A stretch of 45,353 bases of DNA from Blastocatellia bacterium (GTDB lineage: Bacteria > Acidobacteriota > Blastocatellia > Pyrinomonadales > Pyrinomonadaceae). The position numbers and the translations under genes were made by a program. The stretch covers positions 1 to 45,353 of the forward strand of contig JACCVY010000020.1 in NCBI GenBank assembly GCA_013697915.1, read 5' to 3'. Positions 1 to 45,353 of the stretch are shown here, piece by piece. The notes below the pieces were generated by a model. It worked only from the letters and a program-made list of their open reading frames with translations, had not been told where the DNA came from and made no database searches. The first letter of the stretch is position 1, and every line of letters begins with the position of its first letter.

Positions 1-263
1 AAACATGTCTTCATCCTCAGTTCATTCATAGAGCCTGCTCGACCAGATCGGCATACGTCAAAAAATTACGCTCAACTCCACAGGGTAGGACACAAGAAAA
101 AAAGAATTTCAAATTGATAGGACACTACTACTTTTCTTTGTGGTTTGGAGTTCAATATGCTCCCGACTAAGAAACGGAAGATAAATTAGACCCCGGCCAG
201 AGCAACATTGGTTAGACGCAAGACTTGGCTTATGTTAGATTTAGCTCGATAAGAGGTTCGTAA

Positions 264-482
264 ATGAGAAAGCTCGCGACATACGAAGGTATCATCGAGA
301 ATGGGCGTGTAACACTGCCTCCAGATACCGACATTCCCGACAAAACTCGCGTGTACGTGCTTGTGCCGCACGCGGAGACGCAACCCACTCTGTACATCGC
401 GAGTCCTCGTTTGGCCCATCCAGAGCAGACGAAAGATTTCGAAATGCAAGTTACTGAAAATACAGCCGATGCCAGCGTATGA
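264..482 (+). CDS. Small DUF104/antitoxin-like protein
   Basis: This 72-residue protein begins with a YEGIIENGRVTLPP segment followed by PDKTRVYVLVP. That is the layout of small antitoxin-like DUF104/AbrB-type strands: a beta-hairpin reading 'enGrv.L' and then a hydrophobic V-rich strand. An AGAGG-type ribosome binding site lies about 8 nt upstream of the ATG. The gene overlaps the next one by 14 nt, so the two are probably translated together. The partner is a retropepsin-like protein rather than a PIN toxin, so a toxin-antitoxin role is only a guess. The C-terminal half (after about residue 38) has no motif I recognise. Confidence 0.65.
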   Translation: MRKLATYEGIIENGRVTLPPDTDIPDKTRVYVLVPHAETQPTLYIASPRLAHPEQTKDFEMQVTENTADASV

Positions 483-864
483 CTCCCAGGTTTTCGACCC
501 ACCTGCGCCACTAGCAAGAGTAAGTCTGAGAGCTCTTCACAATGGTGCCATTGTAACTGATGTGCCGATGCTCATTGATTCCGGAGCTGATGTCACTCTG
601 ATTCCTGGAACCTTTATCAATGAATCAAGGTTAGAGCTTGATCAAAACGAAAGCTATGAGTTGGCATCATTTGATGGACATAAAAGCGCGGCAAAGTCGG
701 TGCAACTAGATTTAGTGTTTCAAACACGCACTTTCCGAGGTCGTTTCCTTCTGATCAACTCGGAAAGCGGCATCTTGGGAAGAAATGTTCTAAATCACTT
801 TGCACTTGTGCTTGACGGTCCTGGCTTAAGTTGGGAGGAGCAACCAACAAGTTCTCCTCAATAG
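469..864 (+). CDS. Retropepsin-like aspartic protease
   Basis: The 131-residue protein carries the single-domain aspartic protease signature: LIDSGADVTLIP near residues 38-49, with the catalytic Asp in D-S-G, and a C-terminal ILGRNVLNHF segment matching the hydrophobic-G-R motif of retropepsins. One D-S-G motif implies activity as a homodimer. I chose the ATG inside the preceding gene (14-nt overlap) because the conserved sequence starts there; an upstream in-frame ATG would add residues lying entirely inside the neighbour's reading frame. There is no signal peptide, so it is probably cytoplasmic. Substrate unknown. Confidence 0.75.
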   Translation: MPAYDSQVFDPPAPLARVSLRALHNGAIVTDVPMLIDSGADVTLIPGTFINESRLELDQNESYELASFDGHKSAAKSVQLDLVFQTRTFRGRFLLINSESGILGRNVLNHFALVLDGPGLSWEEQPTSSPQ

Positions 865-936
865 TGCGTTCGCTTGCTCGCTCGCTCTCGTGCCCGTTAA
901 AATTCTTGTGTGCAAGTTTTCCGACTGAACCATTAA

Positions 937-3297
937 ATGAAAGAATGCCCAGCCTGTAGGCGCTGTTTCCCCGATGATATAAACCACTGTCCGCAGGACG
1001 GCGATGCCACCACGCCTTCGCTGCTCGGGGAACCAATCCTCGATGCGCGCTATCAACTTGAAAAACGACTGGGCCAGGGAGGCATGGGAGTTGTCTTCCA
1101 GGCGCGGCACATCTTTCTTAAAACATCTCACGCCATCAAGGTGATCCTGCCCGATTTAGTCGGCAACGATCCAATGCTCGTTACTCGCTTCCGCCAGGAA
1201 GCGCTGGCCGCTGCTGCCATTCGTCATCAAAACATTATCGCCGTGACAGATTTTGGTGTAGTGCGCGGCACCATGCCGTTCCTGGTGATGGAATACGTCA
1301 ACGGCCAATCGTTACAGGACATTCTGGCCGAAGAAAAAGTGATGTCGCCGGCGCGGGCGCTGGAATTTGCGTCGGCTATTGGCGCCGGGGTAGCTGCTGC
1401 TCATCGCCAGAACATTGTGCATCGCGATCTTAAACCTTTGAACATTATGACCCAGCTGGGTCAGCCAGTTTCGCAAGGTTTGAAGATACTCGACTTTGGC
1501 TTAGCCAAAATAAAGTCCGGTGAATTGCTCGGCTCGTTTATTCAAGCCAAGACAAGCGGGCTGATGGGTTCTCCTTTTTATATGGCGCCGGAACAATGGT
1601 CGGATGATGAGCCGGACGCGCGCGCCGATATCTACAGCCTGGGAATCATTCTTTATCAAATGCTCGCGGGTGATGTTCCGTACAAAGGCTCATCGATCCC
1701 TTCAATAATGAAGAAACACCTCACGTTGCCGCTGCCGACTTTCAAATCGATGGGCGTTGATGTCTCGCCGCGACTTGAAGCTGTCGTGCAGCATGCTCTC
1801 GAGAAGGAAGTCGCGGATCGCACGCCTTCGGTTGAAGTGTTCCTTAGCGAGTTGCGTGCGGCCGTCGGCGATTTCGGCTCGACGATGCACATCAAACGGC
1901 AGACAGGCCCACTCAATGCGAACGAAACAATGCACTCCCCGGCCCTCAGCACCGGTGACCAATCGTTACCGCCCACTTCGCAGGTAGCTTTTGACTCAAT
2001 GGCTGGGACCGTCAGCTCGGCTGCGTTAGGGGCGGAAGAACAAGCACAAATTGCTGCGGCGCGTGCTGAATACGAACGGGAACAAAATGAACGCGATCGC
2101 ATCGCGCGTGAAGAATTGGACCGCGAAGCCGAAGCACGCCGGCAGGCGAAAGAGGAAAAGGAACGAAAGCGCAAAGAAGAAGAGGAACGAAAGCGCAAGG
2201 AAGAAGAGCAGCGGGCCGAACGGGAACACCAGCAACGCGAACAGATGGAGCGCGTCGAGCGTCAGGCGAAAGAACTTGAAGAGCGTCTGTCTCGTTTGGC
2301 GACCAGCATGGTGCCGGGCGCTACTATTGCCGAATCCGCCGCTCCAGCCGTGGGAGTGAACACTGGTGCTGCGAGCAGCAACAGTTTTTCTGGTGTCTCA
2401 AGCTCTCTTCCGGGAGCTGCGTCGCTGCCCGGCGCGATTGCACCGCAGTCCAAAGGCAACTCCATGTTGCTAATTGGCGGGATCGCACTCGTTGTCCTGC
2501 TAATTGTGGGCGGTGGTGCAGCTTACTTTGTAACTCGTCCAAAACCCGCTGCCCAAGGTATTGGTCCAACTACACCGCCAACTAATCCGACCAACAACCC
2601 GGCAGGAGCGACGAAGGCGGATCTGGTGGAAATTCCTGGCGGCACGTTTCAGATGGGCCGCAATGACGGACCACCGCAGGAGCGGCCCGAGCACTCGGTA
2701 ACTGTTTCGAAGTTCTATATGGACCGCACAGAAGTTACAAACGCCGAGTATGCCGAGTTTGTCCGCGATGTGGGCTATGAAGTTCCCAGCCACTGGGTTA
2801 AAGGACAACCACTACCCGGACAGGAGCAGTGGCCGGTAGTAAATGTTTCGCCAAAGGATGCCGAAGCTTTCGCCGCGTGGCGTTCAAAGCGTGACAGCGT
2901 CACCTATCGCCTGCCGACTGAGGAAGAATGGGAATTCGCGGCGCGCAGCGGTGGTGAATACAAAAACTATCCGTGGGGTGATACGTGGCAGGACAATCGC
3001 GCGGTTGTAAAAGAAGCGACTCCGCAGCCAGTGGGGACCTATCCCGAGGGCAAAGATCGTTGGGGTGTGGTTGATCTCATTGGGAACGCCTGGGAGTGGA
3101 CTTCTTCAAAGGCCTCGATTTACAACGGCGCCGCGGAGATTCCGTCCGCCTCAAAAGAATGGGTCGTGGCCCGCGGCGGTTCCTATGCCAGCGATCCTAA
3201 AGATCGACAAATACCGGTTTCCGCCACCTACCGGGACTGGTTCCCTCCTACTACGAGACATCAGAATTTCGGCTTCCGTCTCGTCCGTTCTGCATAA
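937..3297 (+). CDS. Zinc-ribbon Ser/Thr kinase fused to an FGE/SUMF1-like domain
   Basis: A 786-residue membrane-anchored Hanks-type kinase. A short Cys motif (C4, C7, C10, C18) precedes the kinase domain (about 39-310), which has the glycine loop GQGGMG at 46-51, the ATP-binding Lys68, H162-R163-D164 with catalytic Asp164, D186-F187-G188 and the APE motif. A charged, probably coiled-coil stretch rich in R, K and E follows (about 365-450), then a single membrane segment near 509-532. An extracytoplasmic formylglycine-generating-enzyme-like (sulfatase-modifying factor) domain runs from about 562 to the end, closing with the typical GFRLVRS. The FGE fold in such fusions is often a ligand-binding or sensor domain; catalysis is not shown. 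Likely role: sensing outside the membrane and phosphorylating inside. Target unknown. Confidence 0.9.
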   Translation: MKECPACRRCFPDDINHCPQDGDATTPSLLGEPILDARYQLEKRLGQGGMGVVFQARHIFLKTSHAIKVILPDLVGNDPMLVTRFRQEALAAAAIRHQNIIAVTDFGVVRGTMPFLVMEYVNGQSLQDILAEEKVMSPARALEFASAIGAGVAAAHRQNIVHRDLKPLNIMTQLGQPVSQGLKILDFGLAKIKSGELLGSFIQAKTSGLMGSPFYMAPEQWSDDEPDARADIYSLGIILYQMLAGDVPYKGSSIPSIMKKHLTLPLPTFKSMGVDVSPRLEAVVQHALEKEVADRTPSVEVFLSELRAAVGDFGSTMHIKRQTGPLNANETMHSPALSTGDQSLPPTSQVAFDSMAGTVSSAALGAEEQAQIAAARAEYEREQNERDRIAREELDREAEARRQAKEEKERKRKEEEERKRKEEEQRAEREHQQREQMERVERQAKELEERLSRLATSMVPGATIAESAAPAVGVNTGAASSNSFSGVSSSLPGAASLPGAIAPQSKGNSMLLIGGIALVVLLIVGGGAAYFVTRPKPAAQGIGPTTPPTNPTNNPAGATKADLVEIPGGTFQMGRNDGPPQERPEHSVTVSKFYMDRTEVTNAEYAEFVRDVGYEVPSHWVKGQPLPGQEQWPVVNVSPKDAEAFAAWRSKRDSVTYRLPTEEEWEFAARSGGEYKNYPWGDTWQDNRAVVKEATPQPVGTYPEGKDRWGVVDLIGNAWEWTSSKASIYNGAAEIPSASKEWVVARGGSYASDPKDRQIPVSATYRDWFPPTTRHQNFGFRLVRSA

Positions 3298-3466
3298 GAG
3301 TGCAGCCCTGTTTGCTCTGTTCCAACCCGGACTAACTTCTTAGTTAGATTATCTTCGCGAAATTAGGCTACAATTCCGCCACGTTTCAACGGCTTCTGCC
3401 AGGCTATCTACCAACTTATCGCTGTGGTTGAATCTATAGTTACCCGACAGACCAGGAGTAGTTAGA

Positions 3467-4702
3467 ATGAGAGCTTCCTCGATTATTCGCCTATCATTGT
3501 CAGTGATCGCGCTTTCGTTTTGTTTATCGGCGGCTGGACTTGATGCCCGCGGACAGGATGTAGGCGTCGATGTTGGTGGCGGCGCGGGAATTTTCAGACC
3601 GAAGAATCCTGAAACCAGGAAGCGCACTGGTCGAACCACTCCGAACACTCGTCGTACCACTAGCCCGCGCGCGACGGGGCCCACCAACGCAGAAATCGAA
3701 GATCGCGTCGACGACTTGCTGGAGAAGGGCAATCAGTTTCGCGATGCGCGGCGTTTTGCCGAAGCTGAAGATTCGTATCAAAGCATTCTGAAACTTAAAC
3801 CCCGCGATGGCCGTGCAGCCTATGGTCTCGGCAACATTTATTCTGATCAGCAGCGTTGGGACGAGGCGGAAGCTGCTTATCGCAACGGCGTCTCGTGGAG
3901 CCCGTCAGACGTCGATGCGTTGGTTGCGTTGAGCGTAGTGCTGGTGCAGCCGCGTGCCGGCGCAGGGAACGCGAAGCGGTTTGCCGATGCCGAAAGTTTC
4001 ACCCGCCGCGCAATTCAATTGCACCCAAATAATGCCGTCGCTTGGGACCGCCTGGGTGTTGCCTTGCAGTCACGCGGGGTATTCAACGATGAAACCGAAC
4101 ATGCCTATCGCCGCGCGGTCGAACTCGATCCACAGTTTGCAGTCGGCTATGCGCATCTTGCGCGCGCTCTCAAACACTCGGGACGAAAAGAAGAAGCGGC
4201 GCCGCTTTACGATCGAGCAATTGAACTTGCTAAAGACCCCGCCACGCTGAATTTGATCGCCGAATCATTGCAGGCGGAACAGCAATGGGAGAATTCTGAG
4301 CCAGTACTAAAACGAGTGCTCGAGCTTGACGCTCGCAATCCGACCGCAGTGCTGTTATTGGGTCGCATGCTTGTCGTTTTCAAACGGTATCAGGAAGCGG
4401 AGCCTTACCTGAAGACAGCGACGGAAATGAGTCCGCGCGCGTTTCAGCCGTTTAACTTGCTGGGCCGCACCTATCTGGCACTGGATCGTTTTGAAGACGC
4501 GGAGGTGACCTACGAACGTGCCGCGCAGTTTGCGTCCACCGGCGATCGCAAGCAGTTGGCAGGTGTGTTTGGCTTTGCTGGAGTCGGCGACGGGTATTTA
4601 AAAGCGAAGAAAAAACCCAGCGCCGCCCGTGCTTATCGCCGCGCCCTGGAGCTGGATCCGGGAAACAAGGAACTGGAACAAAAGCTCTCTAAAGCAAGTT
4701 AA
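3467..4702 (+). CDS. Exported tetratricopeptide-repeat protein
   Basis: A 411-residue protein with an N-terminal signal peptide (hydrophobic stretch IRLSLSVIALSFCLSAAG) and a Pro/Thr/Arg-rich linker to about residue 65. From there to the C-terminus it is built of about eight or nine 34-residue TPR units with repeated A-x-x-x-Y/F and alternating hydrophobics (for example RRFAEAEDSYQSILKLKP). An AGGAG ribosome binding site sits 8 nt before the ATG. TPR proteins act as protein-protein scaffolds and no enzymatic domain is visible. It lies between two zinc-ribbon membrane proteins in the same orientation, but nothing shows they share a pathway. Confidence 0.85.
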   Translation: MRASSIIRLSLSVIALSFCLSAAGLDARGQDVGVDVGGGAGIFRPKNPETRKRTGRTTPNTRRTTSPRATGPTNAEIEDRVDDLLEKGNQFRDARRFAEAEDSYQSILKLKPRDGRAAYGLGNIYSDQQRWDEAEAAYRNGVSWSPSDVDALVALSVVLVQPRAGAGNAKRFADAESFTRRAIQLHPNNAVAWDRLGVALQSRGVFNDETEHAYRRAVELDPQFAVGYAHLARALKHSGRKEEAAPLYDRAIELAKDPATLNLIAESLQAEQQWENSEPVLKRVLELDARNPTAVLLLGRMLVVFKRYQEAEPYLKTATEMSPRAFQPFNLLGRTYLALDRFEDAEVTYERAAQFASTGDRKQLAGVFGFAGVGDGYLKAKKKPSAARAYRRALELDPGNKELEQKLSKAS

Positions 4703-4778
4703 TGGTAACCTGCGGGTTTGTTTCACATCCCAAATCGTCACGATTTGAATTACAAACACAAAGAGTGGAGCCCGTCTC

Positions 4779-5981
4779 ATGAAGCGTTGCCCAAAGTGTA
4801 GTCGCACTTTCCCGAATGACAATCAAAAGTTTTGCACCATCGACGGTGGATTATTGGTGGCGGACCAGCCTTTTGATCCCAACGCAACGTTCCGCGCCTC
4901 GGCGCCGCTAACACCGCCAAGTTCGTCGCCGCCCCCGGCACCCCCTGTCGCTCCGCGGCCACCAACGCAACCGTCCGGCAGCGGGCAACCCGATTTCGGC
5001 GCAACGATCGCAACGTCATCCTCCGCGCCGACTGCCGTACTGCCGAAACAGACTGGGCCAACCGGTGCGCGCACCATAGTCGATCAATCTGCTCCGCCCG
5101 CTCCGAGCGCTCCATTGCCGCAACAACCGCGCGCTCCACTTCCGCAAAACACACCGAGCATTCCTATTCCGCCGCCACAAGCTAAGAAGAAATCAAAAAT
5201 GCCGCTTATCATCGGCATCTTGTTGCTGCTTTTGGTGCTGGGTGTTGGTGCCGTGGCGGCCTTATTCTTTCTGGTTATCAAGCCACGTTTGAATGAAGTG
5301 CGTTCAGCAGAGCCAGTAACGACACGCCCGACGAACAAGGAAAATACCAATACGAACAGCAATACCAGCGTCGCGAAAGAAGAGCCGAAGACTGAACCCG
5401 AGTTTGTTGCGCCGCCAAATACAGTTAAGTTCACAAATTCGCAGGCGAATCTCGACGGCAAGCTGGCGGAACATTACCTCGACTTTTCGTTTTACTATCC
5501 GCAAGACTGGCAGACCGATCCCAAGGCGGGAACGCCAGGCGCGAACAACTTTGCCAAGGTCGAAAGAAGGTTGCCACCAGATTTCACACAGGAAAACTTT
5601 GCCGTCGGTTGGTACACGAGTAAAGGGACCTTTGCGGCCGACGAATCCACCTTCCCGCAGCTGGTGCAAGGTCTCAGCAACACTTTGGCTAATGGTTTTC
5701 CTGAGTATCAGAAAGTTTCGGAAGGCCCAACCAAAGTAAATTCGCTGGACGGTTACGAGTTTCGCTTCACCAGCGTTTCCAAAGGAACAGAGAAAGGCGA
5801 CATTAAAGTTTGGGGTCGCGTAATATTTTTGCCAACCGGAGTTGCGGGTGAACAAACAGGCGCGACACTGATAATGCTGGCAACATCGCTTGCTCCCGAA
5901 CTGTCTGGCATTGATGACGTTGGCGCAAAGGGCCAGGCCCCGGTTATTCTGGAATCATTCCGCTTTGGAAAGAAACCATAG
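4779..5981 (+). CDS. Zinc-ribbon, proline-rich single-pass membrane protein with PsbP-like C-terminal domain
   Basis: 400 residues. The N-terminus has a CPKC motif followed by KFCTIDGG, a short zinc-ribbon-like motif similar to the start of the kinase at 937. A Pro/Ala/Ser-rich linker (about 45-135) leads to one membrane helix (about 141-167). The extracytoplasmic part ends in a roughly 180-residue domain containing 'DFSFYYPQDW', a pattern of PsbP/Mog1-like folds that start with a Tyr-Pro-x-x-Trp strand. Ser/Pro-rich linkers of this sort are common in acidobacterial membrane proteins. No catalytic residues are recognisable, and the domain assignment is tentative. Confidence 0.75.
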   Translation: MKRCPKCSRTFPNDNQKFCTIDGGLLVADQPFDPNATFRASAPLTPPSSSPPPAPPVAPRPPTQPSGSGQPDFGATIATSSSAPTAVLPKQTGPTGARTIVDQSAPPAPSAPLPQQPRAPLPQNTPSIPIPPPQAKKKSKMPLIIGILLLLLVLGVGAVAALFFLVIKPRLNEVRSAEPVTTRPTNKENTNTNSNTSVAKEEPKTEPEFVAPPNTVKFTNSQANLDGKLAEHYLDFSFYYPQDWQTDPKAGTPGANNFAKVERRLPPDFTQENFAVGWYTSKGTFAADESTFPQLVQGLSNTLANGFPEYQKVSEGPTKVNSLDGYEFRFTSVSKGTEKGDIKVWGRVIFLPTGVAGEQTGATLIMLATSLAPELSGIDDVGAKGQAPVILESFRFGKKP

Positions 5982-6092
5982 TCAAGTAATGCAAGCTGTT
6001 AGCTCGCGCGCCCGGTGCAAGCTTTGGTGAAACCGAGGCTTCGGTGCGAAATTAATCCATTCTCGGTTATAGTCGTTGCGTAATCTGGAGCA

Positions 6093-6773
6093 ATGAGTAA
6101 GCAAGAAATGAAAAAGTCTAAAATAACTGAGACACCAAAACCCTTGTGGACGACGGCGCGCGTCGCTTTCACAATCCTCGTACTGTCGTTATTTGCAGCT
6201 TTTGGAATTTCAAGTTGCAGCTCGGGCGATGAAAAACGAGAAGCGCCTGCTCCGGTAGTCAGGAATAACGGAAGCGCGCCGCAGCCGGTTGACCCAGCCG
6301 CGCCCGCGCCTATTGTTACGCTTCCCGCAAACATAACTGATGCTGAACTGCGGGCCGTCAGTGGCGCGCCTATTAAACTCTCAAGCTATAACGGGAAGGT
6401 GCTGCTGGTGAACCTGTGGGCTACGTGGTGTGGTCCATGCCGGTTGGAAACCCCCGAGCTGGTTAAGTTGCACAAAGAATTTCGCTCGCAAGGCGTGGAG
6501 GTAGTGGGATTATCGACTGAGAATCCGGACGCGTCTGCCGACAGCGTGCGTGAGTTTGTTCATAACTTCGACGTCGATTACCGCATCGGCTGGGCCACCC
6601 CGGAAGTAGCGATCACGTTGATGCAAGGGCGCGACGCGATCCCACAGAGTTTTGTAATCTCGCGCAGCGGTCGCATCGTCAAGCGGTTCGTTGGCTTCAA
6701 TCCGCTGGAGACTCCCAAGCAAATAAGGGCAGCCATTCAGGAAGCTCTTGACGACAAAAGTGCGGCCGACTGA
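6093..6773 (+). CDS. TlpA/ResA-like thioredoxin lipoprotein
   Basis: A 226-residue membrane-anchored thiol-disulfide oxidoreductase. Residues 24-41 form a hydrophobic signal ending in the lipobox I-S-S-C, so Cys42 would be lipidated. A Pro/Ala-rich linker leads to an AhpC/TSA-type thioredoxin fold with the active site W-C113-G-P-C116, a following GLSTENPD strand, and a cis-Pro loop near 'AIPQSFVI'. Such proteins reduce disulfides outside the cytoplasm, for instance in cytochrome c maturation; the substrate here is unknown. The start is not certain: GGAG is only 2 nt from the ATG used, and a second ATG lies five codons in. Confidence 0.87.
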   Translation: MSKQEMKKSKITETPKPLWTTARVAFTILVLSLFAAFGISSCSSGDEKREAPAPVVRNNGSAPQPVDPAAPAPIVTLPANITDAELRAVSGAPIKLSSYNGKVLLVNLWATWCGPCRLETPELVKLHKEFRSQGVEVVGLSTENPDASADSVREFVHNFDVDYRIGWATPEVAITLMQGRDAIPQSFVISRSGRIVKRFVGFNPLETPKQIRAAIQEALDDKSAAD

Positions 6774-6818
6774 TAAAGCCAGGCAAGCGGGCCGCACCCT
6801 TGCGGTACACGGAACGCG

Positions 6819-7037
6819 CTATTGATCCTTAGCTTCCTCGAGTTCCTGTTCACCTTCTTTTTGTAGCCGCTCACCCTCGCGCGCTAGCTCCTTATCCTGC
6901 AAACCGTCGGCTACCTGCTTTTTCGCTTCGCCTTCAAGAATTTTCATTTCGGCCTCGACCCGGTCCTGGATCTGGTCCATGGGTGCTATTTCGCCGGTTT
7001 CTTCCTGCGTTTGAATTCGTTCTTTGTCGATTTGCAT
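6819..7037 (-). CDS. Small charged hypothetical protein
   Basis: A 72-residue, highly charged protein rich in Glu, Lys and Gln with no hydrophobic segments. It is predicted from composition to be helical or coiled-coil (EGEAKKQVADGLQDKE in the middle). I do not recognise a family. The ATG is preferred over a GTG two codons upstream because the ribosome binding site GAGG sits about 5 nt before the ATG and would overlap the GTG. It stands alone on the minus strand, convergent with the TlpA-like gene. Confidence 0.55.
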   Translation of the reverse strand: MQIDKERIQTQEETGEIAPMDQIQDRVEAEMKILEGEAKKQVADGLQDKELAREGERLQKEGEQELEEAKDQ

Positions 7038-7043
7038 GCCCAC

Positions 7044-7440
7044 CTCGCTCTTCCTGAATTGTGTGAATGCAGTCTAGCGAAACAAACGAACCGATGCCAG
7101 TGGGCTAAACGGCATTTGCGCTGCTTCGGCATTGCCGCCTGAGTTGGCTTCGCGGCGGTGACCCCACCGTAAATGTGCCTTTTACATTTTTGGGTTATGC
7201 CCTTGGTGCGGGCTTTGGCTCAATAAATCCGAATGGCTAAGCCCGGACCAGGGGCATAGCCCCGGAATAATCTGGGTGCTCTCGGCGGGGCATAGCCACC
7301 GCCGCACATCAGACGGCAAAGCCGAAACTGACGTGGCCCATGTCATTTGAGGCAAAATCTGCTGAGGTTACTAACAAGATTGTCTTAGCGTCGGTTGACG
7401 CTCGACAGCCGCGTACTCCCCAGCTACACTGACACTTCGT
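7044..7440. other. Intergenic region with degenerate palindromes
   Basis: About 400 nt without a credible gene. It contains short G+C-rich inverted motifs, for example GGGGCATAGCCCC near 7251-7263 and repeated GGCATAGCC elements around 7250-7300, resembling scattered intergenic palindromes rather than coding sequence. It marks the left border of the metal-handling island. Confidence 0.4.
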
Positions 7441-7935
7441 ATGCCGTTCTCGCTTTTAAAAATGGTTCGTGTGGTTCTGGCGGTGGCCCTCGCTTTTTGG
7501 GTCGCCGGTGCGGGCTGTCTGCTGGGCTGCGAAGGAATGATGACGGTGGCAGCGAGCAGCAGCGCGGGACATGAGTCGTCAAGCAATCTGAACCTGGTTG
7601 TTTCAGGCGAAGCCTGTGCGTCAGCGAAATCGCACGACTGTTGCGCCAAACGAAATCACCGGGTCCAGCCAAAAGCGCAATCAGACGAAAGACAAGCAGC
7701 GACCCTGGTCGAAACTGACCCGGCATCCTCCGCCATGTCCGATTGTCCGCTGGCGATGAGCCGCACGGTAGTCGTTGCAAAGAGTGGCGCGCGGGAAACA
7801 AGTTCCGCGACGACGGTCCCTAACGCAAACTTACCTACCCAGAATCTTCTTGAACAACTGGCCCCGCTTGTTGCTCAGGTGCGCTTGCCGAATCGCGGGC
7901 ACACTTACCTTCGCTGCTGTTCCTTTCTAATCTAA
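7441..7935 (+). CDS. Small exported Cys-rich protein
   Basis: 164 residues with a hydrophobic N-terminal segment (about 6-30) containing two Cys (GAGCLLGCEG). A Ser/Ala-rich region with a DCCAKR motif follows, and the C-terminus is distinctive, ending TYLRCCSFLI. No database family comes to mind. Its architecture (signal sequence, a CC motif in the middle, a terminal Tyr-x-Arg...L-[IL]-I tail) is shared with the protein at 16311. Both flank metal genes, which suggests an envelope metal-binding role by inference only. It is the first gene of the island, and no clear ribosome binding site is seen before its ATG. Confidence 0.6.
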   Translation: MPFSLLKMVRVVLAVALAFWVAGAGCLLGCEGMMTVAASSSAGHESSSNLNLVVSGEACASAKSHDCCAKRNHRVQPKAQSDERQAATLVETDPASSAMSDCPLAMSRTVVVAKSGARETSSATTVPNANLPTQNLLEQLAPLVAQVRLPNRGHTYLRCCSFLI

Positions 7936-7951
7936 AAATCTGCCTGTTGTA

Positions 7952-8003
7952 GGACAGACGTTTCTGTCTGTCCGTCGAACGTCGACAGATCTGAGATCTG
8001 TCG
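7952..8003. repeat. Two adjacent palindromic hairpins
   Basis: Hairpin one pairs GGACAGAC (7952-7959) with GTCTGTCC (7966-7973). Hairpin two is the near-perfect palindrome CGACAGATCT / AGATCTGTCG (7983-7992 and 7994-8003). They lie between two exported metal-binding proteins and could slow or end transcription or be a dispersed intergenic repeat. The CAGAC/GTCTG core resembles the repeats at 29594 and 45143. Confidence 0.55.
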
Positions 8004-8069
8004 TGGCTTCACCTGTCAGTGTGTCTGCTGATACCAGACAATGATCTTTTTTCCTAAGGAGACCCCCAA

Positions 8070-8489
8070 GTGAAAAACTTAAACCGGTATTCAATGGGTC
8101 TGGCGCTCGGACTCGGTCTGTTTCTTGCAAACCTTGCCTTGGCGCAAACCATTACGCAAAGCGATCAAAAGAAAGCCGCAGACTCGTGTTGCGCCATGGC
8201 GTGCTGCAGTCACGATTCGACTGTGATGAAAGATTCGAAAGAGCATTCCGCGAAGCAGGAGAGCTGCTGTAGCGGCGATTCATGCAGCATGAAGATGAAG
8301 GAAAACGCAAGGAATCAAGCGGCCGGAGCAGGTTGCTGTGGCGGTTGTGGCGATTCGTGTGACATGAAAATGAAAGACGGCGCGAAGAACCATGCGGACC
8401 ACTCGACCATGGCAGGTTGCTGTGGCTGCTGTGGCGATTCGCGTGAGATGAACATGAAAGAAATGAAGCATAAGGAAAAGACGAACTAA
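8070..8489 (+). CDS. Exported Cys/Met/His-rich metal-binding-type protein
   Basis: 139 residues starting with GTG, supported by AAGGAG 8 nt upstream; no ATG fits as well. A signal peptide is predicted to be cleaved after LALA (LANLALA-QT). The mature part holds repeated modules of paired Cys followed by charged Met motifs: SCCAMACCSH, ESCCSGDSCSMKMKE, GCCGGCGDSCDMKMKD and GCCGCCGDSREMNMKE. Such density of soft (Cys, Met) and His ligands suggests a periplasmic metal buffer or chaperone, for copper or mercury by analogy. No named family is recognised. Confidence 0.75.
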   Translation: MKNLNRYSMGLALGLGLFLANLALAQTITQSDQKKAADSCCAMACCSHDSTVMKDSKEHSAKQESCCSGDSCSMKMKENARNQAAGAGCCGGCGDSCDMKMKDGAKNHADHSTMAGCCGCCGDSREMNMKEMKHKEKTN

Positions 8490-8498
8490 AAGAAAGCT

Positions 8499-8532
8499 GT
8501 GGGCGTTTCGGATCTTAGATCGAAACGCCCAC
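8499..8532 (+). promoter_or_regulatory. Strong intergenic hairpin
   Basis: A perfect 12-bp stem, GTGGGCGTTTCG (8499-8510) with CGAAACGCCCAC (8521-8532), extended by ATC/GAT inside with one bulged G. It starts 10 nt after the previous stop codon and ends 23 nt before the next ATG. No U-run follows, so it is not a standard intrinsic terminator. It may stabilise or partly attenuate the transcript between the two metal-protein genes. Confidence 0.6.
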
Positions 8533-8555
8533 AAAGCATTCGTGGGAAGAAGATT

Positions 8556-10448
8556 ATGAATAAGACGTTTTTAAGATATAAGCATCTGCTGTTAACAATG
8601 GCGCTGGCTCTTACTTTTCCACTGAGTGAGATCGCAATTGCCCAACATGAGGGCCATGACATGTCCAACATGCCGGGCATGAGCAAACCCAAACCAAAGT
8701 CCAAAGCGAAGGCAAGAAGAAAGGTGTCCGCGAGAAAGCGGAAACCCGCAGCGCGCAGGATGCAGCCGGCAAAGAAGCATGACATGAGCAACATGCCGGG
8801 CATGCAGATGCCGGCGAGTTCACCCTCACCCAATCCGCAAGCGTCGCGGCATCAGATGGACATGAACATGCCGGGCATGCAGATGCCGGCGAGTTCAGCA
8901 TCACCCAATCCGCAAGCGTCGCCTCACCAAATGGACATGAACATGCCGGGCATGCAAATGCCGGCCAGTTCACCTTCTCCAAATCCACAAGCGTCGTCGC
9001 ATCAGATGGACATGAACATGCCGATGTCGACGGCGAGTCCATCATCGGGAGCAACTCATACGCACGCAGAGCAACCCGGCGCGATGGGCAACATGGACAT
9101 GGGTGTTCCGAAGAAGGGCCAGCCTGGAAGCGACTCAATGAAGGACATGGAAGGAATGCCGGGCATGGGGTCGATGAACATGGGGCCCTTGATGGTTATG
9201 AACGGCAATGATATGGCGATACGCGTTGGTTCGAGCGATACAAATCTTATGTCGATGGGCGCGCTGGGTTCAGGAACTACTTGGCAGCCGGCTTCCGGGC
9301 CAATGCATATGATCCATAAGCAGGCGAGTGACTGGCTGTTGATGTTTCACTACAACGCGGTCGTCGGCGTCAATTCGCAGGGTGGAGCAAGAGGTGTGAC
9401 CAAGTTGGAGTCCTCAAACTGGTTCATGCCGATGGCGTATCACAAGTTCGGCAAGGGAACTTTGCAACTACGCGGGATGTTCAGCTTTGAGCCTTTTACG
9501 TTTCCGCCCGGCGGCTCTCCGCTGCTATTTCAAACCGGCGAGACCTACAAAGGTCAGCCGCTAATTGATAAGCAGCATCCGCACGATTTGTTTATGGAAT
9601 TGTCTGCGCAGTACACGCATCCGTTGGGTGAGCGTGGAACCTGGTTCACCTATTTTGGTTATCCCGGCGAACCCGCGTTGGGACCGGTTGCGTTCATGCA
9701 TCGCATGTCCGCGTCCGAGAATCCCTCAGCGACGCTGGCGCATCACCTCCAGGATTCAACGCACATCTCTTTTGGCGTGTTGACCACTGGCTTTACCTAT
9801 CGCTGGATCAAACTGGAGGGTTCGGTCTTTAACGGACGTGAGCCGGATGAAAATCGTTATAACTTCGATGCGCACAAATGGAACTCGCGCGCGGCGCGCA
9901 TCTCGATCATGCCCAATCAGAACTGGGTCATACAAACGTCCTACGGTTTCCTGCGGAGTCCTGAGGCTTCGGAACCCGACACAGACATCCGACGCGCAAC
10001 GGCTTCGGTGCAATACAACAGACCGCTCAAGCGCGGCAACTGGGCATCGGCTTTTATTTGGGGCCGCAATCACACCAGCAGTCCAGACGAGACGCATAAC
10101 CTGAACGGCTATACGTTTGAGTCCACCGTTAATTTTCTTGATAAGAACTATCTCTACACCCGTCTGGAATTGGTGGACAAGAACGAGCTGCTGCGCGCTG
10201 TGGATCGGGCGCGTTTAGGAATTACCGACGATCATCCCTCGTTCCGCATCGGCGCCTACACCTTCGGCAGTGCGCGCGATTTGTTTACCAGCGAAAAGAT
10301 ATCGCTGGCCGTTGGCAGCGATCTTACTTTCTATTCAAAACCGGCGGTGCTCGATCAGCTTTATGGCAACAATCCCGTTTCGTGGAAGCTGTTCTTCCGC
10401 ATTCGCCCAGGCAAGATGGATATGGGCAGCATGCATGGTAAGCACTAA
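8556..10448 (+). CDS. Met/His-rich outer-membrane-type beta-barrel protein
   Basis: 630 residues from the ATG just after the hairpin. An upstream in-frame GTG lies inside the hairpin stem and is unlikely. Signal peptide (about 1-29, ending SEIAIAQ), then HEGHDMSNMPGM and a Lys/Arg-rich stretch, then tandem 25-residue units HQMDMNMPGMQMPASS.. and further Met-rich blocks to about residue 220. The remaining 400 residues alternate aromatic and polar residues with many short strands, typical of an outer membrane barrel (for example FHYNAVVGVNSQGG and NGYTFESTVNF). The Met/His head would bind Cu(I)/Ag(I) in the periplasm or at the surface. The barrel family is not one I can name; CopB/PcoB-like is possible but unproven. 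Confidence 0.75.
   Translation: MNKTFLRYKHLLLTMALALTFPLSEIAIAQHEGHDMSNMPGMSKPKPKSKAKARRKVSARKRKPAARRMQPAKKHDMSNMPGMQMPASSPSPNPQASRHQMDMNMPGMQMPASSASPNPQASPHQMDMNMPGMQMPASSPSPNPQASSHQMDMNMPMSTASPSSGATHTHAEQPGAMGNMDMGVPKKGQPGSDSMKDMEGMPGMGSMNMGPLMVMNGNDMAIRVGSSDTNLMSMGALGSGTTWQPASGPMHMIHKQASDWLLMFHYNAVVGVNSQGGARGVTKLESSNWFMPMAYHKFGKGTLQLRGMFSFEPFTFPPGGSPLLFQTGETYKGQPLIDKQHPHDLFMELSAQYTHPLGERGTWFTYFGYPGEPALGPVAFMHRMSASENPSATLAHHLQDSTHISFGVLTTGFTYRWIKLEGSVFNGREPDENRYNFDAHKWNSRAARISIMPNQNWVIQTSYGFLRSPEASEPDTDIRRATASVQYNRPLKRGNWASAFIWGRNHTSSPDETHNLNGYTFESTVNFLDKNYLYTRLELVDKNELLRAVDRARLGITDDHPSFRIGAYTFGSARDLFTSEKISLAVGSDLTFYSKPAVLDQLYGNNPVSWKLFFRIRPGKMDMGSMHGKH
8778..9026 (+). repeat. Coding tandem repeat, 75-bp units
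   Basis: Units begin at 8778 (72 bp), 8850 (75 bp), 8925 (75 bp) and 9000 (partial, 27 bp). Each encodes H-x-M-D-M-N-M-P-G-M-Q-M-P plus a Ser/Pro/Asn/Gln spacer. The DNA units are close copies, so copy number probably varies between strains. Confidence 0.9.
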
Positions 10449-10476
10449 CTCTTAAGTCGAAGAAGGAGAATTGAAT

Positions 10477-10989
10477 ATGGTCCAAAGTAAGTTACACAGG
10501 GTGTTGGCGGTTCTTGTTTTTGTTTCGAGCGCATTGTTCGCAACCGAAGTATTAGGCCAAACAAATGACGAAGCTGCCTTGCGCGATGTGTTACTGCGCA
10601 GCGCCTCGAGCTTCGCGAAAAATGATCTGGCCGAGGCCAGGAAGGTTTGGGCGACCGATGAATCGCTAACAATCTTTGAAAGCGGTCACGCAAACTACGG
10701 CTGGGCCGATTATCGGGATAATCATCTGGTTCCGGAAATGGGTGAGATGAAGAACACGAAGTATGGCTTTAGCGACATCCGTATTCACCTTGCGGGCAAG
10801 ACCGCCTGGGCCACCTTCAAATACAGCATTGAGGCGGACGTAAAAGAAAACGGAAAGCCGCGGCACGTCGACGGCGCCGGTTTGGGCACTGCGATTCTTG
10901 AAAAACGCACTGATGGCTGGCGCATTGTGCACTGGCACTCGAGCGCGCCTCGTCGCGCACCGGCCGCGGCCCCGGTGAAAAAGCCCTGA
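10477..10989 (+). CDS. Exported SnoaL/DUF4440-like (NTF2-fold) protein
   Basis: 170 residues. The ATG is chosen over an upstream TTG because AAGGAG lies 8 nt before the ATG but only 2 nt before the TTG. A signal peptide (hydrophobic 8-25, ending EVLGQ) precedes a single NTF2-like domain of the DUF4440/SgcJ type: helix AALRDVLLRSASSFAKND, then a cone-shaped sheet ending TDGWRIVHWHSS. Proteins of this fold bind small molecules and are often non-catalytic. It sits between the Met-rich barrel and the CDF genes, 28 nt after the former, so it is probably co-transcribed in the metal island. Confidence 0.8.
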   Translation: MVQSKLHRVLAVLVFVSSALFATEVLGQTNDEAALRDVLLRSASSFAKNDLAEARKVWATDESLTIFESGHANYGWADYRDNHLVPEMGEMKNTKYGFSDIRIHLAGKTAWATFKYSIEADVKENGKPRHVDGAGLGTAILEKRTDGWRIVHWHSSAPRRAPAAAPVKKP

Positions 10990-10992
10990 TGC

Positions 10993-11971
10993 ATGGAACA
11001 AAAATCCCCAAAACTGAAAACAAAAGCGTGCGCCATGGGTCATAGCCATGATCACGACGCATCACCGACTGGGCGGCGGTTGCTCTTATCAGTCGGCATT
11101 ACTCTCGCATTTGTGATTGGCGAGGCTGCAGCCGGCTACTTCTCAAACTCTCTATCGTTGCTATCGGACGCGGGGCACAACTTTCGCTGACGCTCTGGCC
11201 CTCGTTTTGTCCTGGTACGCCATTTGGATTGCGCAAAAGCCCTCAACGGCACAGCGGACCTTTGGCTATCACCGCGTTGGCATCATCGCCGCTTTAGTTA
11301 ATGCTGTCTCTCTCGTGGTGATTGCGCTGCTCATTTTCTGGGAAGCATTCTCTCGGCTCCGTCACCCTGAGCCCGTGCAAAGCACGCCGATGATCGTGGT
11401 TGCGCTGATAGCGATCCTGATGAACACGGTGATCAGTTTTTGGTTACGGAGCGCGGCCAAGAAGGACTTGAATGTACGCAGCGCTTACATGCACATGCTC
11501 GGAGACGCCATCTCAGCGGCGGGCGTGGTTGCAGCCGGGGTCGTCGTTGCTTTTACCGGAGCATCAATTGCCGACCCAATCGTTTCTATCTTGATTGGCA
11601 TCCTAATCCTGTGGAGCTCGTGGGGAATTCTTAAAGAATCGGTTAACGTCCTCCTGGAAGCGATTCCGGAAGGGATGGACATGGAGCAGGTAGAGCGGAC
11701 AATAGGCGACGTGCGTGGCGTGCGAGCAGTTCACGATCTACACGTCTGGACGGTGGGGTCGGGAATGGTTTGTGGTAGTTGTCATATTATGGTTGATGAA
11801 CAGAGCGTGCGCAGTGGCGAAAACGTCCTGCGGGCTGTGACCGAAAAACTTGAGCATCGCTTCGGTATCGCCCATACCACGATCCAGGTCGAGGTTGAGG
11901 GCTGCGAGCCAAATGATATGTACTGCATAAAGAGAGCGGCGGAGCGTGCAGGTGAGCACGATCAGCATTAG
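10993..11971 (+). pseudogene. CDF cation efflux (CzcD-like) gene with a frameshift
   Basis: Two frames together encode one cation diffusion facilitator. Frame one gives the His-rich start MGHSHDHD and the first membrane segments up to SLLSDAGHNF, then hits TGA at 11188-11190. The remainder continues in the +1 frame from ADALALVLSWYAI to the C-terminal cytoplasmic domain and the end, FGYHRVGIIAALVNA included. Removing one C after the TTT at about 11184-11187 restores the family sequence GHNFADALAL. Either the gene is a recent pseudogene, the base is a sequencing error, or a +1 slip occurs. The rest of both frames is undamaged. Start may be 10993 or the ATG at 11035; the latter gives the typical CDF N-terminus. 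Confidence 0.85.
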
Positions 11972-12017
11972 TTCCCGTCGGCAGCTCTCGATGAACTAAC
12001 CGACAGGTAGAGAGATC

Positions 12018-13124
12018 ATGTCTGAGCGTAAAGATCCACACGAAGGGCACTCGCACCCCAGCGGGCACGCGCATGGAGAACACCGCGCCCATGAAGGTGA
12101 ACACTCACCTGAGAAGACTGCTAATACGCACAGCGACCATGAACACGATCACGGAGGCGGGTCTCACGGACACGTACACGGCACGATTGACCCGTCTATT
12201 ACAGCGAGTGATAGAGGTTTGTGGGCGGTTAAGTGGTCTTTCGTCGGGCTGTTTTTTACCACACTCATCCAGATTGTAATTTTCTATTTTTCGGGGAGTA
12301 TCGCACTCCTCGCTGACGCCATACACAATTTAGGGGATGCTGCGACCGCCATCCCGCTTGGGATCGCTTTCATTTTGGCGAAGCGAAAACCGAGCAAACG
12401 ATTTACCTACGGCTACGGGCGCGTTGAAGATTTGGCAGGCTTAGCTGTTGTGCTCACTATCCTGGCGAGCGCGGCCTTTGCCGGTTATGAATCCATCAAC
12501 CGATTCTTTCACCATAAACCCGTTGGCTACTTGTGGGCTGTGGCGATCGGCTCAATCGTCGGCTTTATTGGGAACGAAAGCGTCGCCGTGTTTCGGATCA
12601 AGGTTGGCAAGGAAATGGGCAGTGCCGCCCTAATCGCTGACGGTTACCACGCGCGCACGGATGGGATTGTCAGTCTCGCTGTCCTCGTTAGTGCTGCCGG
12701 TGTTTACTTAGGCTATCCGCTGGCGGATCCGATTATCGGCATTTTGATGACTATCCTTATTCTAAGGATCGTTTGGGAGTCTGCTGCCGCAGTTTTCACG
12801 CGCATCCTCGACGGCGTTGACCCGGAGGTGCCGGACAAGATTCGGGAGCAGGCGAAACAAACGAGAGGAGTGGAAGATGTTAGTGAGGTGCGGGTCCGCT
12901 GGCTGGGCCACAGGATGCACGCCGAACTTAACCTCGCGGTGAATCAGCGCTTATCAGTTGAAGACGGTCACAATATTGCCAACCAGGTGCGGCACGACCT
13001 TCTGCACAATCTCCAGTTTCTTTCAGGCGTCACCATTCATGTTGACCCGACTAATGCCTCGGGCGAAAAACACCACGAAATCGCCGAGCATACGCACGAC
13101 GGCGAGCCTGCGCACTCACACTAA
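12018..13124 (+). CDS. CDF-family divalent cation efflux transporter, His-rich N-terminus
   Basis: 368 residues. The first 55 residues are loaded with His (GHSHPSGHAHGEH, HSDHEHDHGGG), followed by six predicted membrane helices. The metal-site motifs LADAIHNLGDA (H-x-x-x-D) in TM2 and ADGYHARTDG (H-x-x-x-D) in TM5 identify a proton-coupled Zn/Co/Cd exporter. A cytoplasmic ferredoxin-like domain and a second His-rich tail (HTHDGEPAHSH) follow. A GGTAGAGAG ribosome binding site precedes the ATG. It directly follows the frameshifted CDF, so it may be the working copy of that function. Confidence 0.93.
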   Translation: MSERKDPHEGHSHPSGHAHGEHRAHEGEHSPEKTANTHSDHEHDHGGGSHGHVHGTIDPSITASDRGLWAVKWSFVGLFFTTLIQIVIFYFSGSIALLADAIHNLGDAATAIPLGIAFILAKRKPSKRFTYGYGRVEDLAGLAVVLTILASAAFAGYESINRFFHHKPVGYLWAVAIGSIVGFIGNESVAVFRIKVGKEMGSAALIADGYHARTDGIVSLAVLVSAAGVYLGYPLADPIIGILMTILILRIVWESAAAVFTRILDGVDPEVPDKIREQAKQTRGVEDVSEVRVRWLGHRMHAELNLAVNQRLSVEDGHNIANQVRHDLLHNLQFLSGVTIHVDPTNASGEKHHEIAEHTHDGEPAHSH

Positions 13125-13171
13125 TATTCATATCCAAAAAAAGGCAGAGGGCCGAGAGTTAATTAGAAACA

Positions 13172-13828
13172 ATGAGTCAAATCAATCAGATTGTAGATGT
13201 GAACCGCGCTCAACTTGTCGGTCGAGGCCGCAAGCTTGAGTATTTCACGATTGCCTACAACAGCCTCGAAGGACTAATCGCTATCATCGCTGGCCTGATG
13301 GCCGGTAGCATTGCGCTGGTCGGTTTTGGGTTCGATAGCCTTATCGAAGTCACGTCTGGTGCGGCCCTGGTTTGGCGTCTCCATTCTGATGCAGACGAAT
13401 CACAACGGGAACGGGTCGAAGCAATCACGCTTCGGATTGTGGGTGTCTGTTTCCTTGTGCTGGCTGCTTATGTCAGCTACGACTCAATCAAGTCACTGAT
13501 ATGGCGCGAAGAGCCGCACGAGAGCATTCCCGGTATTATTCTGGCTATCGCTTCGCTGATCGTCATGCCACTACTTGTTCGCGCCAAGAGGAAGGTGGCC
13601 CGGGGCATCAAGAGTCGCGCCCTCATGGCTGACTCAAAACAAACCGAGCTTTGTACTTATCTTTCGGCCATTCTGCTTGCCGGTCTCTTACTGAATGCGC
13701 TGCTTGGCTGGTGGTGGGCCGATCCGGTTGCCGCGCTTGTCATGGTTCCAATAATCATCAAGGAGGGTATCGAGGGCCTCCGGGGCGAGAGCTGCTGTGA
13801 CGACGGCTGCGAGCCATCTGCGTCCTGA
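13172..13828 (+). CDS. CDF-superfamily (TMEM163-like) cation transporter
   Basis: 218 residues with about six membrane helices and no His-rich loop. The TM2 motif is GFGFDSLIEVTSG and the TM5 motif ADSKQTELCTY, as in the shorter CDF relatives in which D-x-x-x-E and D-x-x-x-E replace the usual H-x-x-x-D pairs. The C-terminus carries CCDDGCEPSAS, a Cys cluster suited to soft metals. It lies 47 nt after the His-rich CDF and immediately before the MerR operator, which points to regulation with heavy metals. Substrate could be Zn, Pb or Hg; the sequence does not decide. Confidence 0.8.
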   Translation: MSQINQIVDVNRAQLVGRGRKLEYFTIAYNSLEGLIAIIAGLMAGSIALVGFGFDSLIEVTSGAALVWRLHSDADESQRERVEAITLRIVGVCFLVLAAYVSYDSIKSLIWREEPHESIPGIILAIASLIVMPLLVRAKRKVARGIKSRALMADSKQTELCTYLSAILLAGLLLNALLGWWWADPVAALVMVPIIIKEGIEGLRGESCCDDGCEPSAS

Positions 13829-13922
13829 CATTGATCTTTATCGTTCTCATCCTTCCGCGCCTATCAAGCCAAGCCATAGCGAACCGGAAATACCCGCAAA
13901 ACTCAGCACTCCGCATACGGAC
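13829..13922. other. Short intergenic stretch before merR operator
   Basis: No gene or repeat is recognisable. It holds only the region upstream of the MerR-type promoter. Confidence 0.3.
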
Positions 13923-13954
13923 TTGACTGTGTACCTAAGTACAGGGTGTAGAGT
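13923..13954 (+). promoter_or_regulatory. MerR-type promoter/operator with 20-bp spacer
   Basis: A -35 element TTGACT (13923-13928) and a -10 element TAGAGT (13949-13954) are separated by 20 bp instead of 17, the hallmark of promoters activated by DNA-distorting MerR regulators. The spacer carries the dyad GTAC-CTAA-GTAC (13931-13942) centred between the elements, closely similar to mer operators, which contain GTAC-x4-GTAC. Transcription would start about 7 nt after the -10, that is within 1-3 nt of the merR ATG at 13963, so the message would be nearly leaderless. Confidence 0.85.
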
Positions 13955-13962
13955 GTCCACAG

Positions 13963-14385
13963 ATGAATAAGACCGGGCAGATTAGTACGAGTGAGTTAGC
14001 GAAACGCGGGGGCGTAAATCTCGAAACCATTCGTTATTACGAACGCACGGGACTGCTGGCAAAGCCGCCACGTTCCGCGGCTGGCTATAGACAGTTTTCA
14101 CCGGAGAGTGTGCGTCGTGTTCGATTCATCAAGCGGGCACAGGAGCTGGGCTTCTCGCTAAAGGAGATCAAGGAACTCCTCGCTTTGCGGATTGCGCCAG
14201 GCAGCACGCGAGCGGATGTGCGCAAGCGGGCGGAGGCAAAGATTGCCGACATCGAAGGGAAGATCGAACACTTGCGCGCGATGAAGAAAACTCTCGTTCG
14301 GCTGAGCGAAACCTGTTGTGGCAGTGGGCCGGCTAGCGACTGCCCGATACTTGAAAGTTTAAGTTTAGATGAGAAGGAGAAATAG
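13963..14385 (+). CDS. MerR-family heavy-metal-responsive regulator
   Basis: 140 residues. The N-terminal winged helix-turn-helix (STSELAKRGGVNLETIRYYER) and wing SAAGYRQFS are typical, followed by the dimerisation helix and a C-terminal metal loop C118-C119-G-S-G-P-A-S-D-C127. This CCG...C loop resembles ZntR and MerR, but the first metal-binding Cys found in both (MerR C82) is absent here; the matching region reads PGSTRADV. So the site may use only the C-terminal loop and differ in metal choice. The gene is transcribed from its own operator and ends 2 nt before the thioredoxin-like gene, so it is self-regulated. Hg(II), Zn or Pb sensing are all possible; the neighbouring MerB-like gene favours mercury. 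Confidence 0.9.
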   Translation: MNKTGQISTSELAKRGGVNLETIRYYERTGLLAKPPRSAAGYRQFSPESVRRVRFIKRAQELGFSLKEIKELLALRIAPGSTRADVRKRAEAKIADIEGKIEHLRAMKKTLVRLSETCCGSGPASDCPILESLSLDEKEK

Positions 14386-14387
14386 TT

Positions 14388-14663
14388 ATGGCAAAGAAAC
14401 AGAAACGTCAAATCGAAATCTTTAGCGCTGGTTGCTCGAACTGCAAGGAGACAATTGAGTTAGTTCAAAGTCTCGCTTGCGACTCGTGCGACATCAAAGT
14501 CCACGACATGAACGCGCGCGGTGTGGCTGCGAAAGCCAGGAAGTACGGCGTGCAAAGGGTGCCGGCAATCGTAATCGACGGGAAGCTCGCGGCCTGCTGC
14601 GCCAATCGCGGCGTCGACGCAGAGGTGCTTCGCTCAGCCGGTGTGGGCGCACAAATAGCCTAG
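14388..14663 (+). CDS. Thioredoxin/glutaredoxin-like small protein
   Basis: 91 residues of thioredoxin fold: IEIFSAGCSNCKET with the active pair C16-S-N-C19, a second pair C31-D-S-C34, a cis-Pro loop VQRVPAIVIDGK and a C-terminal CCAN. No signal peptide, so cytoplasmic. The AAGGAG ribosome binding site lies inside the end of merR and the genes are 2 nt apart, so it is in the MerR-controlled transcript. It probably exchanges thiols with, or carries, soft metal ions such as Hg(II); the paired Cys are suited to that. The exact partner is not known. Confidence 0.85.
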   Translation: MAKKQKRQIEIFSAGCSNCKETIELVQSLACDSCDIKVHDMNARGVAAKARKYGVQRVPAIVIDGKLAACCANRGVDAEVLRSAGVGAQIA

Positions 14664-14822
14664 GCGGTTCTCGCTTGCTTGGTAAGCCTTCTTAGTTTAT
14701 CACGCAGTAAAGCAGGTTTGTGCGGTGAAATATTCAAATCTTGGATTTCTGTTGAATCCGGACTCTGCGAGTTTTGATTCCCTCAAGGGCAAGTAAGGGC
14801 TATCTAAGGAAGGACCTGAAGT

Positions 14823-15329
14823 ATGCGAGTACTGGTACTAATTTGTTTCCTGTTTGCCCCCGCGATTGCTCAGCAGCCTGTTCCTCTTAGGGAGTTTTCG
14901 CTACCCAAGCTTGATGGGCAAACGCTGCGTTCAGATGATCTCAAGGACCAAATCGTGGTGCTGGATTTCTGGGCCACCTGGTGCGAAAACTGCATCAGTG
15001 AAATTCCCGAATTCAACAAGCTGGAAACGGATTATTCGGCGCGCGGAGTTAGCGTGATCGGCTTGGCGGTACAGTCCGGGTGGGCCTCCGACATTCAGAA
15101 GTTTGTTAAGCAGTACAATATGCGTTACACCATACTGGTTGGGAATGACGATACGGTTTCTGATTTCGGGGTCATTAGTTTCCCCAATACTTACGTAGTT
15201 GGTCCCGGTTGGAAACTGTACAAGAAATATTCGGGCGTGTCTGAGACGAAAGCGACAGACATTCGACGAGACATCGAGACTCTCTTGAACGCGAAGCACT
15301 CAACGAAGAGGAGCGAAGGTCACCAATGA
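14823..15329 (+). CDS. Exported TlpA-like thioredoxin, coupled to the MerB-like selenoprotein
   Basis: 168 residues: signal peptide (about 1-17, ending APAIAQ), then an AhpC/TSA-type thioredoxin fold with FWATWC54-E-N-C57, the strand VSVIGLAVQS and the cis-Pro segment SFPNTYVV. GGAAGGA precedes the ATG. The stop codon overlaps the ATG of the next gene (ATGA, 15326-15329), which makes translational coupling likely. By inference it keeps the next protein's active-site selenols reduced outside the cytoplasm, since resolving a selenenylsulfide or diselenide needs such a reductant. This partnership is not proven. Confidence 0.88.
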   Translation: MRVLVLICFLFAPAIAQQPVPLREFSLPKLDGQTLRSDDLKDQIVVLDFWATWCENCISEIPEFNKLETDYSARGVSVIGLAVQSGWASDIQKFVKQYNMRYTILVGNDDTVSDFGVISFPNTYVVGPGWKLYKKYSGVSETKATDIRRDIETLLNAKHSTKRSEGHQ

Positions 15330-16189
15330 AGACTAAACCTTGGCTGCTGCCGTTGATGACGCTATTGCTGCTCGTAACCAACGCGAGCGCTGCAAAAGAT
15401 CAGGCTCAGCTCAATTCTCAAGAGCAAAAGGTCATCGATTACCTTGTGGAGGATTGGGGTGAAGACTATGGCGTCACCAGTGTCGATATCGCGATGAACG
15501 CGCTCAAAGTTGCGCCGTCAGACGAGACCCGTTTCCGCATCGGCAACTACATCAAAGCGCATCCGGAGCTGCATGAAGTCATTCGGCGCTGGGGTTGGGT
15601 AACGCTTGTGCTTACTCCCGATGAGAAATTGATCGCCCGCGCACTCATCAATGCCCAACGCGATAGTAGACCGGCACCATCGGTGTCTGAGTTAGCGAAG
15701 GCACTGTTCATTAAGGAATCTGGCATTAAGCGCGGGTTGGCAATGCTTGGTCGATACGAGATTTTGAAGAAAGACAGCAAGGCTGGCGGCGCAGGATATG
15801 CCGTGATGCCGCGCTATATAAAATGGGAGCCGCGCCTGGACTTTGTTTTTCATAAAGTGAGCCTGGACAACGGGCGGCAGTTCAACACGAATTGAGCGCT
15901 CGACTCGATGCTGCTGGTCAGCAGCAAATTCGCGAATGAGCGAGTCACGATCGAGGATTCCTCGCCCGAGAGCATGGCGCGTATTCGCCTCACCTTTGAT
16001 AAGGGCAAAGTCATATCTGAGGAACCAGCATCGACTGTTTTCTTTCTCGGCGGTGGTTGAGGGGTCATCAACTTCTTCAGGTCTGAAGAAGCACTAAATC
16101 AGTGGCTGATTCGATACCCCGAACTTAAGGACAAACCGCACGGAACAGTCGCAGACGCCTTAGAGAAAATTAAGAAGCGGAAGGAATAG
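15326..16189 (+). CDS. MerB-like organomercurial lyase with two selenocysteines (UGA at 15893 and 16058)
   Basis: 287 residues if both in-frame TGA codons are read as selenocysteine (U190 and U245); the stop is TAG. A signal peptide (about 1-23, ending NASA-A) precedes an extra helical segment (about 25-112), then a winged-helix-like part (116-170) and the MerB catalytic core. The first TGA gives N-U190-A-L-D193, matching MerB C96-A-L-D99. The second gives G-U245-G-V-I-N-F-F, matching C159-C-H-V-H-F-F, and is followed by an S-E-E-A-L-N-Q-W-L alkylmercury lyase tail. Spacing is 55 residues (63 in MerB). MerB cleaves C-Hg bonds by protonolysis with these three residues. Each TGA has a SECIS-like hairpin. 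AAGG lies 8 nt before the ATG. Conventional annotation would stop at residue 189. MerB's third Cys (C117) is not seen. Confidence 0.88.
15893..15926 (+). promoter_or_regulatory. Bacterial SECIS element 1 with its UGA
   Basis: UGA at 15893-15895; 20 nt later a GGTC apical loop (15916-15919) closed by a perfect 7-bp stem (TGCTGCT 15909-15915 with AGCAGCA 15920-15926). Bacterial SECIS hairpins recruit SelB-Sec-tRNA. The E. coli fdhF element has the same GGUC loop at 18 nt from its UGA. Confidence 0.85.
16058..16091 (+). promoter_or_regulatory. Bacterial SECIS element 2 with its UGA
   Basis: UGA at 16058-16060; 19 nt later a GGTC loop (16080-16083) closed by a perfect 8-bp stem (CTTCTTCA 16072-16079 with TGAAGAAG 16084-16091). 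Same loop and nearly the same spacing as element 1 but unrelated stem sequence, so the shape rather than the primary sequence is conserved, as expected for SECIS. Confidence 0.85.
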
Positions 16190-16271
16190 GCCTCGACCAG
16201 GGCCGTAAGATGACTAGACCTTACAATTGCTTGGGACTTTTGACGCGTTCGCCGTTTCGATTGAAGATTCC

Positions 16272-16300
16272 TTGACAAAGGTGGGAGCGCTTCCATAGAT
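16272..16300 (+). promoter_or_regulatory. Sigma-70-type promoter
   Basis: TTGACA (16272-16277), 17-bp spacer, ATAGAT (16295-16300), placed just before the ATG at 16311. It would start the downstream small protein and perhaps the Cus genes independently of the MerR transcript. The very short leader leaves little room for a ribosome binding site. Confidence 0.55.
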
Positions 16301-16310
16301 TGATTGAGGC

Positions 16311-16700
16311 ATGATAACCCGCTTCGCATCACTGGCGCTGATCCTTGTAATTGGGGGTAGTGTCTTCGCCGGCATTCCTCTGCATTCCAACGAACAGGAA
16401 TGCACTATGCCCGAGATGGCAGGTATGGATTGCTGCAAGAAGGCAGCACAGGCCGAAACCCTTACTCCAGAAACTTCTTCCGCGCGTTTGTGCTGCGCTC
16501 TGAATTGTTCGCAGAGTGGAACAACTGGCTCAAACGGATCCCAGCTTCCGCGCCCATCAAGCCAAGCCATAGCGATTCATCCGTCAGCCGCGCAACCGCT
16601 TGTTGTGACGGTGCACTTATCTGTTCGTTCAAGCTGGGCAGACAGTCCTCCTCCTTATTCCAATCCCGCCTACATTCGACACCTCGCTCTTCTGATCTAG
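16311..16700 (+). CDS. Small exported Cys/Met protein, relative of the protein at 7441
   Basis: 129 residues: signal-like start (hydrophobic 5-21), then MPEMAGMDCCKKA and LCCALNCS, and a C-terminus ending YIRHLALLI. The layout (signal, Met/Cys-rich middle with CC motifs, Tyr-x-Arg...L-x-I tail) repeats that of the 7441 protein at the other end of the island. Function unrecognised; soft-metal binding in the envelope is plausible. It directly follows the promoter at 16272 and precedes the FixH-like/cus genes. Confidence 0.65.
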   Translation: MITRFASLALILVIGGSVFAGIPLHSNEQECTMPEMAGMDCCKKAAQAETLTPETSSARLCCALNCSQSGTTGSNGSQLPRPSSQAIAIHPSAAQPLVVTVHLSVRSSWADSPPPYSNPAYIRHLALLI

Positions 16701-16813
16701 AGACTCCAAGGCCACAGTGTGTCTTCTCGTCGCTGTTCGCGCAGTTAGCAACAGCGAAGTTGCGTGTCTTTGTTTGATGCGCGTTGCTCTCTATTCCAAG
16801 AAGGTCGAATCTC

Positions 16814-17236
16814 ATGTCCAAATTTATTCTCGCGTCGAGTCTTTTCGCAGTTCTGTTGATCGTCGCAGCTTGTGGTTCCAAGACGTCCTCGGTCGATACC
16901 GGCAAGGTAATCAAGAGTGCGCCGATCGGAAATCTAACCGTTAGCTTGTCCAGTCCTTCGGGCCAGCTCAAACATGGCGGTGATGACTTCTTTGTCGCCT
17001 TCAAAGATTCGTCGGGCAAGCCGGTGGATGTCGGCGCCGCTGCGCTCACATTTCACATGCCGCAGATGGCCTCGATGCCGGCAATGAACGATTCTGCCAC
17101 GCTCACGACCACGGATACACCGGGAGTCTATCGCGCTAAGGCCAACATTGAGACGGCGGGCGAGTGGCAGACACAAGTGTCATATGAAGGGCCGGCAGGA
17201 AAAGGGCAGACCTCTTTCTCAGTGACAGCACAGTGA
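16814..17236 (+). CDS. FixH/YtkA-like lipoprotein of the Cus cluster
   Basis: 140 residues from the ATG with AAGGT about 8 nt upstream; an in-frame upstream start is less supported. The lipobox V-A-A-C ends the signal, so it would be lipid-anchored. The single immunoglobulin-like YtkA/FixH domain holds [12 protein letters not shown], a Met cluster suited to Cu(I)/Ag(I), and ends in [16 protein letters not shown]. Proteins of this type regularly precede heavy-metal RND pumps. It lies 49 nt before cusA and likely delivers metal to the pump, by inference. Confidence 0.8.
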
Positions 17237-17285
17237 GTTTCTGAGTCGATCGACCGTCGAACGGCGGTCCAAGGAGAATACTGCC

Positions 17286-20200
17286 ATGATCAACCGGCTC
17301 ATTGAGCTGAGTCTGCGTAACCGCGGGCTCGTCGTTGTGCTCTATCTTGCTCTTGCGTTATGGGGCTATTGGGCACTAACGCGTACGCCGATCGACGCGA
17401 TACCCGATCTCTCAGAGAATCAGGTCATAGTTTTCACCGACTGGACCGGTCGCTCGCCACAAGAGGTCGAGGATCAAGTCACCTATCCCCTCGTCACGAA
17501 CCTGCAAGGTTTGGCGGGTGTGCGTGTCGTGCGTGCGAGTTCGGCGTTCGGGTTCTCGATGATCAATGTGATCTTCGAGGACAACATCGATCTCTATTTC
17601 GCAAGGACGCGGGTCCTCGAGCGATTGAACCTGGTCACGAAGCAACTCCCTGAAGGTGTTGTACCCACGCTCGGCCCCGACGCGACCGGTGTGGGCCAGG
17701 TTTTCTGGTACACGCTTGAATCCGATCAGATGAATCCGCGCGATCTGCGCACGTTGCAGGACTGGTTTGTACGTTACCAGCTGAACTCAGTGCCGGGCGT
17801 GGCGGAGGTGGCTTCAGTCGGCGGTTACGTGCAGCAGTATCAGATCGATGTCGATCCGAACAAGCTGCGAGCTTACAACATCCCTCTCTCGACGATTGTT
17901 CAGTCAGTTCAGCGTTCGAACAACAACGTCGGCGGCAATGTCGTTGAACAGGCAGGTCAGTGGGCCGTCGTTCGCGGGATTGGACTAATCCAGTCGACTG
18001 ATGATGTTGCAAATATTGTTATCGGCTCAGCAAATGGCACGGCGATCTACGTGCGCAACGTCGCGGATGTGAAGCTGGGCAATGCGTTTCGTACCGGTGT
18101 GCTCGATAAGAACGGCAAAGAAGCTGTGGGCGGTGTTGTTATTGCTCGTTACGGCGTCAACACGCTCGATGTAATCCAGAGCGTGAAGCAAAGGATTGAA
18201 GCCATCAAGTCCGGCTTGCCGAAAGGAGTCCAGATCGTTCCTTTCTATGATCGTACGCAACTCATCGAACGAGCCACGCACACCCTAAAACGAGCGCTGA
18301 TCGAAGAATTAATTCTGGTGACGCTGGCGCACATCCTGTTTCTCGCGCACTTCCGCTCCATTCTGATTGTAACTCTGCCGTTGCCGCTTGCGGTGCTTAC
18401 GTCATTCCTCTTCATGTACTACATGGGCATCAGTTCGAATCTGATGTCACTCGCAGGAATTGCGATCGCTATTGGTGTGCTGGTAGACGCCGGCATTGTT
18501 GTTACTGAGAACGCCTTTCGCTTTCTGGAAAAGCGAAAGGTCGATCCCAAAGACCGGAAGAAAGTCTGGGAAACGGTCCGTGATTCGACCAAGCTGGTAG
18601 GGCGACCGGTCTTCTTCTCAATGGCAATCATCATCCTGGCCTTCGTTCCGGTCTTCTCGCTCACCGGTCAGGAAGGAAAACTGTTTCACCCGCTCGCCTT
18701 CACAAAGACGTTCGCCATGTTTGGCGCAACGATCATGGCTCTCACGCTGGTACCCGTCCTCTGCACCTATCTCCTGGCAGGAAAGTTTCACTCCGAGCAG
18801 TCAAATCCCGTAATGCGTTTTCTGCAAGTCATCTATCGGCCGGCGCTACTGCTGGCTTTGCGCCATCGTCTCATTACGGTCTCAATCGCTTTAGTGCTGT
18901 TCACTGGCGCGATCATTCTGGCGACTGGAATTGGCAAAGAGTTCATGCCTCCGCTTAACGAGGGCGACGTCATGTACATGCCGATAACCGACCCCGCAAT
19001 CGCGGTCGATGAAGCTCTTAGAATGCTCAGTAAGGAAGATGAGATCTTGAAGAGTTTTCCTGAAGTCGAATCGAGCGTGGGCAAGTCCGGACGCGCAGAC
19101 ACCTCGACCGATCCAGCTCCCGTAAACATGACCGAAACAATCGTTCATTTGAAGCCCATCGAACAATGGCGAGCCGGAATGACGCGGGAGAAGCTCATCT
19201 CTGAAATGAATGAAAAACTGACGATGCCCGGTATCACAAACATCTGGACGCAGCCGATTCAGAACCGCATCGACATGCTTTCCACGGGAATCCGCTCGCA
19301 GGTAGGCCTGAAGATTTTCGGCAATGACTTAAAGGAACTCGAAGAACTGTCAAGACGAGTGGCTGAAGTAGTGAAGACAGTGCCCGGCGCGGTCGACGTC
19401 TATCCCGAGCAGATCAGCGGCGCGCCTTACATCGACATTCATATCAACAGACCGGCCGCAGCGCGGTATGGAATAGACGTTGGCACGATCAACGATGCCA
19501 TCGAAACAGGGATTGGCGAAACGAACCTCACCGTCACTGTCGAAGGGCGGCGACGTTTTCCGGTGCGCGTGCGTTACGCGCAACAGTATCGCAGCAGTGC
19601 CGCTGCCCTGGGCGAAATTCCAATCGCTTCACCATCTGGCGCATCCATTCCGTTGGCGCAGCTAGCGGAAATTCGGAGCGTCGAAGGACCAACGATGATC
19701 TCCAGCGAGAACGGACTGCTGCGGGGAACTGTGTTACTCAATGTGCGCGGTCGCGACGTAGGCAGCTTCGTTGACGAGGCCAAGCCGAAGCTCGCGAGCC
19801 AGGTGCAACTGCCGCCCGGTTATTACATGGACTGGAGTGGTCAATATGAGAACCAGCAGCGCGCCCGGCAGCGCCTGTTGATTGTAATTCCCATAGTGTT
19901 GGTCATCATCTTTGGCCTGCTCTACCTGACCTATAACTCCGTTTTAGAAGCCGCGCATGTCTTGCTTGCTGTCCCGTTCGCCTTAACCGGCGGTGTCTAC
20001 CTGCTTTGGGCGCTTGGCTACAACTTCTCAGTAGCCGTCTGGGTGGGATTCATCGCGCTGTTTGGCACTGCGGTGCAGACCGGGGTTGTGATGGTTATCT
20101 ATCTCGAGGAGGCGGTGGAAAGAAAACGACAGGAAGTCGGCGTACTAACGCGCAAGACTTTGATGGAAGCAGTGACGGAAGGTGCATTACTTCGTTTGCG

Positions 20201-20507
20201 CCCCAAGGTCATGACAGTCTCGACCGTTGTCGCCGGTTTGCTTCCGATCATGTGGAGCACGAGCGCGGGTTCGGAAGTAATGAAGCCGCTTGCCACGCCT
20301 GTACTAGGTGGGATGGTCTCAAGTCTCTTACATGTGTTGATTGTGACGCCGGTGATCTTCTTCTGGCTGCGTGAACGGCAGCTAAAGAAACAAGGCGCAA
20401 CGGACGCCAGCGGTGAAATGGCTGCGGAGTTCGATATTGAGACCAATGCAAGCCAATTGGACTCCTCCCCAGCAGGCAATAAGGAAGAGGGTATCAATCA
20501 TGAATAA
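17286..20507 (+). CDS. cusA: CusA-type heavy-metal RND efflux pump (Cu(I)/Ag(I))
   Basis: 1073 residues, the usual HME-RND size, with twelve membrane helices in two halves and two large periplasmic loops. Signature segments include [20 protein letters not shown] and, in TM4, the proton-relay region [14 protein letters not shown]. Three Met residues that form the CusA copper site are all present with matching spacing: M565 (in MYMP), M615 (in PVNM) and M664 (in RIDML), corresponding to CusA M573, M623 and M672. That favours Cu(I)/Ag(I) over Zn/Co (CzcA). AAGGAG precedes the ATG. The end overlaps the TolC-like gene by 8 nt, so the pump operon is tightly coupled. Confidence 0.93.
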
Positions 20508-21915
20508 GCATTACAGCAGTCAGGGAATTATCGTAAGCGCCTTAGCGATAGTCCTGTCAAACGCTTCCGCAGGCATTGCGCAATCACTAGCAGCCCGGAC
20601 TGAAACCAGAGCCGCCGTAATAGAGCCGGAAGCAAATCCGGCCATCAGTTCGCCTGTTGCAAGGTATTCCGATCCACAGACCGGCATTACTGCCGATCAA
20701 GTCATCGCATATGCGCTTGAACACAACGGAGAATTGCAGGCTGCGCGCAAAGAGATCGACGTGGCTGCCGCGCTCGTCAAACAAGCAGGACTGCGAGCGA
20801 ATCCGAAAGTTGATGCCAGCGTGGCGAAAACCATCACAGGCATGGACAACACGGTGACGATTCAGGGAATGCTGCCGCTGGAACTTGGCGGCCGTCGCGG
20901 GGCGCGCATCAAGGTCGCCGAACGCGAGTTGGAAATGCGCCGTCAGGATGTTGCCAACCGGGAACGTCTTCTCGCGGCCGAAGTCCGAGCAAAGTTTGGC
21001 GAGGCAATCGCCGCCATTCTCAAGCTTGGCCTCGATCAAGACCTGATTGATACCAGTCAACGTGGATACAGGCTGGTCGTGGCTAGAGTAAATGAAGGAG
21101 GAACAGCACCGCTTGAACAGAATATGGTGCTGGTTGAATTGAATCGTTTGCGTTCAATGCGCGAGATCGCCGAAGGGAAAACTCAGATAGTGATGCTGGA
21201 GCTACGCAATCTTATCGGCATGACGCCCGAAGAGGCACTGCGGTTGCGCGGAGATTTTGATGACGTAATTGCTCCACTAACCCCACTGGCCGAGGCGACT
21301 GAACGAGCGGTAGCCGAGCGACCTGACTTACGACTGGCAAAGACATTTGAGAGTCTCGCGGAAGCTCGCATAGACGAAGCTCGGGCCGAAGGGAGACTCG
21401 ATGCCAGCGTGAGTGCCGGTTACCAGCGGATGAATTCCAGCTTCCCACTGAACGGCATAAATGACGCTGGTCAACTAAGACCGATCCAGAGCAGCTTTAA
21501 CTATCTTACCTTCGGAGTTTCTTTGGATCTGCCCGTGCGAAACAAGAACCAGGGAGCAATTGAGGCGGCGATAGCGGAAGTGGAGGCGACAAAACGCCGC
21601 CGAGAGTTTACCGAACTAACCGTCAGGCGTGAGGTTGCATCGGCTTATGCCCAATACAACAGTTCAGCGCGAGCGGCGGAGATCTTTCGCGTGGGAGTTA
21701 AGGATCAAGCCAACGCTAACCTAAATGTAGTCAGACAAACGTACGAGCTGGGATCGAAAACTTTGATTGACTACCTCGGCGAGCAACGTCGTTATATTGA
21801 ACTGCAAAACTCTTATATCGACACGCTGCTGAATACTTACAAGGCGCGTGTAGAGGTAGAACGCGCCGCTGGCTCTTCGTCTGTTACTAAACCCGAGGCA
21901 CAAACCCATGACTGA
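20500..21915 (+). CDS. cusC: CusC/TolC-type outer membrane efflux channel
   Basis: 471 residues. The ATG overlaps the cusA stop codon region; an alternative start further upstream would run inside cusA and lack the signal peptide ([16 protein letters not shown]). Two outer-membrane-efflux-protein repeats of long helices and short strands are visible, for example [20 protein letters not shown] in the first and [19 protein letters not shown] in the second. It forms the trimeric exit duct for the Cus pump. Overlaps cusB by 8 nt. Confidence 0.9.
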
Positions 21916-23230
21916 ACCAAACGAGAAAATACGCGACGAACGCATGGAGAGCACCGGACCTGATGTCGCGGCGACGAGCGAAAACCGTCGGGCCCGCACG
22001 AAGAGCGCGATCTTGATCGCGATTGTTGCAGTCGTTGCGATTGTCGGAGTGGCATTTGTGGTATGGCTGCTGAAGCCAAGCGGTAACGCCGGTCGTCCTG
22101 TGCCCGCGCCCCGCTCGATATCCATCGAGCCAACCAATCAAAGCAACACCGGCGCGCCCGGCGAGCAAACGTTGACGATAAACCCGGAAGAGGCGCAGCG
22201 AGCGGGGATCAAGATCGAAACGGTCGGCGAGCGAGTGTCTGCTGAGGTTGGTGGACAACAAACCACCGGTGTAGTGCAGTCAAACTCCTATCGCGAAACT
22301 CCCGTGATGTCTCTCGTCGGAGGAATTGTGCGTACCGTTGGGCCGGAACTCGGCCAGAATGTGCGCAAAGGCCAAACGATTGCCGTAGTGTCCAGTAACG
22401 ATCTTGCTGATGCTCAAACGAAATATCTCGCCGCATTTGCCGAGTTAGAAGAGCACCACAAGCATCATGCGCGCACTGAGAAGTTGGTAGCGATCGGCGC
22501 GGCCAGCCGCGAGGAACTGGAGCTGGCAACCAGCAAGTTGAAAGCGGCGGAATCGGAAGTAGCTAACTTGCGCCAACGTCTTTTGCTTCTAGGTTTGAGT
22601 TCTCAACGTGTCAGTGCGCTTCGCTCTAGCTCACAGGTTAGTTCTGAAGTGAGCTTGCCGGCACCTGCTTCCGGAACTGTGACCAGTCGCACCGTCAACT
22701 CGGGTGAGGTCATCGAAGCCAACAAAGAACTACTGCGCGTTACCGACTTATCTAGCGTGTGGGTCGTCGCCCAAGTCTACGAGAAAGACCTCGGCAAGAT
22801 TCACATTGGGAGCGGCGCGAGCGTTACAACTGAGGCTTACCCAGGCCGTGTCTTTCGTGGCCGAGTATCCTACGTTGATCCGGCAATCAATCCCCAAACA
22901 CGAACCGCACAAGCACGCATTGAATTAGCCAACCCTGGGCAGCAACTTAAGATTGGCATGTACGTGAACGTGACCTTCGGCGCCCTCGGAGGCGGGGAGA
23001 ATATAGCGCCAACAATTCCGGCCACGGCAGTGCAGAACTTTAATAATCAACAGGTGGTCTTTGTCGCGACTAATGAGCCAAGTGTCTTCATCATGCGGCC
23101 CGTACGCCTTTCATCGGAAACGAATGGCATCTATCAAGTGCTGGAAGGACTAAACGTGGGCGACCGCATCGTAACGAACGGCAGTTTTCTTTTGCGCGCT
23201 GAGTGGCTGAAAATGAATCCAACCAAGTGA
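21908..23230 (+). CDS. cusB: CusB-type periplasmic adaptor (membrane fusion protein)
   Basis: 440 residues. One N-terminal membrane helix (about 34-56) anchors the protein. Then come the lipoyl/barrel-sandwich half GGIVRTVGPELGQNVRKGQ, a helical hairpin (FAELEEHHKHHARTEKLVAI..., about 175-230), the second lipoyl half PAPASGTVTSRTVNSGE, a beta-barrel and the membrane-proximal domain. It joins cusA and cusC. The Met residues of E. coli CusB's N-terminal metal site are not evident. The ATG overlaps the end of cusC. Confidence 0.9.
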   Translation: MTEPNEKIRDERMESTGPDVAATSENRRARTKSAILIAIVAVVAIVGVAFVVWLLKPSGNAGRPVPAPRSISIEPTNQSNTGAPGEQTLTINPEEAQRAGIKIETVGERVSAEVGGQQTTGVVQSNSYRETPVMSLVGGIVRTVGPELGQNVRKGQTIAVVSSNDLADAQTKYLAAFAELEEHHKHHARTEKLVAIGAASREELELATSKLKAAESEVANLRQRLLLLGLSSQRVSALRSSSQVSSEVSLPAPASGTVTSRTVNSGEVIEANKELLRVTDLSSVWVVAQVYEKDLGKIHIGSGASVTTEAYPGRVFRGRVSYVDPAINPQTRTAQARIELANPGQQLKIGMYVNVTFGALGGGENIAPTIPATAVQNFNNQQVVFVATNEPSVFIMRPVRLSSETNGIYQVLEGLNVGDRIVTNGSFLLRAEWLKMNPTK

Positions 23231-23290
23231 AATTTCCTGCGCTCAGGCCAGCAGGATGACCCATCTCGTTAACAACTGCCTGGGCCACAC

Positions 23291-23707
23291 TCAAAGACTG
23301 CTTATCACACGCCCCAGGCGTTCGTTAACTTCACTGGCGACCTGATCAAGCGTTGCGTTGTTGCCGACGACAGAGAGCATCGCTTTCGCATCGACTGCTG
23401 AGACCACAGATTTATTTGTATCGTCGGCTTCGTAAACGATCACGTTGCACGGCAAAAGCAAACCGATCTCCAAATCCTCCTGCAATGTCTTGTATGCAAG
23501 GGGCGGGTTGCAGGCGCCGAGAATCACGTAGCGGCGGAAATCTACGCCGAGTTTCTCTTTCAATTTCTCTTTTATGTCGATCTCACAGAGTACGCCAAAG
23601 CCTTCTGCCTTGAGTGCGGCACGCGTCTTTTCGACAGCTTCTTCGTAAGGAATATCAACTGTCTTACTGAATCCGTATTTTGAATGTTGTGGTTGTTGAG
23701 CACTCAT
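23291..23707 (-). CDS. DUF302 protein
   Basis: 138 residues of a single DUF302 domain: [20 protein letters not shown] at the start and the motif [20 protein letters not shown], with the conserved Cys in GACNP, then [17 protein letters not shown] sits 7 nt upstream. DUF302 proteins are small soluble dimers, often near metal and redox genes; their function is unknown. It is in the same orientation as, and 18 nt from, the small membrane protein gene at 23726, forming a short minus-strand unit convergent with cusB. Confidence 0.88.
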
Positions 23708-23725
23708 CTTCTTTCTCCTTACGAT

Positions 23726-23989
23726 TCATCTATTAGTTGGGCCATTCCTTCCAAAGATCAGCCAGCCAAGTACGGCTCCGAGACCGAGGGTGAATAGGGT
23801 AGGAATCCACATCCAACTGAACCCGCCGTTGATCCATCCTTGTCCCATCCTGTGTCCGGCGGTTCCTGCTTGTCCCATCATCCCGCCGCCTATCATTGAC
23901 CCGGTCATGGCCCCGCCGCCGAAGATCAGAAAGAGCACGACCACGACAACAAACGCGATGACCAGAGGTGTCTTGCTGGATTCGTTCAT
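23726..23989 (-). CDS. Small two-helix membrane protein
   Basis: 87 residues with two membrane segments (about 8-25 and 60-80) joined by a Gly/Met-rich loop (GGGAMTGSMIGGGMMGQAG). A GGAG ribosome binding site precedes the ATG. Not a family I can name; similar Met/Gly-rich membrane proteins often sit with copper genes. Paired with the DUF302 gene. Confidence 0.7.
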   Translation of the reverse strand: MNESSKTPLVIAFVVVVVLFLIFGGGAMTGSMIGGGMMGQAGTAGHRMGQGWINGGFSWMWIPTLFTLGLGAVLGWLIFGRNGPTNR

Positions 23990-24032
23990 GACATTAATCT
24001 CCTGTGTGTCCGAGACAGCGGTGTGGCGCCGT

Positions 24033-24620
24033 CTACATCTTCATTTCCATCTTTTTCTTCATCGGCATTTTGCTAGCGGCTTTGCTTCCGCCATGCATCT
24101 TCGACATCATGCCGAGGTGCTTGAGTAATGCGTTGGCATGTTCGCTGATCTGCGCAGAGTCTGGTTTATCAGCCTGCACATTGGTCTCGAGCGCGATGAC
24201 CTGGTTCTTCATATCTGCCCCGTCTTTTTCCATCTTCTCCATCATCATTTTCATCTTCGATTGCATTTCTGCGCTCATCGACTGCATGTGTTTCTGGTGG
24301 AGAGCCTCCATCGCATTGAGACTATGCCTCAACTCAGCAACAGTCGCGCGGGCAACTTCAGCGTCGATCGTATTTGGCTTCATCGCCTGATCGCGGAGTG
24401 ACGTGGCGAACGCGGACATGCTTTTCATGTAAGCCGTCATCAACCGGTGATCCGGCGATTTCATCATCATTGCCATCATCATAGGCATGTCCATCTTCAT
24501 GCCTGATGTGGTGGCCGTTTTCTGTACGCCGTGCTTGTGTTGTGCCCAGGCCGCGGACGGAATCATCAGAACAAGCATGATCGCTAGACCTGACAGCAAT
24601 GCGCGTGTGTTTACTTTCAT
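24033..24620 (-). CDS. Exported Met-rich helical protein
   Basis: 195 residues: signal peptide ending AWA-Q, HKHGVQ at the mature N-terminus, a Met-dense segment MKMDMPMMMAMMM, and helices carrying repeated Met (KMKMMMEKMEKDG). His and Met suggest Cu(I) binding in the periplasm. The helical Met/His layout recalls DUF305-type proteins, but conserved motifs are not certain. Same strand as the DUF302 unit, 44 nt from it, so probably one transcript. Confidence 0.75.
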   Translation of the reverse strand: MKVNTRALLSGLAIMLVLMIPSAAWAQHKHGVQKTATTSGMKMDMPMMMAMMMKSPDHRLMTAYMKSMSAFATSLRDQAMKPNTIDAEVARATVAELRHSLNAMEALHQKHMQSMSAEMQSKMKMMMEKMEKDGADMKNQVIALETNVQADKPDSAQISEHANALLKHLGMMSKMHGGSKAASKMPMKKKMEMKM

Positions 24621-24852
24621 ATCGTTTAACTTCTCCTCTGATTGATTAAGAACAAGACAGGACAGTTACTGCCCATTAGCTGGAAAACTTGCAATTGTCT
24701 CTCACTTCGTTTTTGGGGGTCTGTCTGTCTTCTAACACACAGAGCAATCTTCATGCCTCGCGCAATTTTTGTATTGTCGTTGGGTTTCCTTAGGAACAGG
24801 CGGCGTGGATTGCGTGCGCTTGCGAAAAAATCCACCGTGAAATGCGTAATTT
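24621..24852. other. Intergenic region
   Basis: About 230 nt between two minus-strand genes; no coding region or clear regulatory signal is seen. Confidence 0.3.
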
Positions 24853-25515
24853 TCATGTGAGAACTCGGTCTAAAGCAGAAGAAATGAGAGTCTTTTCGTA
24901 AACCGCTTCCAACTCGTTCTGATTTGTAATGCAGATGTCCAGATCGCGGAGCAGTCCATCTCCTATACCGTAAATCCAACCGTGGACGGCTAACTCCTGT
25001 CCGCGGGCCCACGCATTCTGCATGACCGTTGTGCGACTGACGTTTAGTACCTGTTCAATCACATTCAATTCACAAAGCTTGTTGAGGCGCTTTGTGTCAT
25101 CATCTATTTTTGCAAGCAGCGCCGCGTGGTTGTGCATCACGTCTTGCACGTGTCGCAGCCAGTTATCTATCAAACCGAGTTGCAAATTCTGCATTGCGGC
25201 CTGCACGCCGCCGCAGCCGTAGTGGCCGCATACAATAATGTGACTAACTCCCAGCACGTCCACCGCGAATTGCATCACCGACAGGCAATTGAAGTCGGTA
25301 TGGACCACCAGATTCGCCACGTTGCGATGGACGAACATCTCACCGGGCTGCAAGCCCACCAGTTGAGTGGCAGGCACGCGACTGTCCGAACAACCGATCC
25401 ACAGATAGCGCGGATTCTGTTGCTTGGCGAGCGCCTGGAAAAATTCCGAATCCTGAGCCTTGATCCCTTCGGACCAGACTCTATTTTTTTCAAGTAGGTC
25501 TTCCAGTTCCTTCAT
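24853..25515 (-). CDS. can: Beta-class carbonic anhydrase
   Basis: 220 residues, close to E. coli Can throughout. Zinc ligands C42 and D44 (in CSDSRVP), H98 and C101 (in GHYGCGG) fall at the same positions as in the E. coli enzyme, and R46 pairs with D44. The catalysed reaction is CO2 plus water to bicarbonate and proton. I start at the ATG matching the E. coli N-terminus (MKELEDLLEKN) rather than an in-frame ATG 12 codons upstream. It stands in the island's minus-strand block but has no obvious metal-resistance role. Confidence 0.95.
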   Translation of the reverse strand: MKELEDLLEKNRVWSEGIKAQDSEFFQALAKQQNPRYLWIGCSDSRVPATQLVGLQPGEMFVHRNVANLVVHTDFNCLSVMQFAVDVLGVSHIIVCGHYGCGGVQAAMQNLQLGLIDNWLRHVQDVMHNHAALLAKIDDDTKRLNKLCELNVIEQVLNVSRTTVMQNAWARGQELAVHGWIYGIGDGLLRDLDICITNQNELEAVYEKTLISSALDRVLT

Positions 25516-25698
25516 CGTATCAACTGAACCAAAGGCGCGCGATAAGATCATTCACACCGCAAAAGTGAAGGAGGCGAAGGATTGAAATTTCTTGACAAGC
25601 GGTCGACACGCCCAGGTTTTACCGCGCACGAATAGTTTTATTCCCGCTATTCGCTTCCGTCTGGAGCATATCCTGCCAGAACCGCGTCCGAAATTTTG

Positions 25699-25998
25699 TC
25701 AGGGGAGTTTTGCTGCCAGCACATCAACCTTTTCGATGACGGGCGGTTGGGCCAGGAGCTCTGAAGCGTTCGCCATCAAGGCGGCGGCCACTTTTCCTGA
25801 AAGGTGCGCTTGCCTTCCGGAGTCGTCAGGGAAAGCGTCAAAGATTCCAAAGGTTGACGGTCCCATGCGGATTGCGAACCAGGCGGTAGTTTCCGGCTCG
25901 TCTTCGACCAGCGCCAGTCCGCTGTTGAGAAAACTTTCAACTTCAGCTTCTTTTCCGGGCTTTGCTTCAAGCCGCACAAGCAATGCTACAGTGACCAT
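25699..25998 (-). CDS. Antibiotic biosynthesis monooxygenase (ABM)-like protein
   Basis: 99 residues, the usual size of single-domain ABM proteins. VTVALLVRLEAKPGKEAEVE begins the ferredoxin-like dimer fold, followed by FGIFDAFPDDSGRQAHLSG. AAGGAG lies 8 nt upstream. Such proteins are small cofactor-independent monooxygenases or heme or redox-related binders; substrate unknown. The 183-nt region between it and carbonic anhydrase has no gene. Confidence 0.85.
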   Translation of the reverse strand: MVTVALLVRLEAKPGKEAEVESFLNSGLALVEDEPETTAWFAIRMGPSTFGIFDAFPDDSGRQAHLSGKVAAALMANASELLAQPPVIEKVDVLAAKLP

Positions 25999-26234
25999 CA
26001 GTAATCTCCTTCGTGATTTCGCTTCATAAACTGTTGCGTTTGTTCGTAGCTAGTTTACTAGTATTGATCAAAACCAGCTAGCGGGGCTTTCTAGATTTGC
26101 TTTTCGTCAGTCGAGAGTCTAGAAATATTTTGCGAAACCCTAACTGCAATCGAAAAGGGGCAGCGGGTCAGTATTAGTTGCGGTAGTGGAATGGTTAGCA
26201 ACGCCATTCCCGGGCGCCCAGCCGTCGAAGAAAA
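25999..26234. other. Divergent intergenic region
   Basis: It separates the ABM gene (minus) from copA (plus). Palindromic TCTAGA sites at about 26089-26094 and 26128-26133 and an inverted GCTAG/CTAGC pair near 26048-26083 are visible. No clear MerR- or CsoR-type operator could be identified. Confidence 0.3.
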
Positions 26235-28718
26235 ATGCATCCACAAGAGTTGAGCAACATGAAGACTAAAGAAGCCATGCTCATCGATCCGGTCTGCGGC
26301 ATGACAGTCTCACCGAAAACTGCGGCCGGGTCTTTCGAGTACGACGGCCAAACCTATTATTTCTGCAGCAAACATTGCCTCGCGAAGTTTCAGAGCGATC
26401 CTGGCTCGTTTCTCAATAAACCCGCCGGTCCGATGACGCCTCAGCCGGTAGTCATACAGCGCGCAAGAGTCCCAGCAAAATCTGCAGCTACCAGCATCAA
26501 CACCTGTCCCATGCATCCCGAGGTGCGCGAATTAAGGCCCAGCTCATGTCCAAAATGCGGCATGGCTCTAGAGCCGGTGACCATCACGGCCCCAAAGCAA
26601 AAGATCGAATACACCTGTCCGATGCACCCGGAGATCGTGCGCGACGCGCCCGGCAGTTGTCCTATCTGCGGCATGGCGCTCGAGCCGCGCACGGTTTCAC
26701 TCGAGGACGAAGAAAATCCTGAACTGAAGCAGATGCTGCGAAGGTTCTGGGTGTGCGTCGCGTTGTCAGTTCCGTTGCTGATTATCGGCATGAGCGAATT
26801 GATCCCAGGCGGGCCGTTCGACAAGTTACTGCCGATGGCTGTTCGGGGTTGGATCGAACTGGCGCTCGCGACTCCGGTTGTGCTTTGGGGCGCGTGGCCC
26901 TTCTTTGTGCGTGCCTGGCAATCGGTGGTCAATCGCTCGCTTAACATGTTCACGCTGATTGGAGTCGGCGTGGGCGTCGCTTATCTCTTCAGCGTGATTG
27001 CGAAACTCTTTCCCGAAATTTTTCCGCAGTCGTTTCGCGATTCGATGGGCAATGTGCCCGTTTACTTTGAAGCCGCTGCCGTGATCACGACGCTGGTGTT
27101 GTTGGGCCAGGTGCTGGAGTTGCGCGCGCGCAGTCGCACCGGCGCGGCTATTAAAGCTCTGCTGGGTTTGGCGCCAAAGACTGCACGACGTGTTGGCGCT
27201 GACGGCTCGGACGAAGACGTAGTTCTTGAGCAGGTAAACGTAGGCGACAAATTGCGCGTGCGGCCAGGAGAAAAAATCCCTGTCGACGGCGTAATCATTG
27301 AAGGTCGAAGCGCTGTTGATGAATCGATGATCAGCGGCGAACCGATTCCGGTAGCGAAGCAGGCAGGTGACCGGGTGATTGGCGCCACGGTAAATGGCAC
27401 CGGTTCGTTTGTGATGCAAGCCGAGCGCGTTGGGGCTGAAACTCTGCTGGCGCAAATTGTGCAGATGGTTGCGGACGCGCAGCGTAGCCGTGCGCCTATT
27501 CAAAAACTCGCGGACCTGGTCTCGGCTTATTTTGTGCCGGCAGTGTTTGCAATCTCGGTTTTGACTTTTGTTGTCTGGAGCTTGTGGGGACCGGAGCCGC
27601 GCCTGGCCCACGGCCTGGTAAACGCGGTCGCGGTGCTCATCATCGCCTGTCCCTGCGCGCTGGGCCTGGCGACGCCCATGTCGATCATGGTGGCCAGCGG
27701 GAAAGGCGCCGAAACCGGTGTGTTATTCAAAAATGCTGAAGCAATTGAGGTGTTGCGACAGATTGATACTTTGGTCGTTGACAAGACGGGCACACTGACC
27801 GAAGGCAAGCCAAAAGTAGTTTCGCTGGTCGCAGCGGAAGGTTTCGATGAGCAAACATTGCTGCGCCTGGCTGCGAGTGTCGAACGTAGCAGCGAACATC
27901 CGTTGGCCGCTGCGATAATTGCTGAAGCCGCGGCGCGTGGAATTGGACAGGCCAATGCAAAGGATTTTGCGTCGCTGACCGGCAAAGGAATAAAAGGCGA
28001 GGTTGATGGCCGGCAAGTGACCGTCGGTAACAGCGCGCTCGCTGCTCAATTGAACATTGACATCGACAGTCTGAATGAGCGTGCGGAAGCCTTGCGCACA
28101 GACGGGCAGACAGTATTGTTCGTTGGCGTTGACGGAAAAGCAGCGGGCTTGATCGGCATTGCGGATCCGATCAAAGCGACCAGTGTCGAGGCGGTCAAAC
28201 AACTGCACGCAGAAAACATTCGCATTGTCATGCTCACCGGCGATAGTGAAACGACCGCGCGAACCGTCGCTGCCAAACTTCACATCGACGAAGTGGTGGC
28301 TGAAGTGCTGCCAAATCAGAAAGCCGAAGTTGTGAAGCGTCTTCAGTCGGCAGGGCGAAGGGTGGCGATGGCCGGCGACGGCATTAATGACGCACCGGCG
28401 TTGGCCCAGGCCGACGTCGGGATTGCGATGGGCACCGGCACCGACGTCGCAATGGAGAGCGCGGCGGTTACTTTGGTAAAAGGTGACTTGCGCGGTATCG
28501 TCCGCGCCATTCGGCTCAGTCGCGCCACCATGAACAACATCAAACAGAATCTTTTCTTCGCGTTTGTTTACAACGCGCTGGGAGTGCCGGTTGCCGCCGG
28601 CGTGCTCTATCCATTCCTTGGCGTGCTGCTGAGTCCGATGATTGCCGCCGCGGCGATGAGTTTTAGTTCCGTCTCGGTGATCGCGAATGCGCTGCGATTG
28701 CGCAAAGCTCATATATAG
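26235..28718 (+). CDS. copA: P1B copper-transporting ATPase with YHS and two HMBD domains
   Basis: 827 residues. The N-terminus has a YHS domain ([20 protein letters not shown], ending [10 protein letters not shown]) and two heavy-metal-binding zinc-ribbon modules (TCPMHPEV...[10 protein letters not shown] and YTCPMHPEI...[10 protein letters not shown]) in place of HMA domains. Then come the P1B membrane helices, the actuator TGE-like loop (SGEPIPV), the CPC metal site C472-P-C474, the phosphorylation site D516-K-T-G-T and the nucleotide-binding SEHPLA. This is the bacterial Cu(I) exporter layout. The start is uncertain: a second ATG (MKTKEAML) is eight codons in. Confidence 0.93.
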
Positions 28719-28871
28719 ATTTGCGGGTTTAGTTCTAACGCTTTATGGCTTTGAGGGTGTAGTATCGTGATCGAGAGACAAACCTAAACGGCAGAGTCGA
28801 ATAGCGAGGAGCCAGGCGGTGGACATAGTATCGTCTGCTTCTTAAAACATTATTACGAGGAGACTGAGGCA

Positions 28872-29585
28872 ATGAAGTATTCGTTTCGACAACGGTTGAT
28901 TGGCGCGCTTGCCGCCTGCTTATTGTTGGTAATTTCTGCGAATCTGGCGTCGGCGAAAAAGCAATCGAGAATGCAGGATGCAACTCGTCACGCCCAGGAA
29001 GCGGCGGAGGTTTTTACTGAGATCATGAACATCCGCGAGCGCGCCATTCCCAAGGAATTGCTCGATAAAGCTGAAGCAATTGCGGTTTTTCCGGATGTTG
29101 TGAAGGCTGCCTTCATCTTTGGCGCCAAGGGCGGTCAGGGTCTGATCAGCAGGCGCACAGCGAAGGGCTGGTCGGCCCCGGCTTTCTTTAATATCGGTGG
29201 CGGCAGCTTTGGCGCTCAGATCGGGGCGACGAAAACTGACTATGTGCTGCTGATCATGAATCAGGAAGGCCTCAAAGGGTTGCTCGAAGACAAGTTTGAG
29301 CTTGGTGGCGAAGTGGGCATTGCTGCTGGTCCAGTCGGACGCGAAGCAGCAGCTTCAACTAATGCCACCCTCGATGCAGGAATACTTTCATATTCACGTA
29401 GCAAGGGAGCTTTCATCGGTGCTGCGCTTAAAGGCGCGGTCATTAGTCCCGACAACCATCTCAACGAAGCCGTCTATGGCAAGAAAGCAAAAGACGTGTT
29501 GACCGGACCCCCGATGACGTTGACGCAGATGCCGGCAGGAGTTCGCATCTTTCCGCGCACGCTGGCGCGTTACTCATTACGCTAA
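28872..29585 (+). CDS. Secreted SYLF-domain (YSC84-like) lipid-binding protein
   Basis: 237 residues: signal peptide (about 1-26), then a SYLF domain with AIAVFPDVVKAAFIFGAKGG and GWSAPAFFNIGGGSFGAQIG, a DYVLLIMNQEG strand and SYSRSKGAFIGAALKGAVI, family hallmarks. SYLF proteins bind phosphoinositides in eukaryotes; in bacteria the exported versions have no agreed role. ACGAGGAGA precedes the ATG. It stands alone after copA. Confidence 0.9.
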   Translation: MKYSFRQRLIGALAACLLLVISANLASAKKQSRMQDATRHAQEAAEVFTEIMNIRERAIPKELLDKAEAIAVFPDVVKAAFIFGAKGGQGLISRRTAKGWSAPAFFNIGGGSFGAQIGATKTDYVLLIMNQEGLKGLLEDKFELGGEVGIAAGPVGREAAASTNATLDAGILSYSRSKGAFIGAALKGAVISPDNHLNEAVYGKKAKDVLTGPPMTLTQMPAGVRIFPRTLARYSLR

Positions 29586-29593
29586 GTGATCGA

Positions 29594-29698
29594 AGTGGCA
29601 CAGACTTTAAGTAGCACGGACTTTAGTCTGTGCTTCATTTGTGGGAGCAAAGACTAGAGTCTATGCTGCTGCCGACGCTGACTGAAGTCTGTGCCACT
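29594..29698. repeat. Palindromic intergenic repeat (CACAGACTT family)
   Basis: Outer arms AGTGGCACAGACTT (29594-29607) and AAGTCTGTGCCACT (29685-29698) pair perfectly over 14 bp, with inner copies of CGGACTTTAGTCTG. The core CACAGACT...AGTCTGTG recurs before tuf at 45143, so this is a dispersed repeat. It lies between the SYLF gene and the lexA promoter. Confidence 0.75.
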
Positions 29699-29709
29699 AA
29701 CAAAACGAC

Positions 29710-29738
29710 TTGACGCTTTTGTTATCGCGCCATAGAAT
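29710..29738 (+). promoter_or_regulatory. lexA promoter
   Basis: TTGACG (29710-29715), 17-bp spacer, TAGAAT (29733-29738), 62 nt before the lexA ATG. No sequence I could confidently call a LexA operator was identified. Confidence 0.7.
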
Positions 29739-29800
29739 GCGCGCGTTACCTCAAGGGGTCGTCCTGCTCTCTTCCGAAACGGCGCGATTGAATTGAAGTG

Positions 29801-30421
29801 ATGCTGCCACGCACTCAACGACAGAAAGACATTCTCGACTACATCACGCGCTTCTCGGAGCGGCATGGTTACGAACCTTCGTACGCTCAGATCGCCCGGC
29901 ACTTTGGCGTCAAGTCGCGCGCCACGATTGCAAAACACATCGCTGCGCTCGAACGTCGAGGACTGCTGGCCCGCAAACATGAAGACGGATCGTTTGCGCT
30001 CAATGTAACGGTTGACGATCCCAACGCGCTGTGTGAAGTGAAGCTACTGGGACGGATCGCCGCCGGCGCGCCGCTCGATGTGGTTGAATGTGACGAGACA
30101 GTTGCGGTGCCACGCTTCTTACTTGGCCGAGTGCGACCCGAACGAGTTTATGCTTTGAAGGTCAAGGGCGATTCGATGATCGACGAGCACATCTGCGACG
30201 GCGATATCGCCTTGATCGAAAATCGCACCGATGCGCGCGACGGCGAAATTGTTGTTGCGCTACTCGTCGACCAGAACCAGGCAACATTAAAGAGATTATA
30301 TCGACGAGGCGTCAACGTTGAGCTTCATCCCGCAAACTCGCAACTGCAACCGCTCACCTTGCCGGCCAATCAAATCAGCGTCCAGGGTATCTTTCGCGGG
30401 CTCCTGCGTCCCACCGCTTAG
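29801..30421 (+). CDS. lexA: LexA repressor
   Basis: 206 residues. N-terminal winged helix (LPRTQRQKDILDYITRF, with YEPSYAQIARHFGVKSRATI as recognition region), then the S24 self-cleaving domain: cleavage site A88-G89, catalytic Ser125 (KGDSM) and Lys164. It represses the SOS regulon and cuts itself when RecA is activated. The ATG is chosen over a GTG directly upstream. Its promoter at 29710 is strong. Sequence is intact. Confidence 0.95.
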   Translation: MLPRTQRQKDILDYITRFSERHGYEPSYAQIARHFGVKSRATIAKHIAALERRGLLARKHEDGSFALNVTVDDPNALCEVKLLGRIAAGAPLDVVECDETVAVPRFLLGRVRPERVYALKVKGDSMIDEHICDGDIALIENRTDARDGEIVVALLVDQNQATLKRLYRRGVNVELHPANSQLQPLTLPANQISVQGIFRGLLRPTA

Positions 30422-30520
30422 TCAACAAAACAGCGAAATAAGTCAGTAAAATGTGAGTTGCGCGGCTTTGCCGCAGTCCGTGTGGAGAGGCTCTGCCTTT
30501 CCGAGACAGTCAAACTTTAA

Positions 30521-30541
30521 TTTTGAGGCTGTGCCTCAAAA
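30521..30541. terminator. Bidirectional hairpin between convergent genes
   Basis: TTTTGAGGC / GCCTCAAAA with a TGT loop: a perfect 9-bp palindrome with A/T flanks, between lexA (plus) and the PhyH gene (minus). Suited to ending transcription in either direction. Confidence 0.65.
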
Positions 30542-30577
30542 GCTCGGTCACCCTCCACTTTGACAGCTAAATCTAAA

Positions 30578-31417
30578 TTATTTGAAGCCCCGCAAAGGCA
30601 TGTCTGCCGGGCGCTGTAGCCAGTTGTCCGGGGCGGAGATGCTGTTCGCATCGATCAAATGCAACGTGTATGCATGCCGCGATCTTGAGGAACGATTGGC
30701 TAGACTCTTATGAGGCAGCAGCCCATGAATTAGGATTAGGCTTCCCTTCGTTACTTCCAAGGGAACCAGTTGATCTTCAGGCCAGGGCTCCGAATTGTAA
30801 GTTTCAAAATGCATTCCTTCCGTTCCACTTAACCAACGTTGCTTAAGTTCCAGCTCGTGTCCGCCGGCCATGACCCACAGACAACCGTTCTCAAGAGTGG
30901 CATCTTCCAGCGCAAACCAAAGCCCGATGATGTTCTGCGGTTCGGTGTAGAGAAATGTGCTGTCCTGATGACACACCACTTCGCCACCGATACGTGGTTG
31001 CTTGAAGATGTACATCGACTGGAGCAAAAGAGGGTCGACCAGACCAAGATCCGCGGCTAGTTGCTGAAGTTCATGGGTGCGCGAGAATTCATTGAAGACA
31101 GGATCGAGATCGTGAAGCGCGTGACCGATCTTGTTGATCGATTGTTCCTTGCTTTGCTTCAGTGTGTCGTCCGGCAGAAACGCATCTTCTTCGAAGAAGA
31201 AATGAATCTTGCCGGCGGACTCGAGAAAGTAATCGTTAGCAAGCCGGTTCTGTTCGTGAGTGGAAAAGATTGAAGCAACGCCGCGTGGATCAAAGTTTTC
31301 GACCAGCTGCTCAGCTCGCGCTCGCAAACGATCGCAAGCGGGGGCTTCGACAAAATCCTTCAGCACCAAAAATCCATCGCGCTGATAGTGTTTCAGTTGG
31401 GCGGCGCTAATTCGCAT
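30578..31417 (-). CDS. PhyH-family Fe(II)/2-oxoglutarate dioxygenase
   Basis: 279 residues of a single PhyH domain: FLVLKDFVEAPACD at the start, the iron-binding H150-Q-D152 in VVCHQDSTFLY and a distal His in ILIHGLLPHKSLANRSSR. The enzyme would hydroxylate an unknown small molecule using 2-oxoglutarate and oxygen; some family members act on phytanoyl-CoA or secondary metabolites. No neighbouring pathway suggests the substrate. Confidence 0.9.
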   Translation of the reverse strand: MRISAAQLKHYQRDGFLVLKDFVEAPACDRLRARAEQLVENFDPRGVASIFSTHEQNRLANDYFLESAGKIHFFFEEDAFLPDDTLKQSKEQSINKIGHALHDLDPVFNEFSRTHELQQLAADLGLVDPLLLQSMYIFKQPRIGGEVVCHQDSTFLYTEPQNIIGLWFALEDATLENGCLWVMAGGHELELKQRWLSGTEGMHFETYNSEPWPEDQLVPLEVTKGSLILIHGLLPHKSLANRSSRSRHAYTLHLIDANSISAPDNWLQRPADMPLRGFK

Positions 31418-31481
31418 CGGGCCGCGAGGTTAACAGCTCGACGGCGCTAAATCTATTGAGTACGGCAGCTTCGAACGCGCA
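31418..31481. other. Short intergenic gap
   Basis: No feature seen. Confidence 0.2.
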
Positions 31482-31652
31482 CTAATATCGATCCGCGCGA
31501 CGCATGCCTGATAGACCAGGCAGCAGAAAAGCGAGTGACAATAACATGACGGCCAGACTCAACGCCGTGCCGGCGCATACCAGATCCAAAATGGCCAACA
31601 GCGCCTAAACCAAAGCCAAAACAGCGAGTATTGCAGTTAACGGTGCTTTCAT
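31482..31652 (-). pseudogene. Small hydrophobic ORF broken by an in-frame UAG
   Basis: With an AAGGAG ribosome binding site upstream, the ATG at 31652 reads MKAPLTAILAVLALV and then meets TAG (31607-31605). In the same frame it continues as two hydrophobic segments (ALLAILDLVCAGTALS and LAVMLLSLAFLLPGLSG) to a stop at 31484-31482, 57 codons in all. It looks like a small two-helix membrane protein with one nonsense mutation. A genuine 15-residue peptide is the alternative. Confidence 0.45.
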
Positions 31653-31836
31653 AGTGTCTCCTTCGGAAACCTTTGATTTGTTATAGAACATTTAAACGAG
31701 CTGTTTCAGAAGTAGCAAATCAATTCCACAACCGATCGTCGGCGCGTATTTGCAGGCTTTTTGTTGTGTTATGGTAGTCGGGCTGGAAAAAATAAAAGCG
31801 GCGTGATTAACACGCCGCCTGCTTGAAATGTTTTGC

Positions 31837-31912
31837 TGGAGCCGGCTGCCGGAGTTGAACCGGCGACCTTCTAATTACGAATCAGACGCTCTACCAACTG
31901 AGCTAAGCCGGC
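31837..31912 (-). tRNA. tRNA-Thr (anticodon CGU)
   Basis: 76 nt including CCA. On the minus strand: acceptor GCCGGCT paired with AGCCGGC, D-loop TAGCTCAGTTGGTAGAGC, anticodon loop TTCGTAA (CGT, Thr ACG codon), T-loop GGTTCAACTCC. All arms close and CCA is encoded. Confidence 0.95.
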
Positions 31913-32019
31913 TTCTGATTGCATTCGCTTTAGAGCGCTTGCGAAGCGAGTCTGCACTATACGAATGCGCGCTTTTGAGTGTCAAGCAGGCGAATAAGAA
32001 ACGGGAGGACACGAGCCTT

Positions 32020-32286
32020 ATGGGTAGAGAGCAGATGAGAAACCTTGATGTTGCGAAGGTCGGCGCTGGAAACGCAGTAAACGAATTTGAGTACCAGAAA
32101 CATCAGGGCGAGATAACCGAGCAAGAGCATGCGGGTCAACAGGGACGCGTTGGCAAACGATTGACGCAAGCCGAACGAGTAGCGCAGGTGACCGCCGCCG
32201 CTCATAAAAAGGTGGAGAAGAAGCGCAAAAAAGAAGGAACGAAGTCCGTCTCCACCAAGCGCGCCGCGAAGGGCAAGAAGAAGTGA
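32020..32286 (+). CDS. Small lysine-rich hypothetical protein
   Basis: 88 residues, with a GGGAGG ribosome binding site 11 nt before the ATG; another ATG (32035) is five codons in. The C-terminal half is very basic (KKVEKKRKKEGTKS...), suggesting nucleic-acid contact, while the N-terminal part (NEFEYQKHQGEITEQEH) is not recognised. The longer in-frame extension upstream runs through the tRNA region and is not credible. Function unknown. Confidence 0.5.
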   Translation: MGREQMRNLDVAKVGAGNAVNEFEYQKHQGEITEQEHAGQQGRVGKRLTQAERVAQVTAAAHKKVEKKRKKEGTKSVSTKRAAKGKKK

Positions 32287-32418
32287 TTACTGGGAACGCG
32301 GCCGTCTCGTCCGCCATGGCGAGGCGCTGCCTCACCTACAATGAGAAGGCTCAACCGTAGAGCCATAGGCGCTGCGCACATCAGGTGGCAGAGCCATAAG
32401 AGTTATGGCTGGTTCCAA

Positions 32419-33768
32419 ATGAAAAAGATAAACGTAATCGGTGGCGGATTCGCAGGTGTTGAAGCTGCATGGCAAGCAGCCCGCGCCGGAGCACAGGTGC
32501 GCCTGTTTGAGATGCGGCCCGTCAAACAAACGCCAGCGCATCGCACCGACAAACTCGCCGAGATTGTTTGTTCAAATTCGCTGAAGTCGGACGAACCGGG
32601 CTCGGCTCCTTATTTATTAAAGGAGGAGCTGCGTCGCGCCGGCTCGCTCGTGATGGAAGTCGCAGCCGCCACGAAAGTTCCCGCTGGCGCCGCGCTGGCT
32701 GTCGATCGGCACAAGTTTGCAGAACTAATCACCCGGGAAATCGAAAGCAATCCAAACATCGAGTTGGTTCGTGAAGAAGCGAAAGAGATTCGCGAAGATG
32801 AAATAACGATCATCGCCACCGGGCCCCTGTCGTCCGATGCTTTAACCGCTGAGATCATGAAGATCACCGGAAGTGAGCAGCTCTACTTTTATGACGCGAT
32901 AGCGCCGATTGTCGCAGCTGATTCAGTCGATCGCTCGGTAGCTTTTCTGGCCGCGCGGTACGGCAAGGGCGGTGACGACTATCTGAATTGCCCGTTCAAT
33001 GAGGAGCAGTACGCGATATTTTATGACGCGCTGATCAATGCGCAGAGCGTTCCCTTGCAACGTTTTGAAGACACGCGCTGGTTCGAAGCTTGTCTGCCGA
33101 TTGAAGAATTAGCTCGGCGCGGAGTCGATACCCCGCGCTTTGGTCCGATGAAGCCAGTTGGTTTGGTGGATCCGCGCACGGGCCGGGAGCCCTATGCAGC
33201 CGTGCAGCTGCGGCAGGAAAATTTAATGGCTGACGCATACAGCCTGGTTGGCTTTCAGAATCATCTACGTTACGGCGAACAGGCGCGCGTGCTGCGATTG
33301 ATACCGGGAATGGAGCGGGCTGAGTTTATTCAGTTTGGCCAAATTCATCGCAACACTTACATTTGCTCGCCGCGTGTGTTGGCCGCGACCATGCAAATGC
33401 GCGAGCGCCCGAATATATTTTTTGCCGGGCAAATTACCGGCGTTGAAGGCTATGTCGAGTCGGTCGCGATGGGTTGGCTGGCGGGAGTTAACGCGGCCCG
33501 GCTGGCTGCCGGTGACGTGTTGATTGAAGCGCCGCGTTTGAGTGCCATCGGCGCCCTGGCGCGTTATGTTTCTCGAACTGAAACCAAAAACTTCCAGCCG
33601 GTCAACATTACTTTCGCTTTGCTGGAACCGCTGGCAGAGGATGAGCGACGGCGTGTTCGACGCAAACGTGATAGGCACGAACTGCAAGTAAATCTGGCTT
33701 TGAAAGAATGGGACGCGTGGCTTCAGCAAAACCAGAATCGAGAACCGGCGTTGCAAGCTTCCGTCTGA
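32419..33768 (+). CDS. trmFO: TrmFO, folate-dependent tRNA (uracil-54) methyltransferase
   Basis: 449 residues. The N-terminal FAD-binding motif VIGGGFAGVEAAW starts at the chosen ATG (MKKINVIGG); an earlier ATG would add 26 residues outside the family's N-terminus. EIVCSNSLKSDEPG contains the conserved Cys, and FAGQITGVEGYVES is a C-terminal family motif. The enzyme methylates U54 of tRNA using methylenetetrahydrofolate and FADH2. Ends just before the next gene's GTG start. Confidence 0.95.
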   Translation: MKKINVIGGGFAGVEAAWQAARAGAQVRLFEMRPVKQTPAHRTDKLAEIVCSNSLKSDEPGSAPYLLKEELRRAGSLVMEVAAATKVPAGAALAVDRHKFAELITREIESNPNIELVREEAKEIREDEITIIATGPLSSDALTAEIMKITGSEQLYFYDAIAPIVAADSVDRSVAFLAARYGKGGDDYLNCPFNEEQYAIFYDALINAQSVPLQRFEDTRWFEACLPIEELARRGVDTPRFGPMKPVGLVDPRTGREPYAAVQLRQENLMADAYSLVGFQNHLRYGEQARVLRLIPGMERAEFIQFGQIHRNTYICSPRVLAATMQMRERPNIFFAGQITGVEGYVESVAMGWLAGVNAARLAAGDVLIEAPRLSAIGALARYVSRTETKNFQPVNITFALLEPLAEDERRRVRRKRDRHELQVNLALKEWDAWLQQNQNREPALQASV

Positions 33769-33776
33769 GGGATTCT

Positions 33777-34859
33777 GTGTCGCAAAGCGCCGGCGTTCTT
33801 TTAAGCGCATGTCTGCTGTTTAGTTTTGGTGGATTAAGCGCCGTTGCGCAATCAGGCCGGCTCAAAAAACCAACCCCAAAGTCTGCCACGAAGAAACCGC
33901 AAACGCCGGCCGGCCCGGTTGCCGAGCCTTCACCACCCGCAAATCCAAATAAGACTCCGCCCTCCGCCGCTGACAACGCAAGCGGTGAAGTCGACTCGAC
34001 GGATATTGTGCGAGTCAGTTCGAATCTGGTGCCCATACCGGTCTCTGTTTTTGACGCTCGCGGCATCGCGCTCACCGGACTGAAGCGTGAAGACTTTGAG
34101 CTGCGAGTGGACGGGCAGTTGCGAAATATCAGCGACCTGACGCGCACAGAAACAAATGTGCGCATGGCAATGTTGTTTGATAACAGCGGCAGCATCGATT
34201 TCGCGCGCGAGTTTGAAAAGCAAGCCGCCAAGCATTTTTTTCGCCGGGTCATGAGACCTACGGATGAGGCCGCCATTTTTTCCATCGGTTCGGAAAACTA
34301 CCTGGCCCAGCCTTTGACAACGAATGTTTCTTTACTTGAGCGTACCATCGAAGGTTTCGCCAGGCCTGAAGGTTCGACCTCACTTTTCGATGCCATCATT
34401 GACGCTGCAGCCTATCTGCGTCCGCACACAGGACGGCGCGTGCTGGTAATCGTTTCCGACGGCGTGGAGACGACCAGCAGGAATGATTTTGAGACTACGA
34501 TGAGGCAAGTGCTGGCGGATGATTGTCAGATCTTCGTCGTGCAAACCGGACTGTACGAAGGCGCGAACGTGCGCGCCCTGGCGGCCGAGCGCCGCATGGA
34601 ACAACTCTCCGGCCAGACGGGCGGCGCGGTCTATGTTCCCAAGACGACCGATGACCTCGACGCAGCCTTCCAACAAATCGCCGCGGACCTGGCACAGCAG
34701 TACGTTCTTAGTTACTACTCGGGCGAGGAACGGCGCGATGGCCGTTTTCATCTGATCGATCTGCGAGTGAAGGCAAGAAAAGACGTGCGAGTTCGCGCGC
34801 GCAAGGGCTATTATTCGCCGAAGCCGTCGAACGTTGCGGCGGATGAGAAGCATTCGTGA
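33777..34859 (+). CDS. Secreted VWFA-domain protein (acidobacterial VWFA-related family)
   Basis: 360 residues from the GTG start. TGAGGG lies 5 nt upstream and the signal peptide (VSQSAGVLLSACLLFSFGG...) begins immediately. An ATG at 33708 (which would overlap trmFO by 61 nt) is less likely. A Pro/Lys-rich linker precedes the domain, with RVSSNLVPIPVSVFDARG and the metal-binding MIDAS motif D-N-S-G-S (AMLFDNSGSIDF). The family is abundant in Acidobacteriota and is a taxonomic pointer. Function: adhesion or protein binding, unproven. Confidence 0.85.
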   Translation: MSQSAGVLLSACLLFSFGGLSAVAQSGRLKKPTPKSATKKPQTPAGPVAEPSPPANPNKTPPSAADNASGEVDSTDIVRVSSNLVPIPVSVFDARGIALTGLKREDFELRVDGQLRNISDLTRTETNVRMAMLFDNSGSIDFAREFEKQAAKHFFRRVMRPTDEAAIFSIGSENYLAQPLTTNVSLLERTIEGFARPEGSTSLFDAIIDAAAYLRPHTGRRVLVIVSDGVETTSRNDFETTMRQVLADDCQIFVVQTGLYEGANVRALAAERRMEQLSGQTGGAVYVPKTTDDLDAAFQQIAADLAQQYVLSYYSGEERRDGRFHLIDLRVKARKDVRVRARKGYYSPKPSNVAADEKHS

Positions 34860-34932
34860 CGGCCGAAAGTTTTGGAAAGAATTAACAGGATTTACAAAAC
34901 TCACCAAGGGTTAATGCCATCCTGTCTAATGA

Positions 34933-35862
34933 ATGAGGACTATGGAGCAATTGCTGACACAGTTTCTCGAGCACCTGCGTTACGAGCGCAACGTCAGCGA
35001 ACACACCCTACGCAATTACCAGAGCGACCTCGAACAGTTTCAAGACTACCTGGCTCCCGCGCATCCGAAAACAGGGAAGAGAAGTACCCCCGCCTTGGCG
35101 ACAATAGATCACATTACCATTCGCGAATGGCTGTCGACTCTACACACCGCACAAAAAAAGAAGGCTTCAATCGCTCGCAAGCTGGCCGCTTTGCGCACGT
35201 TTTTCCAATTCCTGGTGCGCGAAGGTTTGCTGGAAATGAATCCCGCAAAACTTGTCGCCACGCCGCGCCTGGAAAAAAAACTGCCGGTGCATCTCTCGAT
35301 TGAAGAAGCAATCAGGTTTATTGAAACGCCGGACGTGACAACCGATCTTGGTAGACGGGATCGGGCCATGCTGGAATTGATGTATGCGACGGGCGTGCGC
35401 GTGGCCGAGTTGACCAGGATGAATCTCGGCCACATTGATTTCAAGAATAGATTGATTCGCGTGACGGGCAAGCGACGCAAAGAGCGCATCGTGCCGTTTG
35501 GTGAGCCGGCCCTCGACGCTTTGCGCACCTATTTGGATATTCGCGATAAGTTTTTAGATGCGGCGCCGGTTTCAGTCCGCGAGCCGGAAGCGCTTTTTCT
35601 AAATTACCAGGGAACGAGAATTACGACCCGTTCAGTGGGACGTATGGTTGAAAAATACATCAACATCTGCGCCGGACGACACGACATCAGCCCGCACGCG
35701 CTGCGTCACTCGTTTGCAACACACCTGCTCGATAGCGGCGCGGACCTGCGCGATATACAAGAACTGCTGGGACACGCGCGACTCTCAACCACGCAAATCT
35801 ACACTCACGTCTCCATGGAAAAATTGATTCAGGTTTACGACAAGGCGCATCCGAAAGCGTAG
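34933..35862 (+). CDS. XerC/XerD-type tyrosine recombinase
   Basis: 309 residues with both expected domains: an N-terminal SAM-like core-binding domain ([19 protein letters not shown]) and the catalytic domain with the first Arg (ATGVRVAEL), the Lys strand ([12 protein letters not shown]), [12 protein letters not shown] and [14 protein letters not shown], ending with the Tyr. It resolves chromosome dimers in its usual role. XerC or XerD cannot be told from this alone. Start: two ATGs at 34933 and 34942; the latter has TGAGGA directly upstream. Confidence 0.92.
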
Positions 35863-35997
35863 GTAATGGTAAATAGTGAATGGTAAATGGTCAGGACTTG
35901 AAAGGCGAGTAAACTATTGTGAGTTGAATGCGAGCGAGGTTGTCAAAACTTCGCAAGCTAATCAGAACCATTTACCATTTACGATTTACTATTTACC
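35862..35997. repeat. Large imperfect inverted repeat after xer
   Basis: Left arm 35862-35891 (GGTAATGGTAAATAGTGAAT...) and right arm 35967-35997 (ACCATTTACCATTTACGATT...) pair over about 30 nt, separated by about 75 nt. The arms are built of short repeats of GGTAAAT. It lies between convergent genes (xer and dksA-like) and may act as a bidirectional terminator, or be one of a dispersed class also seen at 44781 and 44959. Confidence 0.7.
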
Positions 35998-35998
35998 G

Positions 35999-36373
35999 TC
36001 AAAGCGTCGAGTGCTCATCCTCACCGTTGGCTGCTTCAATGATCGCCTGGCAGGCAGCGTCGTAGCGGGCGGTAGGCAGGGCTTCGAGGCGACGCTCGTC
36101 GATCAATTTGCCGCAGCGAGCGCACTTACCATAAGAACCCTCTTCAATTCGCAAAAGCGCCTGATCGATATCGGCGATCATTTGTGATTCGCGTTCTCCC
36201 AAACGCAGCGCCATCTCTTTGTTCACATCCATCAGTGAGAGATCGACCGTGTCTTTCACGCCGTCATCAGATAGTTCAAGTGCCGCAGCCTGATCATCCC
36301 GCACATGTTCCGTGTGCTGTTGCAGTGCGGCGAGCAATAATGTTTTGAAGCGGGCTAGTTTCTCAGGCTGCAT
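35999..36373 (-). CDS. DksA/TraR-type zinc-finger protein
   Basis: 124 residues: N-terminal coiled-coil, the DksA-like middle (RLGERESQMIADIDQALLRIEEGSYGKC) and a C-terminal finger with CARCGKLIDERRLEALPTAR. The first pair is C-x-x-C, but the second pair is reduced to a single Cys (YDAACQ), so the usual four-Cys zinc site is incomplete; zinc binding may be weakened or lost. These proteins bind the secondary channel of RNA polymerase. Whether this one acts in the stringent response is open. Confidence 0.85.
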   Translation of the reverse strand: MQPEKLARFKTLLLAALQQHTEHVRDDQAAALELSDDGVKDTVDLSLMDVNKEMALRLGERESQMIADIDQALLRIEEGSYGKCARCGKLIDERRLEALPTARYDAACQAIIEAANGEDEHSTL

Positions 36374-36778
36374 TAGTTCCCCTTGTTGTCTGCTTCCCTC
36401 TGGTTTTTAGGAGTTCCGGATTATAGCTCAATGACTTTGTTTATCGTAATGCCCTGTTTGGTCAACGATCAATCAATTCTTCCCCCTATCCGGCAGCCCC
36501 GAATAGCTTGTGAATCTTGAGACCCCACCATCCGCAGTTAACCGCAAAGAACCAACCGCGGCATAAATACCCGTCCGATTGGACATTCGAGCCGAGTTTA
36601 CTCGCCGGCTAATCAGGCAGACTCACCGCGAACGAACCCACCCGACAAACCGCCGGAACCTTACAAGGAACTTTGCACAAGAGAGTCCCGCACGAGATCT
36701 TGACAACCCGAGGCTTTAGGTTGAAAATGAAAACGATTTTCAATTTCATAAAAACTATGCTTAAGGGCCTAATCCCAC
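36374..36778. other. Divergent intergenic region holding a Fur-like box
   Basis: 405 nt between the dksA-like gene (minus) and the TonB-dependent receptor (plus). No gene is credible in it: a 112-residue frame overlapping its end is a shadow of the receptor. The main feature is the palindrome at 36723. Confidence 0.5.
36723..36741 (+). promoter_or_regulatory. Fur-box-like operator
   Basis: The 19-mer at 36723-36741 begins GAAAATGAAAACG and ends ATTTTC. It matches the classic Fur consensus at 14 of 19 positions by my count and is embedded in the inverted repeat TTGAAAAT-x7-ATTTTCAA. It sits 37 nt before the receptor ATG, where an operator would act. Confidence 0.65.
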
Positions 36779-38995
36779 ATGTTTACTCAGCTTATCTCCA
36801 GGATGGTTTGTTGCTTCAGTATCTTCATCGTCGCCGCATTGACGCCAGCGGTATCTCTCGCTCAAACCACAAGCCAGGCCGGCACCGCCACGATTCACGG
36901 AACCGTTGCGCTGGAACCCTCGGGGGTAACGGCGCGCAACGCCGTAATTACAATCGCCGAGCTGAAGCGATCCGTGTTGACGGATCAACGCGGCGGCTTT
37001 GTCTTCAATGATATTCCTTTTGGCAAGTACCAAATCATCGCACATCTGGATCGCGTACCTGACGTAGTGAAGACCGTCGAGGTGACGAGCAGTGCGCAGC
37101 CAGTTAATTTCATCCTAACTCTGGCGCCGGTGAGCGAACAGGTAAACATCACCGCAACGGGTTCGGCCGAAGCCGTGAACTCCTCGTACCAATCAGTGAC
37201 GTCAGTCGGCGCTTTGGAGTTGGCGCAAAGAAATCCTGCATCTATTGGCGAAGCGTTGGAATATCAACTCGGCGTTGCCAAGCGCAGCTTTGGTCCTGGC
37301 TCAGGTCGTCCGGTCATTCGTGGCTTCGATGGTGATCGCGTGTTGGTCCTTCAGAATGGTTTGCGCGTCGGTGGCATTGCGTCCCAATCGGGCGACGAAG
37401 TTGAACCAATCGATGTGTTGTCGCTCGACCGCGTCGAAATAGTTAAGGGTCCGGCGACGTTACTCTACGGCAGCAATGCAATCGGTGGAGTGGTCAACGG
37501 CATTTCTACAAATGACGTCTACCAGGAAGGACTGTCGGGTTATCTGACAACATTTGGAAGCACGAATAACTGGCAAGCGGGCGGCGGCGCCGGATTCAAA
37601 TATGGATTCAAAAACTTTTTGATTTTCGGCAGCGGCGGAGCACAGAAAGCCAATGACTATCACACGCCGCTGGGGACGGTTTTGAATTCCTATGCGCGCA
37701 GCGGCAATTTTAGCGGCGGCGTCGGCTGGTTCCCTCGCAAAGGCTGGCTGTCGTTTAGTTACGCTTACGATCGCCGCCGTTATGGCATTCCGGTCGTCGC
37801 GGATCAAATCGATCTTGAGTATTTGAGAATGCGCCGCCACAGCTATGAATTCAAAGGCGGTTTTCGCGAACTGGATGGCCTCTTGGAAAGTGGCGATTTT
37901 GCCATCAGCTACAACGATTATCTGAATCGCGAGTTTGAGTTTGAATCGGATGAAAATGTAACTGAACTCGATTCAATTGCAACTAACAAAAACTTAAATT
38001 ACCGCGCCAACTTTAATCACCGCCGGCATGGGATTGTATCCGGCACCTTTGGATTCTCGGGCTTTACGCGTGACTACGAATCAGTGGGAACCGAAGCGCC
38101 CGCGCCCCATACCCGGCAGCGATCTTTTGCTGTTTACGGTTTAGAGCGAGTCGACTTTGAAAGCATTGGTTTTCAGTTCGGCGGACGCGTTGAGCAGAAT
38201 GGCTACAGTCCTGAAGGGAATTTTCGCAAGCGCAACTTCCTCGGATTCTCCGGCAGCGCGGGCATGCGCCTCGCGCTTTGGAACGGCGGCTCGTTTGTGG
38301 CGAACTATCAGCACTCGTTTCGCGCTCCGGCGCTCGAAGAACTTTATAACAATGGCCCGCATCCGGGGCTGCTTGTATTTGACATAGGCAATCCGGATCT
38401 AAAGGCCGAACAAGGCGATGGCATTGATTTTTCGCTACGCCATACCAGCGCACGCCTGCGATTGGAAAGCAGCATTTACTACTACAACTTCAGCAACTTT
38501 GTTTTTACTTCCTTCACCGGTGCAACTGATCCCGGGTCACATCTGCCGATTGTGGATTACCTACAAAGCAGCAGCCGGTACGTCGGCGCAGAAGCAAGTC
38601 TGGAGGCCCGTGTTGTTAAAAGCGTCTGGTTGAACGCCAAGGCCGATTACGTGCGCGCGGATCTCATTGAGCTGGACAGGCCTCTGCCCCGCATTCCGCC
38701 GCTTCGCAGCACACTGGGAGTTGATTGGCGTTTGAAGGCTTTTAGTGTTCGACCTGAATTGGTTTTGGCCCGGCTGCAAGGGCGTGTATTTGATAACGAA
38801 TCCCCAACAGCAGGTTACGCAGTTGTTAATCTCAACGCTTCCTACACAATCGTGAACTCTCGAACTGCTCACATCATTACTCTCAGTGGCTACAACTTGA
38901 CGGACAAGCTGTATCGCAACCACTTGTCGTTCATCAAAAATATTGCGCCAGAGATTGGCCGTAACTTGAGACTAAACTACACGCTGAGATTCTAA
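36779..38995 (+). CDS. TonB-dependent outer membrane receptor
   Basis: 738 residues: signal peptide (to about 29, ending VSLA-Q), a carboxypeptidase-regulatory-like beta domain (ATIHGTVALEPSGVTARNAV), a plug domain (GPGSGRPVIRGFDGDRVLVL and a GPATLLYGSNAIGGVVN motif) and a C-terminal beta barrel ending LRLNYTLRF with a terminal aromatic residue. It takes up a ligand using TonB energy. The Fur-like box upstream suggests an iron or siderophore substrate, though Cu or vitamin B12 are not excluded. Alone in its transcript. Confidence 0.92.
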   Translation: MFTQLISRMVCCFSIFIVAALTPAVSLAQTTSQAGTATIHGTVALEPSGVTARNAVITIAELKRSVLTDQRGGFVFNDIPFGKYQIIAHLDRVPDVVKTVEVTSSAQPVNFILTLAPVSEQVNITATGSAEAVNSSYQSVTSVGALELAQRNPASIGEALEYQLGVAKRSFGPGSGRPVIRGFDGDRVLVLQNGLRVGGIASQSGDEVEPIDVLSLDRVEIVKGPATLLYGSNAIGGVVNGISTNDVYQEGLSGYLTTFGSTNNWQAGGGAGFKYGFKNFLIFGSGGAQKANDYHTPLGTVLNSYARSGNFSGGVGWFPRKGWLSFSYAYDRRRYGIPVVADQIDLEYLRMRRHSYEFKGGFRELDGLLESGDFAISYNDYLNREFEFESDENVTELDSIATNKNLNYRANFNHRRHGIVSGTFGFSGFTRDYESVGTEAPAPHTRQRSFAVYGLERVDFESIGFQFGGRVEQNGYSPEGNFRKRNFLGFSGSAGMRLALWNGGSFVANYQHSFRAPALEELYNNGPHPGLLVFDIGNPDLKAEQGDGIDFSLRHTSARLRLESSIYYYNFSNFVFTSFTGATDPGSHLPIVDYLQSSSRYVGAEASLEARVVKSVWLNAKADYVRADLIELDRPLPRIPPLRSTLGVDWRLKAFSVRPELVLARLQGRVFDNESPTAGYAVVNLNASYTIVNSRTAHIITLSGYNLTDKLYRNHLSFIKNIAPEIGRNLRLNYTLRF

Positions 38996-39015
38996 AGCGA
39001 ACTAATGAGTGGGAT

Positions 39016-39984
39016 TTACTGCGCGTGATGGCCGCAAATGAGTTCGGCCGCGAGTAAGGGAATGGTCAGCTCGTGATGGCCGGTAATCGAATAGCCTTTT
39101 CCGGCGCCGTCAGCCGTGGGGCGGCGCACGACATTTGTTAAAGGACGATACGATTGAATGAAGTCGAAGTTGGCGGTGGTGATGTCGTTCAACTCGTACC
39201 CAAGATTTCGTACCAGCGTAACGCACTTGAGAAAAACTTCCGGCAGGACTACTGCAGATCCAATGTTCAAGTAAACGCCGCCGCCATTCATGCGCCGCAC
39301 TAGTTCGGCAAGCAAACGAAAATCGGTGTGCGTCGTCGCGCCGAGAGCAGCCCCATCAGCTTCAGGATGAAAATGCGCAATATCGCCGCCGATGGTGACG
39401 TGCGCGGTGAACGGAACTTTCGAATCATAAGCTGCACAGAGCAGAGAGTGGTTCGCATGCCTCGGGGCTTTACCTACCAAGGTCCGGCCCATTGCTTCCC
39501 CCAGGCCGATCCGGTCCCGCGCGCCTTCCTGCGCCGCCCGATTTAATAGTTTTCCAGTCTCATCAGCGCCGCCGAAGACGCCTTCGCCAAGGGTCGCATC
39601 AACGTCCTCGGAAGTGGAGCCGACCATTGCGATTTCCGCGTCATGGACCAGCACCGAGCCGTTGGCCGCTACCGCGGTGACGAACCCACGCTTCATGAGA
39701 TCAATGATGATCGGCGCGAGGCCGGTCTTGATCACATGGCCGCCAATGCCCCAGATGATTGGTTTGTGCAACTCACGCGCGCGATGCATCTGCGCGGCAA
39801 GTTTTCTTAGGCTTTGGACAGCGAGAATGTTTGGCAGGCTGGCAAGAAAATCTTTCAGCGATGAATCTTCACCAATTGATTTCGCAAAGTCGTCGAGTGA
39901 AACTTTGCTGGGACGGGAGGCGAGCGGATAGGTCTTTACCTCGTCGAGAGCGAGGGGCTTCAGATCCGGATCGTATGATGACAT
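39016..39984 (-). CDS. Conserved cytoplasmic protein of unknown function
   Basis: 322 residues from the ATG (MSSYDPDLK); a TTG four codons earlier (three residues longer) is possible. No signal peptide or membrane helix. Recurrent Gly-rich strands (IIWGIGGHVIKTGLAP, VAANGSVLVHDAEIAMVG, GGGVYLNIGSAVVLPEVF) suggest a Rossmann-like or deoxyhypusine-synthase-like NAD-binding fold, which I cannot confirm. His-rich segments (AHFHPEADG, GHHELTIP, ICGHHAQ) could bind metal. It reads as a well-conserved enzyme of unrecognised family; the single-gene context gives no further clue. Confidence 0.6.
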   Translation of the reverse strand: MSSYDPDLKPLALDEVKTYPLASRPSKVSLDDFAKSIGEDSSLKDFLASLPNILAVQSLRKLAAQMHRARELHKPIIWGIGGHVIKTGLAPIIIDLMKRGFVTAVAANGSVLVHDAEIAMVGSTSEDVDATLGEGVFGGADETGKLLNRAAQEGARDRIGLGEAMGRTLVGKAPRHANHSLLCAAYDSKVPFTAHVTIGGDIAHFHPEADGAALGATTHTDFRLLAELVRRMNGGGVYLNIGSAVVLPEVFLKCVTLVRNLGYELNDITTANFDFIQSYRPLTNVVRRPTADGAGKGYSITGHHELTIPLLAAELICGHHAQ

Positions 39985-40004
39985 TCCAGCCAATACGTAA
40001 ACCC

Positions 40005-40445
40005 CTATGGCAGATTCTCCAAATCGGTCATGTCTTTCGATCTGGCACTTGCTTTCTTGTTCACCTTCAAATGAGACAAACTGATCAGACTTACTTCAAT
40101 CTCGTCAAGCACGACTTGAAGTCGCTCCGCATAACACGCAGGAAAGTCCACGCCGCTAATTGTTGTTAAGATTTCAACTCGGAACGGAGGGACGCCCATG
40201 CGGACTATTTTTTTCTGCTCAAGGAGGAGTTCCTTTGGACAAGTGAAACCAAACTCCCGCAAGGCATCAACGACTTTCTGCGCGTTGTCAGGCGTTCTGG
40301 CGATCCAAATGTCCATGTCTCCAGTAGGACGCGGATAGCCATAGTAACCGACCGCATAACCGCCGATTAGTAAATACTCAACCTCGTTCGAGTTGAGTAA
40401 TTTCAAGAACTCTTTGAAGTCTGGCGGTAGCCGGATCGTAGCCAT
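40005..40445 (-). CDS. MNT-type nucleotidyltransferase (AbiEii-like)
   Basis: 146 residues. A GGYAVGYYGYPRPTGDMDIW stretch holds the minimal nucleotidyltransferase core: GG, then D-x-D (DMD) metal ligands. Such proteins are often partners of HEPN or other antitoxin-like proteins, or members of AbiE-like defence pairs. It overlaps the start of the 76-residue protein gene by 68 nt, so the two are expressed together. Confidence 0.82.
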   Translation of the reverse strand: MATIRLPPDFKEFLKLLNSNEVEYLLIGGYAVGYYGYPRPTGDMDIWIARTPDNAQKVVDALREFGFTCPKELLLEQKKIVRMGVPPFRVEILTTISGVDFPACYAERLQVVLDEIEVSLISLSHLKVNKKASARSKDMTDLENLP

Positions 40446-40608
40446 AGGTGCTTTGTCGCATCAGTTCAACGGCCTGTAATCGCTCTTCGGGAGTACGCGA
40501 GTGCCAGTACGCGCGGTCGGCGGCTTCGGCCTCCTCAAAAGAAGAGAAAACTTCAAAAGCGGTCTTGTCTAATCTAGCCTGATCTATCGAGACTATGGGA
40601 GGTTCCAT
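40378..40608 (-). CDS. Small partner protein of the nucleotidyltransferase
   Basis: 76 residues, with a central SFEEAEAADRAYWHSRTPEE and a C-terminal STYGYDPATARLQRVLEI segment. Similar small proteins regularly precede nucleotidyltransferases of this type, which suggests a two-gene module, possibly toxin-antitoxin-like. No ribosome binding site is clear. The function is unproven. Confidence 0.7.
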   Translation of the reverse strand: MEPPIVSIDQARLDKTAFEVFSSFEEAEAADRAYWHSRTPEERLQAVELMRQSTYGYDPATARLQRVLEITQLERG

Positions 40609-40630
40609 AGCGAAAGTATATCACGTGTTA

Positions 40631-43492
40631 TCACGCGATCTTCTTCTCATCGCGGCGTCCATTGCCATTACCGTTCTTTACCAGTCGACCATTGAGCAAC
40701 GGCCGCAGCGCCTGGCCGGTGTGCGAACGGCGCGAGCGAGCAACGTCTTCCGGTGTACCGGCGACGACTACGCGGCCGCCGTGCTCGCCGCCTTCTGGTC
40801 CAAGATCAATGATGTAGTCCGCCGACTTAATAACGTCAAGATTATGTTCGATGACGATGATGGTATTGCCCAGGGACACAAGCCGCTGCAAAACGTCGAG
40901 GAGTTTATGAACATCAGCGAAATGCAGGCCGGTAGTCGGTTCGTCCAGCATGTACACGGTGCGCCCGGTCGCGCGTTTGGAAAGTTCTTTCGCCAACTTG
41001 ATGCGCTGTGCTTCGCCGCCCGACAGAGTTGTTGCCGATTGGCCCAGCTTTAAGTATCCCAAACCCACGTCGAGCAGCGTCTGTAGTTTCTGTTGAATCT
41101 GCGGAACGTTTTCTAAAACCGGCAAAGCCTCTTCGACTGTGGTGTCGAGAAGCTCGGCAATCGATTTTCCTTTGTACTTAACTGAAAGCGTTTCGCGGTT
41201 GTAACGAGCGCCGCGACAGACGTCGCAAAGAACATAAACGTCCGGCAGGAAATTCATCTCGATGCGCTTCATGCCGTCGCCTTCGCAGGCTTCGCAGCGT
41301 CCACCCTTAACGTTGAAAGAAAAACGCCCGGCCTTGTAACCCCGCTCACGCGACTCGGGAAGCATTGCATAGAGTTCGCGAAGCGGCGTGAACAATCCCG
41401 TGTAGGTGGCCGGGTTTGAACGAGGCGTGCGGCCGATAGGCGACTGGTCGATTTCAATCACTTTGTCGATATGCTCGAGACCTTCTACTGAAGCGCAGGT
41501 TCCCATCTCGGCCAGGGAACCATAAAGATGGCGCGCCAACGCGGGATACAAAATATCGCCAATCAAGGTGGATTTGCCGGAACCTGACACGCCGGTAATA
41601 ACTGTCAATAAGCCCAGCGGAAACGAGACGTCGATGTCTTTTAGATTATTGGCGCGTGCTTCATGAACCGTTAGATATTTTCCGTTTGCTGCTCGCCTAT
41701 GCGTTGGCACTTCGATCTTTTCAGCACCGCGAATATAGAGACCGGTAATTGAACGCGGATTGTTTGCAACATCGTCCGCTGTTCCGAAAGCAACTAGTTC
41801 TCCGCCATGCGCGCCGGCGCCTGGTCCAAGATCAACTACGTAGTCGGCACGCCGAATTGTTTCTTCATCATGTTCAACCACGAGCACGGTGTTGCCAAGA
41901 TCGCGCAACGCCGTCAGGGTATCGAGCAGCTTTTGGTTATCGCGTGGGTGTAGGCCGATCGATGGTTCGTCAAGCACGTAAAGGACGCCACGAAGCTGCG
42001 AGCCTATTTGCGTAGCGAGACGAATGCGCTGCCCCTCGCCGCCGGACAACGTCGCGGAAGAACGATCCAGAGTTAGGTATCCAAGTCCAACCGTTTCCAA
42101 AAAGCGGAGCCGGTTCTGGATCTCGCGCAGTATTTGTCCCGCAATTTTTTCTTCGCGTGAGTTGAGCTTGATCGCTTCGAATGCAGGCACAGCATCTTCA
42201 ATCGGCAGGGCTGTGTACTCGGCAATGCCGCGACTGCCCAGCCGGACCGATAGTGAGTCAGACCTTAACCGCCTGCCCTTGCAATCCGGACAAACAACCG
42301 GCGACACCAGCTCTTCAAGCGCAGCTGTTACTTTTTCCGCAGGCGCTTCGTTCAAACGATCGTGAAGCCAACGCACCGCGCCCTTCCAGGGATTCTGATA
42401 AGAATAAAGTCCCTGTCGGAAAGTTAATTCCCCGGCGACGCCACGCAAGAATCCTTCGCTGACTTCTTTCGGTAGTTCGGCGAACGATTTCCTGGTGTCA
42501 GCACCGAAGTGTTTGGCAACGGCAGCCAGCGCGCTCTTTAAATATGCCGAGCCCTGACGATCCGCCTGGCCCATGAAGGTGAGTTTGTCGGCGGCGACGT
42601 TTGCATCGGGAATCAATTTGGCGGCAGCGACTTCGAGCACAGTGCCCAGGCCATGACAACGTTTGCACGCGCCGTAGGCGGAGTTGAAGGAAAACGAACG
42701 TGGTTCGAGCGGCGGTACGTTGATGCCACAAATCACGCAGGCCATCTTTTCCGAATACAGTTTCTCTTCGCCATCGACCACGGATACCAGCACAGCACCG
42801 CCGGTTAGCTTGAGCGCTGTTCGTACTGATTCCGTAAGGCGCTCGTTGATGCCGGGCTTGATCAAAAGGCGATCGACTACCGCTTCAATTGAATGATTGC
42901 GGCGCTTATCAAGCTTGATCTCTTCGTCCAGCGATAACAGTTCCCCGTCGACGCGCGCGCGCAGGAAGCCGTCTTTCGCTAGTTTCTCCAACTCTTTCTT
43001 GAATTCACCTTTTCGCCCGCGCACGATCGGCGCGAGAATCATTACGCGCTCGCCTTCAGTAAGACCGAGAACGTTCTGCACAATCTGTTCGACACTCTGG
43101 CGCGTTATTGCGGCGCCGCACTTATGACAATGCGGCAGCCCTATTGAAGAAAACAGCAGGCGCATGTAGTCATAAATCTCTGTAACGGTGCCGACGGTCG
43201 AACGCGGGCTGCGCGAAACTGTCTTTTGTTCGATGGAAATCGCGGGCGAGAGTCCATCGACGGAATCGACGTCGGGCTTCTCGAGTTGATCCAGAAACTG
43301 GCGAGCGTAGGCAGACAACGATTCCACGTAACGGCGCTGCCCCTCGGCATAAATGGTGTCAAATGCCAGCGAAGATTTGCCTGAGCCGGACAGGCCCGTA
43401 ATCACTGTGAAGCGGTCGCGGGGTATTTCTACGTTGATGTTCTTGAGGTTGTGCTGGCGTGCGCCTCGGACTGTGATGAGATCGATTGGCAT
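40631..43492 (-). CDS. uvrA: UvrA, excinuclease ABC subunit A
   Basis: 953 residues, a full-length ABC-type damage sensor with two nucleotide-binding halves. Walker A motifs are [19 protein letters not shown] (N-terminal) and [10 protein letters not shown] (C-terminal); signature motifs are [18 protein letters not shown] and [18 protein letters not shown]. Walker B parts are [15 protein letters not shown] and [14 protein letters not shown], and the zinc module is near CEACEGDG...CDVCRG. It loads UvrB at bulky DNA lesions. The 13-base spacing to the small-partner gene indicates no shared control. Confidence 0.97.
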
Positions 43493-43599
43493 GGGACGAA
43501 TAACTAAGTTGGGACGCCACAGACGAGAATATCGAGCAGTAGCGAATCATGAATTTTAGCCCACGGAAAGTTGAACGGCAAGTTGACAGTCTATGTGTC

Positions 43600-43629
43600 T
43601 TGACAGACTTTTTAGGCGCACCCTACACT
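43600..43629 (+). promoter_or_regulatory. pgsA promoter
   Basis: TTGACA (43600-43605), 18-bp spacer, TACACT (43624-43629), 52 nt before the pgsA GTG. Confidence 0.6.
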
Positions 43630-43681
43630 GCAGGAAATCGCCATCCGAAATTTTCGCCGGCCGCCTGCAAGGCTATAAACT

Positions 43682-44368
43682 GTGAACCTGCCAAATGCTC
43701 TGACGCTCCTGCGCATCTTTATTGTTCCTATCCTCGTCGTCGTTTTGTTGACGCCATTTTCGGAGAGCTTTGGAGTGCCGCGTCACATTTTTGGCGTGGT
43801 GCTTTTTCTGGGCGCAGCATTGACAGATTATTTGGACGGACATTTCGCGCGCAGCCGCAAGCAGGTCACACGTCTGGGTCAGTTACTTGATCCAATTGCC
43901 GACAAGCTGCTGATTTCGGCCGCGCTGATTTCGCTGGTTGAAAATCAGTTAGCGCCGGCGTGGGCCGTCGTTATTATTATTGGGCGAGAGTTTGCTGTAA
44001 CTGGCTTGCGTTCCATTGCCGCCGCGGATGGGTTGGTGATCTCAGCATCGAAGATGGGTAAGTTCAAGATGCTGCTCCAGGTATTGACGGTCGCATTGTT
44101 GATTGTCGCGAGCGTTGCCGGAAAACCGCCAGTCGCAAATTTCGGCAAACCGTTTCCCGCTATTAAGTTTTGGTCTGTGCCCGAATTGCAAACTGCCTGG
44201 CAGCACCTGTTTGGCGCCGCAGTCGTCACCGGAAACGATTGGCAAGTACTTCTTTACACTGCTGGTAGAGCGATGCTTTGGTTGGTAGTCATCTCATCTT
44301 GTCTATCTATGTATGGTTACTTCCGCTCGTTTTACCGTGCCGTCATATCGCGCCAACGGTTAGCCTAA
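43682..44368 (+). CDS. pgsA: PgsA, CDP-diacylglycerol-glycerol-3-phosphate phosphatidyltransferase
   Basis: 228 residues starting with GTG. The CDP-alcohol phosphotransferase motif is perfect: D49-x-x-D52-G53-x-x-A56-R57-x8-G66-x3-D70-x3-D74. Several membrane helices follow. The enzyme makes phosphatidylglycerophosphate, the first step to phosphatidylglycerol. An insertion-like extra loop around residues 140-180 is longer than in many homologues. A promoter at 43600 precedes it. Confidence 0.94.
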   Translation: MNLPNALTLLRIFIVPILVVVLLTPFSESFGVPRHIFGVVLFLGAALTDYLDGHFARSRKQVTRLGQLLDPIADKLLISAALISLVENQLAPAWAVVIIIGREFAVTGLRSIAAADGLVISASKMGKFKMLLQVLTVALLIVASVAGKPPVANFGKPFPAIKFWSVPELQTAWQHLFGAAVVTGNDWQVLLYTAGRAMLWLVVISSCLSMYGYFRSFYRAVISRQRLA

Positions 44369-44595
44369 ACATCAAACCGGCAAAGATCGGCTGAAGCGTT
44401 CCGATAATATTTATACTTCGGCGTCACCGCGACCGTTTTCGAACCGAACAAGCGTCAACTTTTGAAACGACGCGTTCATTCTTTTCCTCTCATAAGTGTT
44501 AGGATATCTGTAATCCTGAGTGCGACTTGCGTTTTCGTATGCGGGTTGTTAGTATCCGCATTTTGTCGGAATGCGCTATTTGTACTCTATAGCGG
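44369..44595. other. Region upstream of the tRNA cluster
   Basis: No gene visible. An AT-rich stretch with TTGTCG, 17 bp, TCTATA near 44563-44591 could be a promoter but lies very close to the first tRNA, so I am unsure. Confidence 0.3.
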
Positions 44596-44671
44596 GCCGG
44601 CGTAGCTCAGTTGGTAGAGCATCTGATTTGTAATCAGAGGGTCGGGGGTTCAAGTCCCTTCGCCGGCTCCA
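44596..44671 (+). tRNA. tRNA-Thr (anticodon UGU)
   Basis: 76 nt including CCA: acceptor GCCGGCG paired with CGCCGGC, anticodon loop TTTGTAA (TGT), T-loop GGTTCAAGTCC. All arms pair. Confidence 0.96.
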
Positions 44672-44691
44672 CTAAGCACTTGACAGTAGAT

Positions 44692-44779
44692 GCAGGGGTG
44701 GTCGAGTGGTTAATGGCACCGGGCTGTAAACCCGGCAGGCTAACGCCTTACGTAGGTTCGAATCCTACCCCCTGCACCA
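44692..44779 (+). tRNA. tRNA-Tyr (anticodon GUA)
   Basis: 88 nt including CCA with the long variable arm of a class II tRNA: acceptor GCAGGGG paired with CCCCTGC, anticodon loop CTGTAAA (GTA), T-loop GGTTCGAATCC. Confidence 0.96.
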
Positions 44780-44780
44780 A

Positions 44781-44870
44781 GCGATTGCCGATTTTCGATT
44801 GCCCATTGCCGATTGGAATGGTTTGCACTGAATGACGATCAATCGGCAATTGGAAATTGGCAATCGGCAA
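44781..44870. repeat. Imperfect inverted repeat between tRNA-Tyr and tRNA-Gly
   Basis: Arms made of repeated GATTGCC / GGCAATC units: the left part begins CGATTGCCGATTTTCGATTG and the right part ends CAATCGGCAATG. Together they can fold into a long imperfect stem. Same style as the repeat at 35862. Confidence 0.6.
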
Positions 44871-44879
44871 TGATTGTGG

Positions 44880-44955
44880 GCGGGTGTAGCTCAGTTGGTA
44901 GAGCATCAGCCTTCCAAGCTGAGGGTCGCGAGTTCGAATCTCGTCGCCCGCTCCA
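44880..44955 (+). tRNA. tRNA-Gly (anticodon UCC)
   Basis: 76 nt including CCA: acceptor GCGGGTG paired with CGCCCGC (one G-U pair), anticodon loop CTTCCAA (TCC), T-loop AGTTCGAATCT. Confidence 0.96.
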
Positions 44956-44958
44956 AAA

Positions 44959-45042
44959 AGCAAGGCTGAAGGATGAAGGCGGAAGGATGAAAGTGACGGA
45001 AATGAACGGTCTTCAGCCTTCCTCCTTCCTACTTCATCCTTT
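44959..45042. repeat. Imperfect inverted repeat between tRNA-Gly and tRNA-Thr
   Basis: Left arm with repeated GAAGGATGAA (AAGGCTGAAGGATGAAGG) and right arm with TTCATCC and CTTCAGCCTTCC, able to form a long imperfect hairpin between the two tRNAs. Confidence 0.6.
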
Positions 45043-45049
45043 GAGTTTG

Positions 45050-45124
45050 GCCCGCGTAGCTCAGGGGTAGAGCGCCTCCTTGGTAAGGAGGAGGTCATGA
45101 GTTCAAATCTCATCGCGGGCTCCA
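45050..45124 (+). tRNA. tRNA-Thr (anticodon GGU)
   Basis: 75 nt including CCA: acceptor GCCCGCG paired with CGCGGGC, anticodon loop TTGGTAA (GGT), T-loop AGTTCAAATCT. Lies directly upstream of tuf, a common bacterial arrangement. Confidence 0.96.
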
Positions 45125-45142
45125 TTTAATAGGACTCGCGGA

Positions 45143-45208
45143 GTAGCACAGACTTTAGTCTGTGTATTTGTTTTATTAACGCAACACAGGACGGGAAGCC
45201 TGTGCTAC
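45143..45208. repeat. Palindromic repeat before tuf
   Basis: GTAGCACAG (45143-45151) pairs with CTGTGCTAC (45200-45208); inside, CACAGACT-TT-AGTCTGTG (45147-45164) is a perfect hairpin. Same core as 29594. It may separate tRNA processing from tuf transcription. Confidence 0.7.
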
Positions 45209-45220
45209 AGAGGATAGAAG

Positions 45221-45353
45221 ATGTCAAAGGAAAAATTCGACCGCAGTAAGCCGCACGTGAACATTGGCACGATTGGGCACGTGGACCACGGCAAGACGAC
45301 ATTGACGGCAGCGATCACCAAGGTGTTGGCCAAGAACAATCCGAAGGTGCAGT
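45221..45353 (+). CDS. tuf: Elongation factor Tu, 5' part
   Basis: First 44 residues, open at the window edge: [20 protein letters not shown] followed by [12 protein letters not shown], with the P-loop [18 protein letters not shown] precedes the ATG. It carries aminoacyl-tRNA to the ribosome; the tRNA-Thr(GGU)-tuf neighbourhood is typical. Confidence 0.97.

Follow-up and report, generated by a model that had tools for sequence, protein, structure and literature searches.

A MerB-like gene with UGA codons at both mercury-binding positions: a predicted double-selenocysteine protein in Acidobacteriota

Does a MerB-like frame crossed by two UGA codons encode a full-length selenoprotein, and what might such a protein do? 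Within the 45,353-nucleotide stretch of DNA from a soil acidobacterium analysed here (the window; the double-UGA gene, its codons and hairpins, and the cluster genes and promoter ahead of it lie on the forward strand), positions 15326–16189 hold a single 288-codon frame, from ATG 15326 to TAG 16187–16189. Translated with TGA as selenocysteine (Sec, U), it yields 287 residues, with Sec at codons 190 (U190, 15893–15895) and 245 (U245, 16058–16060), and it holds no Cys codon. A preliminary description of this DNA had proposed that these TGA triplets occupy the two catalytic Cys positions of the organomercurial lyase MerB in an otherwise intact frame. The frame is indeed intact, U190 and U245 being its only internal stops.

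To place the two codons on MerB, we aligned a profile of nine family sequences (the window protein and eight homologues) with the PDB sequences of MerB (1s6l, 3f2g) and MerB2 (5c17). U190 fell on C96, U245 on C159 and D193 on D99, as the preliminary description had it for both TGA codons and for the Asp behind the first; the register of C159, the first Cys of FCC, was fixed by the C160S mutant entry 3f2g. C96, D99 and C159 make up the strictly conserved catalytic set of MerB (PMC8261052), the mechanism of which has been described (PMC4525700). The best profile match among PDB sequences was 5c17 (E = 6.4e-11). Pfam MerB (PF03243) matched residues 176–268 of the window protein at 47.6 bits (cut-off 27), and the family was also over its cut-off there in a scan of the genome (31.5 bits).

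The predicted fold pointed the same way. In an AlphaFold2 model (mean pLDDT 81), the structure superposed on MerB 3f0o with Z = 11.1 (2.2 Å over 120 residues) and on 5c17 with Z = 8.8. The top eight structure matches were all MerB (Z 8.3–11.1, r.m.s.d. 2.1–2.6 Å; Foldseek was also used), the sole family with high scores; NosL reached Z = 5.1. Residues 95–167 of the model resemble a winged helix (LexA, Z = 5.3), as in the N-terminal domain of MerB, and residues ~25–90 are modelled as an extra helical part on the N-terminal side.

Pfam, the catalytic columns and the fold thus uphold the earlier MerB-like assignment, but canonical MerB it is not: the protein has N-terminal additions, its gene lies in a TlpA- and MerR-linked cluster, and the NCBIfam MerB models gave only ~22 bits against cut-offs of 193–200. 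The model for SaoL (NF040728) likewise gave 21.2 bits against 140, and scores so far under both cut-offs indicate that the double-UGA group is a separate branch. Against MerB proper (PF03243; 1s6l, 3f0o, 3f2g), the window protein shares the catalytic-domain fold, the catalytic Asp and both Hg-binding residues in the same columns, whereas it has Sec for both Cys, no third Cys (C117), a signal-peptide-like N terminus, an extra N-terminal region and a TlpA partner. MerB2 (5c17), the nearest solved structure by sequence profile, differs in that it has Cys in both columns, Ser in place of Asp99 and no extra N-terminal region. Of the traits of MerB sensu stricto, Asp at position 99 is met, D193 being invariant in nine of nine members; Cys at 96 and 159 is not, all nine having UGA (Sec) columns there.

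The eight homologues come from other acidobacterial assemblies and range from 73% down to 27% identity (L054–L057, L065–L068); four are named records (Centralia_MAG_6, Pyrinomonadaceae MGR_bin51, MAG56 and Blastocatellia MAG-252). In all nine members, in-frame TGA occurs at the two columns and only there, and residues unrelated to Cys or Sec, which would have refuted the proposal, were not seen at either column in the eight homologues. A MAFFT alignment of the nine sequences had 38 invariant residues, including U190, D193 and U245. Where computable, dN/dS in the segments after each TGA was 0.08–0.28, which shows selection at the protein level downstream of both UGA codons.

These data bear on whether translation yields only a 189-residue product, cut off by the first UGA, or whether the gene is a decaying pseudogene. 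Standard translation would stop at codon 190, and decay does occur in this family: one genome (G475, contig C184, L058–L060, ~11031–11416) has, besides an intact copy, a truly decayed extra double-UGA copy with frame changes. We nevertheless consider truncation or decay of the window gene very improbable. Purifying selection extends past both UGA codons, both codons and their hairpins (below) are kept in nine members, and the MerB core would be lost from a truncated product; the pseudogene explanation was rejected on the selection after both UGA codons and the retained UGA pair. Chance or assembly error was rejected as well, since nine members from separate assemblies have the same two TGA and no others, in line with the earlier argument that two chance nonsense hits at exactly these codons are unlikely.

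No Cys form of the window subfamily was found in its own phylum, its own class or the classes of genomes G001 and G246; apart from fragments of the decayed copy, all subfamily search hits in those taxa were two-TGA genes. The Sec/Cys pairing, with UGA at both columns in the nine members and Cys at both in ordinary MerB, consequently depends on the MerB family at large. The nine exported-type members formed one group, with support 100/100, in a tree of 38 MerB domains; with ~160 columns, the tree did not settle the number of origins of the double-UGA state. Relatives were not found in viral contigs (two scans), plasmids or phages.

If the UGA codons are read as Sec, each would be expected to be followed by a bacterial SECIS hairpin. 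The hairpins claimed earlier are both present. Hairpin 1 (15909–15926) has a 7-bp stem and a GGUC loop and lies 16 nt from the first base of its UGA; hairpin 2 (16072–16091) carries the same loop on an 8-bp stem, at a distance of 14 nt from the first base of its UGA. Both sites meet the bacterial selenoprotein criterion of a hairpin just 3' of the UGA with a conserved apical GU. Across the nine sequences, hairpin 1 had 100% standard pairs, with three pairs changed on both sides (compensatory), and hairpin 2 had 93%, with two compensatory pairs. The covariation score of either hairpin was reached by none of 500 shuffles, and pairing was lost in both when the partner was shifted by 1–3 columns. 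Among the 1,548 TGA triplets of the window (801 and 747 on the two strands), only these two had a GGUC-loop stem of at least 7 bp at the right distance, the next-best having a 5-bp stem.

We also derived a covariance model solely from C159-site UGAs in the other MerB classes. A single site of the window stood out with it, 16058 (24.9 bits, E = 1e-4; the runner-up had 9.5 bits, E = 1.2), and it recovered the matching second site in eight of eight homologues. This test is partly confounded by common protein sequence, and it did not recover the first UGA site. Rfam had no family matching either hairpin.

The preliminary description had named selA, selB, selC and selD as the genes to look for in the same genome. 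The host has selA (542 bits), selB (357 bits), selD (347 bits) and a tRNA-Sec with a TCA anticodon, a complete Sec machinery; selD itself has a TGA near its N terminus (SGUAAK). Another genome that carries a double-UGA gene, 78% complete (G479), had no selB over cut-off. Co-occurrence with selB is uninformative here, because most genomes of the phylum with Cys-only MerB also have selB.

Genome-wide reading of UGA as tryptophan or another amino acid would also leave the frame open, and beyond the open frame nothing speaks for it. Neighbouring genes use TGA as a normal stop: among 16 long genes of the window that were checked, it ends five, one of them the TlpA gene that overlaps the Sec gene. 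Trp is encoded by TGG, and the tRNA-Sec (TCA) is present. UGA as tryptophan was rejected on the stop and TGG usage, and we give reassignment in general almost no credence. Insertion of Sec by SelB at the two UGA codons, both of which have an in-frame SECIS hairpin of their own, is strongly supported, the presence of Sec in the protein being inferred. We conclude that the gene almost certainly encodes a MerB relative with Sec at both Hg-holding positions, with Sec insertion itself a prediction from the nucleotide sequence.

The double-UGA protein also appears to be destined for export. Its N terminus is signal-peptide-like (MKTKPWLLPLMTLLLLVTNASAA, 15326–15394), judged only by hydropathy and an Ala-x-Ala-like site. 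All nine members had a hydrophobic N terminus with a cleavage-like site, which the cytosolic MerB classes taken for comparison lacked (rule-based, with no dedicated predictor), and by the same hydropathy rule none of the nine met the MerB sensu stricto trait of being cytosolic without a signal peptide. Export is accordingly worded here as an inference.

The gene sits at the end of a small cluster. Directly upstream, a TlpA/ResA-like secreted thiol-disulfide protein with a WCENC motif (14823–15329) ends in a TGA that overlaps the ATG of the Sec gene (ATGA). It is preceded by a small thioredoxin-like protein (14388–14663; Thioredoxin_3, nearest the ArsE/MTH895 type but below cut-off) and by a MerR-family regulator (13963–14385; C-terminal end ETCCGSGPASDCPILESL), for which the best NCBIfam match, MerR, was below cut-off (128.1 bits against 150.85) and close to its score as CueR (124.7 bits). 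This regulator is without the mid-protein Cys found in the regulators of loci L069 and L070. Ahead of it, a mer-type promoter/operator (13923–13954) reads TTGACT-N2-GTACCTAAGTAC-N6-TAGAGT, with a dyad at 13931–13942 and a 20-nt spacer, which we take to be the form of the Tn501 mer operator. GTAC-N4-GTAC occurs once in the window, ahead of the regulator, with 0.16 expected.

The window cluster is flanked by metal-efflux genes (8499–13828 and 17286–23230). They comprise three of the cation-efflux (CDF) type, one for a Met/His-rich repeat protein and an RND set for heavy-metal efflux (CzcA-, outer-membrane- and adaptor-like).

In the homologous loci examined, the double-UGA gene has a TlpA-like gene next to it. 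The order in L075 is MerR, a MerTP-type fusion, a CopZ-like protein, a MerP-type–TlpA fusion and the double-UGA gene; in L073 it is MerT-like, CopZ-like, TlpA and the double-UGA gene. In L069–L071, a GTAC-N4-GTAC operator precedes the operon with the double-UGA gene, and a separate Cys-type MerB is close by. By locus pairs, three genomes encode such a separate Cys-type MerB near the double-UGA gene (L042/L067, L039/L068 and L045/L066).

Several of these loci have further peculiarities. The L075 fusion (8496–9206, reverse strand), directly upstream of the double-UGA gene, joins a MerP-type HMA domain to TlpA; a TGA replaces the first Cys of its GMTCxxC motif (GMTUxxC), with a GGUC hairpin after it. 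In L073, a possible selenoprotein with an SPTUTVC motif (~10419–11072, reverse strand, TGA at 10790), without an NCBIfam match, lies between the MerT-like and CopZ-like genes. Behind the operator in L069 (6528–8059), L070 (3099–4639) and L071 (6053–7614), the operon that contains TlpA and the double-UGA gene opens with an ECF-sigma-like gene and an anti-sigma-like gene.

The reading that we prefer for the window gene is an exported double-Sec MerB-type protein that cleaves organomercurials, has a TlpA partner and is under MerR control, to which we assign a probability of about 0.6. Sec190 and Sec245 would bind an organomercurial such as CH3Hg+ in the periplasm, Asp193 acting either as a proton relay or as the third ligand; the Hg–C bond would be split by protonolysis, as in MerB, and Hg(II) kept between the two selenolates. 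The co-encoded TlpA-like protein could keep the Sec pair reduced, or aid release of Hg(II) to other metal-handling proteins, and a MerR regulator at the mer-type operator would turn the cluster on, as inferred from sequence. Selone mimics of MerB cleave Hg–C faster than their sulfur (thione) analogues (PMC11639659), which makes two-selenolate chemistry plausible. Sec insertion, export, Hg–C cleavage, the role of TlpA and Hg-dependent control by MerR are all inferred. Extended to the family, the proposal is of organomercurial lyases that are exported, hold Hg through two selenolate ligands without need of a Cys and have a TlpA-type partner, a two-selenium chemistry outside the cytoplasm; for this wider claim we see the odds as even.

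Several points weigh against a lyase. There is no biochemical or mass-spectrometric evidence, the MerB fold includes non-lyase metal proteins (NosL), and the window MerR falls under the Hg-MerR cut-off and is without the Cys of the L069 and L070 regulators. The genome, 97% complete, yielded no MerA over cut-off either (top match 340 bits, with 454 required). The very tight Se–Hg bond could slow product release, giving a trap instead of a turnover enzyme. Such a protein, a periplasmic trap or carrier of Hg(II) or RHg+ passing Hg to TlpA, MerP or MerT-like partners, is a real though lesser possibility: the affinity of Se for Hg is very high (PMC11639659), homologous loci encode MerT, MerTP, CopZ-like and HMA-TlpA proteins, and where a Cys-type MerB is close by, as in the three genomes above, the Sec protein may have another role. 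However, a mere binding pair would not need the Asp that corresponds to MerB Asp99, and D193 is kept in every member.

It is also conceivable, if unlikely, that Hg is not the natural substrate and that another soft organometal or metalloid (organotin, organoarsenic, copper) is cleaved or bound, as proposed for SaoL. The setting among cation-efflux and RND metal-efflux genes would suit this, as would the near-equal scores of the window regulator as MerR and CueR. The mer-type GTAC-N4-GTAC operator, shared by the window and L069–L071, and the MerT and MerTP genes adjoining homologues argue for mercury instead.

A Sec-carrying MerB relative has a precedent. SaoL, a known MerB-like selenoprotein with a single Sec, belongs to the Sec-assisted organometallic (SAO) operon (PMC9312934, PMC13188914) and, like the window protein, is thought to act on organometals. 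It has one Sec in a CU motif (PMC13188914), whereas the window protein has two Sec and no Cys, and no SAO gene neighbours were seen. We found no published double-Sec MerB, in agreement with the preliminary description, which knew of none; a 2026 inventory (PMC13188914) gives one-Sec SaoL only, and a mention in the primary papers of Haft and co-workers is not excluded. The evidence supports the window protein as a previously undescribed exported double-Sec variant of the MerB kind. If the reading is true, a metal-detoxifying enzyme in which Sec takes both metal-ligand positions would offer a natural test of the contribution of selenium to Hg chemistry, and an exported double-Sec MerB suggests that organomercury demethylation is possible outside the cytoplasm.

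Among 396 sampled Acidobacteriota genomes, 29 matched the MerB domain, and in many of the matches a catalytic position is occupied by UGA. Standard annotation cuts such genes short at the UGA, so that exported double-Sec lyases, if real, would have escaped MerB surveys. One such survey gives MerA for Acidobacteria, its table apparently without MerB for the phylum (PMC8261052); with MerB matches in 29 genomes, methylmercury breakdown in soils may be underestimated.

Three MerB states occur in Acidobacteriota: Cys/Cys, Cys/UGA (site C159) and UGA/UGA. Of the Cys/UGA MerBs, 14 were analysed, and all had a GT-containing hairpin loop at the same offset, GGTC in nearly all. These single-UGA proteins share the UGA at the C159 column and the GGUC hairpin with the window protein, but have Cys at C96, form a separate clade and, in the one checked, have no signal-peptide-like N terminus. 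One is encoded in the window genome itself, as a second MerB (L001, contig C154, 1285–1974), with Cys at C96, TGA at C159 and a 9-bp GGUC hairpin.

The UGA/UGA state comprises two well-separated groups, one of the exported type, to which the window protein belongs, and one apparently cytosolic. The latter (L046–L049 and L076, ~7040–7760) is present in five genomes and has the motifs UAED and YUxxxxFFWSEEHA. In G203 (L079, 1746–6953 and ~7540–7925), the cytosolic double-UGA MerB gene has within a few kilobases both what looks like selA and an additional selB, which is over cut-off at 282.6 bits.
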